Shown here piece after piece: positions 1 through 64,000 of a stretch of 64,000 nucleotides of DNA. Each line of letters begins with the position of its first letter. Position 1 is the stretch's first letter. The stretch lies in NCBI RefSeq assembly GCF_000186865.1, contig NW_008705566.1, forward strand, positions 1,791,699 through 1,855,698, in the 5' to 3' direction. This DNA is from Aureococcus anophagefferens. Lineage: Eukaryota; Sar; Pelagophyceae; Pelagomonadales; Pelagomonadaceae. The position numbers and the translations under genes are program-made. The notes below the pieces were generated by a model, which ran no database searches, was not told where the DNA came from, and saw only the letters and a list, made by a program, of their open reading frames with translations.

Positions 1-3000
1 ACGCACTGCTGGTCCGTGACGCTGTCCCAGCCGAGCCTCGACTCGACGGCGTGCCACGACGTCCAGCTCGTCGGCGGCTGCTGGAGCGACCTCGAAGACG
101 TCTGGCCGGCGACGGCCGCGGCGCGACGCGCCTACGAGGACGAGAACGCGACCTTCGTCGGCGCGGCGCCGCCGGGCCGGGGGCCCCTCGTCGCCGACGA
201 CTGCGCGACGCTCGCGGCGGTCTACTTCGACGCGACGTACGGCGCGACGTGCGCGGGCTGCGCGGGCTCCCTCTGCACGATGCAGGACCCGGCCTGGTAC
301 GCGAACGTCTTCGGCGTGCCCTCGAACAACGTCGAGGGCGCCCTGTCGTCCCTCGAGCGCGGGAAAGTGGTTGAGGCGGCCGACTGCGACGCGTTCGCGG
401 TCTTGGACGCGAACTGCGACGACGACTACAACCACATCGGCTGCAACTACGACGGCGGCGCCTGCTGCGACGACGGTGCCTTCGCGCCGGACGCGCGCAT
501 CCGCGACCACGACATCTCCTGCCGCGTGCCCTGGTTCCAGAGCGCGGACGACACGTGGCGCTACTCGCGCGTCGTCAACGGCGAGGTCTTCGCGACGGTG
601 CCGGCCGGCGTCCCGCGGCCGCGACGATTTTCGAGAGCGTTCGACCGGGGAACAATCGTCACCGACGTGCGTGGTAGGTGCCGACGCAGCTCTGGAAGGG
701 CGTCGTCGAGGTGTTGGGCGTCATCGACGCGCCGGGCAACCTCGAGGAGCACCTCTCGGCGGACGCGGCGCCGGACCGCTTCAACTCGACGCTCCCCTTC
801 GCGGACGTCGACCTCGCGGACCTCGAGCGCTACGTCCCGTCGCTCGCGTGCCCGGACTGTCCATCCTTCGAAGGCAGCTACCGCACCGTGCCCTTCTCCC
901 TCGACGTGGGCCTGCCCAACGCCAACGGCTACGCGGATTGGTCCCCGAAGCGGAACCCGGCGTGGACGTGCGCGGACTTCGGCGCCGCGGACTGGTTCGA
1001 CTGCGACGCCCAGGGCGTCGACAACACCTTCGCACGGGAGCGCTGCGCCGCCTGCGGCGTCACGGACGCGAGCGAGTCCAAGACCCAGTTCACGTCGGGC
1101 TTCGACGCGGACGAGCCGCGCGCGCGCTATCTGGCGAAGCCGAATCTCGTGGTCTACGGCGTCCTGCTCACGCAGCAGCGGAACAAGGCCATGGCCTGCA
1201 AGAAGGGGCGGCCCTACAACCGCTTTTTGAGCTATCTCGACGCCTACGACCCCTGCCTCGACGACGACGACGGCCTCCGGGAGCCCTTTGGCGTCGACGC
1301 GACGTTCGTGTCCGGCTCCGACGTCTACCGCGAGTCGAACATCGACGAGGTCTACGATTTTTACGACGCCGAGGAGCTCGATGCCGTGTCGGGTATGCCC
1401 TTCGGGTTCACCTACTCCATGCGGCGCAACGCGACGACGTCCGAGTACCCGAAGGACTTCCCCGTGTTCTGGGACGTCAATTTGAACCGGACGCGGGCCA
1501 TGGACATCTGGACGTTGATCAAGGACGGCAACTACTTCGACGGCAACACGCGGTCCGTGGAGCTGTCCATGATCACGACGAACCGCATGATCTCGTCCCA
1601 GTTCCTCACGCTCACGTCCATCGTCGGCGAGTCGCTCGACGGCGGCGGCGTCGAGTACAAGTACACCGTGTCCGTCATCAACCCGAACCCCTACGGCACG
1701 CCCACGGCGACCGTGCGCCTCTTCTTCGAGCTCGTCTTCGTCGCGCTCCTCGGCGGCATGCTCCTCATCGAGGTCCGGGGCTGCCTCGCGGCCGCGAGAC
1801 GGCGCGTCGCGAAGCTGCGGGTCCTCGGCGACGACGGCGCCGTCCGCTACTGGCCGGGTCTGCCGGCCTGCGGCTGCCTCAACGCGCTGCCCGCGGCGCT
1901 GCGCGCCCTCGCCGAGGCCGTCGCCGCGAGGGTCGCGGACGCGGGCCTTTTACCGACGGCGGACTACGTCCTCGCGACGCTCATGATCGTCGCCTGGGTC
2001 GGCGTCGTCGCCAAGGCGGGCTCGCTGAAGCGCTTCGACCTTCATTACGACGTCTACAACGGCGGCGACGCCTGGAACCGGGCGGGCGCGCGGATCCTCG
2101 ACTACGACGCGGACTTTGAAGATTTGCAGCGCGCGTTCGCGACGGTCCGCGAGCTCAGCGAGCTCATCGTCCTCTACAAGCTGCTGGCCCTCTTCCTCAT
2201 CATCGCCATCGTCTGCGAGTTCTTGAAGTTGATGCACTTCCACCCGTCCATGGGCATCATCACGCGGACGATCCAGAAGGCCGGGTCGCGGTTGTTTTTT
2301 TGGTTCATCCTGCAGACGACGATCTCCTTCCTCTACTCCATTCTAGGCGTCATGCTCTTCGGCCAGTCGTCGAGGGGCTTCGGGGACGGCGACATCCCGG
2401 GCATCTTCCAGTCCTTCTTCGGCTTCGCGATGCTGTCCATCGCGGGCATGTACGACATCGGCGAGTTCGAGAACATCCCCGGCATGGACGCGGCGGGGCT
2501 CGAGGTCTTCGGGTTCGCGGGCATGTCCTACTACATCACGCAGGCCTTCTACTGGTCCTACATGGCCCTCATGTTCTTCATCATGTTCAACGCGCTCCTG
2601 GCCATCATCTGCTCCGCGTACGACGACGTCCGCGCGGACATCGACGGCCTCGCGCGCGACCCCTTCCTCTACAACCTCCTGCGGCGTCTCGGCGCGACGG
2701 GCGTGCCCCAGCGTCCTGTGGCCGTGACGATTTTCGAGAGATGTGGGGTGGGAAAACAATGAGAAATCGTTACCGCCACGCTTCGTAGGCGTGCCCGCGC
2801 CCCGCGCGCTGCCCCTGGGCGCGCTCCACCACGTGCTCGAGGCCTGGGTCGGCGACTTCATCGACGCGGAGATCTCCGTCGACGAGAGCCTCGACGAGTT
2901 CGTCGAGCGGCGCCGGACCGTCGTCGCGCCCGCGCCGGACCCGTCGGTCCACGACGCCGTGCTCCAGGCCCAGTACGCGATCGACGAGGCGCGGCCGAAC

Positions 3001-3750
3001 CCCGTCGCGCGGCTCCTCTACGCGGTCCACGAGAGCGGCGCGCCCTCGGACGCGGGCTTCCTCGCGCTCGACGTCCACGGCCTCGCGCTCGTCATCCGCG
3101 TCGCGTCGGAGCACTACTTCTCCAAGATCCCGGTCGAGAAGCGCACCGTGGGCCACATGTTCGGCGCCGCGACGGAGGCGGCGCCCATGGACCGGCACGC
3201 GGCGCTCGCGATGGCCTACAACCTCATGAGCCGCTACGGCGCGGGCTGCGACTTCAACAACGACGGAAACGTCGAGGCCAACGAGGCGCACGCCGTGAAG
3301 ACGCTCATCCAGAGCATGCCCGTCCTCCGCGACGAGTCCCGGAGCCCGCAGTCGCGCCTCGTCTACGCGTACGAGCGCGCGTTCGCGCCGGACGCGGCCG
3401 CGGGCGACGCCGCGTCCGAGGGCGGCTCGTCCCTGCACCGCGCGCAAGAGCCGCCGACGATCGAGACGAAGCCCCCGCCGCGCAAGCACGGAGCGACGCG
3501 GCTCCGCCACGCGCGCGCGGGCCGGTCGCGGTCGCGGTCCGCGCGCGCCGCGCGGCCGCCCCAGGAGCTCCACCTCAAGGACGTCATCATGCGCGAGTCC
3601 GAGGCCGCGGACGTGCCCCTCTGCGGCGTCGGCTCCTGCGACGCGCCCTTCGTCAACGACGTGTCGTCCTTCCACGGCCCCGCCGTGTGTGAATATGACG
3701 TCCTCGAAGGACAAGCCCGTCGCCGTGTGGGCGGGCGGTCCTGCGCCTGA
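1..3750 (+). CDS. Polycystin (PKD2/TRPP-type) cation channel, 5' partial, three exons
   Basis: This is a multi-pass membrane protein of the polycystin cation-channel family. The frame is open from base 1, so the true start lies upstream. Exons 1-597, 678-2700 and 2789-3750 join in frame to give 1,193 residues. A long Cys-rich extracellular region is followed by membrane segments near residues 543-562 (LFFELVFVALLGGMLLIEV), 627-645, 691-715, 736-760 and 818-846, with a pore-like stretch (GIFQSFFGFAMLSIAGMY) near 772-790. This order matches the PF08016 region. The cytosolic tail has an EF-hand loop, DFNNDGNVEANE, near 1027, suggesting Ca2+ sensing. Both introns are introner-type insertions listed separately. 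The last 18 codons run into a sequence repeated 1 kb downstream, so the natural 3' end is uncertain. Ion selectivity cannot be read from the sequence. Confidence 0.85.
598..677 (+). mobile_element. Introner intron 1 of the polycystin gene (80 bp, GT-AG)
   Basis: The intron begins with one copy of an 8-bp target duplication (GTGCCGGC, 598-605) and is followed by the second copy (GTGCCGAC, 678-685, one mismatch). The left arm CGGCGTCCCGCGGCCGCGAC leads into GATTTTCGAGAG; the right end is AACAATCGTCACCGACG...GGTAG. The inverted core is GACGATT. Removing 80 bp joins ...FAT to VPTQLW in frame. The left arm is nearly the same as that of the second introner 2 kb downstream, so the two belong to one family. 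Confidence 0.8.
2701..2788 (+). mobile_element. Introner intron 2 of the polycystin gene (88 bp, GC-AG)
   Basis: An exact 8-bp target duplication GCGTGCCC lies at 2701-2708 and 2789-2796. The imperfect inverted ends are CAGCGTCCTGTGGCCGTGAC followed by GATTT, and the complement of a right end containing AAATCGTTACCGCCACGC. The acceptor is TAG. Frame requires removal of 88 bp, which places a GC donor at 2701; the nearby GT at 2703 would break the frame. Without splicing, the channel would stop at 2762. Confidence 0.8.
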
Positions 3751-4058
3751 CGGAAGGCCTGCCGGGGCCCTCGGCGGCCTCCCTTGCTGACAAGTTCCGA
3801 CGGGCGCTGACGCTTCTGGACGACGGAAGCATCGTCTCCGGGACTGGAGACCTCGCCTACACTCGTTCTTATCGGATCCTCACGGGTCATTTTACTCCGG
3901 AGTTCGCGGCTTTGGTCGCGGATTTCGACTCTTCCGTGGCGTCTGGCGCTGCGAAGTTCCTGCGGCGCTTTCGGACGGAATGTGCCGCGAAGCTTTGGTG
4001 GCCGGCCTGGCAGGCCTGTCGGGCAGCGGACGTGTCTGACGGAGCTGGCGGCTCTTAG
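3699..4058 (+). pseudogene. Open frame without start codon, possible transposon remnant
   Basis: A 119-codon open frame follows a TGA at 3696 and ends with TAG at 4056. It has no ATG. The predicted peptide includes TGDLAYTRSYRILTGHFTPE and AKLWWPAWQACRAADV, which I do not recognise. Codon choice is clearly less GC3-rich than in the neighbours (ctt, tct, ttt, gct, ggt are frequent). That suggests a mobile-element or foreign origin, or simply a fragment of a multicopy gene. It could instead be an extra exon of the polycystin gene. Confidence 0.35.
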
Positions 4059-4375
4059 CGGCGGTCCGGGGCCGTCGGGCGCCCCTGGTGGGTAGCCCGG
4101 CCCCGGCCACCTCCCCCTCCCCCTTCCCTTGCCTTTGGGGTTTTCCCCCCCCCCCCCCCCCCCTTTTTTCTCGCCCTTCGGGGCTTCGCCACTTGTGGCG
4201 CCGGGGAGGCTGATCCTCCCCCCGTGGGCCTTCGGCCCCTGCTGGGGGGCAGCTGCCCCACCTACTTCAACTTCTTCCGTCCGAGGCCTACAGGCCGTGT
4301 GTGCTCTTGGGCATGCGGCTCCTCCGACGCTAAATCACCAATAATAATAATAATATGACGACGCGTACGGCGGCT
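4059..4375. other. Low-complexity intergenic stretch
   Basis: No gene is seen. The stretch holds a pyrimidine-rich tract with a run of 19 C followed by 6 T (4145-4169), and an AAT microsatellite near 4340-4355. The part after 4280 has lower GC than the coding regions. Confidence 0.6.
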
Positions 4376-4636
4376 ACATGTGTGGCTGAGGAACGTTGAA
4401 ATGCAACTTTTCAAGGCGGTTCAAGATTCGGAGTTAATGGCCCAGCGCGCAAGACGACATTGAGCTCTTTCAGATGCAACAAGAACCAAAGGAATCGGTG
4501 GCCATGGGGCCGAGAACGAGACCTCCAAAGTTGTGGTTTGTATGGCCATTTCATCGATTTTTAACATTCCTCAGCTTATATCTCGGCTCGGGCTTGCGCC
4601 AAGATTGTTGCATTTTAACCTTCCTCAGCCACATGT
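4376..4636. mobile_element. 261-bp inverted-repeat element (MITE-like)
   Basis: The left arm, 4376-4407, starts ACATGTGTGGCTGAGGAAC and ends AAATGCAAC. The right arm, 4607-4636, is its reverse complement with a 2-nt indel and two mismatches over 30 bp. The inside is low GC and has no ORF. A second imperfect copy of the right end (TTTAACATTCCTCAGC) lies near 4559-4574. I see no clear target-site duplication. It lies downstream of the D-Ala ligase-like gene. Confidence 0.6.
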
Positions 4637-4675
4637 GACCTCGCCCGCCTAACTCGATTCAGCGTTCTAGCGGAC

Positions 4676-5629
4676 TCACGCGAGCTTGAGGCGCGCGGTC
4701 AGGAGGATGCGCTCGGCGACGTCCTCGAAGGACAAGCCCGCGGCCTCGGCGCAGCACGCGTGCACGGACGCGCGCGTCATCGCGGGCACGGACGAGACCT
4801 CGACGAAGTAGACCGCGGCGCCGTCGACCGTGACGCGGAATTCGAAGTTCATGGCGCCCTCCACCTCGAGGAAGTCGTAGATCGCGAGCGCGGTGTCGCG
4901 CGCCTCGTCCACGACCGCCGCGGGCAGCGTCGCCGGGCAGATCTTCTCGATGGCCGCGCGCGCGCCGTCGGAGCCGTCGGCGCCGGCCCAGCCCCAGAGG
5001 TCGTTCTTCGAGGCGAGGTCCTGCCAGTCCTTGTCCGTCTTGAACTCCATGGCGGGCAGCGCCTCGCCGTCGTTGACGCAGACCACGAGGTCGACGCCGG
5101 AAATGAACTGCTCCACGAGGCACCGCGGGCCCGCGCACTGCGCCGCGGCCGCGCGGACCTCATCGGCTGTGTCGCACTTCCACACACCTCGGCTGCTGCC
5201 CGACTGGGGATCCTTGACCATGCACGGCGGCGGCACGCGGAGCGGCGCGCCGTCGGCGAGCAGCTGGTCGGGGATGAGCCGCACGGGCTCGCAGCCGCGG
5301 AGGTAGCGCTTCGTGCGGACCTTGTCGACGCAGACGCTCTGCGTCACGACGCCGCTGAAGGTGTAGGGTATCTTGAGCACCTCGAGGAAGCCCTGGACCG
5401 AGCCGTCCTCGCCGAGCGGGCCGTGGAGGCAGACGAAGACGACGTCGACGCGCCGCAGCGCCGCCACGAGGTCGAGCGCTGGCGTCAGGTCGACGATGGT
5501 GACGCGGTAGCCGCGCGCCCGCAGCGCCTCGGCGACGTCGGCGCCGCCTTTTAAGGACAAGTCGCGTTCGGCGGAGGTGCCGCCGCAGAGCACGGCGATG
5601 GACTTGCCCAGGAACTCCAAGGCTGCCAT
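4676..5629 (-). CDS. D-alanine--D-alanine ligase-like ATP-grasp protein
   Basis: This 317-residue protein matches the DdlA/B family, which ligates two D-alanines using ATP. Family signatures are AVLCGGTSAERDLSLKGG near the N terminus, LHGPLGEDGSVQGFLE, YTFSGVVTQSVCVDKVRTK and a C-terminal FVEVSSVPAMT. The start is the ATG of MAALEF; an in-frame GTG lies 87 bp upstream directly after a CAG, so a short 5' exon is possible. The usual metal-binding Asp and Asn of the last motifs (DF, EVN.PGMT) read as FEF and EVSSVPAMT, so activity or substrate may differ. In a eukaryote it may relate to plastid peptidoglycan or D-amino-acid metabolism, or be bacterial in origin. No plastid presequence is evident. 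Confidence 0.8.
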   Translation of the reverse strand: MAALEFLGKSIAVLCGGTSAERDLSLKGGADVAEALRARGYRVTIVDLTPALDLVAALRRVDVVFVCLHGPLGEDGSVQGFLEVLKIPYTFSGVVTQSVCVDKVRTKRYLRGCEPVRLIPDQLLADGAPLRVPPPCMVKDPQSGSSRGVWKCDTADEVRAAAAQCAGPRCLVEQFISGVDLVVCVNDGEALPAMEFKTDKDWQDLASKNDLWGWAGADGSDGARAAIEKICPATLPAAVVDEARDTALAIYDFLEVEGAMNFEFRVTVDGAAVYFVEVSSVPAMTRASVHACCAEAAGLSFEDVAERILLTARLKLA

Positions 5630-5759
5630 GACGCTGTGTTCCTTCGAGAGCTGCTCGATGTGAGTGTTCGGCGGCGCGGCCGAGTATTCTTGATCACAGT
5701 CTTCGGCGCGCTTCACCTGTAGCCGCTTGAGTTCAAGTTGAATTTCAAGCCACGATCTG

Positions 5760-7504
5760 TTACGCCTCGCGAGGCGTCTGGCGCCGCGCCAGCGTCGCGC
5801 CCTTCGGCGGCGGCGGCGGCGCGTCGGCGTCGACGAGGAGGGCCCCGAGGAGCGGGTGCGTCGAGAGGACCCAGCGCTCCTCGTCGCGAGAAACCAACAG
5901 CCACGCGCCGAGCGCCGCGTGCGCGGTCACGGTCGCGCCTATGGGCAGGCGGTCGACCTTGTCCGCCTTCGTGCTCGGCCGCGCGCGCACGGGCACGTGG
6001 TCCAGCGCCTCGTTCCGCGCGACGTAGGCCCGCGGCGGGTCGAGCGGGCGCCGCGCGCTCCGAGAGGCGGGCCACTCTTCTACCGCATCGAGGACGGCGC
6101 GCGCGCGGTCCAAATTCGCGAGGGCCCGGCCCGCGGCGTCGGCGATGGCGCCCGCGTCCTCGACGGCGGAGGCGTAGGTCGCCGCGCCGGCGGGCTTGTC
6201 CAGCGGCGCCTCGGCGCCCGCCTCGGCGTCGAGGAGCGCCTTGAGGAGGAGCCGGACCTGGGCAGGACAAGGGTGATTCAACGTCGCTTCAACGTGAGTG
6301 TTCCGCGCGCGCGCGTTCCAAAAAAAGCATCCACGCTTCGAGACCGTTCCAAGAGATGATCGCTCGCCCAAAAATCAGCCAAAACGAGTGGAAAACGGCC
6401 GAGATATGAGGCTTTGAAGTTTGGAATTTCGCTCTCTTGTCCTGCCCTGAGCCGGACCTGGGGCCACTTGACCTCGAGCAAGAGCTCGACGCGGCCGTCG
6501 TCGGAGCCGTCGTCGAGCTTCTCCGTCGGCGTCGTCGCCTCCGCGAGCAGGAGCGCGCCGCAGCGCACCTGCTCGCGCTCGCGGTCGACCAGGAGCTTCG
6601 CCCAGTCGCCGGCGTCGCGCGGCGCGAAGATGTGGGCGCAGCGCCGCAGGAAGAGGGCCGCGTCGCCCGGCGCCGCCTCGAAGAGCTCGGCGCCCGCCTT
6701 GTCCGACCCCTTGACCCACCAGAAGCGCGCGTTCGACGGGCCCTTGGCCCAGTCCGCGCCCGCGCGGCCGTCGAGGGCCTCGCGCGGGCACGCGTGGCCC
6801 AGGGGGCAGTCGCGCGCGCCGACGCCGGGCACGAGGAGCTTCGCGCCGAACTTCTCGCAGAGCACGACGCGCTCGCCCTCGGACTCGGGCGCGTAGTGCG
6901 CGCTGAAGACGGGCACGTCGAGCGCGAGGAGTTCCGCCAACGTACCCAGCCAGCACTCGGCGAGCGGGAAGAGCAGCGTGCCGAAGCCCGCCTGGAAGAG
7001 CGCGACCCCCGACGGCTTCGGGTCCCGCGCGACGGCGCCCCGGGCGAGCGCGGCGTCGAGCGTGTCCTTGACGGAGCGCACGCGGACGCGGCCGGCCGCG
7101 GGCAGCGCCCAGTCGCCGTCCATCTCCGGGCCGATGAGGACGACCTCCGTGGGCCTCGCGTCCCAGGGCAGGAGCTCGTCCAAGACCTCGGCGAGGGCGC
7201 CGGACCGCGCCATGGCCCCCTCGACGTACGCGCGCGCGCCGACGACCCACCAGCAGCCGCCGCTCCGCGGCCGCGACGCCTCGGGCACGGCCCAGACGCC
7301 GCAGGCCAGCGACGCCGCGTGCGTGCGCGCCGCGCGCCAGACGCGGCCGTCGCCGGACTCGCCGCAGCGGTCGGCGACGAAGGCCCAGGTCCAGTCCTCC
7401 GGCGACTTCCGCGTAAGCGGCGCCGGTGTCCGCGCGGGCGGCGGCGCGTCGAGGCCCAGCTTCTTCGCCTGCCGCTTTTTGCAAAAGTCCTTGAAGCTGC
7501 TCAT
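5760..7504 (-). CDS. Mss51 C-terminal-like protein with SH3-like tail, two exons
   Basis: Exons 6458-7504 and 5760-6257 join at CAG|GTC to give 514 residues. Residues about 170-240 (ALFQAGFGTLLFPLAECWLG ... VPVFSAHYAPESEGERV) resemble the C-terminal domain found in Mss51 and many MYND-finger proteins, although no MYND finger is present here. After the splice comes a helical stretch and then a bacterial-type SH3-like segment (VRARPSTKADKVDRLPIGAT ... WLLVSRDEERWVL) ending in a Pro run. The second exon is open only if a 200-bp introner is removed. Function is unknown; I infer a protein-interaction role. The start codons of this gene and the sorting nexin gene lie 96 bp apart, head to head. Confidence 0.6.
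6258..6457 (-). mobile_element. Introner intron (200 bp) with 8-bp TSD and 14-bp TIRs
   Basis: Read on the minus strand, the intron is GTCCGGCT (target copy 1) followed by CAGGGCAGGACAAG, an internal part, and then CTTGTCCTGCCCAG followed by target copy 2 GTCCGGCT. The arms are 14-bp inverted repeats with one mismatch. On the plus strand the target copies are AGCCGGAC at 6250-6257 and 6450-6457, inside a longer 14-bp match. The donor GT comes from the target copy and the acceptor AG is the end of the element. Splicing restores the pre-insertion frame exactly (phase 0). Confidence 0.9.
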
Positions 7505-7702
7505 GGTCTAGCTATTTTTTGTGCTCCGCGTCGTGCGGCACGCACGAGCAAGGGGGCTGCTACAGGCCCATAGCTTGGTTCAACAACGCGACCTTGAATA
7601 ATGCGTGAAGCGAGTTTTCCCTGTGGCAAAACCCGGTCGCCACAGATCGCGTCGTCGCAACCGAAACGTCGCAGCGTCGCGCCAAGCGCACCAAAAACCA
7701 CG

Positions 7703-9130
7703 ATGACGTCCCTCGTCACGTCGTGCATGATGGACGGCCTGGGCACGCCGAGCCGGCTGGTCGCCGCGGCGAATTTCGACGGCTGGACGGTGACGGCGCT
7801 GTCCATCGGCGCCGGGGAGCGGCGCCACCTGCTCGTCGAGAACGACGCGCTCGGCGATTATGAATATGAGGTGTCGTACGCGTGCGCGTTCGAGGGCGAC
7901 GAGACGACGGGCTGCTGCTCGCGGAGCGCGCCGCAGCTGCGGCGGCTGGCGGCGGCGCTCGTGCAGGACGTGCCCGGCGCGATCGTGCCGCCCCTGGGCC
8001 TCGCGGCGGCGGCGGGCTGCGGCCGCGCGGCGGGCGCCTTCGGGAGCGCGCTCGCGCGCCACGCGGAGCTGCGGCGATCCAAGGCGCTCGTCGCGTTCCT
8101 GCTGGACGCGGGGTCCTTCGCGGCGATCTGCGACGCGCTCCTCGGCTACGGCGACGACGCCGACGGCGCGTTCCTGGGCACGCGCCTCGCCATGCACGAG
8201 GGGCGCATCCGCGCGCCCGACAGCGAGAACGGCCAGGTCATCGCGGACATTCTGGCCTGGCGCAAGGACCAGGAGAAGCTGCTCCGCGGCGCCCGGGCCG
8301 CGGCCGCGGCGGCGTCGGACGCCGACGCGAAGCGCGCGTCGGCGCTCGCCGCGGCCGTCGCGTCGCCCTTCTTCGGCAAGGACCTCGTGAGCCCCGAGGC
8401 GCTCGCGAAGATCGCGCGGCCGCCGCCGCCGCCGCGGCCGGGCGCGGCATTGACGGGGATGGCCGCGGTCGTCGCGCGCCTCGACGACGCGCTCGGCTAC
8501 CTCCGGTCCGTCGCCGTCGCGTCGCTCGCCGTCGAGCGCGTGCGCGGGCGCGCGCTCGCGGCGCGAAAGGCCGCCTCGAAGGACCGCGCGTCCCACGCGA
8601 CGCGGTCGCGGCGGCTCAACAGCGCCGCGCGGCGCGTCGCCGCCGTCGAGGACGACACGGAGGACGACGGGCCCCGGAGCTCTTCGGCGACCTTCGTCGA
8701 GTACGCGCTCCGGTTCACGTCGTCCGTCGAGGTCGCGGCGGCGAGCTTCGAGTCCGACGACGCCGCGCTCCGCGAGTCGTCCGAGGCCGCGCGGGGCCTC
8801 GAGGAGGTCGCCGACGGCGCGCGCCTCCGGTTCACGCGCGAGGTCGCGGGCCACCTCGACGACTTCAACCGCACGCGCGCGGAGATCTTCGCGGCGCTCC
8901 TCCGCGACGAGGCCGACGCGCGCGAACACGAGGGCGCGAAATTCCGCGCGGTGCTGGCGGAGCTGCCCTTCGAGCCGCCGCCGCGGCCGCTCCCCGCGGC
9001 GGACTCGCTCGACGACGTCCCGCCGCTCCTCGACGCCGCCGACTACGCCGCCGACGTCGCGAAGCCCCCGGGGGACGACTTCCCCGTCGTGGACCTCGTC
9101 CCCCGCGACGACGACACGGCGTCGGAGTAA
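7703..9130 (+). CDS. Sorting nexin-like PX-BAR protein
   Basis: A 475-residue protein from ATG 7703; an in-frame ATG at 7601 would add 34 residues. The N-terminal half looks like a PX phosphoinositide-binding domain: YEVSYACAF, then the Arg-rich strand and the PPxx loop (VQDVPGAIVPPLG) and HAELRRSKALVAFLL. The C-terminal half is long, charged and helical with Ala/Arg-rich heptads, as in SNX BAR domains. Such proteins bind PI3P on endosomes and help retromer or tubule formation. The stop lies 14 bp from the stop of the converging YEATS gene. The family call rests on the PX pattern, not on a search. Confidence 0.6.
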   Translation: MTSLVTSCMMDGLGTPSRLVAAANFDGWTVTALSIGAGERRHLLVENDALGDYEYEVSYACAFEGDETTGCCSRSAPQLRRLAAALVQDVPGAIVPPLGLAAAAGCGRAAGAFGSALARHAELRRSKALVAFLLDAGSFAAICDALLGYGDDADGAFLGTRLAMHEGRIRAPDSENGQVIADILAWRKDQEKLLRGARAAAAAASDADAKRASALAAAVASPFFGKDLVSPEALAKIARPPPPPRPGAALTGMAAVVARLDDALGYLRSVAVASLAVERVRGRALAARKAASKDRASHATRSRRLNSAARRVAAVEDDTEDDGPRSSSATFVEYALRFTSSVEVAAASFESDDAALRESSEAARGLEEVADGARLRFTREVAGHLDDFNRTRAEIFAALLRDEADAREHEGAKFRAVLAELPFEPPPRPLPAADSLDDVPPLLDAADYAADVAKPPGDDFPVVDLVPRDDDTASE

Positions 9131-9144
9131 GTAGGGATGATGCT

Positions 9145-9984
9145 TTAGGACGCGGCCGGCGGCGGCGCGGCGGCGGGCTTCGGCGGCGGCGGCGCCGCGG
9201 CGTCCGGCGGCGCGTCCGCGGCGCGGCGCGGGCTCGCGGGCTTGCGGCTCGAGGCGCGGCTCTCCTGGCGCTGCTGGGCCTGCTGCTGGGCCTGCTGCGC
9301 GGCGTGCTGCTCCTGGGCCTGGCGGCTCTGCTCCATCTGGCGCGCGAGGCCGATCTGGTGGTCGAGGCGCGCGATGGCGTCCTTGACGGAGTGGAGCTGG
9401 CCGCGGACGTACTCGCCGGCCCGGAGCAGCGTCTCCATCTCCGGCGCGTCGTCGAAGCGCGAGAAGTTCTCGTTGAGCGGGTGGCCCGCGGGCGGCGGGC
9501 CCGACCGCGCCATCGCCCGGTCGTAGAGCGCCTCGTGGGGCTCCGTGAAGACGACCTCGTCGTAGACCTCGCTCACGACGGGCTGCGTCGCGACCTGGGG
9601 CGTCGTGCCGTCGTAGAGCTTGACGACGTGGCTGAACTCGACGGGCCGCTCCGACGGGTCGCGGAAGTGGACCCGCACGCTCGCCTCGAACTCGCCCCAG
9701 CCCTTCTCCGTGACCTCGTAGGGCGGCTCGTGGATCTCGCGCACGGGCTGCGCGAAGGACGGGTGGAGCTTGAAGACGACCTTCTCCACGAAGTAGCCCA
9801 GGTCCTCGCCGTGCGGGCCCCGGACGAAGAGCGTCCACTTGTGCGTGTGGTACTCGTCGGCCTTGCGCCCGAGCCAGAAGGCGACGGACCCGTAGACGAG
9901 GGGGCAGCACACGGCCGTGTTCTTCTTGCGGATCTTCGCCGGCGGCGGCGCCATGGCCTCCTTCTTCACCATGGCCTCGGCCAT
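9145..9984 (-). CDS. YEATS-domain protein, GAS41/Yaf9 type
   Basis: The 279-residue protein starts with a short Lys-rich leader and then a full YEATS domain (about residues 15-150): YGSVAFWLGRKADEYHTHKW, TLFVRGPHGEDLGYFVEKVV, FKLHPSF and WGEFEASVRVHFRDPSERPV. The domain binds acylated histone lysines. GAS41/Yaf9 is a subunit of the SWR1/SRCAP and NuA4/TIP60 complexes. A C-terminal Gln-rich helix (about 200-245) matches the coiled coil of this subfamily, followed by a Pro/Ala tail. The ATG at 9984 was chosen because translation further upstream is low-complexity. The protein should act in the nucleus. Confidence 0.9.
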   Translation of the reverse strand: MAEAMVKKEAMAPPPAKIRKKNTAVCCPLVYGSVAFWLGRKADEYHTHKWTLFVRGPHGEDLGYFVEKVVFKLHPSFAQPVREIHEPPYEVTEKGWGEFEASVRVHFRDPSERPVEFSHVVKLYDGTTPQVATQPVVSEVYDEVVFTEPHEALYDRAMARSGPPPAGHPLNENFSRFDDAPEMETLLRAGEYVRGQLHSVKDAIARLDHQIGLARQMEQSRQAQEQHAAQQAQQQAQQRQESRASSRKPASPRRAADAPPDAAAPPPPKPAAAPPPAAS

Positions 9985-10312
9985 GGTGTGCGGCGGCGGC
10001 GGCGGCGGCGCGGGCGCGGCGGCGCGATGAGCGGTCGCGGTGCGCGGCGGTGTGAGCTCGCGGTGCGCGGCGGTGTGGTGCGCGAGCTCGCCGGTGACGC
10101 AGCGCTCGGGGTCGTGTGGCGCGCGACCTCGTGGGGCGCGACGGTGCGGTCGCTGGTGCTCGCGGCCTAGCCCACCTGGCGCCCCGGCGAGGGCCGCCGC
10201 CGCCCGCACGCGATGGCCTCGCGCGCCGGCGACGCCCCGCGAGCGGGAGAAAATTACGACGGTCGGCGCCCCCCCACCGGCCAGGCTCCGGGCGCGCCGC
10301 TGGCCGCGGCCC

Positions 10313-11621
10313 TCAGGAGGACGGCGCCGGCGGCGGCTTCGGGTCCGCGGCGGCGGCGCCCGGCGGCGGCTTCGGGGGCTCGGCCGCGTTGTCGCCGGCC
10401 CAGGGCGCGGCGGCGTCGTCGTCCTCGTCGGGCGAGCGGATGAACTTGGCGAAGGAGACGCGCTCGCACTCGCCGCCGTCCGCGAACTTGGACACGAGGA
10501 AGGAGCCGTCCGCGCCGACGACGACGACGGTGCCCGGCTCCGCGCCGAAGGCGCAGAGCGTCGGCGCGTCGAGGCCGTGGACCTGGGCGAAGGACCACTC
10601 GCTCTCGAGGTAGGAGCTCGCGAGGCCCGGGATGACGCGGCGGAGGAAGCTGAGGTTCGACCGCGCGTTCGCCGGCGCGTCCGCCGCCGGCGCCGGCGGC
10701 GCCGCGCGCGGCGCGGGGTCGCCGTCGACGCGCCGCGCGCCGCCGCCGTCGCCGAGGGAGAAGATGTGGACCGTGCCCTTGTCGCTGGAGCACGCGAGGA
10801 ACTTCGCCTCGGCGTCGAAGGCGATCGAGTAGACGGCCGCGCGGTCGACGCCGCGGCGCAGCTCCCGGAGCTGGGCGCCCGTGTGCGTGTCGAAGACGCG
10901 CAGGAGCGTGCCCTTGTCCGACGCCGTCGCCACGAGCGCGCCGTCGCCGCTGAGCGCGAGCCGCGCGAGATCCGACTCGTGCGCGGTGATGATCGTCGAC
11001 TTGCGCGCGTCGTAGAGCTCGACGCGCACGTGGCCCCGGTTCACGCCGGGGCAGGCGAGCACGTTGTTCGACGGGTGGGGGCACAGCGCCACCAGGCCCC
11101 GCGGGTTCGGCTGCGTGTTGATCTGGTCTAGGAGCTTGAGGTCGCTGAAGCGGTAGACGTAGACCTTCGTCGCCAGCACGACGACGACGCGGTCCCGCCG
11201 CAGCTTGACGGCCTTGACGTCGGACCGGAAGCTCAGCTCGCCGATGCACCGGTTCTGGTGGTCGTCCCAGATCATGACCTTGTTCGGCGGGTACCGCGGG
11301 CTCCGCCCGCCGCCGACGAGCGCGAGCAGGTTGCAGCGGAAGAGCATCTCGACGACGCCGACGCCGCCGCCGCTGAAGACGCGCCGGAACGTCTCCTTGA
11401 ACGGGTCCACGTTGTAGATCCGGAAGCCGGACTCGGTGCCGCACCTGGAGAACGGCGGTGCGAAAACCTCCCGCGCGCGCGCGCGGAAACCCTCGGCGCG
11501 CGCGAAAAGCGTGGGTCGCGGCGCCGGGCGCGCGCGCGAAGCAGCCGAAATCCTGGTTGAAGCTCACGAAGAGCAGCTCCGAGCTCTTCGTCTCGTCCTC
11601 GAAGACCTCGGAGACGTTCAT
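10313..11621 (-). CDS. PROPPIN beta-propeller protein (ATG18/WIPI family), two exons
   Basis: Exons 11536-11621 and 10313-11444 give 405 residues. The N-terminal FVSFNQDFGCFA continues after the splice as CGTESGFRIYNVDPFKETF, which is the conserved blade-1 sequence of WIPI/ATG18. WD-like blades follow, and the phosphoinositide-binding motif appears as LRRG (AQLRELRRGVDRAAVYSIAF). PROPPINs bind PI3P/PI(3,5)P2 on autophagosome precursors. The C-terminal 40 residues are Pro/Ala-rich. The 91-bp intron appears to use a GC donor inside a GC run; a GT donor further in would add 15 residues to a conserved block, so GC is preferred. The gene is divergent from HOP2 (start codons 277 bp apart). Confidence 0.88.
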
Positions 11622-11898
11622 GCTCGCGGCGCGGCGCCCGTCGCGGCGCGGCGGCGCTCCGGGCGGCTGGTGCTGGCGGGCGCGGGCGGTGAGCCGGCGG
11701 CTCGGGCGCTGGGACGGCCCCGGTGGCGCACGCGCTGCTGCGGAAGGACGCGGATGCTGGCGCACCGGTGTGGCGTCCTCGGCCGATCGGCTGTGGCATT
11801 TCTGCCGATTCACAAGCCGACGCCTCGACGCTCGTCGCGCGCACCAGGCGTCTCACCAGAACCGCTCCAGTCGTCGTCCGCACGCCCGCGCACGAGCC

Positions 11899-12687
11899 AT
11901 GGAACCGCCGGCACCGAAGAAGGCGAAATTGGGCGCCGGCGGCGCGTCCAAACCATCGAACAAGGCGTCGAAGCCCAAGGCCATCCGCGGCGCCGCCGCC
12001 GAGGCCGCGGGCGAGGCGGCCGTGCGGGACTACCTCGAGCGCTTCCAACGGCCCTGCAATTGCACGCAGCTCTGGGAGAACACGCGCAAGATCGTGTCCA
12101 AGAGCAACATCCAGCTCGCGCTGAACCGGCTCGTCGCGGCCGGAATCGTCGCGGAGAAGCAGTACCAGAACGGCAAGGTGAGCCTCTACTACGCGAACCC
12201 CGACGCCATGGCGGCGAAGCACGGCGCGCCGGCGCCGGACGAGCTCTGCGACATGGTCTTCGACGACGTGCCGAAGATGCTCGTCGAGGCGGACGCGCTC
12301 AAGGTCCAGGCGCTCAAGCTCGAGCGGCGCGCGGCGGCGCTGGGCAGGGAGCCGACGAACGCGGCCCTCGACGCGGCGCTGCGGTCCGCGGCGACGGCCG
12401 CCGCGGACGCGCCGGGCGCCGAGCGCCGCGACGCGGAGCTCGCGGCGCGCGTCGAGGTCCTCGCGAGCCGGACCTGGGTCGAGCCGCGGCGGCTCGCCGA
12501 GGCCAAGGCGGCCCACGACGCCGCCCTCGCCAAGTGGAAGACGCTCCGCCGCGTCGTGCGCGACGTCGCCGACGTCTGCGCCGAGACGACGGACGACGAC
12601 GTCGACGTCGCGCACCTCGCGGGCGTCTTCACGGACCGCGAGGCCGGCGTCGCCGGGCCCGACCCGGTCCCCTTCGGCGCCGCGTGA
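11899..12687 (+). CDS. HOP2/PSMC3IP (TBPIP) meiotic recombination protein
   Basis: A 262-residue protein with a basic leader (PKKAKLGAGG), a winged-helix domain near residues 40-100 (VRDYLERFQRPCNCTQLWEN, KIVSKSNIQLALNRLVAAG, EKQYQNGKVSLYY), and then a long coiled coil. This is the HOP2/TBPIP layout. HOP2 with MND1 stimulates DMC1/RAD51 strand invasion in meiosis. The gene is a hint of sexual reproduction or of recombinational repair. The wHTH positions usually reading NRPY read QRPC here. The start is the ATG directly before the basic leader. Confidence 0.85.
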   Translation: MEPPAPKKAKLGAGGASKPSNKASKPKAIRGAAAEAAGEAAVRDYLERFQRPCNCTQLWENTRKIVSKSNIQLALNRLVAAGIVAEKQYQNGKVSLYYANPDAMAAKHGAPAPDELCDMVFDDVPKMLVEADALKVQALKLERRAAALGREPTNAALDAALRSAATAAADAPGAERRDAELAARVEVLASRTWVEPRRLAEAKAAHDAALAKWKTLRRVVRDVADVCAETTDDDVDVAHLAGVFTDREAGVAGPDPVPFGAA

Positions 12688-12835
12688 ACCCTGGGGGCCG
12701 AGAGCACACCGACCGGGCGCGCTCGGCTCGTCGTCCCCCTCGTTGAAGCTAATGATGCCGCCGTCTTGAGCCGCGTTTTCATTCGCGCTTTCTCGTGCGT
12801 CTTCGAGTTCGAGTGGGGGCAGCCATCCTGCGGTC

Positions 12836-14149
12836 ATGTCCTCGATTCGAGGCCGCGCCGCGCTCGTCGCGCTGTGCGCGGCCGTGGCGACCTGCGACGA
12901 CGACTGCTTCAAGCACCCCAACGTCTGCGGCGTGCGGCCCTTCGAGGTCTGCGACGACTGCGGCGGCGGCACGGGCTGCTGCAAGGCGGCGCCGGACAGC
13001 CCGGACTGCTTCGAGAACCCGGGCTCCTGCGGCGACGGCAAGTGGTGCCAGCTCAACGACCGCAAGTCCTGGAGCGAGAGCGACCGGACGACCATCGGCC
13101 GCTGCGTCGTCTACCAGGACATCTGCGAGAGCTGCACGCAGACCTTCGCCGTGGACAACCCGCCGGAGATCCACGGCCTGGGCGCCGACGCCTTCTACAG
13201 CGGGTCCATGCCCGGCGTGCCCCTCGGCGAGTACTTGGAGCGGACGACGCGCTGCGACGTCACGAGCGGCCTCGTGTGCACGGGGTCCCTGGTGCCGAGC
13301 CTCCCGCCGACGTGCGTGCCGCGGCGAACGCTGCCCGAGGGCCACGACGTGCCGTCGCCGGCGATGATGCGCCACTGGGGGAAGCGGTGGATGCGCATGG
13401 GCGCGCGCAACTTGCTCGGCAACACGACGGGGCGGGCCGTCGGCGTCGGCCACCAGCTGCCGCAGGGCGCGTCGCGCGCGGAGGTCCGCGAGGGCGCCAA
13501 CTTCATGCTGGCGGCGCTCTGGAACGAGGAGCTCTGGGGCCCCTTCGAGAACCTGACCTTCGAGGAGACGCTCGACGAGAAGTGCTGCACCTGGTCGAAC
13601 TACACGGACTCGCTGTCCGACTTCCAGCGGAACCGCACGGGCCCCGAGTGGCGGAACCCGACGGACCCGAACCACGCGACGGAGGGCGACGCGCCGCCCT
13701 GCGTCTGGCGCACCTTCGACGGCGCCTACAACGACGAGAACCCGTCGATCTGGTCGACGATCCACGCGCTGACGTTCAACCTGCCGGACACGGTCTCCGA
13801 GGGCCAGCACCAGGTGCTCCAGTCGCTGCCGCTCTTCCTCCGCCAGCATTTGTCCTGCGCGCTCTGCCGGAGCCACATCCACGAGCACCTCATCGAGCTC
13901 GGCATCCCGCGGACGCGCGACGGCCGCGAGTGGGCCTACTTCTACCAGAAGGCGCACAACTACGTCAACGAGCAGAGCGAGGTCACGCGGCGCGGGTCCC
14001 AGTCCTGCGGGTGGGGCACCTGGAACACGCCGCCGGCCTACCGGTGCGCGGGCGTCTACCGGAACAACTGGTTCCTCACCTTCGCGGACGCGTCATCGCA
14101 GTGGCGGTCGGCCCACCACAAGACGCGCTGGGTTACGCGCGGCCACTAG
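12836..14149 (+). CDS. Secreted Erv/ALR-type sulfhydryl oxidase
   Basis: 437 residues beginning with a signal peptide (IRGRAALVALCAAVATC). The first 130 residues form a Cys-rich region with many pairs. The C-terminal third carries the Erv1/ALR flavin fold: WSTIHALTFNLP near 305, the redox CALC motif near 341, and AHNYVNEQSEV near 378, matching the HNxVN motif. These enzymes oxidise thiols to disulfides with FAD and O2 in the secretory path. It lacks the thioredoxin domain of QSOX; the N-terminal Cys-rich domain is unassigned. The stop codon overlaps that of the next gene in the palindrome CTAG (14146-14149). Confidence 0.8.
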   Translation: MSSIRGRAALVALCAAVATCDDDCFKHPNVCGVRPFEVCDDCGGGTGCCKAAPDSPDCFENPGSCGDGKWCQLNDRKSWSESDRTTIGRCVVYQDICESCTQTFAVDNPPEIHGLGADAFYSGSMPGVPLGEYLERTTRCDVTSGLVCTGSLVPSLPPTCVPRRTLPEGHDVPSPAMMRHWGKRWMRMGARNLLGNTTGRAVGVGHQLPQGASRAEVREGANFMLAALWNEELWGPFENLTFEETLDEKCCTWSNYTDSLSDFQRNRTGPEWRNPTDPNHATEGDAPPCVWRTFDGAYNDENPSIWSTIHALTFNLPDTVSEGQHQVLQSLPLFLRQHLSCALCRSHIHEHLIELGIPRTRDGREWAYFYQKAHNYVNEQSEVTRRGSQSCGWGTWNTPPAYRCAGVYRNNWFLTFADASSQWRSAHHKTRWVTRGH

Positions 14150-15399
14150 TCCAGGGGGAGGCGCCGAAAGACGTGGACCGTCGTCTGGCGGTACGTGTCC
14201 CCCGGGGCGACGAGGCACCGCTCCGGCGCGTTCGCGCGGCGCTGCGCCTCGAGGCAGACGCCGGCTCGGTTCGCGTACGGGCCCGCGGGCCCCGCCGTGC
14301 CCGCGAGGAGCGTCGCGTAGTAGGTCTGGAGCGCGGGCTCCGTCGTGTGGACGGCCATCATCAGCGCCCCGCTCGAGAGCACGGCCGCGGGCGGCGGGAG
14401 GCCGTCGACGACGCGGTTCGGGTCTCGCCCGACGTTCCGGTCGACCTCGAACTCCTCGCCGTGGGGCCAGTGCGGCGAGGCCCGCGCCTGGGCCGCGATG
14501 AAGGCGCCGAGGCTCTTGCCGTCCGTGTCGCGCGGCCCGCCCTTCTCCACGGGCACCCGCTCGCCGGGCAGCCCGTCGCCGCCGCCGCCGTCGGGCCGAT
14601 AGTGCGCGCAGTCGAGCGTCAGCGCGTGGTCGTCGACCGTGGGCTCGCCCGACAGGTTCCAGTAGGCGTGGTTCGTCAGGGAGATGGGCGTCGTCGCCGT
14701 CGTCATCGCCTCGTACGTCATCCAGAGCTCGGCGCCGGCTTCGTCGCCGCGGAGCGCGTAGGTCACGCGCGCCGCGACGTCGCCCGGGAACGGGCCCGCG
14801 GGGTCGAGGAGCTCGAGCGTCACCGACGCCGCGTCCCTAGCGCCGACGGTCCAGACGGCCTTGTTCCAGCGCATGCCGCCGTGGAGGCACGTCGACGGCT
14901 TGATGCCGCCGCCGCCGCCGTCGCAGCCGGGCAGCTCGTAGCGCGTCCCGTCGACGTCGAGCGTCGGCGAAAAGCGGCCGGCGACGCGGCCGATGACGCA
15001 GTTCATGCAGGGGTTCGCGTCGCTGGTCCAGTCGTCCATCGCGAGCACGAGGCTGTCGCCGCCGTCGACGCAGAACCGCGCGAGCGTCGCGCCCGCGGGC
15101 AGGATCGTCGCCTCGCACCGGTGGTCGCCGCCGTCCGCCGCGTCGCTGCGGAGCTCGATGGGCTCCGTGCTCTTGCCGCCTCGTGGTGGCGGTGGCGTCG
15201 ACGACCGCGCGTCCTCGGCCGGCGGCGGCATCTCCGGCGTCTCCGGCGGAGGCGGAGGCATCTCCGGCGGAGGCGGAGGCATCTCCGGCGTCTCCGGCGT
15301 CGCCTCCGCCGGCGCGTCGTCGGCCGGCTCCGCGGCGGCGGGCGCCGCGTCCGCGGCGGGCTTCTCCGGCGTACGCTTGCCGACCACCTCGTTGAGCAT
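14146..15399 (-). CDS. Aldose 1-epimerase (galactose mutarotase family)
   Basis: 417 residues. After a low-complexity N-terminal part with repeats of PEMPPPPP and PETPEM (about residues 30-65), the mutarotase domain begins with ATILPAGATLARFCVDGG and shows VIGRVAGRFS (the N.GR.ANRI strand), LHGGMRWNKAVW (substrate-binding His) and SLTNHAYWNLSG (catalytic HxYxN motif). A C-terminal YANRAGVCLEAQ contains the catalytic Glu strand. It interconverts alpha and beta hexose anomers. The N-terminal low-complexity part could be a linker after an undetected leader. The gene converges on, and overlaps by 4 bp with, the thiol oxidase gene. Confidence 0.88.
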   Translation of the reverse strand: MLNEVVGKRTPEKPAADAAPAAAEPADDAPAEATPETPEMPPPPPEMPPPPPETPEMPPPAEDARSSTPPPPRGGKSTEPIELRSDAADGGDHRCEATILPAGATLARFCVDGGDSLVLAMDDWTSDANPCMNCVIGRVAGRFSPTLDVDGTRYELPGCDGGGGGIKPSTCLHGGMRWNKAVWTVGARDAASVTLELLDPAGPFPGDVAARVTYALRGDEAGAELWMTYEAMTTATTPISLTNHAYWNLSGEPTVDDHALTLDCAHYRPDGGGGDGLPGERVPVEKGGPRDTDGKSLGAFIAAQARASPHWPHGEEFEVDRNVGRDPNRVVDGLPPPAAVLSSGALMMAVHTTEPALQTYYATLLAGTAGPAGPYANRAGVCLEAQRRANAPERCLVAPGDTYRQTTVHVFRRLPLD

Positions 15400-16625
<1,226 letters not shown>

Positions 16626-16822
16626 CTACGAGACGCTGAGCGAGTAGCTGGGACCACGGGGCGCGGCGCCTCGTATCCTCGACAGCGAGCGATGGAGCAC
16701 AGGTCGTTGAACCAGATTGAAGACTCGGAGCCGGTGAGGCCGTGCAGTCGGGCGCGGGGCGCCGATCCGGCCCCGGCGTGCGGCTCGAGCGAGGCATCAT
16801 CCGTTGCCCACACGGGCGCATC

Positions 16823-18235
16823 TTAAAAGAAGGGCATCGTGCCGTCGTCCTGGCAGGCCGGCGCCCCCGCCTCGGCGTTGGGCAGGACGATGAAGATGCG
16901 CTCCGGCGGCGCGCCGGCCGCGGGCACGACGTCGCAGGGCCGCGGCCGGCCGCCGAAGCGGCGCGCGTAGGCGTCGAGCGTCTTCGCCGCGTCGGGGTCG
17001 CGCGTGCCGCTCTCGACGCCGCCGTAGTTGACGGTGCCGTGGCGCATGGTGTGGTGCTGGTACGTGAAGTCGACCAGGCGCGCGCGGCGCGCGGGCGGCA
17101 TGAAGAGGCGGATCGCGGCCGTCTGGAAAATCAGGTCGTTCGCGCGGTGCGTGAAGATCAGACCGCTCTCGTCGAAGGCCGCGATCATGGAGCCGACGCC
17201 CGGGTGGCCGAGCCACCAGTCGAGCTTCGTGACGAACCAGTTGTTGTAGTAGCCGAACTGGCCGAGCGCCGGGCAGTAGGGCATGCCGTGCGCGATGGCC
17301 TGGGGCACGATGGGCGCGCCGCTGGCGTCGGCGTAGAGGCCGAGCTTCAGCGCCGCCGAGCGGATCTGGGCGCGCTTCTGCTCCGACTTGCAGTGCTTGG
17401 GGAACTTCGTGCAGAATTCCAAAAAGTCCGCGTCGACGTCCGCGCGCTTCGCGGCGGCGAGGTACGCCGCGTCGTCGCCGCCCGCGTCGACGCGCCGGGC
17501 GAAGGACGTCACGAAGTCGGCGAAGTGCTTCGGGCACTCGGCGCTCAGGCCCCGGTACGCGTAGAGCAGCCGCCTTCGACGGAGCGAGGCGAAGACGTCG
17601 TAGTCGATCTTCGACAAGATGAAGCTGTCGTCGTCCATGCGCATGACCCAGCTATAGCCCAGCTGGGCCAGCGTCGGCCAGACCGTGACGGCGTAGAAGC
17701 GGATCATGAGGCGGTAGCCCACGGACCAGGGCATCTCCGGCGGCGGGTCCCACCGCGCGGGCACGGCCCAGCCCGTAGCGTTCGTCAGGAGGCAGAAGCG
17801 CACGTTCGCGACGCCGTCGAGCGCCGTCGCGTCGCGCGGCGCCAGGTCGCCCTCGTGCCAGACGATGACGTCCGCGTCGCGCACGGCGCCGTAGTTGCGC
17901 CGGAGGCTCTCCATCGACGCGTTCAGCGTGTTCGCGTGCGTCGCGTCGTAGGAGCTGTGCTGCTTCTGGCCGAGGTAGATGATGGCGTCGCCGTGCCGCC
18001 GCCGGCCCGTGCAGTAGCGGTCCAGCGGGCTCGGCGCGAGGCCGCGCGGGAGCGCCGCGGGCCGCGGCGGCGGCGGCGGCAGCGGCAGCGGCGGCTCCGG
18101 CGGCGGCGGGCCGTCGCGGCGCTTGCGCCGCTGGCGCGCGCGCCGCGTCGCGCGCTTCTGGGAGAACGCCTGCGGCAGGCTCGGCGCGCATCTCAGGAGC
18201 AGGAGCAGCGGCAGCAGCGCGCGACGATGGACCAT
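16823..18235 (-). CDS. GT15-like mannosyltransferase (KRE2/MNT1 type), Golgi type II membrane protein
   Basis: 470 residues. The short N-terminal hydrophobic stretch (LLPLLLLLR) could anchor it in the Golgi; a basic, Pro-rich stem follows. The catalytic part has GDAIIYLGQKQH, WSVGYRLMIRFYAVTVWPTL, then YSWVMRMDDDSFILSKIDYD with a DDD acidic motif, and later HTMRHGTVNYGGVES. The pattern resembles fungal alpha-1,2-mannosyltransferases of GT15, which extend glycans in the secretory pathway. A GTG 12 bp upstream is in frame, but the ATG of MVHRR was chosen. The gene is head to head with CSN1 (175 bp between start codons). Confidence 0.65.
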   Translation of the reverse strand: MVHRRALLPLLLLLRCAPSLPQAFSQKRATRRARQRRKRRDGPPPPEPPLPLPPPPPRPAALPRGLAPSPLDRYCTGRRRHGDAIIYLGQKQHSSYDATHANTLNASMESLRRNYGAVRDADVIVWHEGDLAPRDATALDGVANVRFCLLTNATGWAVPARWDPPPEMPWSVGYRLMIRFYAVTVWPTLAQLGYSWVMRMDDDSFILSKIDYDVFASLRRRRLLYAYRGLSAECPKHFADFVTSFARRVDAGGDDAAYLAAAKRADVDADFLEFCTKFPKHCKSEQKRAQIRSAALKLGLYADASGAPIVPQAIAHGMPYCPALGQFGYYNNWFVTKLDWWLGHPGVGSMIAAFDESGLIFTHRANDLIFQTAAIRLFMPPARRARLVDFTYQHHTMRHGTVNYGGVESGTRDPDAAKTLDAYARRFGGRPRPCDVVPAAGAPPERIFIVLPNAEAGAPACQDDGTMPFF

Positions 18236-18410
18236 CGTCACCTTCACCGCCGCCAGGGCAGCCTCGATGTCGACGGTGATGAGGCCGCAGGCGCCCGTCG
18301 GCTCGCGCTCGCTTCGCCGAGTCGTGGAAGAGGCTCGTCGCGGTCAAGGGCGCCAAGTCCCGCGCCGCCGACGTGACGTGCGCCGCGACCACCGCTTCGC
18401 ACTCACCGCC

Positions 18411-19926
18411 ATGGACACGGACGCCAAGGACAAGGCCGAGTCGGCCAAGTCGGCCTTCGTCTTCGCCGAGGGCCCCGGCGCCTTCCTCGAGAAGCTCGCG
18501 ACGCTGAGCCGCCCGGCGCGCGTGCGGCGCCTGCTCCTCGTGGCCAAGCACAGCGCCGACGCCCCGCAAGCGCTCGCGTTCGCCGCGGCGGCCGTCGACG
18601 AGGCGAAGCGCGGCCTCGACACCGCGGGCTACCGGGACGCGGTCGCGGCGCACGACGGCCTCGGCCCCGCGTCCAAGCTCGGCGTCGACGCGCCGTGGCT
18701 CGAGGCGTCGGACGCGCGCGCGCGCGAGACCCAGGAGCGCCTCGAGGGCGAGCTCGCGAGCAAGCGGTCATCGCTGAACAAGGACGCGATCTGGGCCGCG
18801 TACCGCGGCCTCGGCGACTTCTTCGTCGAGCGCGGCGAGAACGCGCACGCGCTCAAGTGCTTCGTGCGCATGCGCGACTACAGCACGTCGTCCCAGCGGA
18901 CCGTCGAGACCTGCGGCCGCGTCGCCGCGGCGGCCGTGGACCTCAAGAACTGGGCGCACGTCGCCAACTACTGCGCCAAGGCCGACCACGCGCTGGACGC
19001 GCTCGGCCCGTCCGCGCGCGCGGACGGCGGCGCGCGCGACCTGGCGCTGCGGCTCCAGGCCTGCGGCGCCGTCGCGGCCGTCGCGTCCAAGTCCTACGCG
19101 ACGGCCGCGCGCGCCTTCGTCGAGCTCGCGAAGGCCGCCGGCGGCGACCGCGACGGCGCGCCCGAGGCCGGCGCCGCGGCGCCAGGCCGCGACGCGGTGC
19201 CGCCGGGCGACTTCGCCGCCTGCGCCGCGCTGCTGGCCCTCGCGAGCCTGCCGCGCGACGAGCTCAAGCGGTCCTGCGTCGAGGACGTCGCCTTCAAGAA
19301 CGCCGTCGCCTCGCTGCCCCGCGTCAAAGCGCTCCTCTCGGACGCGTTGTCCGGGTCCTACGCGGCGGCGCTGCGCGAGCTGGCCGCCATCGTCGACGAG
19401 CTGAGCTTCGACCCGGCCCTGCGGCCCCACGCGGCGCACCTCGGGGCCCTCGCGCGCGACAAGTGCCTCGCGGACTACTGCAAGCCCTACGGCGCCGTGT
19501 GCCTCCGGCGCATGGCCGGTGCCTTCGACATGTCGCTCGAGGACGTCGAGAGCGCCGTGGCGAAGCTGGTCGTGGCCAAGAAGATCCACGCGCGCGTAGA
19601 CTCCCAGCGGAAGACGCTGATTGCCGTCGACCGCGACGCGCGCGCGGCGTCGCTCGGCACGGTCCTCGACCACGGCCGCGCGTACGTCGGCGAGGTCAAG
19701 GCGCTGGCGTTGCGCATGTCGTGCCTCGAGCACGATTTGGTCGTGCGCGCGCGCGGCGGCGCGCTCGGCGCGCCGGGCCTCGCGACGTCGCGCTTCGACG
19801 ACCGCGCGCTCCCGCCGTCCGCGTGGGCCGGCGGCGGCGGCGGCGACCCGCGCCGGGGCCTCCGCGGCGACAGCCGCAAGTTCGCGAACCGCCGCTACGA
19901 CGCCTTCGACCACCCGGCCCAGGCCA

Positions 19927-19957
<31 letters not shown>

Positions 19958-20075
19958 GGCGCTCGAGGCCGTCCGCCGGCAGCAGATGACCGCGACGGAC
20001 GCGCGCGCGTTCGCCGCGGCCCTCGACGACGACGACGACGACGACGAGATCCTCCACGACGCGCCCGCGCTCTAG
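18411..20075 (+). CDS. COP9 signalosome subunit 1 (CSN1/GPS1)
   Basis: 554 residues. The N-terminal half has TPR-like helices (AIWAAYRGLGDFFVERGENA, ALKCFVRMRDYSTS), the RPN7-type region. A PCI domain follows: LADYCKPYGAVCLRRMAGAF, DMSLEDVESAVAKLVVAKK and HARVDSQRKTLIAV are typical of CSN1/RPN7. CSN removes NEDD8 from cullins. The C-terminal 100 residues are Gly/Asp-rich with runs of Asp. RPN7 of the proteasome lid is the nearest alternative; the HARVDSQRK stretch and the long tail favour CSN1. The start is the ATG before DTDAKDKAES. The stop is 30 bp from that of the converging gene. Confidence 0.82.
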
Positions 20076-20105
20076 GGGCGGGGTCGTAAGCATCGGTCCG
20101 CCGCC

Positions 20106-20606
20106 TTACTCGTCGCTCATCTTCGGCAGCGGGAGCTCCGCGCGCGCGGCCTCGACGGCGGCCGGCGGGTAGCAGAGCCGGTCCTTCGGCTCGACCTCGG
20201 GCGTCCCCGCGATGTCCAGCAGCTCGTCGAAGAGCTTGTGCGAGAAGACGGACAGCTGGACGATCTTGCCGAGGTCGCCGCCGTCCTCGCCGACGACGCC
20301 GACGCGCTGCGCGTCGAGGTCGACGAAGATCTCCGCCGTCGCGCCGCTCAGCGCATGCGCGGCCTTCATCTCGCCCAGGGCCTGCCAGCCGCGCACGGGC
20401 GCGCCCATGAGCCAGAACTTGAGGAACGTGCCCAGCGACTGCTTCACGTCGTCAAACTGCACGGCGGCGAAGGCGTCGATGCCCGCGTGGTCGCAGTCCT
20501 CGACGGCGCCGGCGCGCACTCTCGGCGCTCCTCTGGTGCAAAGCGTGGAGGGTTGCAGCGCACTGGCCGCAGCGAGCCAGCACATCAACAACGCACGAGA
20601 CGCCAT
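20106..20606 (-). CDS. Predicted plastid-targeted protein of unknown function
   Basis: 166 residues. The N terminus (MASRALLMCWLAAASALQPS) looks like a signal peptide ending at an ASAL motif, the counterpart of the ASAF site of heterokont plastid presequences, followed by a transit-like Arg/Thr/Pro stretch. The mature part (GIDAFAAVQFDDVKQSLGTF, LKFWLMGAPVRGWQ, VGVVGEDGGDLGKIVQLSVF) is one small conserved-looking domain that I do not recognise. The start codon is 150 bp from that of MetAP2 on the other strand. Confidence 0.6.
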   Translation of the reverse strand: MASRALLMCWLAAASALQPSTLCTRGAPRVRAGAVEDCDHAGIDAFAAVQFDDVKQSLGTFLKFWLMGAPVRGWQALGEMKAAHALSGATAEIFVDLDAQRVGVVGEDGGDLGKIVQLSVFSHKLFDELLDIAGTPEVEPKDRLCYPPAAVEAARAELPLPKMSDE

Positions 20607-20747
20607 GCTGGCAGAGCTCCGTCTTGCACCATCGACATGGAGATCGGCGAGCCCGAGCTCATCACCGCCGACGCCGCCATCGAGACAGTCGCCTCCAGCG
20701 TCGCCTGCGCGCCCGAGAGCAGCGCCGCGACCGCGCCGAGGCCGTAG

Positions 20748-22238
<1,491 letters not shown>

Positions 22239-22258
22239 GGGTCTCTCCCGTATCGTAA

Positions 22259-23117
22259 CTACCCGGGCTCGCGCAGGTGGATCGCCGCGAGCGCCCGCCA
22301 CTGGGCCTGGAGCTCGCCGTCGCCGTTGCCGTGGACGGCGCACGGCGTCGTGCCGTGGCGCGCGTTGCGGAGCGCCGGGCGGCCGTCGGACCCCGGCGCC
22401 CACGCGAGTTCGCCGTCTCCGAGAGTGCCGACGCCGCCGAGGCACTGCCATCTGGAGCACGCGGAGTCGACGCGCGCGCGGACCGGGTCGCGGAGGTAAT
22501 ACAGCGTCGCCAGCAGCTGGTCGTCGTCGCGCGCGGACGCGCGCGCCACGAGCGCCTTGAGCGCCCGCGCGCGCCCGACGAAGCAGCCCGAGTTGACGAA
22601 GCGGTACGGCGAGGCGCAGGGCGGGTAGCGGTCCGCGAGCGAGGGGTCGGGCCAGCACGTCGGCTCGCCCGCGAAGAGCACGTCGACGCCGTCGTCGAGG
22701 AGGTTGGAAGGGAGCGGCGCGTTCCAGAAGACATCGTAGGCGTCCGTGAAAACGACGATCGCAATATTTCGGCACGGTCTTCAGCCAGCGCCGCAGGAGC
22801 ACCCACTTGAAGCCGCCGCAGAAGCGCTCGTCGAGCGTCGGCCCCCGCCAGGGCTCGCCCGCGCCCAGGACGACGGGCTCGGGCAGTCCGTGGAGTTCGG
22901 CGGAGCGCAGGTAGACGTCCAGCAACGACGCGTCCGTCGCGACGGTGACGACGTAGGTCTTCGGTGGCGGCTGCGGCGGCTGGGCTGCGGGCTGCCCCAG
23001 GGTTTGCGGCGGCGGCTGCGGCGGCTGGGCTGCATGCTCCAACGATTCCGGCGGTGGTTGCGATGCGTCGTGAGCTGCAGGCTGCTTCGACTGCTTGCGG
23101 ATGTGGCGCGGCGCCAT
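22259..23117 (-). CDS. PLOD-like glycosyltransferase, with one-base frameshift
   Basis: The sequence resembles the glycosyltransferase domain of procollagen lysyl hydroxylases (PLOD/LH3). The N-terminal leader is Pro/Gln-rich with a tandem motif AAQPPQPPPQ. Then come TYVVTVATDASLLDVYLRSA, FCGGFKWVLLRRWLKTVP, and in another frame AIVVFTDAYDVFWNAPLP (DxD), LFAGEPTCWPDPSLADRYPP and FVNSGCFVGRARALKALV. The frame changes at an AAA run (TTT at 22767-22769 on the plus strand). Removing one base makes 859 nt into 858, giving a 285-residue protein, so it is an assembly error or a recent inactivation. No spliceable intron fits. I saw no signal peptide. Confidence 0.7.
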
Positions 23118-23274
23118 TGCTAGTCGGAGACGGCCATGCTTCCTATCGAGAGCGGCGTTCAACGAAGGAACCTGCCTTCAACATGAACATAACCACTGCC
23201 CCCCCGGAGAGAGAATGCTCGATTAAATCGAACGCAGTTACGAAAACGCGCGCGGCCGAGCGAGCGCGCATCCA

Positions 23275-24392
23275 TCAGACGAGGTTCCGCACGCGCGCCG
23301 TGACGTACCTGCGAGACGCGACGCGTTCGGACAAAGTGCGAGAAAAGACGCGCGCCGCGACGGACTTCATGGACGTGTGGGCGTGGTGGCCGTGGATGCA
23401 GGCCGCGGCGTTCGCGTACTCGAGCGCCTCGGCGCTCGGTTTCCGCCACTCGAAGGCGCTCGCCGCGAGCTCGGGAGCCGGCGCCGCGAGGTACGCGCGG
23501 ATGAGATCCTCCGGCGGCCAGGCGCGGGCGCGGCAGTGCGCCTCGATGCGCCCGCCGGGCGCGTCCGCTACGTCCGGCGCCTCCGCCTCGTCGCGCCACG
23601 CGCGGAGCGCGTCGAGCGCGTCGCGGCCGTCGCGGCGGCACGCCCCGAGGAACGCGACCGCGGCCCGGGGCCCCGCGAGGGGCACGCCGTCGTCGAGGTC
23701 CGTGCCGCAGCAGAGGCCCAGCGCGACGACGTCGCGCCGCGACCAGGGCCGGTCCGAGACGCGGTGGATCCGCGCGTCGCCGCTCTCGACGCCCGACACG
23801 GAAGCCCGGCGGACGACGCACCGCGCGCCGTCTGCGAGCGGGGGGGGGGGAGGGTTCATCGTTCGACGTATGCTCGGACGCCGCGGTCTCGCAGAGGAAC
23901 GCGTCGCCGTCCTCCGTGAAGACGCCGTCGACGAGCCCCGCGGCGTCGAGCGCCGCGCACGTCGCCTCGGCCTCGCCGGCCGCGAAGACGACGGGCGTCC
24001 CCAAGGCGCGGAGCACGGCGACGCAGGCGGCGCCCCGCGCGTCGAGGGCCGCGCGCGCGTCCAAACTCCCGTCCGACGGGTCGCCGCCGCCGCGCCACCG
24101 CTTCCGCGGGTCGCGCGCGCCGTCGACGACGACGACGAGCCGCGCGCCGAGGCGGAGGAAGAACGTCGCGCGGCTGTAGGCGAGGAAGAGGTGCGGGTGC
24201 TTGTGCTGGGCCTTGAGCAGGGGCGACGACGCCGCCTGCACGAGCCAGAGCGACAGGTCCACGGCGAAGACCTTGCCCCGCAGGTCGCGCTCGGGCTTCA
24301 CCTAGATCAGAGGTTGTGTTTCGACGACGATTCGGGGGAATCTGTGTTACCATGCGGCCGTCGTAGAGGGGCCAGAGGCCGTTGACGCCCAT
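23275..24392 (-). CDS. Rad2/XPG-family structure-specific nuclease, three exons
   Basis: Exons 24351-24392, 23893-24301 and 23275-23831 sum to 1,008 nt (335 residues). It starts with the family N terminus MGVNGLWPLYDGRM and continues GKVFAVDLSLWLVQAAS with an active-site Asp, FFLRLGARLVVVVDGARDP, VFAAGEAEATCAALDAAGLV and VDGVFTEDGDAFLYGARCV (I-region acidic residues), then a GLCCGTDLDDGVPLAG helix-turn region. The order matches GEN1/FEN1-type nucleases acting on branched DNA. It is short for GEN1 and has no PIP box, so the subtype is open. Intron 1 (49 bp) is GT-AG. Intron 2 (61 bp) must be GC-AG to restore FLYGARC. Confidence 0.78.
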
Positions 24393-24547
24393 GAATTTCA
24401 CGGCGCGACGGGCTTGTGAGAGCGGCGACGCGTTGAGGATTGGCACGGCTCGGAGGGGGAACGATCTCGCTGTGGTTAAATCTCGGCGATCATCACACAT
24501 CTCCCTCAGGCTTTCCCCATAAGACCTCCCTGGCCTCGAGGAGAGTA

Positions 24548-25240
24548 TTACGGATGCGACTCTGATTGCTCATTGATGATCGCGAGCGACTCGATGGCAC
24601 CCTCGTGGCCCTTGGCAGCCGCGCGCGAGAACCAGCGTTTGGCTTCGTCAAGATCGAACTCCATTCCTTCCAGATCTGGATCGGCATAGAGGAGCCCGAG
24701 GCTGTCTGCGGCGCTTGTCATGCCTTGTGCGGCCGCGAGCTTATAGTACTTGATCGCGAGGCCAAATTCCTTTTCGCGTGTGAAGTATAATCCCAGGTTG
24801 CTCTGCGCGATCGCGGAGCCCCGGTCCGCGGAGATCTGAAACGGCCGCCTCCCCTTCTTCTTGTCCAGCTTGACTCCCTTTCCCTCCATGTACAACTTTC
24901 CAAGATTCGTGAATGCCTCATCGCATCCGAGCTCCACTGCACGCTTGTAAATCTTCGCGGCCTTCTTATCGCTTTTCTTGAGGCCGTACATCCCGTCGTG
25001 GTACGCCTGCCCCAAGTGCGCGACCGCCTCCGGGACCTCGTTTTCGACGTGGCGACGGATCGCTGCGAGGCTATCCGCATGGGTCAGCAGGGGCGGCGAG
25101 TGACACAGAGGACACGGCGCCTCGAAGGAGATTTTGTCATCGCATGACACGCAGATCTGGCGGCAGCAACAGTTTCGAATCCTTGGCAACGACGAATTGA
25201 CGTCCCAGGCCTCGAGGCAGATCGGGCACCGCGACCCCAT
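24548..25240 (-). CDS. RING-type finger plus Sel1-repeat protein
   Basis: 230 residues. A Cys-rich finger spans about residues 5-48 (CPICLEAWDV, CCCRQICVSCDDK, CPLCHSPP). Three Sel1-like repeats follow: AVAHLGQAYHDGMYGLKKSD, AFTNLGKLYMEGKGVKLDKK and AQSNLGLYFTREKEFGLAIK, plus a partial fourth. Such proteins may be ubiquitin ligases or adaptors. Base composition is visibly less GC-rich than in the flanking genes. From general knowledge, RING/MYND-Sel1 genes form large families in pelagophytes. It lies beside a minisatellite tract. Confidence 0.72.
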   Translation of the reverse strand: MGSRCPICLEAWDVNSSLPRIRNCCCRQICVSCDDKISFEAPCPLCHSPPLLTHADSLAAIRRHVENEVPEAVAHLGQAYHDGMYGLKKSDKKAAKIYKRAVELGCDEAFTNLGKLYMEGKGVKLDKKKGRRPFQISADRGSAIAQSNLGLYFTREKEFGLAIKYYKLAAAQGMTSAADSLGLLYADPDLEGMEFDLDEAKRWFSRAAAKGHEGAIESLAIINEQSESHP

Positions 25241-25283
25241 CCGCGTCTAGTGAAGGTCAGGCATCAGAGACCCAGAGACTAGA

Positions 25284-25334
25284 GACCTGGGCATCGAGCA
25301 TCAGACCTGGGTTTCAGACTAAGAGAGACCTGGG
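25284..25334. repeat. Minisatellite tract A (GACCTGGG units, 20-23 bp spacing)
   Basis: GACCTGGG occurs at 25284, 25304 and 25327 within degenerate units such as CAGACCTGGGTTTCAGACT. The last copy forms a hairpin with CCCAGG (25329-25347). Tract B at 25916 has the same unit and spacing. Confidence 0.7.
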
Positions 25335-25443
25335 ATTGAAACCCAGGCCCTCGAATTACGAAAAAAACCTAGAAGTCGCCCAGGGCGTGGTCCAGGTCGC
25401 CGGCGGTGGGCCACAGGTGGACCACAATCACCTCCATCACCTT

Positions 25444-25470
25444 CAGCAGCAGCAGCAGCAGCAGCAGCGT

Positions 25471-25533
<63 letters not shown>

Positions 25534-25549
25534 GCGCGCGCGCGCGCGG
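25444..25549. repeat. Compound microsatellite (CAG)n(CGT)n(CGC)n(CG)n
   Basis: About 8 CAG units, 5 CGT units, 16 or more CGC units and then a CG run, all contiguous. The changeovers are single-base steps. The surrounding 25350-25910 shows no convincing gene. Confidence 0.9.
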
Positions 25550-25915
25550 GCATTCGAACCTACAATCAGACACAGAACGGCATAGGGAAGGCCATTTTAG
25601 CTCAGTGGGTGAAACTGTGACGGTAATAGACGGGATCCCGAAATCGAGTGGGCGCGCGCGCAGCCCGCAGCCGCAGTGATCGACCGAATGTACTCCGCCA
25701 AAAGGATGGGGCAGCGCCGGCGCAACTCACTGGCGTGCTCCAGTGCACTTCCTTGGCCCGGGATGGGCCCCGATAGCGGTTCTGGCGGCGTCGGGGCAGC
25801 CCAGACGTCGCATGCGCACTCCTGCGGACAAACGGGTTGGGGCATCCTGTCGTCAAGCGGCAAACATATCTGTAATTTATATAGGGGGGATAATAAAAAA
25901 AATGGACCTCCAAAA

Positions 25916-25984
25916 GACCTGGGTTTCATACTCAAAAAGACCTGGAAAAGCATCAAACCTGGGAATCAGACCAAAAGACCTGGG
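25916..25984. repeat. Minisatellite tract B (GACCTGGG units)
   Basis: Units start at 25916, 25939, about 25957 and 25977, spaced 18-23 bp, with the same core AGACCTGGGTTT as tract A 600 bp away. The last unit overlaps the 3' end of the MYND gene and encodes its final residues (QVLNPGLLV). Confidence 0.7.
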
Positions 25985-26436
25985 TTTAAAACCTGAGCAT
26001 CGGACTTCACTATCCGCGTCGTCTCCGGCTCCTCCGGGTTCGCCTCGCGCCGCGCCCGGGCGGCCTCGTGCTCCGCCGCGATGCGCGCGCGGACCTCGTC
26101 GGCGTGCGACCGCGGCGCGGGGCCGTAGACGATCTCCTCCGGCGGCGGGGGCGTCGGGGCCTCCGCGCGCGCCGCCTCCGCCGCGCGCTCGTCCCGGATC
26201 TTCTTGCACGCCTTTCGGTGGCCGCGGTCGCGCCAATCGATTCTTTGACAGTCCGTCGAACAGTACTGCGTCGTGCCGCAAGGACAATTGAGCTTGGCCT
26301 TCTCTCCGCAGATGGTGCAGGTCAAACGGAGCCTCAGGGCCTTCGCCCGGGCCTTGACCTTTTCGAATTCGCGTTGTTTGGTCCTCCAGGCCGGCTCGGG
26401 GGCGTCGTCTCCGTCGCTCGTTTTGACCTCCTCCAT
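25966..26436 (-). CDS. MYND-type zinc finger protein
   Basis: 156 residues with a charged N-terminal helix and then a MYND finger at about residues 39-78: CTICGEKAKLNCPCGTTQYC, STDCQRIDWRDRGHRKAC. The spacing CxxC-CxC-CxxxC-HxxxC is as in zf-MYND, which usually binds Pro-rich peptides. The C-terminal half is Pro/Ala/Glu-rich. The last nine residues are encoded by a minisatellite unit, so the natural C terminus may have been altered by repeat expansion. Similar small MYND genes are common in this algal group (general knowledge). Confidence 0.72.
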   Translation of the reverse strand: MEEVKTSDGDDAPEPAWRTKQREFEKVKARAKALRLRLTCTICGEKAKLNCPCGTTQYCSTDCQRIDWRDRGHRKACKKIRDERAAEAARAEAPTPPPPEEIVYGPAPRSHADEVRARIAAEHEAARARREANPEEPETTRIVKSDAQVLNPGLLV

Positions 26437-26595
26437 GCTCCTCTCCCCTCAGACCTCCGGGTTGTGGCGACTCGCTCGAAATCGGCGAATCGGGCCGCGC
26501 CGACATGCGTGACGCGTCGGGCACCCGACGGCCTCGACGCCCAGCGAGAACCCCCCCAAAGAGAACCCACGACGCCTTAGAACACCCAACTCACG

Positions 26596-29500
26596 TCACA
26601 CGACGGCGACCTTCGCGGGGAAGTGGGCCGCGTCGACGGCGGCCACGGTGCCGATGACCGCGGCGCGCGCGCAGCCGACGCGGCGGATCGCCGCGAGGGC
26701 CGCGTCGGCGCGGTCCGCGGGCACCGTCGCCAGCAGCCCCCCCGCGGTCTGGGGGTCGAAGAGGAGCGCGTAGGCCGCCGCGTCGAGCTCGACGGCCTCG
26801 CCGTGGTTCTCGACGGCGCGCTTCGCGCGGAGGTTCTCGTCCTGGAGGCTCGAGAAGACGCCGTCCCGCGCCAGGCGCTTCGCGCCGGCGAAGACGGGCG
26901 TCGCCGCCAGCGAGAGCTCCACGCGCGCGCCGCCCGACGCGCGGCACATCTCCGCCAGATGCCCGAGGAGCCCGAAGCCCGTGACGTCCGTGCAGGACGT
27001 GCAGCCGTGCTCCTTGAGCTCCGTCGCCGCCGCGCGGTTGCTCTGGGTCATGGACGCGAGGCACTCGCGGACCTCGGCGGCCCGCGACAGCGCGCGCATG
27101 TCGCCCGCGAAGACCGCGCCCGTGCCGAGCGGCTTCGTGAGGATCAGCGCGTCGCCCGCGACCATGCCCTCCTTGGACAGGAAGGCCGCGCCGCCGTCCG
27201 GCACGCCGTTGACGGCGAAGCCCAGCCCGAGCTCCGCGCCCTCGCACGTGTGGCCGCCGACCAAAGTGCAGCCCGCGGCGTCCAGCGCGACGCGCGCGCC
27301 GGACATGAGCTGGAAGAGCGTGTCCTCGACGCACCGGTTCGACCCGTAGGGCACGACGACGAGCGCCAGCGCCGACGCGGGCAGCGCGCCCATGGCGTCG
27401 CAGTCCGAGAGCGCGTGGTTCGCGGCGATCTGCCCAAAGACGTAGGGGTCCGACACGAACGACCGGAAGAAGTCGACGGTATGGACGACCTGGGTCCGCT
27501 GGTCCTTCTCGGGGCCGTAGGCGACGACGGCGCCGTCGTCGGGCGCGTCGACGCCGACGACGACGTCGCAGGGCGGCGGCGTGCCGTTGTCGAAGGTCAG
27601 CGACTTCGGCAGGTTCGCCAGCGCGCGCGTGAGCGCGGACGCGCCGACCTTGGCGCCGCAGCCGCCGCAGCGCATGGGCGCCGCCTTGAGCACGGCGAGC
27701 GCGTCGCCGCCGGCCTTCGTCGCCGCCGCGAAGGGCGGGAAGTCGCCGTCCCGCTCCGAGAGGTCGGGCAGCCCCTTCGTGTACTGCCACATCCACTTGC
27801 GGTCGATCCAGTCCTTGAGGTCCCAGAGCCAGGGCGCCTCGATGGCGAGGCCGCCCCGCGACGCGACGGCGGCGCCGTCGCCCGTGCCCAGCAAGCCGAG
27901 GAACGACGTCTGGGGCACGTGCGCGAGCGTCGGCGACCCGCAGACGTCCGCGACGAGGTTCGCGTAGAGCGCCATGCCCGCCATGACGGCGAAGACGCCG
28001 GCCTTGGGCCGCGGGTGGCCGTCGACGGACGCGCAGTCGCCCGCGGCGTAGACGCGCGTCGACGCGCGCGTCCCCGCGACGTCGCCCGCGAGGCCGCACC
28101 GCTGGTACTCGTCGACCCTCAAAAACCCGTCCGCGTCGACGCCGAAGCCCGACGCCCCGAGCCAGGGCGCCGCCGCGGCCTGCGTGCACCAGACGCACTC
28201 GTCGAAGGGCACGGTCGTCGCGGCGCCGTTTTTCAAGCGGCACGCGAGCCCGGCCTTGCCGCCGGCCGCCGCCGGGACGGCCTCGAGGGCCTCGTGGCCG
28301 TAGAGGACGTGCACGCCGGCCCGGTCCAGCGCCCGGGCCATGAGCGCCCGCACGCCCGGCGCGTGGCTCCGGAGCAGCTCCGCGCTCCGCGCGACGAGCG
28401 CGAAGCGCGCGAAGGTATCCGGGTCCTTGCCGAGCGCCTCGAGCTCCCGGCGCACGCGCGCGACCATGGCCAGGGCCAGCTCGACGCCGCCGGCGCCGCC
28501 GCCGACGACGACGAGGTCGTAGGGCGCCCTGTCGAGGGTCCAGCCCGCCATCTTCTCGAGCAGGCCGTCCCACTTCTCGGAGAACGTCGCGATGGGCTTG
28601 ACGGGCGTGAGCAGCGCCGACGACGACGACGACGCGCCCTTGGGCGCGATGCCGACGTTGATGGAGAGCACGTCGTAGGGGATGCGCGGCCGCGCCGCGT
28701 CCTTGAGGACGAGCTCCTTGGCGTCCACGTCGACGCGCGTGACCTCGCCGTCGATCAACCGGCACCGCGCGAAGCGCGCGAGCGCGTTGAGGTCGATGTG
28801 GCACTCGTCGCGGTCGTAAAACCCGGCGACGTGGCCCGGGAGCATGCCGCTGTAGGGCGTCTCCACGTCGCGGGTCACCAGAGTCAACCGGACGCCCTCG
28901 AGCGGCTCCATGCCCAGCCTGTGTGCAAATCAACCAGTGAGCTGGGACGTCGGGGCCAAACTTCAGAAATCTCTAGCTCGGTCACATCGAAGTCGATTCG
29001 GCTGATTTTTGGACGAATCGATTGCTCTCAGGGAGTTCTCGAAGCACAGCTGAAGAGTCTGGTCCGAACCGTTCGATTACGCGCACATTGAAGTCGAGTT
29101 GAAGATTTGATTTCCACACAGTGCCGAGCATGCGCAGCACGTGCACGTGGCTGTGGCCGCCGCCGATCAGGACGAGGTCCGTCAGCTCCGGCGACGCGTC
29201 GGCCTTCATGCGCTTCTCCATCATGTCCGCGCGCGCCTCGGCCTCGCTCTTCGCGGCGATCTGGCGCTGCGTCCGCACGTGCTCGAGCGGGTGGAGCCGG
29301 TAGATCGCGTCCGCGTCGCCGGGGAACTCGCGCTCGGCCTCGAGCACCTCGAAGCGCCGGTCCCGCTCGATGGACAACAGGAAGAGCAGCTCGCCGAAGC
29401 GCCGGCAGCGCGCCCCGACCTCGTACGAGGGGAGCGGGTTCGTCGCCTGGGCTTCCGCCTCGGCGGTGATGGCGAGCGCGGCGAGGTCCCGTTGCACGCC

Positions 29501-29608
29501 GACGTACGCCGCGACGCTCACGCCGCGCTTCTTCGCGAGGCGTCTCAGCAGCAGGTAGGCGCCGGCGGCGACGCCGCCCGCGTAGTAGAGCTTTTTCCTC
29601 GACTCCAT
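26596..29608 (-). CDS. selD: NADH dehydrogenase-like/selenide water dikinase fusion (SelD), two exons
   Basis: Exons 29130-29608 and 26596-28918 give 933 residues. An N-terminal hydrophobic segment (YYAGGVAAGAYLLLRRL) and a helical part precede a pyridine-nucleotide-disulfide oxidoreductase domain: DLVLIGGGHSHVHVLRML, TPYSGMLPGHVAGFYDRDEC, VVVGGGAGGVELALAM and VYAAGDCA. The SelD half starts near residue 520 with PMRCGGCGAKVGASALTRAL, where the catalytic Cys replaces the Sec of animal SPS2, then GVDAPDDGAVV, VHTVDFFRSFVSDPYVFGQI and ALSDCDAMGA. SelD makes selenophosphate from selenide and ATP for selenocysteine synthesis. The oxidoreductase may supply reduced selenium. The fusion is known in bacteria and algae. 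The intron is an introner. The gene is divergent from the BASS gene (145 bp between start codons). Confidence 0.93.
28919..29129 (-). mobile_element. Introner intron of the SelD fusion (211 bp, GC-AG)
   Basis: Read on the minus strand: GCTCGGCA (target copy 1), left arm CTGTGTGGAAATCAA, inside, right arm TTGATTTGCACACAG, then GCTGGGCA (target copy 2, one mismatch). The arms are 15-bp inverted repeats with one mismatch. Splicing CGCAT|GCTCGG...CACACAG|GCTGGGC restores RMLGMEPLEG, the expected family sequence. A GT donor inside the left arm would also keep frame but insert four residues. Confidence 0.88.
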
Positions 29609-29752
29609 GGCGATTTTGCAACGCGGGAGGACGTCCCGGACCAGGAGGCGGCAATGATGCTGCTCGGATTGAAGTCGGCGACTCAGCAGCGAGTTGCTGT
29701 CGGCTAAAAACAGCCTCCGCGCCTCGTCGCAGTACGAAAAAGCCCGCCGGCC

Positions 29753-30976
29753 ATGCGGTCCGCAGCCCTCGTCGTCGCGCTTTCCGCCGGGAGCCATGCC
29801 TTCGTGACGCCGTCGGTGCGCCTCGGTGCGCCGTCGCTGCAGCGCGTCGCCGCGGCGCGCCCGACCATGCTGGCCACCCCCCTGCGCCGCGCCCAGCGGT
29901 CCCGGGCCCTCGCCGCGTCCATCCCCGCCGAGGCCGACGCGCCGAAAGCGACGCTCTTCGAGACCTACACGAAGGTGTCGAGCGCTTTGACGAACCTCTT
30001 CCCCGTGTGGACCGTGCTCTTCACGGGGTGGGCGCTCGCGGACCCGGCGGCGTTCGCGTGGCTGACGACGCAGTACTTCACGGCGGGCCTCGCCGTGCTC
30101 ATGCTGTCCATGGGCATCACGCTGTCGCCCAAGGACTTCGCGCGCGTGGCGACGCGGCCCAACGCGGTGCTCCTCAACTTCGCGCTCTGCTACGGCATGA
30201 TGCCCGTGCTCGGCTTGGGGCTGGGCAAGCTCTGGGGCCTGGACCCGGCCATGGTCGCGGGCATGGTCCTCGTCGGGAGCATCAACGGCGGCCAGGCGTC
30301 GAACCTGTGCACCTTCATCGCCAAGGGCAACGTCGCGCTGTCCGTGCTCATGACGACGGCGACGACGATCGGCGCGATCTTCATGACGCCCTTCCTCTGC
30401 AAGGCGTTCCTGGGGACGGTCGTGCCCGTCGACGCCCGGGGCATCGTCGTCTCCACGCTCCAGGTCGTCCTGGCGCCCATCGTGCTCGGCATGACGCTCA
30501 ACGCGAAGGCGCCGAAGCTCGTGAGCGCGATCAAGCCGGCGACGCCCGTCGTCGGCGTCGTGTCGACGTGCCTGCTCGTGGCCGCGGCCGTGGGCCAGGT
30601 CGCCGAGCCCATCCTCGACGCGGGCCTGTCGCTCCAGGTGCCCGTCATGCTCATCCACCTCGTCGGCGGCGTCGTCGGCTACTGGCTCTCGCGGCTCCTG
30701 GGCTTCGGCGAGACGACGAGCCGGACCATGGCCATCGAGACGTCCATGAAGTCGTCGGCCTTTGGGTTCCTCCTGGCCAAGCTCCACTTCGGCGACTTCG
30801 CCTGCCGCGTGCCGTCGGCCGTGTCCGTCGTCTGGATGGCGCTCACGGGCTCGTCCATGGCCGTCGCGTGGCGCTTCATGAAGGTCAACCCCCCCAAGTT
30901 CGACCGCAACGTCCGCGAGCGCTTCGAGAAGGTCGACGTCATCTCCATCGTCAAGCGGACGCTCGGCAAGAAGTAG
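29753..30976 (+). CDS. Plastid BASS-family (bile acid:Na+ symporter-like) transporter
   Basis: 407 residues. The N-terminal signal peptide ends at GSHAFVTP, an ASAF-like plastid import site, followed by a transit-like Arg/Ser/Ala stretch to about residue 60. Nine or ten membrane segments follow, including FTAGLAVLMLSMGITLSPKD, ALCYGMMPVLGLGLGKLWG, GSINGGQASNLCTFIAKGNV (the conserved SBF GxxxxNxxT-type crossover) and ETSMKSSAFGFLLAKLHFGD. Plant plastid BASS proteins carry pyruvate, glycolate or 2-keto acids with Na+. The substrate cannot be told here. It is head to head with the SelD fusion. Confidence 0.88.
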   Translation: MRSAALVVALSAGSHAFVTPSVRLGAPSLQRVAAARPTMLATPLRRAQRSRALAASIPAEADAPKATLFETYTKVSSALTNLFPVWTVLFTGWALADPAAFAWLTTQYFTAGLAVLMLSMGITLSPKDFARVATRPNAVLLNFALCYGMMPVLGLGLGKLWGLDPAMVAGMVLVGSINGGQASNLCTFIAKGNVALSVLMTTATTIGAIFMTPFLCKAFLGTVVPVDARGIVVSTLQVVLAPIVLGMTLNAKAPKLVSAIKPATPVVGVVSTCLLVAAAVGQVAEPILDAGLSLQVPVMLIHLVGGVVGYWLSRLLGFGETTSRTMAIETSMKSSAFGFLLAKLHFGDFACRVPSAVSVVWMALTGSSMAVAWRFMKVNPPKFDRNVRERFEKVDVISIVKRTLGKK

Positions 30977-31126
30977 GCCGCCAAGAAAAAAACGACCGTC
31001 ACGGAAATCGAGCGGAAATCGGGCCGCCCGCCGCCTCGAGCGGCGCGCCGCCCCCCCGTCCCGTCCCCCCGCGCCGCCCCCCGCGTCCCCTCGGAGTAAC
31101 ACGACAATTCGGCTGTCCCGGAGAAG

Positions 31127-32434
31127 CTAGAAGTTAAGGATGAGCGTGCGGTGGCCCGCGACCTTGCACGCGACGAGCGCGACGACGCAGACGCCGGCGA
31201 CGTAGGAGAGCGCGTTGGCCATGGCCGCGCCGAAGGGCAGGTAGGCGCCGGAGGCGGGCTTGCCGTCGTCGCCCGCCTTGTGGCGCCGGGGCAGGGCCGG
31301 CCGGCTGAGCTTGTCCTCGTTCTCCTTGATGATCGCGAGGAGGTCGTCGCTCGACGAGATGGACTTGAACCGCTGGCTGAAGTCGTCGGACGACATCGTG
31401 CGCGCGACGGCGTAGGCGCCGGGGAAGTCGAAGGGCCAGGGCGCCGCGGGCATGTTGATCGCGATGTCGAGGTAGATGGCCGCCGCGACGAGGACGACGA
31501 ACGCGCCGATGTACGTGTACTTCGTCACGGCGTCGCCGAGGAGGTAGGCGTCGATGATGAGGAGCACGGCGGCGGACACGGCCGACGCGTAGCGGGAGAT
31601 GATCGCGTCGCCGTACTTGTAGAGCGTCGAGATCGCGAGGCCGACGACCGAGTTCGAGAGCACGACCAAAATGGCGAAGCGGTTGTCCGCGTAGCCCGCG
31701 AAGAAGTCGTCCTGGTCGCTGAAGGCGAGCCGCAGGGCGTAGATCATGAAGTTGAAGACGACGCCGCCCGTGTAGAGGAAGATGTTGAGCACGGGCATGG
31801 GCACGTCGAGGCACTTGAGCGCCTTCGAGTTCCACACGCTGCACAGCCCCGTCAGGCACGTCGTCGTGGCCAGGAGCGCGTGCACGCTCGACGAGTCGCC
31901 GCCGTCGTCGCTCCCGTCGCTCATGCCGTCGGCCACGAGCACGAGCCCCGCGAACTGCACGAGCGTCGCCGCCCACTGGAGCTTGTTGATCTTCTCGCCG
32001 TAGAGGATCCAGAGGAGCATGGCGACGAGCGTCGGCGTCGTCGCCTTGAACAGGGCCAGCGTGCCCGCGTTCGTCATCGTCAGCACGACGAAGGTGATCT
32101 GGTTGTTCACGGCGTAGAGCAGCGCGAGGCCGATCGTCGCGTAGGGCAGCTCCTTCGGCACGTCGGGCAGCAGGGGCGTCGACTCGCGCGTCATGACCCA
32201 CATGGTGCCGGAGATGCACAGCTTGCCGAACTCGGCCATGGCGATGGCGCTCGCCGGGTTGTAGCCGTAGCCGTCGTCGCTCTGCGACGCCTCCTTGAAG
32301 AGCAGGATGAGGACCTGGATGACGACCATGCCGCAGAAGGCCAGCGTGACGACGCCCGTGGACTTGACATAGGTCCACCAGCTCCTCAGGCGCGTCCCGC
32401 AGTCGTCCGGCGGGTTCAGGAGCGACGACTCCAT
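31127..32434 (-). CDS. Nucleotide-sugar transporter (SLC35A-like)
   Basis: 435 residues with about ten membrane segments, from VVTLAFCGMVVIQVLILLF to a last one near the C terminus. Family features are the N-terminal FKEA motif, the conserved LLYAVNNQITFVVLTMTNAG and the LWILYGEKINKLQWAATLVQ region with LALFKATTPTLVAMLLWI, and the second half GLAISTLYKYGDAIISRYAS. This fits UDP-galactose/CMP-sialic acid transporters (PF04142) in the Golgi membrane. An unusual long acidic/Ser-rich loop and an extra terminal helix (VAGVCVVALVACKVAG) follow the core. It fits the window's other secretory glycan genes, but there is no operon logic. Confidence 0.85.
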   Translation of the reverse strand: MESSLLNPPDDCGTRLRSWWTYVKSTGVVTLAFCGMVVIQVLILLFKEASQSDDGYGYNPASAIAMAEFGKLCISGTMWVMTRESTPLLPDVPKELPYATIGLALLYAVNNQITFVVLTMTNAGTLALFKATTPTLVAMLLWILYGEKINKLQWAATLVQFAGLVLVADGMSDGSDDGGDSSSVHALLATTTCLTGLCSVWNSKALKCLDVPMPVLNIFLYTGGVVFNFMIYALRLAFSDQDDFFAGYADNRFAILVVLSNSVVGLAISTLYKYGDAIISRYASAVSAAVLLIIDAYLLGDAVTKYTYIGAFVVLVAAAIYLDIAINMPAAPWPFDFPGAYAVARTMSSDDFSQRFKSISSSDDLLAIIKENEDKLSRPALPRRHKAGDDGKPASGAYLPFGAAMANALSYVAGVCVVALVACKVAGHRTLILNF

Positions 32435-32785
32435 GGCAGCCCCAGATCGAAGAGACGTTCCCCTCAGGGGCTCTCGAATGGGGAATTTCGTCGATAGAGC
32501 AAACCTCAACTCCCATTCGTGGCCGGGGGTCGCCGAAACGGAAGGATAAGCTTCCCGCGGAGGCGGGCCCCGAGGTCCGCCAGCCGATCAGCCGAAGCCC
32601 GGCAGCACACCATAGAAACTAACATATCCCGCCGGCGGGATATGTCAAAACGACACAATGTTAATCCGGTTGCACACGCACACGGGGCGACGGGGTTGGG
32701 AGGATATCGGGGTACAACGGACAAAACAGAGTGGAGAGCGGCCCGCGGGCGCGCGCCTTCGCCGTCGGGGTGAGGCGCGGGCGGC
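32435..32785. other. Intergenic region upstream of the nucleotide-sugar transporter
   Basis: No gene is seen. It contains the perfect 24-bp palindrome listed separately; the rest is mixed composition with no ORF that resembles a protein. Confidence 0.5.
32622..32645. promoter_or_regulatory. Perfect 24-bp palindrome with E2F-like half sites
   Basis: Each half is ACATATCCCGCC, and the second half is its exact reverse complement. TCCCGCC/GGCGGGA resembles the E2F/DP core. It lies about 190 bp upstream of the nucleotide-sugar transporter ATG and 140 bp downstream of the LRR gene stop. It could be a transcription-factor site, a cruciform, or a terminator-like hairpin. Role is inferred only. Confidence 0.4.
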
Positions 32786-34327
32786 TCACGCGGTGTGGGC
32801 CTTGGCCTGGAGCGCCTTGGGCTCCCAGAGGAGGTCGACGCCGCGGTGGTCCGCGAGGTCGTAGAGGAGCTTGGCGCCGCCGAACTTGGCGGAGAAGCAC
32901 CGTCTCAGGCCGAGCTGCGAGAGCTCGAGGTGCTCGAGGAGGGCGACGGCGCCCTTGACGGTGATGGCGCCGGCGTCGTCGACGACGAGGCGCGAGAGCT
33001 TCGCGCAGCCCGCCGCGAGCGCGCAGAGCCCCGCGTCCGTGAGCGTGTCCGTCGGCGCGTCGGCGCCGCCGACGCGCGACACGTGGTCCGCGAGGTAGAG
33101 GATGCGCAGCGACGCGGCGCTCGCCGACGCGGCGATGACGTGTGCGACGGCGTCGGCGGACTGGCTCCGGCCGTCGACGTGGATGGATAGGGCGAGGAGC
33201 CGGGGCCCGTCGAGCGCCGCGCGCAGCGACGCGGGAAGGTCGTCGCACGCGTACGAGTGCATGACGTTGAGGCAGGCGAGGGCCGACCCCTCGAAGTTGG
33301 CGACCCAGCGCAGGGCGCTGTCATCGACGCCGTCGCCGAGGCGCAGCGTGCGCACGGACGACGTCGCCATGGACGCGCCCGCCACCCACGCGGCGAGCGA
33401 GTCGTCGCCGTCGTCCGCGTCCAGGACGCGCGCGACGACGGCGCCCGGGTCCTCGGGCCCGCCGCCCCGCTGCTCGAGGGCCCGCGCGTGGAGCTTGCGC
33501 CAGGGGCAGGCGTGGTGCATCTCGAGCGTTTCCAATAAAGGGCACGCGGCGACGAGCTCCGACAGCACGTCCGCCGTCAGGCCCGCGACGCGGTAGAGGC
33601 AGAGCGTCCGCAGGTTCAGCGGCGCGGCGAGGGCGGCGCAGGGCGTGGGCGTCCCCGGGCCGAAGTGGGTCCGCGTGACCTCGAGGCGCTCGAGCTTGGG
33701 CAGCAGCGGCAGCGCGGCCCAGAGCGCCGCCGTGTCCTCCGGCGCGAGGGGGTCCTCGACGGCGCCGCCGGCCATGTCGACGCTGAGGGGGTTGGCGTCC
33801 GCCGCCTCCGCCTTAACGGCGCCGTCGACCGTGAGCCAGGTCGTCGCCGCGCCGTGGCGCTCGCAGACGGCCGGGAGCCGGGCCCGCGCCGGCGCGAGCA
33901 GCCGCCCGAAGAACGCCGGGCTCGCGACGACGGACCGGCGCCAGGTACCGCAGACGGCCATGAGCGTGCGGCCCGTGCGGTGGCCCGCCCGCGTCGCGGC
34001 GGCCCACGCGGGCCCGCTGCCCGCGGCGTCGTCGCTCGCGGGAGCGGCGAGCCAGCCGTGGACCTCGCGGCAGAGGCTGTCGAGGAGGAGCACGCGATGG
34101 GCCGCGCTCTCGCTCCGCCGGCAGTTCGACTTGACGCGCAGGTTCGACGTCGCGTCGCAGAGCGCGCGCAGTTGCCTACGAGATGGAGGCGATGATCCAT
34201 GTGTTGCCAAAAGAAGGTGGGGACGCAGCCCGACGCGCCCATTGGAGTTGCTGCGCTTGAACTCGGGCGCGAGCTCGCGCAGGTCGCCGGTGATCAGGGA
34301 CAGGAACACCCGGTCCGAGAGCTCCAT
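32786..34327 (-). CDS. F-box-like leucine-rich repeat protein
   Basis: 513 residues. LRR-like repeats run from about residue 215: LPKLERLEVTRTHFGPGTPT, NLRTLCLYRVAGLTADVLSE, CPLLETLEMHHACPW, SVRTLRLGDGVDDSALRWVA, SLRILYLADHVSRVG, AGCAKLSRLVVDDAGAITVK. This is the AMN1/F-box LRR spacing. An F-box-like motif (LMAVCGTWRRSVVASPAFFG) precedes them at about 125. The unspliced frame is open throughout, but 34176-34238 could be a 63-bp GC-AG intron beginning GCGCGTCGG, exactly as UBC intron 1 does; splicing would drop 21 residues. It is probably a substrate-recognition or scaffold protein. Confidence 0.6.
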   Translation of the reverse strand: MELSDRVFLSLITGDLRELAPEFKRSNSNGRVGLRPHLLLATHGSSPPSRRQLRALCDATSNLRVKSNCRRSESAAHRVLLLDSLCREVHGWLAAPASDDAAGSGPAWAAATRAGHRTGRTLMAVCGTWRRSVVASPAFFGRLLAPARARLPAVCERHGAATTWLTVDGAVKAEAADANPLSVDMAGGAVEDPLAPEDTAALWAALPLLPKLERLEVTRTHFGPGTPTPCAALAAPLNLRTLCLYRVAGLTADVLSELVAACPLLETLEMHHACPWRKLHARALEQRGGGPEDPGAVVARVLDADDGDDSLAAWVAGASMATSSVRTLRLGDGVDDSALRWVANFEGSALACLNVMHSYACDDLPASLRAALDGPRLLALSIHVDGRSQSADAVAHVIAASASAASLRILYLADHVSRVGGADAPTDTLTDAGLCALAAGCAKLSRLVVDDAGAITVKGAVALLEHLELSQLGLRRCFSAKFGGAKLLYDLADHRGVDLLWEPKALQAKAHTA

Positions 34328-34476
34328 GTCGCCGGCCAGAAGCCCACGATGTCACTTTTAAAGGCTTGAGAGAGTTGTGTGATGTAATGGGCGCGGTCCG
34401 AAACTTTGTGGCGCCGTCAGGGATATATATGCGCGGCAACATCACATTCAACATCGCCTGCGGCAAAACAAGAGCT

Positions 34477-35586
34477 ATGAAGCGCCTCGGCGTCACGGCC
34501 CTCGCGGGAATCGCCCGCGGGTCCTGGGTCGGGCCGAGCGACTGCGTGCGCGACGCCAACGGCTGCTGCGCGTCGGCGGGGTTCTTCTACTGCGGGTCGT
34601 CGGGGCGGTGCACGCACGACTGGGACCAGTGCGAGGACGGCCTCGGCGACGCGCCGTCGTCCTGCGCCCTCGACTACGAGGTCGGCGGCTTGAGCGCGTC
34701 CTTCGACCTGAGCGCGCTGCGCATCCGCACGGGCAGCGTCGACTACGAGGCCAACGGGTCCAGCGCCGCAAAGATAATCTTCAACGTCTGCGCGAACGCC
34801 GCGACGCCGCGCGCGTGCGTGAACACGACGGGCGCCGACGGCGCCGCGTCGACGTCGCCGGCGGCGGCCTTCGCCGTCTTCGACGACGACGTCGACGGCG
34901 CTCACGAGCGCTGCGCGCGGCTCAGCGGGTCCGCGTCGCGCGACGACACGTTCGCGGCGTCGCCGCTCGACGCGGCGCGGCCGACGCGCGGCGTCGCGCT
35001 CGACTACGCCGGCGGCGACGTCTGCGGGGCGACGGGCGCGCCGGCGGCGTTCCGGCTCGACGTCCTCTGCGACGAGGCGGCGACGAGCCCGTCCCCCGCG
35101 GCCTACGCGACGACGCGCGAGGCGTGCGCGTTCTCCGTGGCCCTGCGGTCCGTCCACGGCTGCCCGCTGGCCTGCGCGCGGGCGGCCTCCGGCGCCGTCT
35201 GCGGCGGCCACGGCGACTGCGTCTGGGACGCCGCCTGGGGCGCGCGCTGCGACTGCGACCGCGGCTTCTCGGGGCCCGCGTGCGACGGCGGCGCGGCGCC
35301 CGCCGCGGCGCCGGACCCGGCCGGCGCCGGGGCCTCGAGCCTCTGGAAGTGGCAGACGGCCATCGTCGTCCTCGTCGCCGGGGCCGTCGCCGCGACCGTC
35401 GGCGTCCGCTGCGACGCGCTCCGCCGGGCGCGCCGCTCCGCGGTCCGCTGCGGCTCCGACACGCGGTACCGCACCGTCGACGTCACGGACGACGACGACG
35501 CCGGCGTCGAGATGGACAACTGCGGGCGCTACCGGTCGCCCCTCGACCCCTGGCCCGACGACGACGAGGAGGTCAAGGCGGCGTAA
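34477..35586 (+). CDS. Type I membrane protein with MRH-like and EGF-like domains
   Basis: 369 residues from ATG 34477, where a short signal peptide (RLGVTALAGIARGSW) begins; an earlier ATG at 34387 is less likely. After a Cys-rich start comes an MRH-like part (CALDYEVGGLSASFDLSALR, RTGSVDYEANGSSAAKIIFN) resembling mannose-6-phosphate receptor/ATG27/OS-9 folds. An EGF-like module follows (CGGHGDCVWDAAWGARCDCD, RGFSGPACDG), then a membrane helix (WQTAIVVLVAGAVAATVGV) and an acidic tail with Tyr residues that could act in sorting. A lectin or trafficking-receptor role is inferred. Its stop codon abuts the target duplication of a transposon. Confidence 0.55.
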   Translation: MKRLGVTALAGIARGSWVGPSDCVRDANGCCASAGFFYCGSSGRCTHDWDQCEDGLGDAPSSCALDYEVGGLSASFDLSALRIRTGSVDYEANGSSAAKIIFNVCANAATPRACVNTTGADGAASTSPAAAFAVFDDDVDGAHERCARLSGSASRDDTFAASPLDAARPTRGVALDYAGGDVCGATGAPAAFRLDVLCDEAATSPSPAAYATTREACAFSVALRSVHGCPLACARAASGAVCGGHGDCVWDAAWGARCDCDRGFSGPACDGGAAPAAAPDPAGAGASSLWKWQTAIVVLVAGAVAATVGVRCDALRRARRSAVRCGSDTRYRTVDVTDDDDAGVEMDNCGRYRSPLDPWPDDDEEVKAA

Positions 35587-35592
35587 TTTAGA

Positions 35593-35963
35593 CAGTGAAG
35601 CGATCAAAACTCAGATTCTGATAGCCTGGATTTAAAAGTCAACATTTTTGTTGAACTTCAGCACTTTTGTTGAAGTTAAATATTGCGATTTCTTGACCCG
35701 AACCAGCGACCGCGCGCAAAAAGTCTTCGCAAACGTGCAATCAACGCGTGAGTATCATCAAGCTTGCTTTGATACGAGCATAACCCAATTTTGGCCGTGA
35801 TTTCAGCCCGCGGACCTCCGCGACACCGCGCCCGCGCGCGCGGTCGACGCACAGCCTCTATGGAGGACTAATGACTCTGGCTCCGCCGGCCGGAATTCGA
35901 TGATTGATCTTTATTAATTAATTTCCTATGGGCGTGTCTAGATGTACGTTGATCGCTTCACTG
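35593..35963. mobile_element. Intergenic DNA transposon copy (371 bp) with exact 8-bp TSD
   Basis: Perfect 15-bp inverted ends, CAGTGAAGCGATCAA at 35593-35607 and TTGATCGCTTCACTG at 35949-35963, are flanked by an exact 8-bp duplication AATTTAGA (35585-35592 and 35964-35971). There is no coding capacity; the inside is AT-rich and has its own repeat TTTTGTTGAA. Structure (C-[A/T]-G ends, 8-bp TSD) is like that of the intronic introners. The left target copy starts on the second base of the upstream gene's TAA. The right end covers the first possible ATG of the helicase gene. Confidence 0.88.
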
Positions 35964-36011
35964 AATTTAGACCTGAGGTTGAGCTTCAAGCAGCCAGCGT
36001 TGAGGGAGCGC

Positions 36012-38993
36012 ATGGAGCGCTCGGAGAGCGTTTCGACAGCAGCGCTCGCGTCGGCCAACGCCGGCGCGGACAGCGTTGCGGTCGAGATGCACGCTCCTTC
36101 AGCCGACGCCGGCGCGGCGACGCACGCCGCGGCGGCCTACGCGGCGGCCCTGCAGCGCGGCCGGCGCTGGCGGGAGCGCGACTGGCCGCGCCTCGAAGCG
36201 CGCCCCGCGGCGACCACCACCGCCACCGCCGCCGTCTCCGAGGCGGCCTGGGGCCTCATCGCACACCACGTCGCGGCGCCGGCGCTCTGCGCGCTCGGCG
36301 CGGCGTGCCGCCGGACCTACGTCGCGACGCGCGGCGTCGTGCCGGGCTTGCGTCCTTCACTGTCGCTCTTCGCGCACCAGCGGAACGGCCTGTGCTACAT
36401 GCTGCGCAAGGAGCGCGGCGGCCGCCTCGGCCGCGGCGGCCTGCTCTGCGACGAGCCCGGCATGGGCAAGACGCTCACGCTCCTCGCCGCGCTCCTGCGC
36501 ACCGCGCGGCTCCGCGCGCGGCCCGGGGCCGCGGAGGCACGGGGCCGGCGCCGGTCGGCGTGCCGCGCGGCGGGCGAGGTCGCGTGCGTCGACGGCGGCG
36601 GCACGCTCATCGTATCGCCGGTGGCGGTGTTGGACCACTGGAAGGCCGAGATCCTGCGCCACGTCGCGGGGCCCGCGTCCGGCGTCGGCGCGGTCCTGGA
36701 CCACCCCGTGCTCGGCCGCGTCGCCTTCGACACGCCCCTCGAGTCGACGGGCCGGCTCGCGGCGAGCCTGCCTTGGTGGCGGCCCGGATTCGCGCCCGAC
36801 GTCCTCCTCACGTCGGAGCAGCGGCTCTCGAGCGAGTTCCGGGCCGTCCGCGACTCGCGGTTCTCGAAGCGGACGTCGGACGGCGTCTACGCGTCGCCGC
36901 TCCTCGCGACGGCCTGGCTCCGCTGCGTCGTCGACGAGGGGCAGCACGCGGGCAGCGGCGCCGCGACGAACCTGCACCTGATGCTGGCGAAACTCCGCAT
37001 CGAGCGGCGGTGGATCATGACGGGCACGCCGACGACGGCGGCGTCGGGCGAGCTCGCGCTCCGCCAGCACGGCCGGCTCCTGCGCGCCGCCGGCGAGGGC
37101 CCCTGGGCGTCCCGGCCGACGGACGCGGACTGGCGGCGCGCCGTCGTCGACCCGCTCGTCCGCGGGCCCGACGCGGCCGCCGCGGCGGCGCTCGCGGCCA
37201 CGTGCGCGTCCGCGATGGTCCGCCACGCGACGGCGGACCTGCGGCTCCCCGCGCCCCTGCGGACGACGACGCGGCTGGACGCGTCGGACGCCGAGGCGCG
37301 GTCGCTGAACGCCTACGTGTCCTTCGTCAAGGCGAACCTGCTGCTGACGTCGATGCACGTCGACGACCGGGAGAACATGAGCGACGGCGACGCCGTGTCG
37401 CTGCTCCACGCGGGCAACCGCAAGCAGGCGCGCGAGGCCCTCGAGAATATCTTGCTGTGCTGCGCGGGCGGCGGCGAGATGGTCAAGCAGCCCCACGCGG
37501 GCGTCCTCGAGGAGCTCCGGCGGCTCCTGCGCAAGGTCCCGGGCGCGGACGCGGCCAAGGTCGACGACGCCTGCGCCTTCTTCGCGACGGCGCGCAGCGA
37601 ACGGGCCTGCGCGGTCTGCGGGATTCGCTTATCCTACCTGCTGGTCGCGCCGTGCTGTTGTGTTTTGTGCCCGGAGTGCGTGGGCGCGCGCGACGTCGGC
37701 TGCGGCGCGTGCGGCGAACCGTTCCCGGCCGTGGACTACTTCGAGTCCGACGACGCGGACAAGCACGAGGTCGAGGTGTCGTGGTCGCCCGCGGAGCGAA
37801 AATACGTGGCGACGTGCCACCACTGGCACGGCTGGCTCAAGGGCGGCGAGAACGTGCGCTGCACGAAGCGGCACGAGCGATGGACGCGGCAGACGCGAAG
37901 CCCCCAGGAGTTCTTCGCCTGGCTGCAGCCGGGCGTCGAGCTCAAGTGGCACGACGCGCTCCTCGAGGGCGCGTCCGCGGACCGCGCGGCGGCCTACTAC
38001 CGCCGCAAGCGGAGCCGCGGCGCGGCGGCCGTCGTCGCCGCCGACGCGCGCGAGGACGACGCCGCCGCCGTCGACTCGCTCGCGGCCCACTCCAAGGCGT
38101 CGCACGTCGCGCGCGTGCTCGAGGCGGCGGCGGCGGCGCGGCGGGCGCGCCGCGGCGGCGACGATTCGCGGCCCGTGCGCGCGATCCTCTTCGCCGAGAG
38201 CCGCCAGATCCTCGACCTCGTCGGCCACTCGCTCGTCCATCGCTTCGGCCCGGACGCCGTCTGCCAGCACTGGGGCAAGTACCGGTCCGACGAGCTCCGC
38301 AAGTTCGCCGACGGCGAGATCTCGTGCTGGACCTGCCCGGCCTGCGGCTTCTCCAACGAGGACCGCGGCCGCCAGTGCTCGCGCCGGAAGCTGTCGCTCG
38401 AGGACGACGCCGGGGGCCTGCGCGACGTCTGGGAGGAGCAGGTCCGGGGCCACTTCCTGGGCCGGGTCTACGCCCCCGGCGAGGCCGTCGCGGTGCACGG
38501 CGAGACGTTCGTCGTCGCGAACGTCGGCCGCTGCGGCCGCGCGCGCAAGCGCGGCGCGAAGGACGCGGTGCGCCGCCTGCCCGAGGGCGACGTCCGCGTG
38601 CTGCTGCTCCACCACGACGGCCGCCACGGGCTGAACCTGCCCTTCGCGACGCACATCTTCCTGCTGTCGACGTTGTGGGACCCGGCCTACGAGCTCCAGG
38701 TCGTGTCGCGGGCCCGGCGCATCGGCGCGACGGGGCCGGTCCGCGTCGACCAGCTCCTCATCCGCGGCACGGCCGAGGACGCGCTCCACGAGCTCGCGCG
38801 GCGCCGGGGCGCCGCCATCGACGACGCGGGCGTCGCGGACATCCTACGCGGGCTCCGCCTGCTTCGGACACCGCCCCGCGTCTCCGACGCGTCGCCGCTT
38901 CGACCGACGCACGCGCTCCTCGGGCCCGCGCGCGTCTCCGACGCCTCTCTCCCTCGACCGACGCACGGCCGCCGCGTGAGCTTCAACGTCTAG
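36012..38993 (+). CDS. F-box/SNF2-family helicase-like ATPase with RING and RanBP2 zinc fingers
   Basis: 993 residues from ATG 36012. The in-frame ATG at 35928 lies inside a transposon and was rejected. An F-box-like helix region (AWGLIAHHVAAPALCALGAA) precedes the SNF2 ATPase: FAHQRNGLCYMLRKERG, Walker A DEPGMGKTLTLLAALL, TLIVSPVAVLDHWKAEI, VVDEGQHAGSG (DEAH box read as DEGQ) and RRWIMTGTPT. A RING-like CAVCGIRLSYLLVAPCCCVLC and a RanBP2-type finger (WTCPACGFSNEDRGRQC) are inserted. The helicase C part ends in HHDGRHGLNLPFATHIFLL and SRARRIGATGPVRVDQLLI. The layout resembles plant F-box/SNF2 proteins. It is nuclear, perhaps coupling chromatin or repair to ubiquitination. The tail carries two RVSDAS repeats. 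Confidence 0.78.
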   Translation: MERSESVSTAALASANAGADSVAVEMHAPSADAGAATHAAAAYAAALQRGRRWRERDWPRLEARPAATTTATAAVSEAAWGLIAHHVAAPALCALGAACRRTYVATRGVVPGLRPSLSLFAHQRNGLCYMLRKERGGRLGRGGLLCDEPGMGKTLTLLAALLRTARLRARPGAAEARGRRRSACRAAGEVACVDGGGTLIVSPVAVLDHWKAEILRHVAGPASGVGAVLDHPVLGRVAFDTPLESTGRLAASLPWWRPGFAPDVLLTSEQRLSSEFRAVRDSRFSKRTSDGVYASPLLATAWLRCVVDEGQHAGSGAATNLHLMLAKLRIERRWIMTGTPTTAASGELALRQHGRLLRAAGEGPWASRPTDADWRRAVVDPLVRGPDAAAAAALAATCASAMVRHATADLRLPAPLRTTTRLDASDAEARSLNAYVSFVKANLLLTSMHVDDRENMSDGDAVSLLHAGNRKQAREALENILLCCAGGGEMVKQPHAGVLEELRRLLRKVPGADAAKVDDACAFFATARSERACAVCGIRLSYLLVAPCCCVLCPECVGARDVGCGACGEPFPAVDYFESDDADKHEVEVSWSPAERKYVATCHHWHGWLKGGENVRCTKRHERWTRQTRSPQEFFAWLQPGVELKWHDALLEGASADRAAAYYRRKRSRGAAAVVAADAREDDAAAVDSLAAHSKASHVARVLEAAAAARRARRGGDDSRPVRAILFAESRQILDLVGHSLVHRFGPDAVCQHWGKYRSDELRKFADGEISCWTCPACGFSNEDRGRQCSRRKLSLEDDAGGLRDVWEEQVRGHFLGRVYAPGEAVAVHGETFVVANVGRCGRARKRGAKDAVRRLPEGDVRVLLLHHDGRHGLNLPFATHIFLLSTLWDPAYELQVVSRARRIGATGPVRVDQLLIRGTAEDALHELARRRGAAIDDAGVADILRGLRLLRTPPRVSDASPLRPTHALLGPARVSDASLPRPTHGRRVSFNV

Positions 38994-39005
38994 TACACAG
39001 CGAAG

Positions 39006-40025
39006 TTACGCCTTCTCGAGGCCGACGAGCTTCTTGAGGCCCGTGACGTCGTCGATGGTCTTCTTGAGCCTCGCGATCTCGCGCGACTGGGCCTCGATCT
39101 GCGCGTCCTTGCCGAGGCCCAGCAGCCAGGACAACGCGACGCCGGCGACGAAGCCGGAGACGACGGGCGCCTCCCTCGTCGCGAGCTCGAACGCGCCCGC
39201 GACCGTCGCGCCCGCGGAGTCGAGCCGCTTCGCGTCGCCGTCGACGACGGACGCGAGGACGTCGACGGTGGCGTCGCCGACGGCCTTGGCGACCTTGCCC
39301 GACGCGCTGTCGAGGCCTAGGGTCTTGGAGACGTCGCCCGCGACCTTGCCGACGTTCTTCGCGTCCTCGGCGAGCTCGCCGGACTGGGCGCGCTTCTTGA
39401 CGTCGTCGAGCGCCGCGTTCGCCGACGACAGCGCGGCGGCGCTCAGCTCCGCCGCCGTCTTGCCCGACGTCGCGCTCAGCTCCTTGACGCCGGGGAGCTT
39501 CGACCACTCGTCGATGGCCTTGCCGAGGTCGCCGCCGTCGGTCGCCGCGACGGCGGCGATGCGCGCCGGCAGCGACAGCACGTCGGCCGTGTTCGCCGCG
39601 GACTGCTGCACGCTGCCGTCCTTGATGCCCTTGGCCAGCGCCCAGGCCGCCTCGCCCGCGGCGGCGCCCGCGTCGGCCGTGACCTTCGCCGCCGTCTCGC
39701 CCGCCTCCTTGAGCGCCTTCTGCGTCGCCGGGTCCTCGAGGAACTTCGAGGTGACCTCCGCGCCCGCGGCGGCCGCGGCGGCGGTCTCCGACACCGCCTT
39801 CTCGAGGGCCTTGGCGATCTCCTCCTTCTGCGCTGCCGTCGTCTCCGCGGCCGACGCGGTCTCGACGACGGCGAAGGCCGCGAGGCCGCCGGCGCCGGCG
39901 AGGAGGTTGCGGCGCGATGACTGCGGCTGCTGCAACGGACGCGACGTCTGCGAAATCTGCAGCGGGCTCAACGCGGCCGCCGTCGCCGCGAACAAAGCTA
40001 GGTTGTAGCAAATCCTGGAAGCCAT
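39006..40025 (-). CDS. Predicted thylakoid-lumen protein of unknown function (Tat-type presequence)
   Basis: 339 residues. The N terminus is a signal peptide (LALFAATAAALSPLQIS), then a transit part, then SSRRNLLAGAGGLAAFAVVE ending TASA-AE, a twin-arginine lumen signal. The mature part is Ala-rich and helical, with little complexity (KALEKAVSETAAAAAAGAEV; TAAELSAAALSSANAALDDV), a hydrophobic patch near the end (VVSGFVAGVALSWLLGLG) and a coiled coil (IEAQSREIARLKKTIDDVTG). I do not recognise a family. It could be an apolipoprotein-like or membrane-associated plastid protein. Confidence 0.65.
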   Translation of the reverse strand: MASRICYNLALFAATAAALSPLQISQTSRPLQQPQSSRRNLLAGAGGLAAFAVVETASAAETTAAQKEEIAKALEKAVSETAAAAAAGAEVTSKFLEDPATQKALKEAGETAAKVTADAGAAAGEAAWALAKGIKDGSVQQSAANTADVLSLPARIAAVAATDGGDLGKAIDEWSKLPGVKELSATSGKTAAELSAAALSSANAALDDVKKRAQSGELAEDAKNVGKVAGDVSKTLGLDSASGKVAKAVGDATVDVLASVVDGDAKRLDSAGATVAGAFELATREAPVVSGFVAGVALSWLLGLGKDAQIEAQSREIARLKKTIDDVTGLKKLVGLEKA

Positions 40026-40116
40026 TGCTCCGGCTCGACTCGTGCTCGGCGCGGCACCGTCACCCATGTTGACGCTCGCGCGGCGCCGCGCGACGACCGC
40101 ACGATTACGCCCGCGC

Positions 40117-41670
40117 CTAGAACGTCGCGCTGCCCGGGTAGCGGGGGTAGGGGATCGAGTCGCGGATGTTCTCGATGGCGGAGACGTAGCAGACGAGGCG
40201 GTCGAAGCCGAGGCCGTAGCCCGCGTGGGGCACGGAGCCGTACTTGCGGAGGTCGAGGTACCACCAGTAGTCCTCCGGGTCGAGGCCGAACTCGACCATC
40301 TTCGCCTCGAGCTTGTCCGTGCGCTCCTCGCGCTGCGAGCCGCCGACGAGCTCGCCGACGCCCGGCGCGAGGAGGTCGAAGGCCGCGACGGTTTCGCCGT
40401 CGTCGTTGTCGCGCATGTAGAAGGACTTGATGGTCCGCGGGTAGTCGTAGACGAAGACGCAGTTGCCGCCGCAGTGCGTCTCCGCGAGCCAGCGCTCGTG
40501 CTCCGTCGCCAGGTCCGTGCCGAACTCGACGTCCGGGAACTGCCACTTCGACGGGTCCTTGGCGATCTCCGCCCGGAGCACGTCGACGGCGTCGGCGTAC
40601 TTGAGGCGCACGAAGGGCGCGCCCGTGGCGATGGACGTGAGGCGGTCCAGCAGCTCCTTGTCGCCGTAGAACTGGTCGCAGAACTTGAGGTCCGCGCCGC
40701 ACTTGTCGAGCGCCGCGGCGATCGTGGACTTGAGCAGCGCCTCGGCGTTGTCCATGGCCTCCGTGATCGTCGCAAAGGCCATCTCGGGCTCGATCATCCA
40801 GAACTCGGCGAGGTGCCGCGACGTCTGGCTGTTCTCCGCGCGGAACGTCGGGCCGAACGTGTAGACGTCGCCCATCGCGCACGCGTAGGTCTCCGCGCTG
40901 AGCTGGCCGCTCACCGTGAGGAAGGCGGACCGCGCGAAGAAGTCGTCCTCGAAGCCGTTCTCTTTCGTCGCCGCCTTGGCGAGCGCGTCGCCCGAGAGCG
41001 ACGTCACGCGGAACATTTCGCCCGCGCCTTCGCAGTCCGACGCGGTGATGATGGGGCTGTGCACGTAGGCGAACCCCTCTTGCTCGAAGAAGCGGTGGGT
41101 CGCCTGGGCGAGGCACGACCGCAGGCGCGCCGCCGCCGCGAGCGTGTTCGTCCGCGGCCGGAGGTGCGCGATCGATCGCAAGAACTCGAGCGAGTGGCGC
41201 TTCTTCTGGAGCGGGTAGCCCTCCTCGCAGCCGCCGACGACCTCGAGGGTTTCGGCCTTGAGCTCGATGGCCTGCTTGCCGCCGGATGTGACGATCTCGC
41301 CCTCGACGGCGACCGCGCAGCCCGTCGACACGGCCTTGAGCTCCTTCAGCGCGGCCTCGCCCTCGAAGACGCACTGGAGGCCGCCGAAGCTCGACCCGTC
41401 GTTGACCTCGAGGAAGCCCAGGGCCTTCTGCGCGCGCACGGTCCTAGCCCAGCCCTTGATCACCGTCCTCGTGCCGACGAGCGACTCCGGCGCCTCGGCC
41501 TCGACGATGCTCTTGATCTTCAGGCGCGGCGGCGCCTCGACGCCCACGTCCATCGTCGCCGCGCAGAGCGGCCGCGCGAGGCGACCCTTCGGCGCCAGCG
41601 AGAACGAGCGGCCCACGGCTGCGAGCATGGCACAGGCCATGGTGCGAGCGGCGAACCAGCTCATGCTCAT
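40117..41670 (-). CDS. Asparaginyl-tRNA synthetase, organelle type
   Basis: 517 residues. The leader ([28 protein letters not shown]) suggests organelle import; the ATG of MSMSW was chosen over an upstream TTG. An OB-fold anticodon domain ([36 protein letters not shown]) is followed by the class II core: motif 2 at [20 protein letters not shown] and motif 3 at [20 protein letters not shown]. AsnRS signatures include [11 protein letters not shown] and [17 protein letters not shown]. It charges tRNA-Asn in plastid and/or mitochondrion. The bacterial-type length and sequence support organelle use. Confidence 0.93.
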
Positions 41671-41817
41671 ACGCTGCGTCACGCCGCGGTTCAATAGACG
41701 TTCAAGCGACGTCAACGTCTCGACGTTGCCGCGCGCGCCGCCGCCGCGAACCGCCGCGCCCGCGCATACACGGAGAGAAAAACACCGAGCGGCGATCGAT
41801 CTTACTTGCGGCCTCCC

Positions 41818-42849
41818 TCAGGGGAACTCCATCATGCGGAGCTCGTCCTTGCGCCAGCAGAGGCGGCCCTTCATGCCGCCGAGGTCGAGCGCGTCGAGCG
41901 CGGCCATCTCGGCGTCGTCGAGGACGAAGCCCAGCTCGGTGTTCGCGCGGATGCGGCCCTTGTCGCGCGACTTGGGGATGACAGCGTAGCCCTTCTGCAC
42001 GGCCCAGCGGAGGAGGACCGCGGCGGGCGTCGCGCCGTGCGCCTTCGCCGCGGCGGCCGCGGCCGGGTGCTCGAGCAGGGGCGGCCGGTCGAGTTCCGCC
42101 CAGTGCTTCGCCGCCGAGTCCTGGCCGCCCAGCGACGCGTAGGCCTGCACGAGGATCGCGTGCTCCGCGCAGAGCTCCACGACGTCCTTCTGCTGGAGGT
42201 AGGGGTGGAGCTCGTTCTGCAACACCGCGGGCTTGACGCGCAGGCCCTCCCACTCCAACAACTTGCGCAGGTGGTCCGCGCTGAAGTTCGACACGCCGAT
42301 GGCGCCGCACTTGCCCGCGAGGTACGCGTCCTCCATCGCGCGCCACGTCTCGAGGCGCACGGCCGCGATGTCCTCGTGGCCCTTCTTGAAGTAGCACTCG
42401 ATGCCCTCCTTGGCGATGCGCTCCTTCGACCGGCCCATGGCGCTGTAGCCCGGCCCGGGCCAGTGCATGAGGAGCAGGTCGACCTTGTCGACCTTGAGCC
42501 GCGACAGCGACTGGTTGAGGCACTTCGTCGTCTCCGCGTGGCCGTGGAAGCCGCGCCACTGCTTCGTGATGAGGAAGACGTCCTCGGTCTTGGCCTTGCC
42601 GACGATGGGCTCCATCTTGCCGCCGCAGTAGACGTGCGCCGTGTCGAGCAGCCGGTAGCCCGCGGCGAGCGCGTGCTTGATCGCGGACCCGGCCTCGCCC
42701 TCCTTGAGCTTGTAGGTCCCGAAGCCGACGACGGGCATCGCCACGCCGTTGTTCAGCGTCGCGGTCCAGGACAGCGGCGGGCCGCTCAGGTCCAGAGGCG
42801 CCGCTTTGGCGCCGGTCTTCGCCTTCTTGCGCGGCGACGTTTCGGCCAT
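41818..42849 (-). CDS. Aldo-keto reductase
   Basis: 343 residues. Typical AKR motifs: MPVVGFGTYKLKEGEA, YRLLDTAHVYCGGKMEP (catalytic Asp and Tyr), VFLITKQW (catalytic Lys), LLLMHWPGPGYSAMGRSKER (catalytic His), CGAIGVSNFSADHLRKLL, and the NADPH-binding AVIPKSRDKGRIRANTELGF. It reduces aldehydes or ketones with NADPH, probably in the cytosol. The basic N terminus (SPRKKAKTGAKAA) might be a nuclear signal. The insertion after LLLMHWPG is longer than in many bacterial AKRs and resembles eukaryotic algal members. Confidence 0.93.
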   Translation of the reverse strand: MAETSPRKKAKTGAKAAPLDLSGPPLSWTATLNNGVAMPVVGFGTYKLKEGEAGSAIKHALAAGYRLLDTAHVYCGGKMEPIVGKAKTEDVFLITKQWRGFHGHAETTKCLNQSLSRLKVDKVDLLLMHWPGPGYSAMGRSKERIAKEGIECYFKKGHEDIAAVRLETWRAMEDAYLAGKCGAIGVSNFSADHLRKLLEWEGLRVKPAVLQNELHPYLQQKDVVELCAEHAILVQAYASLGGQDSAAKHWAELDRPPLLEHPAAAAAAKAHGATPAAVLLRWAVQKGYAVIPKSRDKGRIRANTELGFVLDDAEMAALDALDLGGMKGRLCWRKDELRMMEFP

Positions 42850-43080
42850 TTCGGCGGCGGGTGATGCGCGTGCTGCGGGAGGGCGTACGGGCGTCGTTCG
42901 CAGCGCGCGTACAAAGAAAACGGAGCACGACGCTTTGAAAAAGCGGAGACCAGCAGCGTCGCGGGAGAGGCCTCAAGGAGGGTTCACCTTTGGCGCAAGA
43001 CCATTCGCAGCGACGGGGCCTGCGTCTGAGGCGTCGTCGGCCCCGTCTCCACAAGCGCGGGACCCCGCGTCTGAGGCGCC

Positions 43081-43714
43081 ATGGCCGAGTCTCAGCTCGT
43101 CCAACAACTTCCGCACGAGTGCCGGACAACGCTCTACAAGATCCTCAGTAAAATCACGACGAGCGACGACCCGAAGTTCCGCGTGCTGCGCATGGACAAC
43201 GCCGCCATCCAAGCCAAGGTCGTGCGCCACGCCGGCGCCCTCGAGCTCCTCGCGCTCTGCGGTTTTTCGCTCCAGGCGGACCGCACCCTACTCCTCCCAG
43301 CCACCGCCGACCCGCTGCCACAGCTGCGCGCCCTGGAGGCGCTCCGGGCCGCGGGCGCCGCGCCCGCGCCGCGACCCGCGCCGGCCGCCGCCGCGCCGGC
43401 CGCGGCGACGCGCGGCGGCGCCGACCAGGAGACGCTGCGGCAGCAGGCCGAGGCGCGGCGCGTGCGCGACGCGTCCCTCGCCGCCCAGCGCGCGGCGGAG
43501 CGGCGCCGCTGGGCCGAGGACGCCGCGGACCGCCGCGGCGACGCGCCCCGCGGCGACGCGGCCGCGGACCGCGCGCGCGTGGAGGCGACGCTCCGACGCG
43601 CCGCGGCGCGCTCCGACGCGGTGCCAGCGGCCCCATCAACTTCCGACAGTGTCCCGGCGGTCCCAGCACCAACCCGCGCGGCGGTCCCGCCGCCCCGACC
43701 TCAATCCGCCCCCG

Positions 43715-43746
<32 letters not shown>

Positions 43747-44406
43747 GCCGCGGGCGCGCGGCTGCGCTTCCGCGTGCGCCTGCCCGCGGGCTCGTCGGCG
43801 ACGCTCGCCGTCGGCGGCGACGCGACGCTCGGCGAGCTGCGGCTCCGCGTCGCCGAGGCCGCGGGCGAGGCCGCGGACGGCCTCGTCCTGCTCCGCGCGC
43901 AGCCGCGACGAGTGTTCGAGGCGACGCTCGAACACTCGCGCCTCGCGGACCTCGGCCTCGCGGACGGCACGGCCCTCGTCGCCATGCGCATGGCGTCGCG
44001 GGGCGTCGTGCACCGGGGCCACCTCGAGGCCGCGGTCCGCGGCGCCGTCGGCGACGCCGTCGACGACGACTTCATGGAGCGCATGGACTACGAGGAGATC
44101 TTGGAACTCCAGGCGCGCATCGGCGACGTCGACACGAAGCCCGGCGTCGACGACTGCCTGCGCGCGACGACGCTCGGCACCCTCGACGCCGCGGACATCG
44201 CGCGCCGGGCCGCGACGGGCGGCGACGACGCGCGGTGCATGGTCTGCCTCGAGGACTTCGCCGCGGGCGACGGCGTCCGGACGCTGCCCGCATGCCCCCA
44301 CGCGTTCCACGCCGCGTGCCTCGCGGCCTGGCTCGCGACGAAGCCGACGTGCCCCGTCTGCGCGACGCCCGTCGTCGTCGCGGCGCGGGTAAACGCGCAC
44401 GTTTAG
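43081..44406 (+). CDS. PUB domain, UBX-like domain and RING-H2 finger protein
   Basis: 441 residues. Residues 1-85 match a PUB domain (LPHECRTTLYKILSKITTSD, KFRVLRMDNAAIQAKVVRHA, LLALCGFSLQ), which binds the p97/CDC48 tail. A charged helical and Pro-rich middle part follows. Residues about 225-310 look like a UBX or ubiquitin-like fold (LRFRVRLPAGSSATLAVGGD, RLADLGLADGTALVAMRM). The C terminus is a RING-H2 finger (CMVCLEDFAAGDGVRTLPAC, PHAFHAACLAAWLATKPTCP). This suggests an E3 ligase working with CDC48. The combination is unusual. The stop overlaps by 3 bp the stop of the converging transporter gene. Confidence 0.72.
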
Positions 44407-45764
44407 GAGCGCGCGAGCTTCGCCGCGGTCGTGTACGTCGTGTAGACCATGGCGACGACCCCGAACACGGAGATGGCGACGTGGGCGACCTTGGACGTCG
44501 CCGACGGCTTCTCCGACACCTTGAGGTGCAGGAGGGGCGGGATGACGAAGCCCATGAGCGAATTGCAGACGCCGCCGACGAGGTCGACCATGTCGGAGAA
44601 GTCGGGCACGCCGAGCGCGACGGCCAGCACGAGCGCCACGGTCGCGAAGCGATAGGCGACCCTGACCGGCCGCGCCGGCAGGCCCCGGGCCCGGGCCCAG
44701 TCGACGAGCGGCGGCTCGAGGATCGCGCGCGGCGCGAGGAGGATCAGCGGCGTCGTCAGGACGATGTTCGCGCAAAAAAATAAAATCACAACATCCAAAG
44801 CGACGGACGTCGTCGCGAAGTTGGACAGCACGTTCGGGCAGGGCCCCTCGTAGTTGTGGCCCAGGTCCGGGTCGCTCGGGTGGCAGTGGCCGCGATAGAA
44901 GAGGACCGCGGACGTCCCGGCGAAGACCGCGTTGACGAACGCGATGACGGCGAAGGCCCAGCAGGCCGCGGTCGCGAAGGTCGTCGTCGGCGCCTTGGCC
45001 GCGGGGCGCTTCGGCCGCATGCCGTGGGCGATGGGCAGCACGACGATGTGGATCGCGAAGAGGAAGACCGTCGAGCCAAAGAACGAGGGGACGCCCGCGG
45101 GCTTCGCGAGCGGCCCCACGCCGGCCTCGCGCTTGCCCGCGCCGCCGCCGACGACCCCGAAAATGCCCGCGGCGACGGCGACGTTGCCGAGCATGGACGT
45201 GAAGCTCAGCGTCTTCGCGGAGTCGATGAGCGCGAGGAGGAAGACGATGGGCGAGATGGCGGCCGCGAAGACCGGCGCGCCCGCGGTGCCGCCGACGTAG
45301 CGGCTCACGATGGGCGGCAGCACGCCGGCGCAGAAGTCGACGTAGGCCGCGCAGACGCCGAAGCACGTGCAGACGACGCCCGCGAGGCACGCGGCCTCGG
45401 CCGCGTTGACGCCGCCGACGACCGCGCCCGGGAACGCGCGCGCGGCGACGGCCGGGTAGCTCAGGTTCGCGCCCGCGGGCGCCACGGCGCGCTCGGCCCG
45501 CTCCAGCAACACGATGGTGTAGACACTCAAAGCGCCGAGCGCCAGCGTGCACACGGCGGCGAGGCCCACGCCCGCCTCGTGGAAGGCGAAGGGCAGGGCG
45601 AAGGTGCCGGCGCCGATGGCGCACTTGATCATGCCCAGGGCCGCGCCGAAGGCCGTCGACGACTCATCGTCGTGCTCCGTCTCTTCCGAGTCCAGGAGCA
45701 GGGGCTCGTCGAGCTCTCCGACGCTGGCCATCAGGGGCTCGTCGAGCTCTCCGACGCTGGCCAT
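44403..45764 (-). CDS. Amino acid transporter, AAAP family (SLC38/SLC36-like)
   Basis: 453 residues. The acidic N-terminal tail starts with an exact 11-residue duplication (MASVGELDEPL twice). The first membrane segment has the family glycine pattern (GMIKCAIGAGTFALPFAFHE), followed by about ten more segments such as LAAVCTLALGALSVYTIVLL, FFGSTVFLFAIHIVVLPIAH and VALDVVILFFCANIVLTTPL. This matches AAAP/Avt vacuolar or plasma membrane amino acid transporters. Substrate is not determinable. The stop TAA overlaps the TAG of the RING gene. It is head to head with the methyltransferase-like gene (142 bp between ATGs). Confidence 0.85.
   Translation of the reverse strand: MASVGELDEPLMASVGELDEPLLLDSEETEHDDESSTAFGAALGMIKCAIGAGTFALPFAFHEAGVGLAAVCTLALGALSVYTIVLLERAERAVAPAGANLSYPAVAARAFPGAVVGGVNAAEAACLAGVVCTCFGVCAAYVDFCAGVLPPIVSRYVGGTAGAPVFAAAISPIVFLLALIDSAKTLSFTSMLGNVAVAAGIFGVVGGGAGKREAGVGPLAKPAGVPSFFGSTVFLFAIHIVVLPIAHGMRPKRPAAKAPTTTFATAACWAFAVIAFVNAVFAGTSAVLFYRGHCHPSDPDLGHNYEGPCPNVLSNFATTSVALDVVILFFCANIVLTTPLILLAPRAILEPPLVDWARARGLPARPVRVAYRFATVALVLAVALGVPDFSDMVDLVGGVCNSLMGFVIPPLLHLKVSEKPSATSKVAHVAISVFGVVAMVYTTYTTAAKLARS
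45699..45764 (-). repeat. Exact 33-bp tandem duplication including the start codon
   Basis: 45732-45764 and 45699-45731 are identical 33-bp units, each encoding MASVGELDEPL, so the transporter gene has two in-frame candidate start codons 33 bp apart. Confidence 0.95.
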
Positions 45765-45906
45765 CGCCTGTCGATCAATCAGAAGCCCGTGAGAGGCAGC
45801 ATCGAGGTGTGGCAAACCTCGCCAAAAACTGAGGTTCCCGATGGCCCCGACCGATGGTATCCGCAGTTGCCAGCGCGCGCCCGCGCCGCCGGCCTTCGCC
45901 ACCACC

Positions 45907-46866
45907 ATGATCCGCTGCCTGCTCCTCGTGCTCCTCGCCGCGACGGCCCGCGCGCAGCGCGGCGCGCGCAACGGCACGCGCCGCCTCCAGGCTTTGGACC
46001 GGTCGCCGAGCTTCTACGACGTCGCGCGCAAGACGAACACGGACAAGATCAAGGGCCGCGCGAACCTCGCGAAGCGCGACTTCCAGTACGCGGGCTCGCA
46101 GAACGACAAGTGCAAGGTCTTCGGCCACTTCTACGACACGATCTACGACCGGTGGATGCCCCGGGCCGACGCGCCGCGGTTCCAGTTCCTCGAGATCGGC
46201 TACTTCAACGGCCACGGCTTCGACGCGTTCATGGAGTTCCTGCCCAACGCGGAGGCGCACTCCCTCGAGGTGTCGTGCCTGCCGCCCGGCGACGGCAAGG
46301 TCGACGGCTACTGGACGGAGTGGCCCAAGGCCTGGGGCAACTTCGCGAAGACGAACCCGCGCTACGGGTCGCTGCGCGCGGCGAAGCGGCTCCACTGCGG
46401 CGACGCGTCGTGGTTCGACTTCCTCGAGGCGACGTGGACGACGCACATGCGGCGGCCGGACGCGCCGCCGCTCAAGGTCGTCGTCGACGACGGCTCGCAC
46501 ATCGCGTCGCAGATGGTCGACACGGTGTTCTTCTGGTTCCCGCGCCTCGCGCCGCGCGGCGTGCTCGTCGTCGAGGACATCCAGCCCACGGACGCCGCGA
46601 ACCCGTTCCGCGCCAAGTTCCTCCCCCAGATGATGCACGACCTCCACTTCTGCGGCAACCCGGACACGCTCCGCGAGGTCGAGCGCTTCCCGACGCTCCG
46701 GCCGCTCCTCAACTCGATCCACTGCGAGCTCCACGTCTGCGTCTTCGAGCGCAACGACGAGCCCGCCGTGCCGGACCTGTCCCGGGAGCTGTCGACGCAG
46801 CCGGCCCACGCGCTCGACCCCGCGGCCTACGGCGGGCAGCGGCCGCGGGGCCGCGCCGGCGGCTAA
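45907..46866 (+). CDS. Secretory-pathway methyltransferase-like protein
   Basis: 319 residues with a clean signal peptide (MIRCLLLVLLAATARAQ). The rest has a class I SAM-methyltransferase pattern: RFQFLEIGYFNGHGFDAFME (motif I), AHSLEVSCLPPG (acidic end of strand 2), KVVVDDGSHIASQMVDTVFF and APRGVLVVEDIQPTD. The VVDDGSH and EDIQ elements occur in the cephalosporin hydroxylase/type 24 methyltransferase group, some of which methylate sugars. An O-methylation role in Golgi glycans is inferred. An earlier in-frame ATG at 45841 was rejected because it would mask the signal peptide. Confidence 0.65.
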   Translation: MIRCLLLVLLAATARAQRGARNGTRRLQALDRSPSFYDVARKTNTDKIKGRANLAKRDFQYAGSQNDKCKVFGHFYDTIYDRWMPRADAPRFQFLEIGYFNGHGFDAFMEFLPNAEAHSLEVSCLPPGDGKVDGYWTEWPKAWGNFAKTNPRYGSLRAAKRLHCGDASWFDFLEATWTTHMRRPDAPPLKVVVDDGSHIASQMVDTVFFWFPRLAPRGVLVVEDIQPTDAANPFRAKFLPQMMHDLHFCGNPDTLREVERFPTLRPLLNSIHCELHVCVFERNDEPAVPDLSRELSTQPAHALDPAAYGGQRPRGRAGG

Positions 46867-46968
46867 TAAAAGTCATGCTCCCCGGAGGCCGCGGCGCGCC
46901 GTCGGCTAGAGTAAAGGTCGCGAGCTTAAAAGGCGAACGGGGGGGAAGGGAGGACGTGATGCCCCGCC

Positions 46969-48617
46969 TCAGTTCTCGAGGAGGGGGCGGATGATGTTCG
47001 TGTGGGCGCCCGGGTCGACCTCCTGGTCCTTGCCGCCGCCGAACTCCTTGGTCCACTCCGCGTTCTTGAACTTCTCGCCGCTCCACGCGTGCTGGAAGTG
47101 GGCCTCGAAGTCGAAGCCCTGGGGGTCGGCGATGCGCTCCTCGATGACGGGCTGGAAGCGGCGGATCAGGCCCTGGACGGGCCAGGCCGCGGCGTCGCCG
47201 AGCGCGCAGATCGTGTGGCCCTCGATCTGGCGCGAGATCTCGTCGAGCATGCCGATCTCGCGGACGTCCGCGTCGCCGACCTCCATGCGCTCCAATATCG
47301 TCTCGAGCCAGCCCGTGCCCTCGCGGCAGGGCGTGCACTGGCCGCAGGACTCGTGGCGGTAGAAGTGTGCGAGGCGCCGGATCGCCGCGATCATGTCGAC
47401 GGTGTCGTCCATGACGGTGACCGCGGCCGTGCCCAGGCCGGACCCGCGCGCCTTGAGGTCGTCGAAGTCCATGAGCGCCTCCTCGCACTCCTCGATGGGC
47501 AGCACGGGCACGGACGACCCGCCGGGGATGACGGCCTGGAGCTTGTTCCAGCCGCCGCGGACGCCGCCGCAGTGCTTGTCGATGAGCTCGCGGAAGGGGA
47601 TCGACATCTCCTCCTCGACGACGATGGGGTTGTTCACGTGGCCGCTGATCGCGAAGAGCTTCGTGCCCGCGTTGTTCTTGCGCCCGAAGCCCGTGAACCA
47701 GGACGCGCCGCGGCGGAGGATCGTCGGCGCGACGGCGATGGTCTCGACGTTCGTCACCGTCGTCGGGCAGCCGAAGACGCCGACGTTCGCCGGGAACGGC
47801 GGCTTGAGCCGCGGCTTGCCCTGCTTGCCCTCGAGGGACTCGATCAAGGCCGTCTCCTCGCCGCAGACGTAGGCGCCCGCGCCGCGGTGCAGGTACATGT
47901 CGAAGTCGTAGCCGGACCCGCACGCGTTCTTGCCGATGAGGCCCGCCGTGTAGGCCTCGTGGATCGCCTCGTCCATGACCATGGCCTCGTTGAAGTACTC
48001 GCCGCGGATGTAGATGTAGCACGCGCGCGCGCGCATCGCGTAGCCCGCGAGGAGGCAGCCCTCGACGAGCTTGTGGGGATCCTTGCGCATGATCTCGCGG
48101 TCCTTGCACGTGCCGGGCTCGGACTCGTCGGCGTTGATGACGAGGAAGCTCGGCCGGCCGTCCGAGGCCTTGGGCATGAAGCTCCACTTCAGGCCGCTCG
48201 GGAACCCCGCGCCGCCGCGGCCCCGCAGGCCGCTGTCCTTCATCTCCTGGACGATCCAGTCCGGGCCCATCCACATGATGTCCTTGGTCATGTGCCAGTC
48301 GCCGCGCTTCTTCGCGTCCCCCAGGCGCCAGTCCTCCTCGCCGTAGAGGTTCGTGAAGATGCGGTCCTGGTCCTTGACTGCGGGGGGGCGGCGCGGTCGA
48401 CATCGCGCGTCCGGGGGGCGCGCGCGCGCGCGCGGGCGTCCGTGGACGCGTTTGTGGCGATTGGGGACGCCGAGCGCGCACGACCCCCGTAGACGCGCCC
48501 CGCGTCGTCGCTCAGGGCCCGGGTGGCGGCCGGGGCGCTTCGTCGCAGGGACGAGCGCGCGCCGGCCGACGCGCCCCGGAGGGCGCCAGAGAAACGAGCC
48601 ACGGTGGCGGCAGCCAT
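46969..48617 (-). CDS. Mitochondrial complex I 51-kDa subunit (NDUFV1/NuoF), two exons
   Basis: Exons 48485-48617 and 46969-48377 give 513 residues. Exon 1 encodes an Arg/Ser/Ala mitochondrial presequence ([20 protein letters not shown]). The mature protein has the FMN site [16 protein letters not shown], the NADH-binding [20 protein letters not shown], and the 4Fe-4S ligands [14 protein letters not shown] plus HTICALGD. It oxidises NADH and passes electrons into complex I in the inner membrane. The 107-bp intron is GT-AG (phase 1), joining VYG to VKDQDRIF. No target duplication is visible at this intron. Confidence 0.96.
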
Positions 48618-48788
48618 TTCGCTTGCCTCTCGAGCCAGCTCGACGTCGTGGCGGGGGTCCGCGCGACGGCCCGCCGCCTCGCCCGAGGCTCGCCCGGCCG
48701 CCGGTCGACGGCGGCCCGGCGGCCGAGGTGCACGAGTGCACAACCAGCAGACTAGGCGAGGGAGATCAACACGACGTCTAAGAACCCA

Positions 48789-50084
48789 CTACGCGCCCTG
48801 GGGCCGGTTCGCGCGCCACTCGCGGAGCGGGTGCTTCCGCGGCGGGTGGAAGTTGCGGCACTTGCCCTTGGCATAGAAGATGCAGGCGTCGCCGAAGCGG
48901 CAGGCCGTCGCGGAGGGCGGCGTCGTCGGGTCCGGCGCGTCGCGGAGCTCGAACTTGGCCACCAGGGGCAGGTGGTCCGAGGGCCAGGGCGCGGCCGGCA
49001 GGTTCGCGCGGTCCTCGACGACGGCCAGCACGGCCGACGGCGCGAGCTGGCGCGGCGTGAAGAAGAGGTAGTCGATGGCGTGCGTGAAGTCCGGCGCGAC
49101 GGACGTGTACGGCGGCTCGGCGCCCTGCACGGCCGCGTAGGCCGACTTGAACAAGAGCCCTCTCCCGCCGCACGCGCGCGCGTTCGTGCGCGTCATCTCG
49201 ACGTAGGCGTCGGGCGGCGCGATGCGCGGGTCCCAGGATTTGTAGGCGAGCGTGTTGAAGTCGCCCGCGGCGACGACGGGCGTGTCGAGCGTCGTGCCCT
49301 GGCTCGCGTTCTTCGGATGCGTGAGCATCTCCTCCATCTTTTTCCGCAATTGCTTCAGCCCCGCGACCTGCTGCTGCGTGCAGGGCACGCCGTTGCTCAT
49401 GGGCACGTCGAGGTGGACGGACGCGACGAGGACCGGCAGATCGCTCGCGGCGTGGCGGAGCAGCGCGAGGATCGCGCCCTTCTGGCTCTCGGCCGCGCGC
49501 GAAACGCCGGCCACGTACTGGGGCTTGTCGAAGGTGACGAAGCCCACGTGGATGCGCCGGAACGCGGCCAGCTTGTAGTAGACGCCCACGGTGAGCTGCT
49601 TGCCGTCGCGCTTGTACTCGCCGCCGAACCCGGCCTTCGTCAGCAGTTCGTGAACTTTGTGCGCGTGGTTGAAGCGGCAGTGTCCCAGGGCGCACCAGTC
49701 GCAGTACTCGCGCCGGCAGCGCTGCATCTCCTGGAGGCAGATGACGTCGGGGTCCCGCCGCAGCGCGGCGGCGACGGCCTGCTCGCAGCCCGACGAGTCC
49801 TCGCCGGGTTTGCACCGCGGCGCGCGCTGGCCCGCGAGCTTCGACACGTCCTTGGCGCTGTCCGCCTCCAGGTTGAGGGTCAGGACCGTGAACTCGCGGG
49901 CCGGGTCCGGCCGCCGCGCGACGACCCAGGTGCGCGGGTAGGCGCTCGACGCCCGGCCCTCCTTGTAGTCGTCTATCGTGAGCTGGAGCGCCGCGAGGCG
50001 GTGGCTCAGGTCCTCCTTGCTCGGCGGCGCGCCGCTGCTGCTGCTCTGGATGCAAGGAGGGCAGCGGGCGCAGAGGGCCGCCAT
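48789..50084 (-). CDS. CCR4-type exonuclease/endonuclease-exonuclease-phosphatase with CCCH-like fingers
   Basis: 431 residues. The EEP fold shows FTVLTLNLEAD, VICLQEMQRCRREYCDWC (catalytic Glu), VASVHLDVPM, VVAAGDFNTLAYKSW and TSVAPDFTHAIDYLFFTP, ending with WPSDHLPLVAKFEL (catalytic Asp-His). The family includes CCR4/Nocturnin/Angel deadenylases. A CCCH-like Cys/His cluster (CDWCALGHCRFNHAHK) is inserted near the catalytic core, and another CCCH finger lies near the end (CRFGDACIFYAKGKCRNFHP), suggesting direct RNA binding. Role in mRNA decay is inferred. The gene is head to head with the FHA gene (125 bp between ATGs). Confidence 0.78.
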   Translation of the reverse strand: MAALCARCPPCIQSSSSGAPPSKEDLSHRLAALQLTIDDYKEGRASSAYPRTWVVARRPDPAREFTVLTLNLEADSAKDVSKLAGQRAPRCKPGEDSSGCEQAVAAALRRDPDVICLQEMQRCRREYCDWCALGHCRFNHAHKVHELLTKAGFGGEYKRDGKQLTVGVYYKLAAFRRIHVGFVTFDKPQYVAGVSRAAESQKGAILALLRHAASDLPVLVASVHLDVPMSNGVPCTQQQVAGLKQLRKKMEEMLTHPKNASQGTTLDTPVVAAGDFNTLAYKSWDPRIAPPDAYVEMTRTNARACGGRGLLFKSAYAAVQGAEPPYTSVAPDFTHAIDYLFFTPRQLAPSAVLAVVEDRANLPAAPWPSDHLPLVAKFELRDAPDPTTPPSATACRFGDACIFYAKGKCRNFHPPRKHPLREWRANRPQGA

Positions 50085-50208
50085 CGGAAAAGACAGTTGC
50101 TGAGGCGCGCGTGTGTGTGCCAACGACAAAGGCTGCCCCCGAAGCTCGGCAGCAACAAAACTTTGTTTACCTCGCCGATTCAACATCCACAGCCACCAGA
50201 AGCGCAGC

Positions 50209-50913
50209 ATGAGCCGCTTCGACCGAGGCGCGCCTCCTCCCGCGTCGCCTCCCGCGCCACCTCGAGTGCCGCAGAAGCGGGGCTCCCACTACCTCGAGGT
50301 CTATAAGGACAAGGCCGTCATCGACACCATCGACCTATCGGGACTCTCCACCTACACGCTGGGCCGCGACGCCGACGCCTGCGAGATCCCGCTGGAGCAC
50401 GCGAGCTGCTCGCGGCGGCACGCGCGGCTCGAGCGGCAGGCCGACGGGTCCGTCTGGATCGAGGACCTCGGGAGCGCGCAGGGCACGTACGTCGACGGCG
50501 CGCCGGAGCCGCTCGCGCCGCGGCGGCGGACGACGGTCGCGCCCGGCGCGTCGCTCTGCTTCGGCAGGAGCACGCGCACCTACGTCGTCCGCGCGCCCGG
50601 CGCCGCGGCGAAGCCGAAGCTCTCGGGCGACGACAAGCGGAAGCGGCTCTGGGGCGGCGCGAAGCGCGACCGACCCGGCGCGAGCGAGGCGGACCGGGAC
50701 CGCGAGTCGTCGAACCTCGAGCGCTGGGGCGCCGCCGCGGGCGCGCTCGGCGACGCCGCGCGGAGCGACAAGTTCCTCGCCCTCATGGGCGCGAAGAAGC
50801 ACAAGGTCGCCGCGGCGCCCGCCGGCGACGCCGCGCGGAGCGACGTCCTCGCGAAGCTCGAGGACCAGTTCGAGACCGCGCGGCGCCGCGGCTACGGGTC
50901 CCGGGGGCTCTAA
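50209..50913 (+). CDS. FHA-domain protein
   Basis: 234 residues. A Pro-rich leader is followed by an FHA domain (about residues 25-120): LSTYTLGRDADACEIPLEHA, SCSRRHARLERQADGSVWIE and DLGSAQGTYVDGAPEPLAPR contain the conserved GR, SxxH and N/Q-GT elements for phosphothreonine binding. The tail is basic and has two copies of GDAARSD. It resembles NIPP1/SNIP1-like nuclear FHA proteins in splicing or phosphatase regulation, but the subtype is not certain. The stop TAA overlaps the stop of the next gene by 3 bp. Confidence 0.8.
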   Translation: MSRFDRGAPPPASPPAPPRVPQKRGSHYLEVYKDKAVIDTIDLSGLSTYTLGRDADACEIPLEHASCSRRHARLERQADGSVWIEDLGSAQGTYVDGAPEPLAPRRRTTVAPGASLCFGRSTRTYVVRAPGAAAKPKLSGDDKRKRLWGGAKRDRPGASEADRDRESSNLERWGAAAGALGDAARSDKFLALMGAKKHKVAAAPAGDAARSDVLAKLEDQFETARRRGYGSRGL

Positions 50914-53339
50914 CGCACGTACGTTATGCTCGGCAGGTCCACGTGGACCTGCGGCCCGTCCTTGCCGCAGGCCGTCCCGGCGACGTTGAGCGACGCGGGC
51001 TCGCCCCGGAACGTGGCGGCCGACGAGTCCGCGAAGAGGCCGAAGGACGCGACGCGCGTCACGCCGCAGAAGCCCGCGCCGTTGAGCGTCGCCGCGAGCA
51101 GGTCGAAGTCGAAGGCGACGTGGTGGTAGTCCGCGTCGTGACTCTGCCCGCCGAAGAGCACGCGCGTCAGCGCGGCCTTCTCCTCCAGTGAGAGGTCGCC
51201 CGCCGCGAAGAACGCCGCCAGCGCGCCCAGGTCCGGCACGGCCAGCAGCAGCGCGCCGCCCGGCTTCAAGACACGGTGCCACTCCGCGAGCGTCGCCGCG
51301 AGCGGGCTGCCCCGCGCGCCGAGCGTCGCGTGCTCGAGCACGTGCGACGCGTAGAGCGCGGCGACGGAGCCGTTCCCGAACCCTTTCAGCGCGTGCATGG
51401 GCGCGACGACGTCGACGTGGGGCCCCGGCGCGACGTCGACGATGCGCCAGCCCGGCTTCCGCGCGCGGCCGCCCACGTGGAGGAGCACGACGCCGCCGTC
51501 GTCGGGTTCGACGTCGCGGAGCGGGAACGCGCGGTCCGCGCGCGTGTCCGGCGCGACGACGTGGCGCCGCCCGGCCGCGCCAAAGGCCTCGACGTTCGCC
51601 GCGAGCGCCGCGGCGAAGTGGGCCGCCCAGCGCTCCGTGTCGAAGAGCGGCGCTTTCCGGAGCCGCGCGTCCTGCGCTTTGCGGAGCGCGGCCCGCGCGC
51701 GCGGCCGCGCGCGGAGCCCGTCGGCGAGGTCCTCGTAGTCCTTCAAGCTAAACGCCTCCGTCAGGCCCTCGAGGCGCGCGGCGCGCAGCGCCGACGCGCC
51801 GTAGCGCGCCTCCATGCGGCTCCCCGCGAGCGACACGACGGGCGCGCCCGCCCAGAGCGCGTCCTGGACGACGGTGTGGCCCGTCTTCGCGGTCGTGTCC
51901 AGAACGACGTCGAACTGGGACTTGGTCCAGTGGTGGTCGATCCAGGGCTGGAGGTCCAGGGCCTCGAGCCGCGACGGGTGCACGCCGCGCGCCGCGAGCT
52001 CCGCTTTCAGCAAGGGGACCGCGTGGACGTGGAGCTTGTAGCGCAGGAGCCGCAGGACGGCGTCGCCGTCGCTCCGGCGCAGCGCGTTCGCCCAGACCGT
52101 GAAGATGTCCGGGTCCATCTTCTGGAAGTTGGACACGACGCCGAAGGAGAAGGGCGCGTGTGACGCGACGCCAACGTCCGCGGCCGTCGCGCGCGGCCGT
52201 TGGCGGCAGGAGCCGACGAGGTTCGCGTGGTCCGCGGGCAGGTAGCTCGTCGCGCCGCCGAGGACGAGCAGCGGCTCCAGAAACTCGTCGCCCGCCGCCT
52301 CGACGCGCGCGGCCGCGCCGTCGGCGACGAGGCCGTCGACGAAGTCCGCGCCCGTCGTCTGCGGCCAGCCCAAAAAGCTCAGCTTCAGCACGCGGGCGAG
52401 GGCCGGGTCGCCGAGGAGGGGCAGCCCGCTGCCGAGCGTGTGGCCGTGGAGGTCCAGGACGACGTCGAGGCCGCGCTCGAGGAAGAGCGCCGCGGCCTCG
52501 GCCGGCGACGACCCTTCGACGTCGACGAAGCGCGCGCCCAGCGCGCCGCTCGCGTTGCGCCGCCACCACGAGTCCGTCGTCGCGAGGGCGAAGCAGTAGA
52601 CCTCGACGTCGTCGCGCGCGTCCAGCGCGAGGAGCGCGCCGCGGAGCGACGCGGAGACGGGGTGGACGCCGAAATCCGCGGACACGAAGCCGACGCGGAT
52701 CGCGTCGCGGTGTTTCCGTCGCGGCGCGACCGTCCGGGACGCCGCCGGCGCCGCGGCGAAGGCCTGGGCGCGGCTCAGGTCGCGGAGCGTCGCCGGCGGC
52801 AGGAGCGCCGCGACCTGGGCGACGCCCAGCGCCTCGACGCTCGGCGCGGACGTGTTGGCGCTCCGCGCGGCCTCGCGCGCGACGCGCGCGACGTCGTCGT
52901 CGAAGCGCGCCCAGTCGCAGATCCAGGCCTTGGTCTTGACGAGCTTCGCGCGCGCGTCGCGCGCCGTCGCCGCGTCGCCCGCCGCCGCCGCGGCGTCGCG
53001 CGCGTTGCCGAGCGCCAACGCCGCGCCCGCGGCGTCGTACTTGGCCGACAGGCAGTCGCCGAGGTGGAGCCAGGACCGCGCCTCGCCCGGGTCCCGCCTC
53101 ACGGCGCCGAGAAAGGCCTCGGCGGCCGCGGCCACGTCGCCGAGGGCGTGGTGCGCCCAGCCGAGGTAGTGGGCCAGGCTCGGCCGCACTCCGTCTTCCC
53201 CGCGGGATGCCAGCGCCGCCTCGGCGAGTTGTGCAACGCGCCGCGCCTCGCCGCGGCCGTGGGCCGCGACGATCTCCTCGCGCGGACCGCACCAGGCCAC
53301 CGAGTGCAGCAGAAGCAGCACGAAGGCAGCATGCCGCAT
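50910..53339 (-). CDS. Signal-peptide-bearing O-GlcNAc transferase-like (GT41) protein fused to a methyltransferase-like domain
   Basis: 809 residues. The N terminus is a signal peptide (RHAAFVLLLLHSVAWCG). TPR-like helices follow (LAHYLGWAHHALGDVAAAAE, SWLHLGDCLSAKYDAAGAAL). The middle is a GT41/OGT catalytic region: IRVGFVSADFGVHPVSASLR, VLDLHGHTLGSGL, KLSFLGWPQTTGADFVDGLV, FSFGVVSNFQKMDPDIFTVW and TAKTGHTVVQDALWAGAPVV. After about residue 590 comes a type-11 methyltransferase-like region (VDVAPGPHVDVVAPMHALKG, SHVLEHATLGARG, LKPGGALLLAVPDLGALAAF). OGT is normally cytosolic or nuclear; a signal peptide suggests glycosylation in the secretory pathway, like EOGT or SPINDLY-type variants. The start was set at the ATG of the signal peptide. 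Confidence 0.8.
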   Translation of the reverse strand: MRHAAFVLLLLHSVAWCGPREEIVAAHGRGEARRVAQLAEAALASRGEDGVRPSLAHYLGWAHHALGDVAAAAEAFLGAVRRDPGEARSWLHLGDCLSAKYDAAGAALALGNARDAAAAAGDAATARDARAKLVKTKAWICDWARFDDDVARVAREAARSANTSAPSVEALGVAQVAALLPPATLRDLSRAQAFAAAPAASRTVAPRRKHRDAIRVGFVSADFGVHPVSASLRGALLALDARDDVEVYCFALATTDSWWRRNASGALGARFVDVEGSSPAEAAALFLERGLDVVLDLHGHTLGSGLPLLGDPALARVLKLSFLGWPQTTGADFVDGLVADGAAARVEAAGDEFLEPLLVLGGATSYLPADHANLVGSCRQRPRATAADVGVASHAPFSFGVVSNFQKMDPDIFTVWANALRRSDGDAVLRLLRYKLHVHAVPLLKAELAARGVHPSRLEALDLQPWIDHHWTKSQFDVVLDTTAKTGHTVVQDALWAGAPVVSLAGSRMEARYGASALRAARLEGLTEAFSLKDYEDLADGLRARPRARAALRKAQDARLRKAPLFDTERWAAHFAAALAANVEAFGAAGRRHVVAPDTRADRAFPLRDVEPDDGGVVLLHVGGRARKPGWRIVDVAPGPHVDVVAPMHALKGFGNGSVAALYASHVLEHATLGARGSPLAATLAEWHRVLKPGGALLLAVPDLGALAAFFAAGDLSLEEKAALTRVLFGGQSHDADYHHVAFDFDLLAATLNGAGFCGVTRVASFGLFADSSAATFRGEPASLNVAGTACGKDGPQVHVDLPSITYVR

Positions 53340-53365
53340 CGCGCGGCAGCCCAGCGGAATTAAGT

Positions 53366-54893
53366 TCAACAACCCGTTTTTAGGCGCCGCATGCGCGCGT
53401 GTAGCTCGGCGACCTCCTCCTCCCCGAGGGACTGCTCGCTATCCGCAGCCTCGGCGACGTCGCTATCCGCAGGCTCGTCGCCGTCGCCAAACATTTGCGC
53501 GTATAGCTCGGCGGTCGAGATCTCCTCCTCCCCGAAGGGCTGCTCGCTCGCCGCAGGCTCGTCGCCGTCGCTGACTTCGTCCTCCTTTGTCTCCCACTCA
53601 GGCTCGCTCGCGCCATCGGCGTCCGTGATGTTCCACTCTTTCAGCAGGTAGCCCGGACCTCCCGTGGACCATCTGGTGGTACCAACGGACAAAGCGATCG
53701 CTGGTCCGCTCGCCGATGAAGACGACGCGGTTCGGCTCCCCGCGAAGATCGGGCGTGTCCGCGTGCTCCGGATGGATGCCGCGCAATAAGGTTGTCTCGT
53801 TCCGGATCCACAACACCGCGGCGCTTCGGCCCCGGACCTCATGGCCGAGGGCGGTGATCACGATGTCGGGATCGAACGTCAGGCTCAGATCGCGGGCGTG
53901 ATCTTCCTCCTGGTAGCTGTGGAGCTGAGCCTTGCGGAAGATGAACGAAGCCAGGCTCTCGTAGTCGAACGGCGCGCCGCGGTAGGGATCGCCCGTGTTA
54001 TCGATGATCTGCTTCTGCCAATCCTCGGGGTCGGCCTTGTGGAAGGCGTCCATGACCTCGAGGGCGCGCTCGTTCTCGCGGCTCACGCGCTCGAGCAAGG
54101 GAATCGGAATGATCGGTTGGTCTAGACTTGGGTCCGCGGGATCGGGTCGCACCGTAAGGCTAATGGGGCAGAAGCCACCAATCTTCCAACTCCAAATCGG
54201 TTCATTGATTGGTCTACTAGTAAAATCGCTGGGCGCGGTGAACCGGCGGGGCTCAATCAAGATCCACCCATCGTGTTCCTTCGCTGCTTCGATAACTTCG
54301 CCCACTAGACACCAGCCCACGATATTCGACCGCATGTCCGGCGCCTCGTGCAGCGCCACCTTACTGCCATCAGTGCTCACCGAATGACGAACACGCCACT
54401 GCCGCCGCCGCAGCCAGATGTCGCCGCCGCGGCGCTCCTCCTTGTATACACTGAGCGTTAGTTCGTAGATGTGGCAGAGAAGGTTTTCGAGGAAGAGGAG
54501 CATCCTCCCAGCCACACTCGGAGGATGAGATCTCACATCGTCCGGGAACTTCTCTATGAATTTTGACGTCAGCTCAGGTTGCTGTGCCACATTTCTGAGC
54601 CACTCATTGTCGGAGGACCCGTCGGCCCACTCGACTGACGTCGCGCGCGCCATCGACCGAAGCAGGACCAGACAGCTCAACATCGAGGCTTGGCGATTCT
54701 GGTCGTCGAAAAGTGAGTCGAAACGGGCTTTCGCCGCCGCGACTTTTTCCCAACACATCTTGTTGTTAATCATTCCAAGAGCGGCGCCGACGATCTCCTC
54801 GCCGTCGCCGATGGCTTTGACCAACACGCCCTCGAACCACTTCCGCTCCTCCTCCGTGCGGCGCTCGGGGGTGCGCGCCTCGAGGGCAGCCAT
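53366..54893 (-). CDS. SH3-like domain protein of unknown function, with one-base frameshift
   Basis: The first frame (54893-53598) gives 431 residues. Residues about 165-225 look like an SH3-type barrel (WRVRHSVSTDGSKVALHEAP, VGWCLVGEVIEAAKEHDGWI). Other parts (KFIEKFPDDVRSHPPSVAGR, DPYRGAPFDYESLASFIFRK) are not recognised. At about 53660 the reading moves by one base into an acidic tail with two repeats (DGDEPAASEQPFGEEEI; DGDEPADSDVAEAADSEQ). Dropping one A in GGGAGGTCC makes 1,528 nt into 1,527 and gives 508 residues, so an assembly error or recent mutation is likely. Codon use is less GC-rich than in the neighbours. Confidence 0.55.
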
Positions 54894-55011
54894 CGCGTTC
54901 GAACTCGCCCCAACTAGCGGCGCCGCCCGGCCGTCTATCCAGCAGCCATGCGCTTTCAGTGCTACAAGTGCACTGCACTTTGCACCCCAAAAGCGCGCCG
55001 GCAAGAAGACG

Positions 55012-56988
55012 ATGTTCCTCTTGCCGGTCGTCGCCCTGGCGGCGGCGGCCAGCTCCGAGGACGACGTCTACGAGCGGGTCTACAGCGTGCAGAACCTGCA
55101 CGACGAGGCCGACGTGCTCTGGCTGCGGTCCGAGGCCGGCTCGAGCAGCGTGGGCCGCGTCTTCGACGCCGTCGCGAAGCACGACGCGTCGCGGCTGCAG
55201 ACGCGGCGCGCGGCGGCGGCGGGCATCCTGCCGGCCTACTTCTTCTTCGGCCCGCGGGGCGCGGCCAAGGAGCGGCCGCGGCCGCGGGTCCGCGGCTCGC
55301 AGACCATCGACGAGGCCGGCATCGCGAACCGGACGCAGGTCGTCGTCTGCAACACGCGGGAGCTGCGCGACAGCGAGCTCTGCGGCGGCCTGGTGGACGA
55401 GTCCTACTGGGCGGCCCTCGAGGCGGCCTTCGCCGAGGACCGCGGCGCCGTCGACGGCGACGCGTACGACGCGGACGCGCGGCTCGCCTTGGCCTGCGCG
55501 CTCGGCGACCGGAACCACTTCCCGCAGGCCAAGGTCGAGTTGAGGGAGAGCCTGCGGGGCGGCGCCGACGCGGCGCGCCTCGCCCTGGGGCGCGTCATGG
55601 TCGTCGCGGCGATTCTGGACGGCGGCGGCCGGCGGCCGGATTTCATGGCGGACGTCCGCGCCTTGGTCGACGACGTCGACGGCACCATGGCCTTCGGGGC
55701 GCGCGTCGCCGGCGCGCGCGCGGGGCGCGTGCTGCGGTCGGAGTGCGCCGGAAACGCGCCGGATTTGAGCGTCATCGCGAAGGCGCTCGCCGCCGGGGCC
55801 GACGTCCTCGAGGCGGACGCGCACGGCCGGGTGCCGGTCGTCCTGGCGGCGTCCGCGGGCCACGCGAAGCTGCTGAAGATCCTGTGCGGGACGGCGGCGC
55901 CGCCGGCGCCGGCGCTCGCCATCGCGGCCAAGGCCGCGGCGGCCGACGGCGACGCGGCGGTGTTAGAGGCGCTCGTCGCGCACTGCGGCCTCCCGTCGGA
56001 AGCGCTGCCGCCGCGCTCGTGGTACGCCAGGGACATGGGCGAGGAGCGGCGGCGCGTCGAAAAGTTCCTGGCGACGTGGTCCCGGAGCGCGGCCGCGGGC
56101 GCGGCCGCCGCGGGCCGCGGCGCCGTCAGACGCGCGGCCGCGGCGCTGTCGGCGGCCCGGGCCGCCGCGGCGCGCGCCGTCGGCGGCACTCAGGCCGCCG
56201 CGCGGCGCGCCTACGACGGCGCCCGGGGGTCCGCGCGGCGCGCCGTCGACGGCCTCGTCGGCCGCGCGGTCGCGGTCGCGGCCGCGGCCAAAGCGGCGCT
56301 GGCCTTTGGGGTGGCGACCTGCGTGCCGTCGCCCCTCGGCTTCGCGGCCGTCGCGGCGCCCTTTCTAGGCGTCCTGGCCGCGAACTGGCGGTCGCACCGT
56401 CCGCGGCGCGACCGCGCGTGGGACCTCCGCGACGACGCGCGCGGCCGCTACCTCGAGGCGCTGGACCGCGAGATCGACGCGCTCCGGTCGCCGAAGCGGG
56501 GCGCGCGGGACCCGCCGGCCGCGGCCGCGGCGCTCCTCGACGAGGCGCGGCGGCTCGTCCGCGACGTGCGGGACGCGCGCGACCCGGCGCCCGCCGCGAG
56601 GACCGGCGCGCGGCGCGACGTGCAAATCGTCCGGGACCCGCCGGGCGCCGCGTCACCGGCGACGCCCGCGCGCAAGGCGGCGCGGAGCTTGGAGGCCCTC
56701 GCGGCGCTCCGCGAGCTCGACCCGCGCGCGCTGCCGAACGACGCGCTCGAGGTCGTCGACGAGCTCCTGCCGGAGCTCACGCGCAAGGTCGCGCGGGAGA
56801 TCGCGCGGCGGGCGAGCCGCGTCCAGGCCACGGACCTGACGGAGTGCGTCGTCTGCCTCGAGGACTCGCGCCAGGTCGCCTTCTCCTGCGGCCACCTCTG
56901 CGTCTGCGAGGCGTGCGCCGCGGACATCGCCGAGTGCCCCCTCTGCCGGAGCCCCGTACGCACGAAGCGCCGCATCTACTTCGACTAA
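55012..56988 (+). CDS. Ankyrin-like and C-terminal RING finger protein, probable E3 ligase
   Basis: 658 residues from ATG 55012, where a possible signal peptide (MFLLPVVALAAAASSEDD) starts. The first 300 residues include ankyrin-like helices (ALAAGADVLEADAHGRVPVV, LAASAGHAKLLKILCG). A long Ala/Arg-rich helical part has a hydrophobic stretch (VAVAAAAKAALAFGVATCVP, LGFAAVAAPFLGVLAANW) near 420-460 that may be a membrane hairpin. The C terminus is a C3HC4 RING of the IAP/MUL1 type (CVVCLEDSRQVAFSCGHLCV, CEACAADIAECPLCRSPVRT). It probably ubiquitinates targets near a membrane. It is head to head with the SH3-like gene (119 bp between ATGs). Confidence 0.68.
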   Translation: MFLLPVVALAAAASSEDDVYERVYSVQNLHDEADVLWLRSEAGSSSVGRVFDAVAKHDASRLQTRRAAAAGILPAYFFFGPRGAAKERPRPRVRGSQTIDEAGIANRTQVVVCNTRELRDSELCGGLVDESYWAALEAAFAEDRGAVDGDAYDADARLALACALGDRNHFPQAKVELRESLRGGADAARLALGRVMVVAAILDGGGRRPDFMADVRALVDDVDGTMAFGARVAGARAGRVLRSECAGNAPDLSVIAKALAAGADVLEADAHGRVPVVLAASAGHAKLLKILCGTAAPPAPALAIAAKAAAADGDAAVLEALVAHCGLPSEALPPRSWYARDMGEERRRVEKFLATWSRSAAAGAAAAGRGAVRRAAAALSAARAAAARAVGGTQAAARRAYDGARGSARRAVDGLVGRAVAVAAAAKAALAFGVATCVPSPLGFAAVAAPFLGVLAANWRSHRPRRDRAWDLRDDARGRYLEALDREIDALRSPKRGARDPPAAAAALLDEARRLVRDVRDARDPAPAARTGARRDVQIVRDPPGAASPATPARKAARSLEALAALRELDPRALPNDALEVVDELLPELTRKVAREIARRASRVQATDLTECVVCLEDSRQVAFSCGHLCVCEACAADIAECPLCRSPVRTKRRIYFD

Positions 56989-57358
56989 AGGAAGGGGGTG
57001 CTGTGTGTTCTCGTTCTTGGGAGGTCTGCCATAGCTGTGTTTAAGCGCTTCAAGAACGTTCATTGAAGCTTCAATCCGCGGCTCTCAAGCGTCAAGCGTG
57101 TGGCAATAGACGCCGAGGCTGAGCCTGAGGCCGAGCCTCTGAAAACTCCGACTCCCGCGGTCCCTCCCCGGGCCCCCTACGTTTAGAGACGCGTCAAGGC
57201 AATAGACGCCGGCAGTCGGCGCCCGCGCCGTCCTCGCGCCCTCGCATCGCCGCGCCGGACCGCGCCCGCGCGCCCTCGCCCGCGCCGTCCTCGCGCCCTC
57301 GCGCCGCCGCGCCGAACCGCGCCCGCGCGCCCTCGATCCGCTCCAAAAACGCAACAAC
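56989..57358. other. Intergenic region with direct repeats
   Basis: No gene is seen. A 14-bp direct repeat GGCAATAGACGCCG occurs at 57102-57115 and 57198-57211, a hairpin GCTTCAA/TTGAAGC lies near 57048-57070, and the 57-bp tandem pair listed next precedes the small membrane protein ATG. Confidence 0.6.
57222..57335. repeat. 57-bp tandem duplication (two copies)
   Basis: Copies 57222-57278 and 57279-57335 differ at only a few positions; each starts CCCGCGCCGTCCTCGCGCCC and ends GCGCGCCCTCG. They lie just upstream of ATG 57359, so in its 5' leader or promoter. Confidence 0.85.
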
Positions 57359-57814
57359 ATGGCGACCCTCCTCCGGTCCTCGACGAAGAGCCCGCTCGAG
57401 CAGAGCGCCGACAAGATGGTCGAGAGCGTGCGGGAGGCGACGAAGAAGCTGGCCGGGGACGCGTCGACGGCCATGAAGCTGCCGGGCGCGTCGCTGAACC
57501 AGCGGCTCAAGACGTACGGCACGGCCGTGACCGTCGGCGTCTTCATCGGCGCCGCGGTGACGTCCGGCGTGCTCGCGGGGATCATCTCCCTCGCGGCGTG
57601 GAAGTCGTCGGCGCTCCGCGAGGCCGCGGACGAGGCCGTGCGCCTCGCGCGCGCGGCCGTGGGCAAGGAGACGCCGCGCAGGCCGCGACGAGACTCGGAC
57701 CCGCCGCGACGAGACTCGGACGCGGCCGCGGGCGACGGCGACGACGAGGTCCAGCAGCTCCGGGACCGCGTCGCCCTGCTCGAGCACGAGGTCGCGAAGC
57801 TCAAGAGCCAGTAG
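57359..57814 (+). CDS. Small membrane protein with C-terminal coiled coil, unknown function
   Basis: 151 residues. A helical N-terminal part (SADKMVESVREATKKLAGDA) is followed by one membrane helix near residues 60-80 (GTAVTVGVFIGAAVTSGVLA, GIISLAAW). A basic Arg/Asp stretch with a repeated RRDSD motif follows, and the end is a coiled coil (EVQQLRDRVALLEHEVAKLK). I do not recognise the family; organelle or ER tethering is possible. The gene is tail to tail with the zinc-knuckle gene, 146 bp apart. Confidence 0.6.
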   Translation: MATLLRSSTKSPLEQSADKMVESVREATKKLAGDASTAMKLPGASLNQRLKTYGTAVTVGVFIGAAVTSGVLAGIISLAAWKSSALREAADEAVRLARAAVGKETPRRPRRDSDPPRRDSDAAAGDGDDEVQQLRDRVALLEHEVAKLKSQ

Positions 57815-57960
57815 CGAGCTAGGTCGGAATATGCGTCGATAGACGTGTCGATAGAAGGGGGGGACAGAAGCGAGGGGTGGGACCCGGGGGGGCTCGCGCC
57901 CGGGCGGTTCTTGGTCTCGGGCACGCGGCCGGCTTGCGCGCGTCGGCCCGGAGGGAGCGC

Positions 57961-58845
57961 CTAGTAGCGGCCGCCGCCGCCGCCGTTGGGGCAGTCGCGG
58001 GAGATGTGGCCCATCTCGCCGCAGTTGTAGCAGGCGCGGTCGCCGCCGCCCATGCCGCCGCCGCCGCCGCCGAAGGACGCGAAGGCGTCGTCGCGGCCGC
58101 CACCGGGCCCGTTCGGGCAGTCGCGGCTGATGTGGCCCGTCTGCCCGCAGTTGTAGCAGGCCCGGTCGCCGCCGCCGCCGGAGCGGCCGCCGAAGGACGC
58201 GAAGGCCGCGTCGCGGTCGGCGCTCTGGCCGCTCGGCGGGTTCGGGCAGTCGCGGCTGATGTGGCCCGTCTGGCCGCAGTTGTAGCACGCGCGGTCGCCG
58301 CCGCCGCCGCCGGAGCGGCCGCCGAAGGACGCGAAGGCGTCGTCGGCGGGGCGGTCGCCGTCGGGCCGCTCGCCCGGGCGGCCGCCGCCCGCCGCCGCGC
58401 GCTCGCGGTAGGCCGCCTTGACCTTCTTCGCCTCCTCGGACTCGGCGTTCGCGACCTTGGCGCGCTGCACGTCCGCGGGCAGGAAGGTCTTCATGGCCTT
58501 TTGGACGTCGTCGACCCAGCCCTCGCCCTGGGTCGCGTTGCGGATGACGATCTCGAGCTCGCGCGCGTTGCCGAAGGACGCGAGCTTCGCGCCGTCGAGC
58601 TTCGCCTTCTCGAAGATCTTGACGAGTTTCGCCTCGCGGTCCGTGCGGATGAAGGCCGGCGTCGCGCGCAGCTTGCCCGTGGCGACGAGGGCGTCGCAGA
58701 GGGCCTTGACGACGTCGGCGGCGGACCAGGACGCGTCGCACGCGGCTTCGACGACGGGCTCCTCGGCCTTGGCCGACGTCAGCGCGATCTTCGGCTTCTC
58801 GGGGCCGGGGCTCCCCGGCGCGTCGCCGAGGCCGAGCGCGCCCAT
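57961..58845 (-). CDS. CCHC zinc-knuckle nucleic-acid-binding protein
   Basis: 294 residues from ATG 58845. The N-terminal half is a helical domain (VVKALCDALVATGKLRATPA, REAKLVKIFEKAKLDGAKLA, WVDDVQKAMKTFLPADVQRA) that I do not recognise. The C-terminal half holds three near-identical CCHC knuckles (CYNCGQTGHISRDCP twice, CYNCGEMGHISRDCP) separated by Gly-rich linkers and repeats of AFASFGG, like CNBP/GIS2 RNA-binding proteins. The frame is open upstream back to a possible acceptor (CACCGTAG) at about 58893, so a short 5' exon probably exists. It may act in translation or mRNA binding. Confidence 0.8.
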   Translation of the reverse strand: MGALGLGDAPGSPGPEKPKIALTSAKAEEPVVEAACDASWSAADVVKALCDALVATGKLRATPAFIRTDREAKLVKIFEKAKLDGAKLASFGNARELEIVIRNATQGEGWVDDVQKAMKTFLPADVQRAKVANAESEEAKKVKAAYRERAAAGGGRPGERPDGDRPADDAFASFGGRSGGGGGDRACYNCGQTGHISRDCPNPPSGQSADRDAAFASFGGRSGGGGDRACYNCGQTGHISRDCPNGPGGGRDDAFASFGGGGGGMGGGDRACYNCGEMGHISRDCPNGGGGGRY

Positions 58846-59167
58846 CTCGGGCACGGGCGCGGGCTGGGCGGCTTCATCCTCGGCGTCGGCCTACGGTGGC
58901 GTCGGTTTGCCAGACGGCGGTCTCTCGTGTTCTGAGGGCGTCGCGCGGGCCGTCGGGCGTCGGAGCCGGCTCTCGTTGCCAGCGATGGCGCGCGCGCGGT
59001 GAGCGCTGCGACGCGCGACGAAAGACCGCTGCATTTCGCGGACGCGGCGCGCGCACCCAGGTAGACATGATCACAAGCGGACGCTGGCTCTCTCAATCGC
59101 CAACCAGCCTCGAGACGGCAACAAGTTGAAGCTCGAGGTGACGATGTTGCACCTACCCCGCCCAAAC
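58846..59167. other. Divergent intergenic region between zinc-knuckle and ADH genes
   Basis: No complete gene is seen. It probably contains the 5' exon or leader of the zinc-knuckle gene and the promoters of both genes. Confidence 0.4.
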
Positions 59168-60430
59168 ATGCCAGGCAATGGACCATCGTCAGAGGAGGAG
59201 CCCCTCGAGGTGCGATGCGGTGTGTTTTGTAAGTTTTCTGATCTATCTTCATAGGTGCTCTGCATGGCGTGCAACGACGCGACCTGCGACTTCAAGCCGA
59301 TGCGGCTCCGGCGGCGCGCGCTCGGGCCCCGGGACATCGAGATCGACATGAAGTACTGCGGCATCTGCCATACGGACCTCCACACGGCGGCGGACCACCT
59401 GCCCATCAAGACGCGCTACCCGTGCGTCCCCGGCCACGAGCTCGCGGGGATCGCCGTCGCCGTCGGCGCGGACGTCCGCGGCGTGTCCGTCGGCGACCCC
59501 GTCGGCGTGGGCTGCCTCGTCGACAGCTGCCTCGAGTGCGCGGCGTGCGAGGAGGGCCGGGAGAACCTGTGCCGGAAGCGCGTGGGCACCTACGGCGGCG
59601 AGGACACGTCCGGGCGGGCGCGGTGCGTGCCGGCGACCGCGCGGACCTACGGCGGCTACACGAACCGCATGGTCGTCGACGAGCGCTTCGCCATCCGCAT
59701 TCCGAAGGACTACCCGCTGGAGTGCGCGGGGCCCGTTTTCTGCGCGGGCGTGACCATGTACGACCCGCTCAAGCGCTACGGCGCGGGCGGAGGGACGAGG
59801 GTCGGCGTCGTCGGCCTCGGCGGCCTCGGCGTCATGGGCGTCAAGCTCGCGAGGGCCCTCGGCTGCGACGTCGTCGCGATCTCGCGCGGCGACGCGAAGG
59901 CGCGCCTCGCGAAGGACTCCGGCGCGACGAGCTTCCTCAACTCCGAGGACGCCGCGGCGACGGCCGCGGCCGCGCGCACGCTCGACCTCGTCCTCGACAC
60001 GGTCCCCGCGGAGCACGACTGGGCCAAGTACCGCGCGCTCGTCAAGGACGACGGCAAGCTCGTCATCCTCGGCGTCAACGCGGCCTTTGCGGCGTCGATG
60101 ATCGCGGGCAAGCTCCGCAAGACCTGCTCCGTCGTGTCGTCGACCATCGGCGGCATACCGGCGACGCAGGAGGTCGTCGACCTCTGCGCGCGGGAGAAGA
60201 TCTACCCCGACGTCGACGTCGTCCCCGTGCGCGACATCGGCCGCGTCTACGAGGCCCTGGATGCCACCAACGACGCCGGCCGACGCTACGTCCTCGACCT
60301 CGCGGGCACGCTCGACGAGTCCGCGTTCGAGAAGTGCGACGCGCCGCCGCCGACGCTCGCGCCGAACGGCACGGGCCTCACGCCCCGCAAGGTCGTCGCC
60401 GATCTAGCGCGCATGGTCTTTTGTTACTAA
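59168..60430 (+). CDS. Zinc-dependent alcohol dehydrogenase (CAD/YahK-like), two exons
   Basis: Exons 59168-59209 and 59255-60430 give 405 residues: MPGNGPSSEEEPLE joined to VLCMACNDATCDFK. The 45-bp intron starts GTGCGATG and ends CATAG. Family motifs are DMKYCGICHTDLHTAADHLP (catalytic zinc), VPGHELAGIAVAVG, GCLVDSCLECAACEEGRENL (structural zinc), the Rossmann VGVVGLGGLGVMGVKLARAL, and DLVLDTVPAEHDW. It reduces aldehydes or oxidises alcohols with NADP(H). The closest known groups are cinnamyl alcohol or mannitol dehydrogenases. The C-terminal extension after YVLDLAGTL is longer than in bacterial relatives. The stop is 3 bp from that of the converging repeat-protein gene. Confidence 0.9.
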
Positions 60431-60433
60431 AAC

Positions 60434-63430
60434 CTAGGCGACGAGGACGACCGCGAGCTTGGCGATCTCGTAGCCCGCCATGAAGTAGTCGTCCTGCTTG
60501 ACGAAGAGGAGCGCGTCGTAGACGTCGTTGCTCACCTCCGCGGCGTCGACGACGATCTTGAAGCCCTCGTCGAGCCAACCAATGCCCGCGGGCGCGCCCA
60601 AGATCGCCGCGAGCTTCGAGAGGACTTGGGCGATCTCCTCCGCGTGGCAATCCGTGATCGCGGAAGACAGCGCGGAGAGCGCCGCCGCGACGTCCTTGAT
60701 CGCCGCCATGGCGACGTCGTCGCCGACGAGGTACTCGAGGTCGTCGACGAGGTCGCTCCAGACGCGGTCGACGTCCTCCTCGACGTGGGCCACCAGCTGG
60801 TCGAAGTCCTCCGTGATGTCGTCCCACGACGGCCACCACGACGAGAGCTCCGCCGTCGCATTCCCGTGGCGCCGGCGGTAGAGCTCCGCGTAGAGGCGCT
60901 GGTGCCGCAGGTTCTTCGCCGCGATGTCGCAGGCGGCCTGATCCTTGAAGACCTCGCAGTTCTTCCGCGAGAGCAGGTCCGACGGCGCGCCCGCGACTTG
61001 GGCAGGCTGGTTCCAGAGGACCGTGTCGTTCTTCAGCACCCCGTTCGACGCGTCGCTGAAGGCCGCGTGCGTCGCCAGGGACTCGAAGCCGGCGTCCAGC
61101 GCCGTCCACGCCGCGTCCAGGTCCGCCTCGCAGGCCGCGAAGTCGCCCTCGAGCGCGCCGAGCGCGGCCATCGCGCCCTCGAGCAAAAGGCACGCCGCGC
61201 TGGCGCAGCCGTTCGTCGCGTTCCACGCGAGGATGTCCTTCAACCCCCGCGCCAGACTCGCGCCCGCCGTCGCGTAGGACCCGTTGGACAGCGCGAGGCC
61301 CGCGTCGCCGAACTCGTCGAGCACGTCCTCGCCGGCGACGAGCACCGACGCGACGAGCGCCGCGTCGGCGCCGACGGACGCCAGGCCGAGCTGGTCCGCG
61401 CACTGGCCCAGGGCGTCCGCGACCTCGGGCACGCCGCAGTCCTTCAGGCCCGCGCCCATGTCCTTCAAGGACCGGCTCAGCGGCGCGAGCGCCGCTTCGA
61501 CGTCGCCGCCCCCGAGGTCCGCGGCGAAGGTCGCGAGGTCCGCCGCCGCGTCCCCGAAGTCGCCGCTGCAGCCGCTGACGTCCTGCGTGACGTCCTCGAA
61601 GACGCTGACGATGGCGTTGACGATCTCGCAGACGGCCGTGTCGCACGCCGCGACGCCGAGCGTCTCGAGCAGCGCCCCGAGCTCCTTGCCCGCCGTCGCC
61701 GCGTCGCCCTTCGACGCCGCGGCGGCGACGACGGCGATCTCGCTCGCGACGTCGACGCCCTTGACCAAAACGGCCACGGCGGACCCGGCCGCGGTGACGT
61801 TCGCCGCGCCGAGCGCCGCGGCCTCGGATTCGACGAGCGCCGCGACGCGCTCGAGGCCGCAGTCGTTGCCCAGCGCCGTCGCGAGCGACGTCAGCGAAAC
61901 GCTCAGGTTCGCGACGCCCGCCGCGGCGTCGCCGCCCTCGAAGCTCGCCAGCGCGCCCGAGAGGTCGGACCACGTCGTCTCGAGATCCGCCGCGCACGCG
62001 CCGCCGACGTCCGCGGAGACGACCGCCAGCGCCGCGATCAAGTTTTCGACGACGAGGCACGCCTTGTCGTCGCCGCAGTGGAAGGCGTCGAGCGCCGCCA
62101 CCAGGTCGCCGAGCGCGGCGCCCGCGGCGGCCCAGTCCTCGGCGACGAGCGCCTTGGCCGCGTCGTAGACCGCGTCCGCGACGTCGAGCCCGTCGACGAG
62201 GATGTGGACGGGCGCCGCCGTGACGTTCGCGGCGCCGAGCTTCACGGCCTCGGCGGCGATCAAATCCGCGAGCGCGTCGAGCTGGCACGCGCGCGCCGCG
62301 CCGCCGACGTCCCGCAGCGCCACGGAAAAGTCGAAGAGCCCCGCCTCGACGTCGCCCGCCGTGAGCGCCGCCGCGCCCTGGACGAAGAGGGTCTCGGCGT
62401 CGCCGAGGTCCGCGGCGCAGTCGCCGGACGCGTCGGACCCGACGATGGCGAAGGCGTCGAGCAGGGCTTCGAAGAGGCCGCAGGCCTTGGAGTCGCAGCC
62501 CGCGGAACGCAACGACAGGGCGAGCTTCGCGCAGGCGAGGCCCGCGGCCTTGGAGTCGTCCGCGGCCGCGGCCGCCGCGATGGCGGCCACGTCGCCGGAC
62601 ACGTCCAGGCCCTCGACGGTCACGTTGAGCAGGACGCCCGGCGCGTCGGTGACGGTGACGTTCGCCGCCCTCAACTCGCCCGTCTCCTGCTGGAGCAGCG
62701 CGGCGACGTCCGGCAGGCCGCAGGCGTCCGCGGCGCGCCCGAGGTCCGCCAGCGCCGCCACCGTCGCATTGAAGACGCCCGCGCCGTCGCCCTCGGAGAG
62801 GCGCGAGACCGCCCGGGCGACGTCGCCGACGGCGTCCTCGAGGACGCCCTCGCACGCGGCCTGGTCCTGGAGGAAGATCTTCGCGCCGCCGAGCAGGCCC
62901 TCGAAGAGGACGCAGGCCTCGAGCGCCGTTCCCGTCTTGCCGTCGCAGCTGAAGGACCCCTCGAGGGCGAGGATCAGATCACCGAGCGCCGCGCCCGCGT
63001 CCGACCCGGCGCCGTTCGCGGCGTCGTCGAGGATCCGGAGCACGTCCTCGGTGACGTTGAGGCCGAAGACGAGGGTCGTGAGCGCCTCGCCGGCGTAGTG
63101 GGCCGTCGCGTTGAAGCCCAGCGCGTTGGCGCCCTTCTCCAGGTAGTCGACGGCCAGGGGGACGTCGCAGTCGTCGACGGCGCGCGCGAGCGCGCGCGTC
63201 GACAGGTACAGGCCGTCGAGGGCCTGGGTGGCGGAGCCGGCCTCGATGGCGGCCACGGACGCGTTGAGCTGGCTCTCGAAGGCGCCTAAATCCCCGAGGC
63301 AGGTCGCGATCACGGGGCCCACGGAGGTGCCGTTGAGCTTGTCGAGGAGCGACTCCACGAGCGCCTCGAGGTCCAGGGCCCCGGCGACGCCGACGACGAG
63401 CAGGAGGACGAGGCGGGCGACCGTCTTCAT
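60434..63430 (-). CDS. Large secreted protein with five ~150-residue four-cysteine helical repeats
   Basis: 998 residues beginning with a signal peptide (MKTVARLVLLLVVGVAGALD). Repeats of about 140-155 residues start at CLGDL, CEGVL, CAADLGDA, CAADLETT and CSGDF, with a sixth partial at CEADL. Each has Cys at the start, one in the first third (ACGLPDV, ACQLDAL, DCGLERV, DCGVPEV) and a C-x(3-7)-C pair near the end (CDSKAC, CDTAVC, CASAAC). A LGAANVT or similar N-glycosylation site and a VLVKGVDV-like strand follow. There are more than ten NxS/T sites. The last 170 residues differ and contain WWPSWDDITEDFDQLVAHVE. The family is not recognised; extracellular or cell-surface structure is inferred. 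Confidence 0.7.
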   Translation of the reverse strand: MKTVARLVLLLVVGVAGALDLEALVESLLDKLNGTSVGPVIATCLGDLGAFESQLNASVAAIEAGSATQALDGLYLSTRALARAVDDCDVPLAVDYLEKGANALGFNATAHYAGEALTTLVFGLNVTEDVLRILDDAANGAGSDAGAALGDLILALEGSFSCDGKTGTALEACVLFEGLLGGAKIFLQDQAACEGVLEDAVGDVARAVSRLSEGDGAGVFNATVAALADLGRAADACGLPDVAALLQQETGELRAANVTVTDAPGVLLNVTVEGLDVSGDVAAIAAAAAADDSKAAGLACAKLALSLRSAGCDSKACGLFEALLDAFAIVGSDASGDCAADLGDAETLFVQGAAALTAGDVEAGLFDFSVALRDVGGAARACQLDALADLIAAEAVKLGAANVTAAPVHILVDGLDVADAVYDAAKALVAEDWAAAGAALGDLVAALDAFHCGDDKACLVVENLIAALAVVSADVGGACAADLETTWSDLSGALASFEGGDAAAGVANLSVSLTSLATALGNDCGLERVAALVESEAAALGAANVTAAGSAVAVLVKGVDVASEIAVVAAAASKGDAATAGKELGALLETLGVAACDTAVCEIVNAIVSVFEDVTQDVSGCSGDFGDAAADLATFAADLGGGDVEAALAPLSRSLKDMGAGLKDCGVPEVADALGQCADQLGLASVGADAALVASVLVAGEDVLDEFGDAGLALSNGSYATAGASLARGLKDILAWNATNGCASAACLLLEGAMAALGALEGDFAACEADLDAAWTALDAGFESLATHAAFSDASNGVLKNDTVLWNQPAQVAGAPSDLLSRKNCEVFKDQAACDIAAKNLRHQRLYAELYRRRHGNATAELSSWWPSWDDITEDFDQLVAHVEEDVDRVWSDLVDDLEYLVGDDVAMAAIKDVAAALSALSSAITDCHAEEIAQVLSKLAAILGAPAGIGWLDEGFKIVVDAAEVSNDVYDALLFVKQDDYFMAGYEIAKLAVVLVA

Positions 63431-63649
63431 GGTGGTTCGCGGGGGGCTTGGCCGACCAACTGCCGTTCGCCTTGACGAGACGAACGCGTCGAACGCGAGT
63501 TGGGGCTGCCGAGTCGGGCCAATCAGCTCGAAAAGCGGTTTTGGCACTAAGTCTTGAAAACCAAATCTAGCGAACAGCTCGGGGCTGCCTCTGCGCACCA
63601 CTCATCCGCTCCCGGCCCGCTCCGCCTTTCGTCGTCGCCCGCTGACACT

Positions 63650-64000
63650 ATGTCCAAGTTCATTCCGGAATCCGTCAACAGCTCCGTGCCCGGCCTCAGC
63701 ACGGCCACGGGCCTCGTCGACAAGACGACGGGCGCCCTCGACGACAATGTGCCTGGCATGAAGCACGTGTCCGGTGGGCTCGACCAGGGTATGGGCAAGC
63801 TCGGCGAGGGCGTCAACATGATCCCGGGCGCCCAGATGGCCCAGGACAACATGAACAAGGGCATGGGCGCCGTCGGCGACGGCGTCGGAAAGGTGCCTGG
63901 CATGGACCAGGTCAAGGGCGGCATCGCCGCCGTCCCGGGCGCGGACGGCACCATCCCGACGTCCGTCCCCGGCATGGACGGCAAGATCCCGGGCATGCCC
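63650..64000 (+). CDS. VPGM-rich low-complexity protein, 3' truncated by the window end
   Basis: 117 codons are present before the window ends. The start ATG is followed by MSKFIPESVNSSVPGLS. The sequence is built of loose repeats of VPGM and GMGKLGEGVN/GMGAVGDGVG with little else. No signal peptide or membrane segment is seen. Identity is unknown. The start codon is 219 bp from that of the secreted repeat protein on the other strand. Confidence 0.6.
   Translation, partial: MSKFIPESVNSSVPGLSTATGLVDKTTGALDDNVPGMKHVSGGLDQGMGKLGEGVNMIPGAQMAQDNMNKGMGAVGDGVGKVPGMDQVKGGIAAVPGADGTIPTSVPGMDGKIPGMP

What the first reader, a model, noticed from the sequence alone, without database searches (positions are those of the whole stretch)
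28911..29129. Introner in the SelD fusion gene with a GC donor from the target site
Inverted ends CTGTGTGGAAATCAA / TTGATTTGCACACAG and the target pair GCTCGGCA/GCTGGGCA flank a 211-bp intron. The GC at the splice donor is simply the first two bases of the target copy. So an insertion can become a working intron even where the target starts GC rather than GT, if the spliceosome accepts GC.
Basis: partly seen in the sequence, partly recalled or inferred. Interest (0 to 1): 0.8.

Follow-up and report, generated by a model that had tools for sequence, protein, structure and literature searches.

The report
GC-donor intron from a mobile element
A short mobile DNA element sits inside an algal selenium-metabolism gene and can be read as an intron whose start is supplied by the duplicated target DNA; comparing dozens of sister copies indicates that a target starting with GC can serve in place of the usual GT.

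Summary
The minus-strand SelD fusion gene carries a 203-bp element with 15-nt inverted ends (14/15) flanked by 8-bp target copies (7/8). It belongs to a large family: 1,074 exact ends genome-wide, 0 in reversed-pattern controls. The organism is Aureococcus anophagefferens by protein match. Reading the intron from the first base of the upstream target copy (GC) to the element's terminal CAG restores an ungapped, conserved protein. The family decides the donor. Of 93 copies examined, 76 had a confident coding strand: 75 begin with GC (48) or GT (27) on it, one with GA. Where only one strand could supply GC/GT, it was the coding strand in 61 of 61, including 40 of 40 for GC. A donor inside the element (+12 nt, +4 residues) predicts no such bias and is rejected. 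In a set not chosen by dinucleotide, GC is 48 of 105 one-sided starts. GC donors show no extra consensus at +3 to +6. Three of four GenBank models seen, over two genes, avoid the GC donor and splice within the element. Co-opted donors, both orientations, and GC donors in Micromonas introners are already in print; this is a well-tested member of a known kind. No RNA evidence was available.

The parts
29130..29608 (-). Exon upstream of the intron in the SelD fusion gene, from the likely ATG at 29608; reading ends ...HVLR(AT)
   Evidence: the start codon is inferred
29122..29129 (-). Upstream target copy GCTCGGCA; its first two bases are the GC splice donor
   Evidence: donor use inferred from the family
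29107..29121 (-). Terminal inverted repeat CTGTGTGGAAATCAA (5' end of the element in gene sense); holds the rival GT sites at 29119 and 29117
28919..29121 (-). 203-bp element, a MITE-like introner
28919..28933 (-). Second inverted repeat TTGATTTGCACACAG; its last three bases CAG are the acceptor; TTGAT is a possible branch site (inferred)
28919..29129 (-). The inferred intron, 211 nt, GC...AG, phase 2
28911..28918 (-). Downstream target copy GCTGGGCA, kept as exon sequence
26596..28918 (-). Downstream coding sequence of the fusion: most of Pyr_redox_2, then AIRS and AIRS_C (SelD) domains
29068..29069 (-). GT inside the element that reproduces the junction of the GenBank A. anophagefferens model P0003, adding 20 residues

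Best explanation
A non-autonomous cut-and-paste DNA element inserted into the coding sequence and duplicated 8 bp of it. Each inverted end finishes in TTGATTTSCACACAG, so whichever way the element lies, its downstream end supplies the acceptor. The donor is the first dinucleotide of the upstream target copy on the coding strand. It must be GT or GC (perhaps rarely GA), and apart from that little or no context is required. Splicing removes the element plus one target copy and restores the original message. Shown: anatomy, family, target copies, strand bias, both orientations, conservation of the restored protein. Inferred: that the SelD transcript uses 29129/28919, the branch site, and the transposase.
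For: Lists complete for contigs C1-C3: 218 exact ends form 146 elements (72 with both ends, 74 seen at one end, whose other target copy was taken as equal); 144 of 146 have GT or GC at the target start on at least one strand, and 105 have it on one strand only (57 GT, 48 GC) (lists). Coding strand from a codon model on joined flanks: 93 copies, 76 confident, coding-strand starts 48 GC, 27 GT, 1 GA; one-sided copies 61 of 61 on the coding strand, 40 of 40 for GC (sign-test p 8.7e-19 and 1.8e-12); 59 of 59 and 38 of 38 with target bases masked. The 8 loci taken by BLAST alone, blind to the target start (the window's own copy is one of them), are 6 GC and 2 GT on the coding strand. GC at sense positions 7-8 without GT/GC at 1-2: 0 of 76. 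Element orientation relative to the gene: 45 same, 31 opposite. The SelD junction gives the 13-residue spacing found in 94 of 95 homologues matched by the motif (25 of 120 listed were not matched). GC junctions in prolyl-tRNA synthetase, aspartyl aminopeptidase and CTP synthase copies show no gap at the junction in the two alignments printed for each.
Against: No RNA evidence. Three GenBank A. anophagefferens models do not use GC: P0003 for SelD, P0122 and P0139 for prolyl-tRNA synthetase. Over all 93 copies the called strand starts GC/GT in 88 and CC, CA, AC, GA, TG once each; 2 of 72 one-sided ones have GC/GT only on the strand not called coding (L033, L088; both non-confident, strongly negative on one side). 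The one confident exception (L091) starts with GA. Two target pairs read GC in the donor copy and GT in the exon copy, so some GC donors could derive from GT. Most copies were fetched through a GC or GT at one end, so a copy with neither could enter only by way or as a neighbour; the unselected evidence is and the 8 BLAST loci. A published remark says A. anophagefferens introners have canonical splicing motifs (PMC7789003, passage).
Confidence: 0.88

Rival explanations
1. The element carries both splice sites: the donor is the GT at CTGT|GTGG inside the inverted repeat, so the message gains 8 target bases plus 4 element bases (four residues).
For: The junction is in frame in SelD. Gozashti 2022 describes such a +12 bp case (4 element bases + 8 target bases) for family 4 of Aureococcus sp. 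(PMC9860276). The GenBank prolyl-tRNA synthetase model P0122 reads AEHCHVEGF, consistent with this donor plus an acceptor shifted into the exon copy (my reading, not computed).
Against: It predicts no constraint on the target start, but 144 of 146 elements on C1-C3 have GT/GC on at least one strand, 75 of 76 confident genic copies start GT/GC on the coding strand and 61 of 61 one-sided ones agree. It would put four extra residues into motifs that are ungapped in SelD relatives and in CTP synthase, prolyl-tRNA synthetase and aspartyl aminopeptidase.
Confidence: 0.05
2. The donor is another GT within the element, as in GenBank model P0003 (GT at 29069, +20 residues).
For: P0003 reads LGTVWKSNLQLDFNVRVIER at the site, matching GT 29069 to AG 28919.
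Against: P0003 is the only one of 95 motif-matched homologues with an insertion (33 against 13 residues), and it departs from the other homologues at further places in the alignment, as expected of an unsupported model.
Confidence: 0.02
3. The transposase prefers GC/GT target starts and splicing has no part in the bias.
For: 39 of 146 elements have GT/GC on both strands, so a mild palindromic preference is possible.
Against: The element inserts both ways round (45 to 31) and GC is self-complementary, yet GC/GT is on the coding strand in 61 of 61 one-sided confident copies.
Confidence: 0.03
4. This SelD copy is a recent insertion that is not spliced well and damages the gene.
For: A 98% identical database protein (P0001) lacks the insertion, so the site may be polymorphic; the target copies differ at 1 of 8 bases only.
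Against: The rest of the gene is intact and conserved, and its anatomy matches the other GC copies in intact reading frames (48 confident GC copies, this one included).
Confidence: 0.04

Closest known systems
Introner elements of Aureococcus anophagefferens (Huff, Zilberman and Roy 2016; paper not held, recalled)
   Same: Short non-autonomous DNA elements with target duplications; one splice site carried, the other taken from the target copy (recalled abstract). A review says Huff 2016 used transcriptome data and found co-opted splice sites and insertion in both orientations (PMC10228655, passage). About 210 bp is named as their characteristic length (PMC9481584, passage); this intron is 211 nt.
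   Different: Another paper describes their splicing motifs as canonical (PMC7789003, passage); here 48 of 105 one-sided starts are GC. Whether Huff 2016 reported GC donors could not be checked.
Aureococcus sp. family 4 of Gozashti et al. 2022 (PMC9860276, Fig. 2F legend)
   Same: 8-bp target copies; a 4-base offset into the element, as a donor at CTGT|GT in this element would give.
   Different: That family is said to carry both splice sites and add 12 bp; this family shows the donor in the target copy instead. Whether the two share sequence was not testable.
D-IE1 / IE-A introners of Micromonas pusilla CCMP1545 (PMC4815162, PMC3879977)
   Same: GC donors at 46% of complete D-IE1 (PMC4815162) or 53% of IE-A1 (PMC3879977), largely absent from first gene predictions; splicing supported by transcripts (passages).
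   Different: Their donors have a conserved context (AG|GYGCGT) and the vast majority lie in the gene's direction; here no context is seen at +3 to +6 and both orientations are common.
Amoebophrya introners (PMC7789003)
   Same: Direct and inverted repeats at intron ends, predicted hairpin joining the ends (passages).
   Different: Varied non-canonical borders and direct repeats of 3-5 nt; here one family, 8-bp target copies and GT/GC donors.

Membership tests
A. anophagefferens introner elements | Length near 210 bp | tested here: met
   203-bp element, 211-nt intron; length named in PMC9481584
A. anophagefferens introner elements | Terminal inverted repeats and target duplications of constant length | tested here: met
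   15-nt ends, 8-bp copies; identical in 60 of 76 confident copies
A. anophagefferens introner elements | One splice site carried, the other co-opted from the target copy | tested here: met
   Coding-strand bias at target positions 1-2; inferred, no RNA
A. anophagefferens introner elements | Insertion in both orientations (PMC10228655 on Huff 2016) | tested here: met
   45 same, 31 opposite
A. anophagefferens introner elements | Canonical splicing motifs, as stated in PMC7789003 | tested here: not met
   48 of 105 one-sided starts on C1-C3 are GC; the statement may allow GC, it gives no definition in the passage seen
A. anophagefferens introner elements | Moved by a DNA transposase | tested here: inconclusive
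   Inverted ends and target copies fit; no autonomous partner found; the hAT dimerisation family gave nothing but its control was silent too; 182 of 184 ends in held loci belong to the same short element
A. anophagefferens introner elements | Sequence identity to the published copies | not testable with these tools
   Huff 2016 not held
Aureococcus sp. family 4 (Gozashti 2022) | Carries both splice sites and adds 12 bp to the message | tested here: not met
   Target start constrained to GT/GC on the coding strand
Micromonas D-IE1 type | High share of GC donors | tested here: met
   48 of 105 against 46% in PMC4815162
Micromonas D-IE1 type | Conserved donor context AG|GYGCGT | tested here: not met
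   No enrichment at +3 to +6 against phase-matched coding background

The most novel reading that the evidence does not exclude
The donor is defined by position and not by its own sequence. The paired inverted ends form a stem in the pre-mRNA (mean predicted pairing 0.88 over the 70 confident copies of 195 bp or more, above 0.5 in 68) that leaves the 8-nt target copy as a free overhang beside the acceptor, so any G-pyrimidine exactly eight bases outside the stem is cut, with little need for U1 pairing. The transposase's 8-bp stagger would then set the splicing geometry in both orientations, and the published +12 bp Aureococcus mechanism would be an artefact of GT-only gene models.
Probability: 0.13. 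Interest if true: 0.8.

Novelty: new member of a known kind. Interest (0 to 1): 0.42.

Why it matters
Many copies of one element dropped into coding sequence act as a natural assay of what a spliceosome accepts as a donor. Here GC passes and, allowing for how common it is in this genome, is used about 0.22 times as often per available site as GT; GA about 0.01, from one copy (with the counts). Accepting GC opens intron phase 1, where GT is almost absent in this GC-rich code (0.15% of phase-1 sites against 15.6% for GC; observed 0 of 27 GT and 14 of 48 GC). GC insertions do not look younger than GT ones (target-copy mismatches 12 of 48 against 4 of 27, p 0.39). In practice, gene models that forbid GC misread such genes, which also bears on claims that introners add residues.

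Tried and rejected
Internal donor with four extra residues, the GenBank donor at 29069, and a strand-blind target preference: rejected as under rivals.

A U1 snRNA adapted to GC donors (5' end ACTTGCCT instead of ACTTACCT) was sought: Rfam U1 in the genome (no match, control silent); pattern ATACTTRCCTG (3 matches, one of them of the GC-pairing form at C38, against 7 in the reversed control); two further patterns (none; 25 matches, 1 in control). Six of those 25 and all 3 were fetched and run against Rfam up to E 1 with no match. No U1 gene was recognised, so this stays open and nothing follows from it.

An autonomous partner: one search for the hAT dimerisation family, nothing found, control silent; no other transposase family was searched. 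Element divergence as a clock for GC against GT copies (0.101 against 0.100, p 0.89) was set aside because it is far larger than target-copy mismatch, so most of it probably predates insertion. Context tests: 3 of 26 position tests gave chi-square above 13 (GC donors at -5, +7, +10); +7 is affected by how copies were picked, and the other two are not claimed.

Selection of copies: L009-L068 came from patterns requiring GC or GT at one end, and 38 of the 40 regions L072-L111 were aimed at GC starts (the other two at an AGAAGATC/GATCTTCT copy and a TGCGGGGG end). GC/GT proportions are therefore taken only; the one-sided strand test is not affected, since either strand could have been coding. Searches list only the first 100 places of 260, 386 and 363 ends; one search used those on C1-C3, where all four lists are complete. 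In one search, 17 of 93 copies were dropped as non-confident; with all 93 the one-sided result is 70 of 72. An earlier run on fewer loci gave 24 of 24 confident copies with GC/GT on the coding strand.

Full report
What was checked. On the minus strand, the window reads ...CTGCGCAT|GCTCGGCA-CTGTGTGGAAATCAA...TTGATTTGCACACAG|GCTGGGCATGGAG. The inverted ends pair at 14 of 15 positions with 173 nt between them, and the flanking 8-mers agree at 7 of 8. A de novo scan shows that inverted ends plus 8-bp repeats of this looseness occur by chance in this GC-rich window, so the anatomy alone would not carry the claim.

The family. A BLAST search of the whole genome (49.05 Mb, 86 contigs) returned 40 scored copies, the most it scores, at 90-100% identity, from 1,737 candidates. 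The exact end CTGTGTGNAAATCAA occurs 1,074 times: 386 with GC, 260 with GT, 65 with GA or GG, and 363 with a non-G base at the start of the preceding 8-mer; the reversed control pattern was not found in any of the four searches. In loci held, 182 of 184 such ends (one mismatch allowed) belong to the same short element. The organism is taken to be Aureococcus anophagefferens, since GenBank proteins of that name match the SelD gene (P0003) and a second gene (P0122, 100% over 96% of the query).

Which strand supplies the donor. On contigs C1-C3, where all four end lists are complete, 218 ends form 146 elements: 72 with both exact ends, 74 seen at one end, for which the other target copy was taken as equal. 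In 144 the target copy begins GT or GC on at least one strand; in 105 on one strand only, 57 GT and 48 GC; 2 have neither (one with out-of-register copies containing GT, one GA). For 93 distinct copies in held loci I joined the flanks and scored the six frames with a codon model trained on three genes of the window. 76 had a clear coding strand with both sides in one frame and no stop. Their coding-strand target starts are GC 48, GT 27, GA 1; the antisense starts are scattered over 15 dinucleotides. In the 61 one-sided confident copies, GC/GT lies on the coding strand every time, 40 of them GC. Masking the target bases in the strand call leaves 59 of 59 and 38 of 38. Over all 93 copies the called strand starts GC in 59, GT in 29, and CC, CA, AC, GA, TG once each; 70 of 72 one-sided ones agree, and the two that do not (L033, L088) are strongly negative on one side. 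The eight loci fetched by BLAST alone, blind to the target start and including the window's own copy, give 6 GC and 2 GT on the coding strand. Since GC is its own complement, a transposase preference blind to transcription would place it equally at positions 7-8; GC stands there in 9 of 76, but in none without GC or GT at 1-2.

What this excludes. If the element carried its own donor (CTGT|GTGG), the target start would be free, and elements with neither GT nor GC on either strand should be common; on C1-C3 there are 2 of 146. The same paper reports 0-50% GC and 0-40% GA donors across introner families and notes that target copies often include core GY nucleotides. Its RNA-seq analysis excluded genus-level TARA metagenomes, and the example comes from one, so the +12 bp reading may come from GT-only gene models; this is my inference and was not tested on that genome.

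Protein evidence. In SelD, the GC junction gives 13 residues between GGGHSH and GVRLT. Of 120 listed homologues, 95 match the motif used; 94 have 13 and one, the GenBank A. anophagefferens model P0003, has 33. Its 20 extra residues correspond exactly to a GT at 29069 inside the element. A 98% identical protein (P0001) has no insertion; whether it comes from DNA lacking the element or from a transcript is not known. For a GC copy in prolyl-tRNA synthetase (L056), the database proteins disagree: P0122 reads AEHCHVEGF, P0139 reads AEHCVEIKSSTRLQSHWLISTQAEHVEGF, P0123 and P0121 read AEHVEGF (the GC junction, or an empty site), and P0128 reads through the element's end. The GC junctions of that protein and of CTP synthase (L074) and aspartyl aminopeptidase (L035) show no gap in the two alignments to solved structures printed for each.

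How well GC works. In the sense-strand coding background around the confident copies, GC is 16.2%, GT 4.3% and GA 6.8% of dinucleotides; with 48 GC, 57 GT and 1 GA, relative use per site is 0.22 for GC and about 0.01 for GA. The GA rests on one copy (L091), whose donor could also be something else. Donor context at +3 to +6 does not differ from phase-matched background for GC (chi-square 1.3, 4.7, 2.6, 2.7 on 3 df) or GT (1.5, 0.8, 0.4, 6.5). GC donors occur in all phases (20, 14, 14 in phases 0, 1, 2) while GT donors are 17, 0, 10, following the near absence of GT at codon positions 2-3 in this genome; the two distributions differ at p 0.007. GC copies are not younger by target mismatches (12 of 48 against 4 of 27, p 0.39).

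Mechanism. Both ends read TTGATTTSCACACAG when approached as the 3' end, and copies occur in both orientations relative to the gene (45 same, 31 opposite, p 0.14). So the element is a two-way acceptor cassette that borrows its donor. In RNA the two ends are predicted to pair in 68 of 70 copies, which inverted repeats do by nature; for the window intron the whole-fold energy is not unusual (z -0.38). Whether the stem helps place the donor is a proposal, not a result.

Relation to print. Introners with a co-opted donor in A. anophagefferens and Micromonas are known (Huff 2016, recalled; not held); a review states that Huff 2016, with transcriptome data, found splice-site co-option and insertion in both orientations (PMC10228655, passage). 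GC donors at 46-53% in a Micromonas introner class, with transcript support and largely absent from first gene predictions, are published (PMC4815162, PMC3879977, passages). The listings showed no title or abstract start on GC donors in the A. anophagefferens family; I opened passages of seven papers (PMC9860276, PMC9481584, PMC4815162, PMC3879977, PMC7789003, PMC3488318, PMC10228655), none of which mentions them in the passages seen, and one of which states canonical motifs (PMC7789003). Since Huff 2016 was not readable, I do not claim that the GC share is unpublished.

Limits. No RNA was seen. The coding strand rests on a codon model trained on three genes. Most copies were chosen through their GC or GT ends, so proportions come only. 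The U1 snRNA and the autonomous partner were not found.

Noticed in passing
window 35593-35963: Another MITE-like element: 8-bp target copies AATTTAGA identical, inverted ends CAGTGAAGCGAT perfect over 12, 371 bp, GC 0.49.
   Followed up: no
L091 (coding-strand target GATCTTCT; C3:1341235-1341965): The only confident genic copy whose coding-strand target begins GA; either a GA donor or another junction.
   Followed up: partly
P0130 (prolyl-tRNA synthetase relative, 1,741-base contig): Reads MGISHPFPAQ directly before AEHVEGF, the exact junction of the introner copy in L056, but with a different upstream sequence: possibly a different intron at the same position in a related lineage.
   Followed up: no
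L075 and L098: Donor copy begins GC while the exon copy begins GT, so GT/GC exchange in one of the two copies has been tolerated.
   Followed up: partly
L099, L032, L043, L103, L012: Length variants of the element (116, 166, 147, 152, 237 bp) in genic sites that still have GC/GT on the coding strand; much of the interior seems dispensable.
   Followed up: no
C1:2855246-2855464 (in L025): Copy with out-of-register target repeats (GGTAGGGC / AGGTAGGG); a GT lies one base in.
   Followed up: no
P0002: A database SelD protein whose first part resembles other pelagophyte relatives and whose C-terminal part is Aureococcus-like, probably a chimeric assembly.
   Followed up: no
literature: PMC3488318, Fig. 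5 legend (passage): A 2012 survey treats A. anophagefferens as the obvious outlier in the relation of branch-point to acceptor signal strength; introns that share one element's end could be the reason.
   Followed up: no
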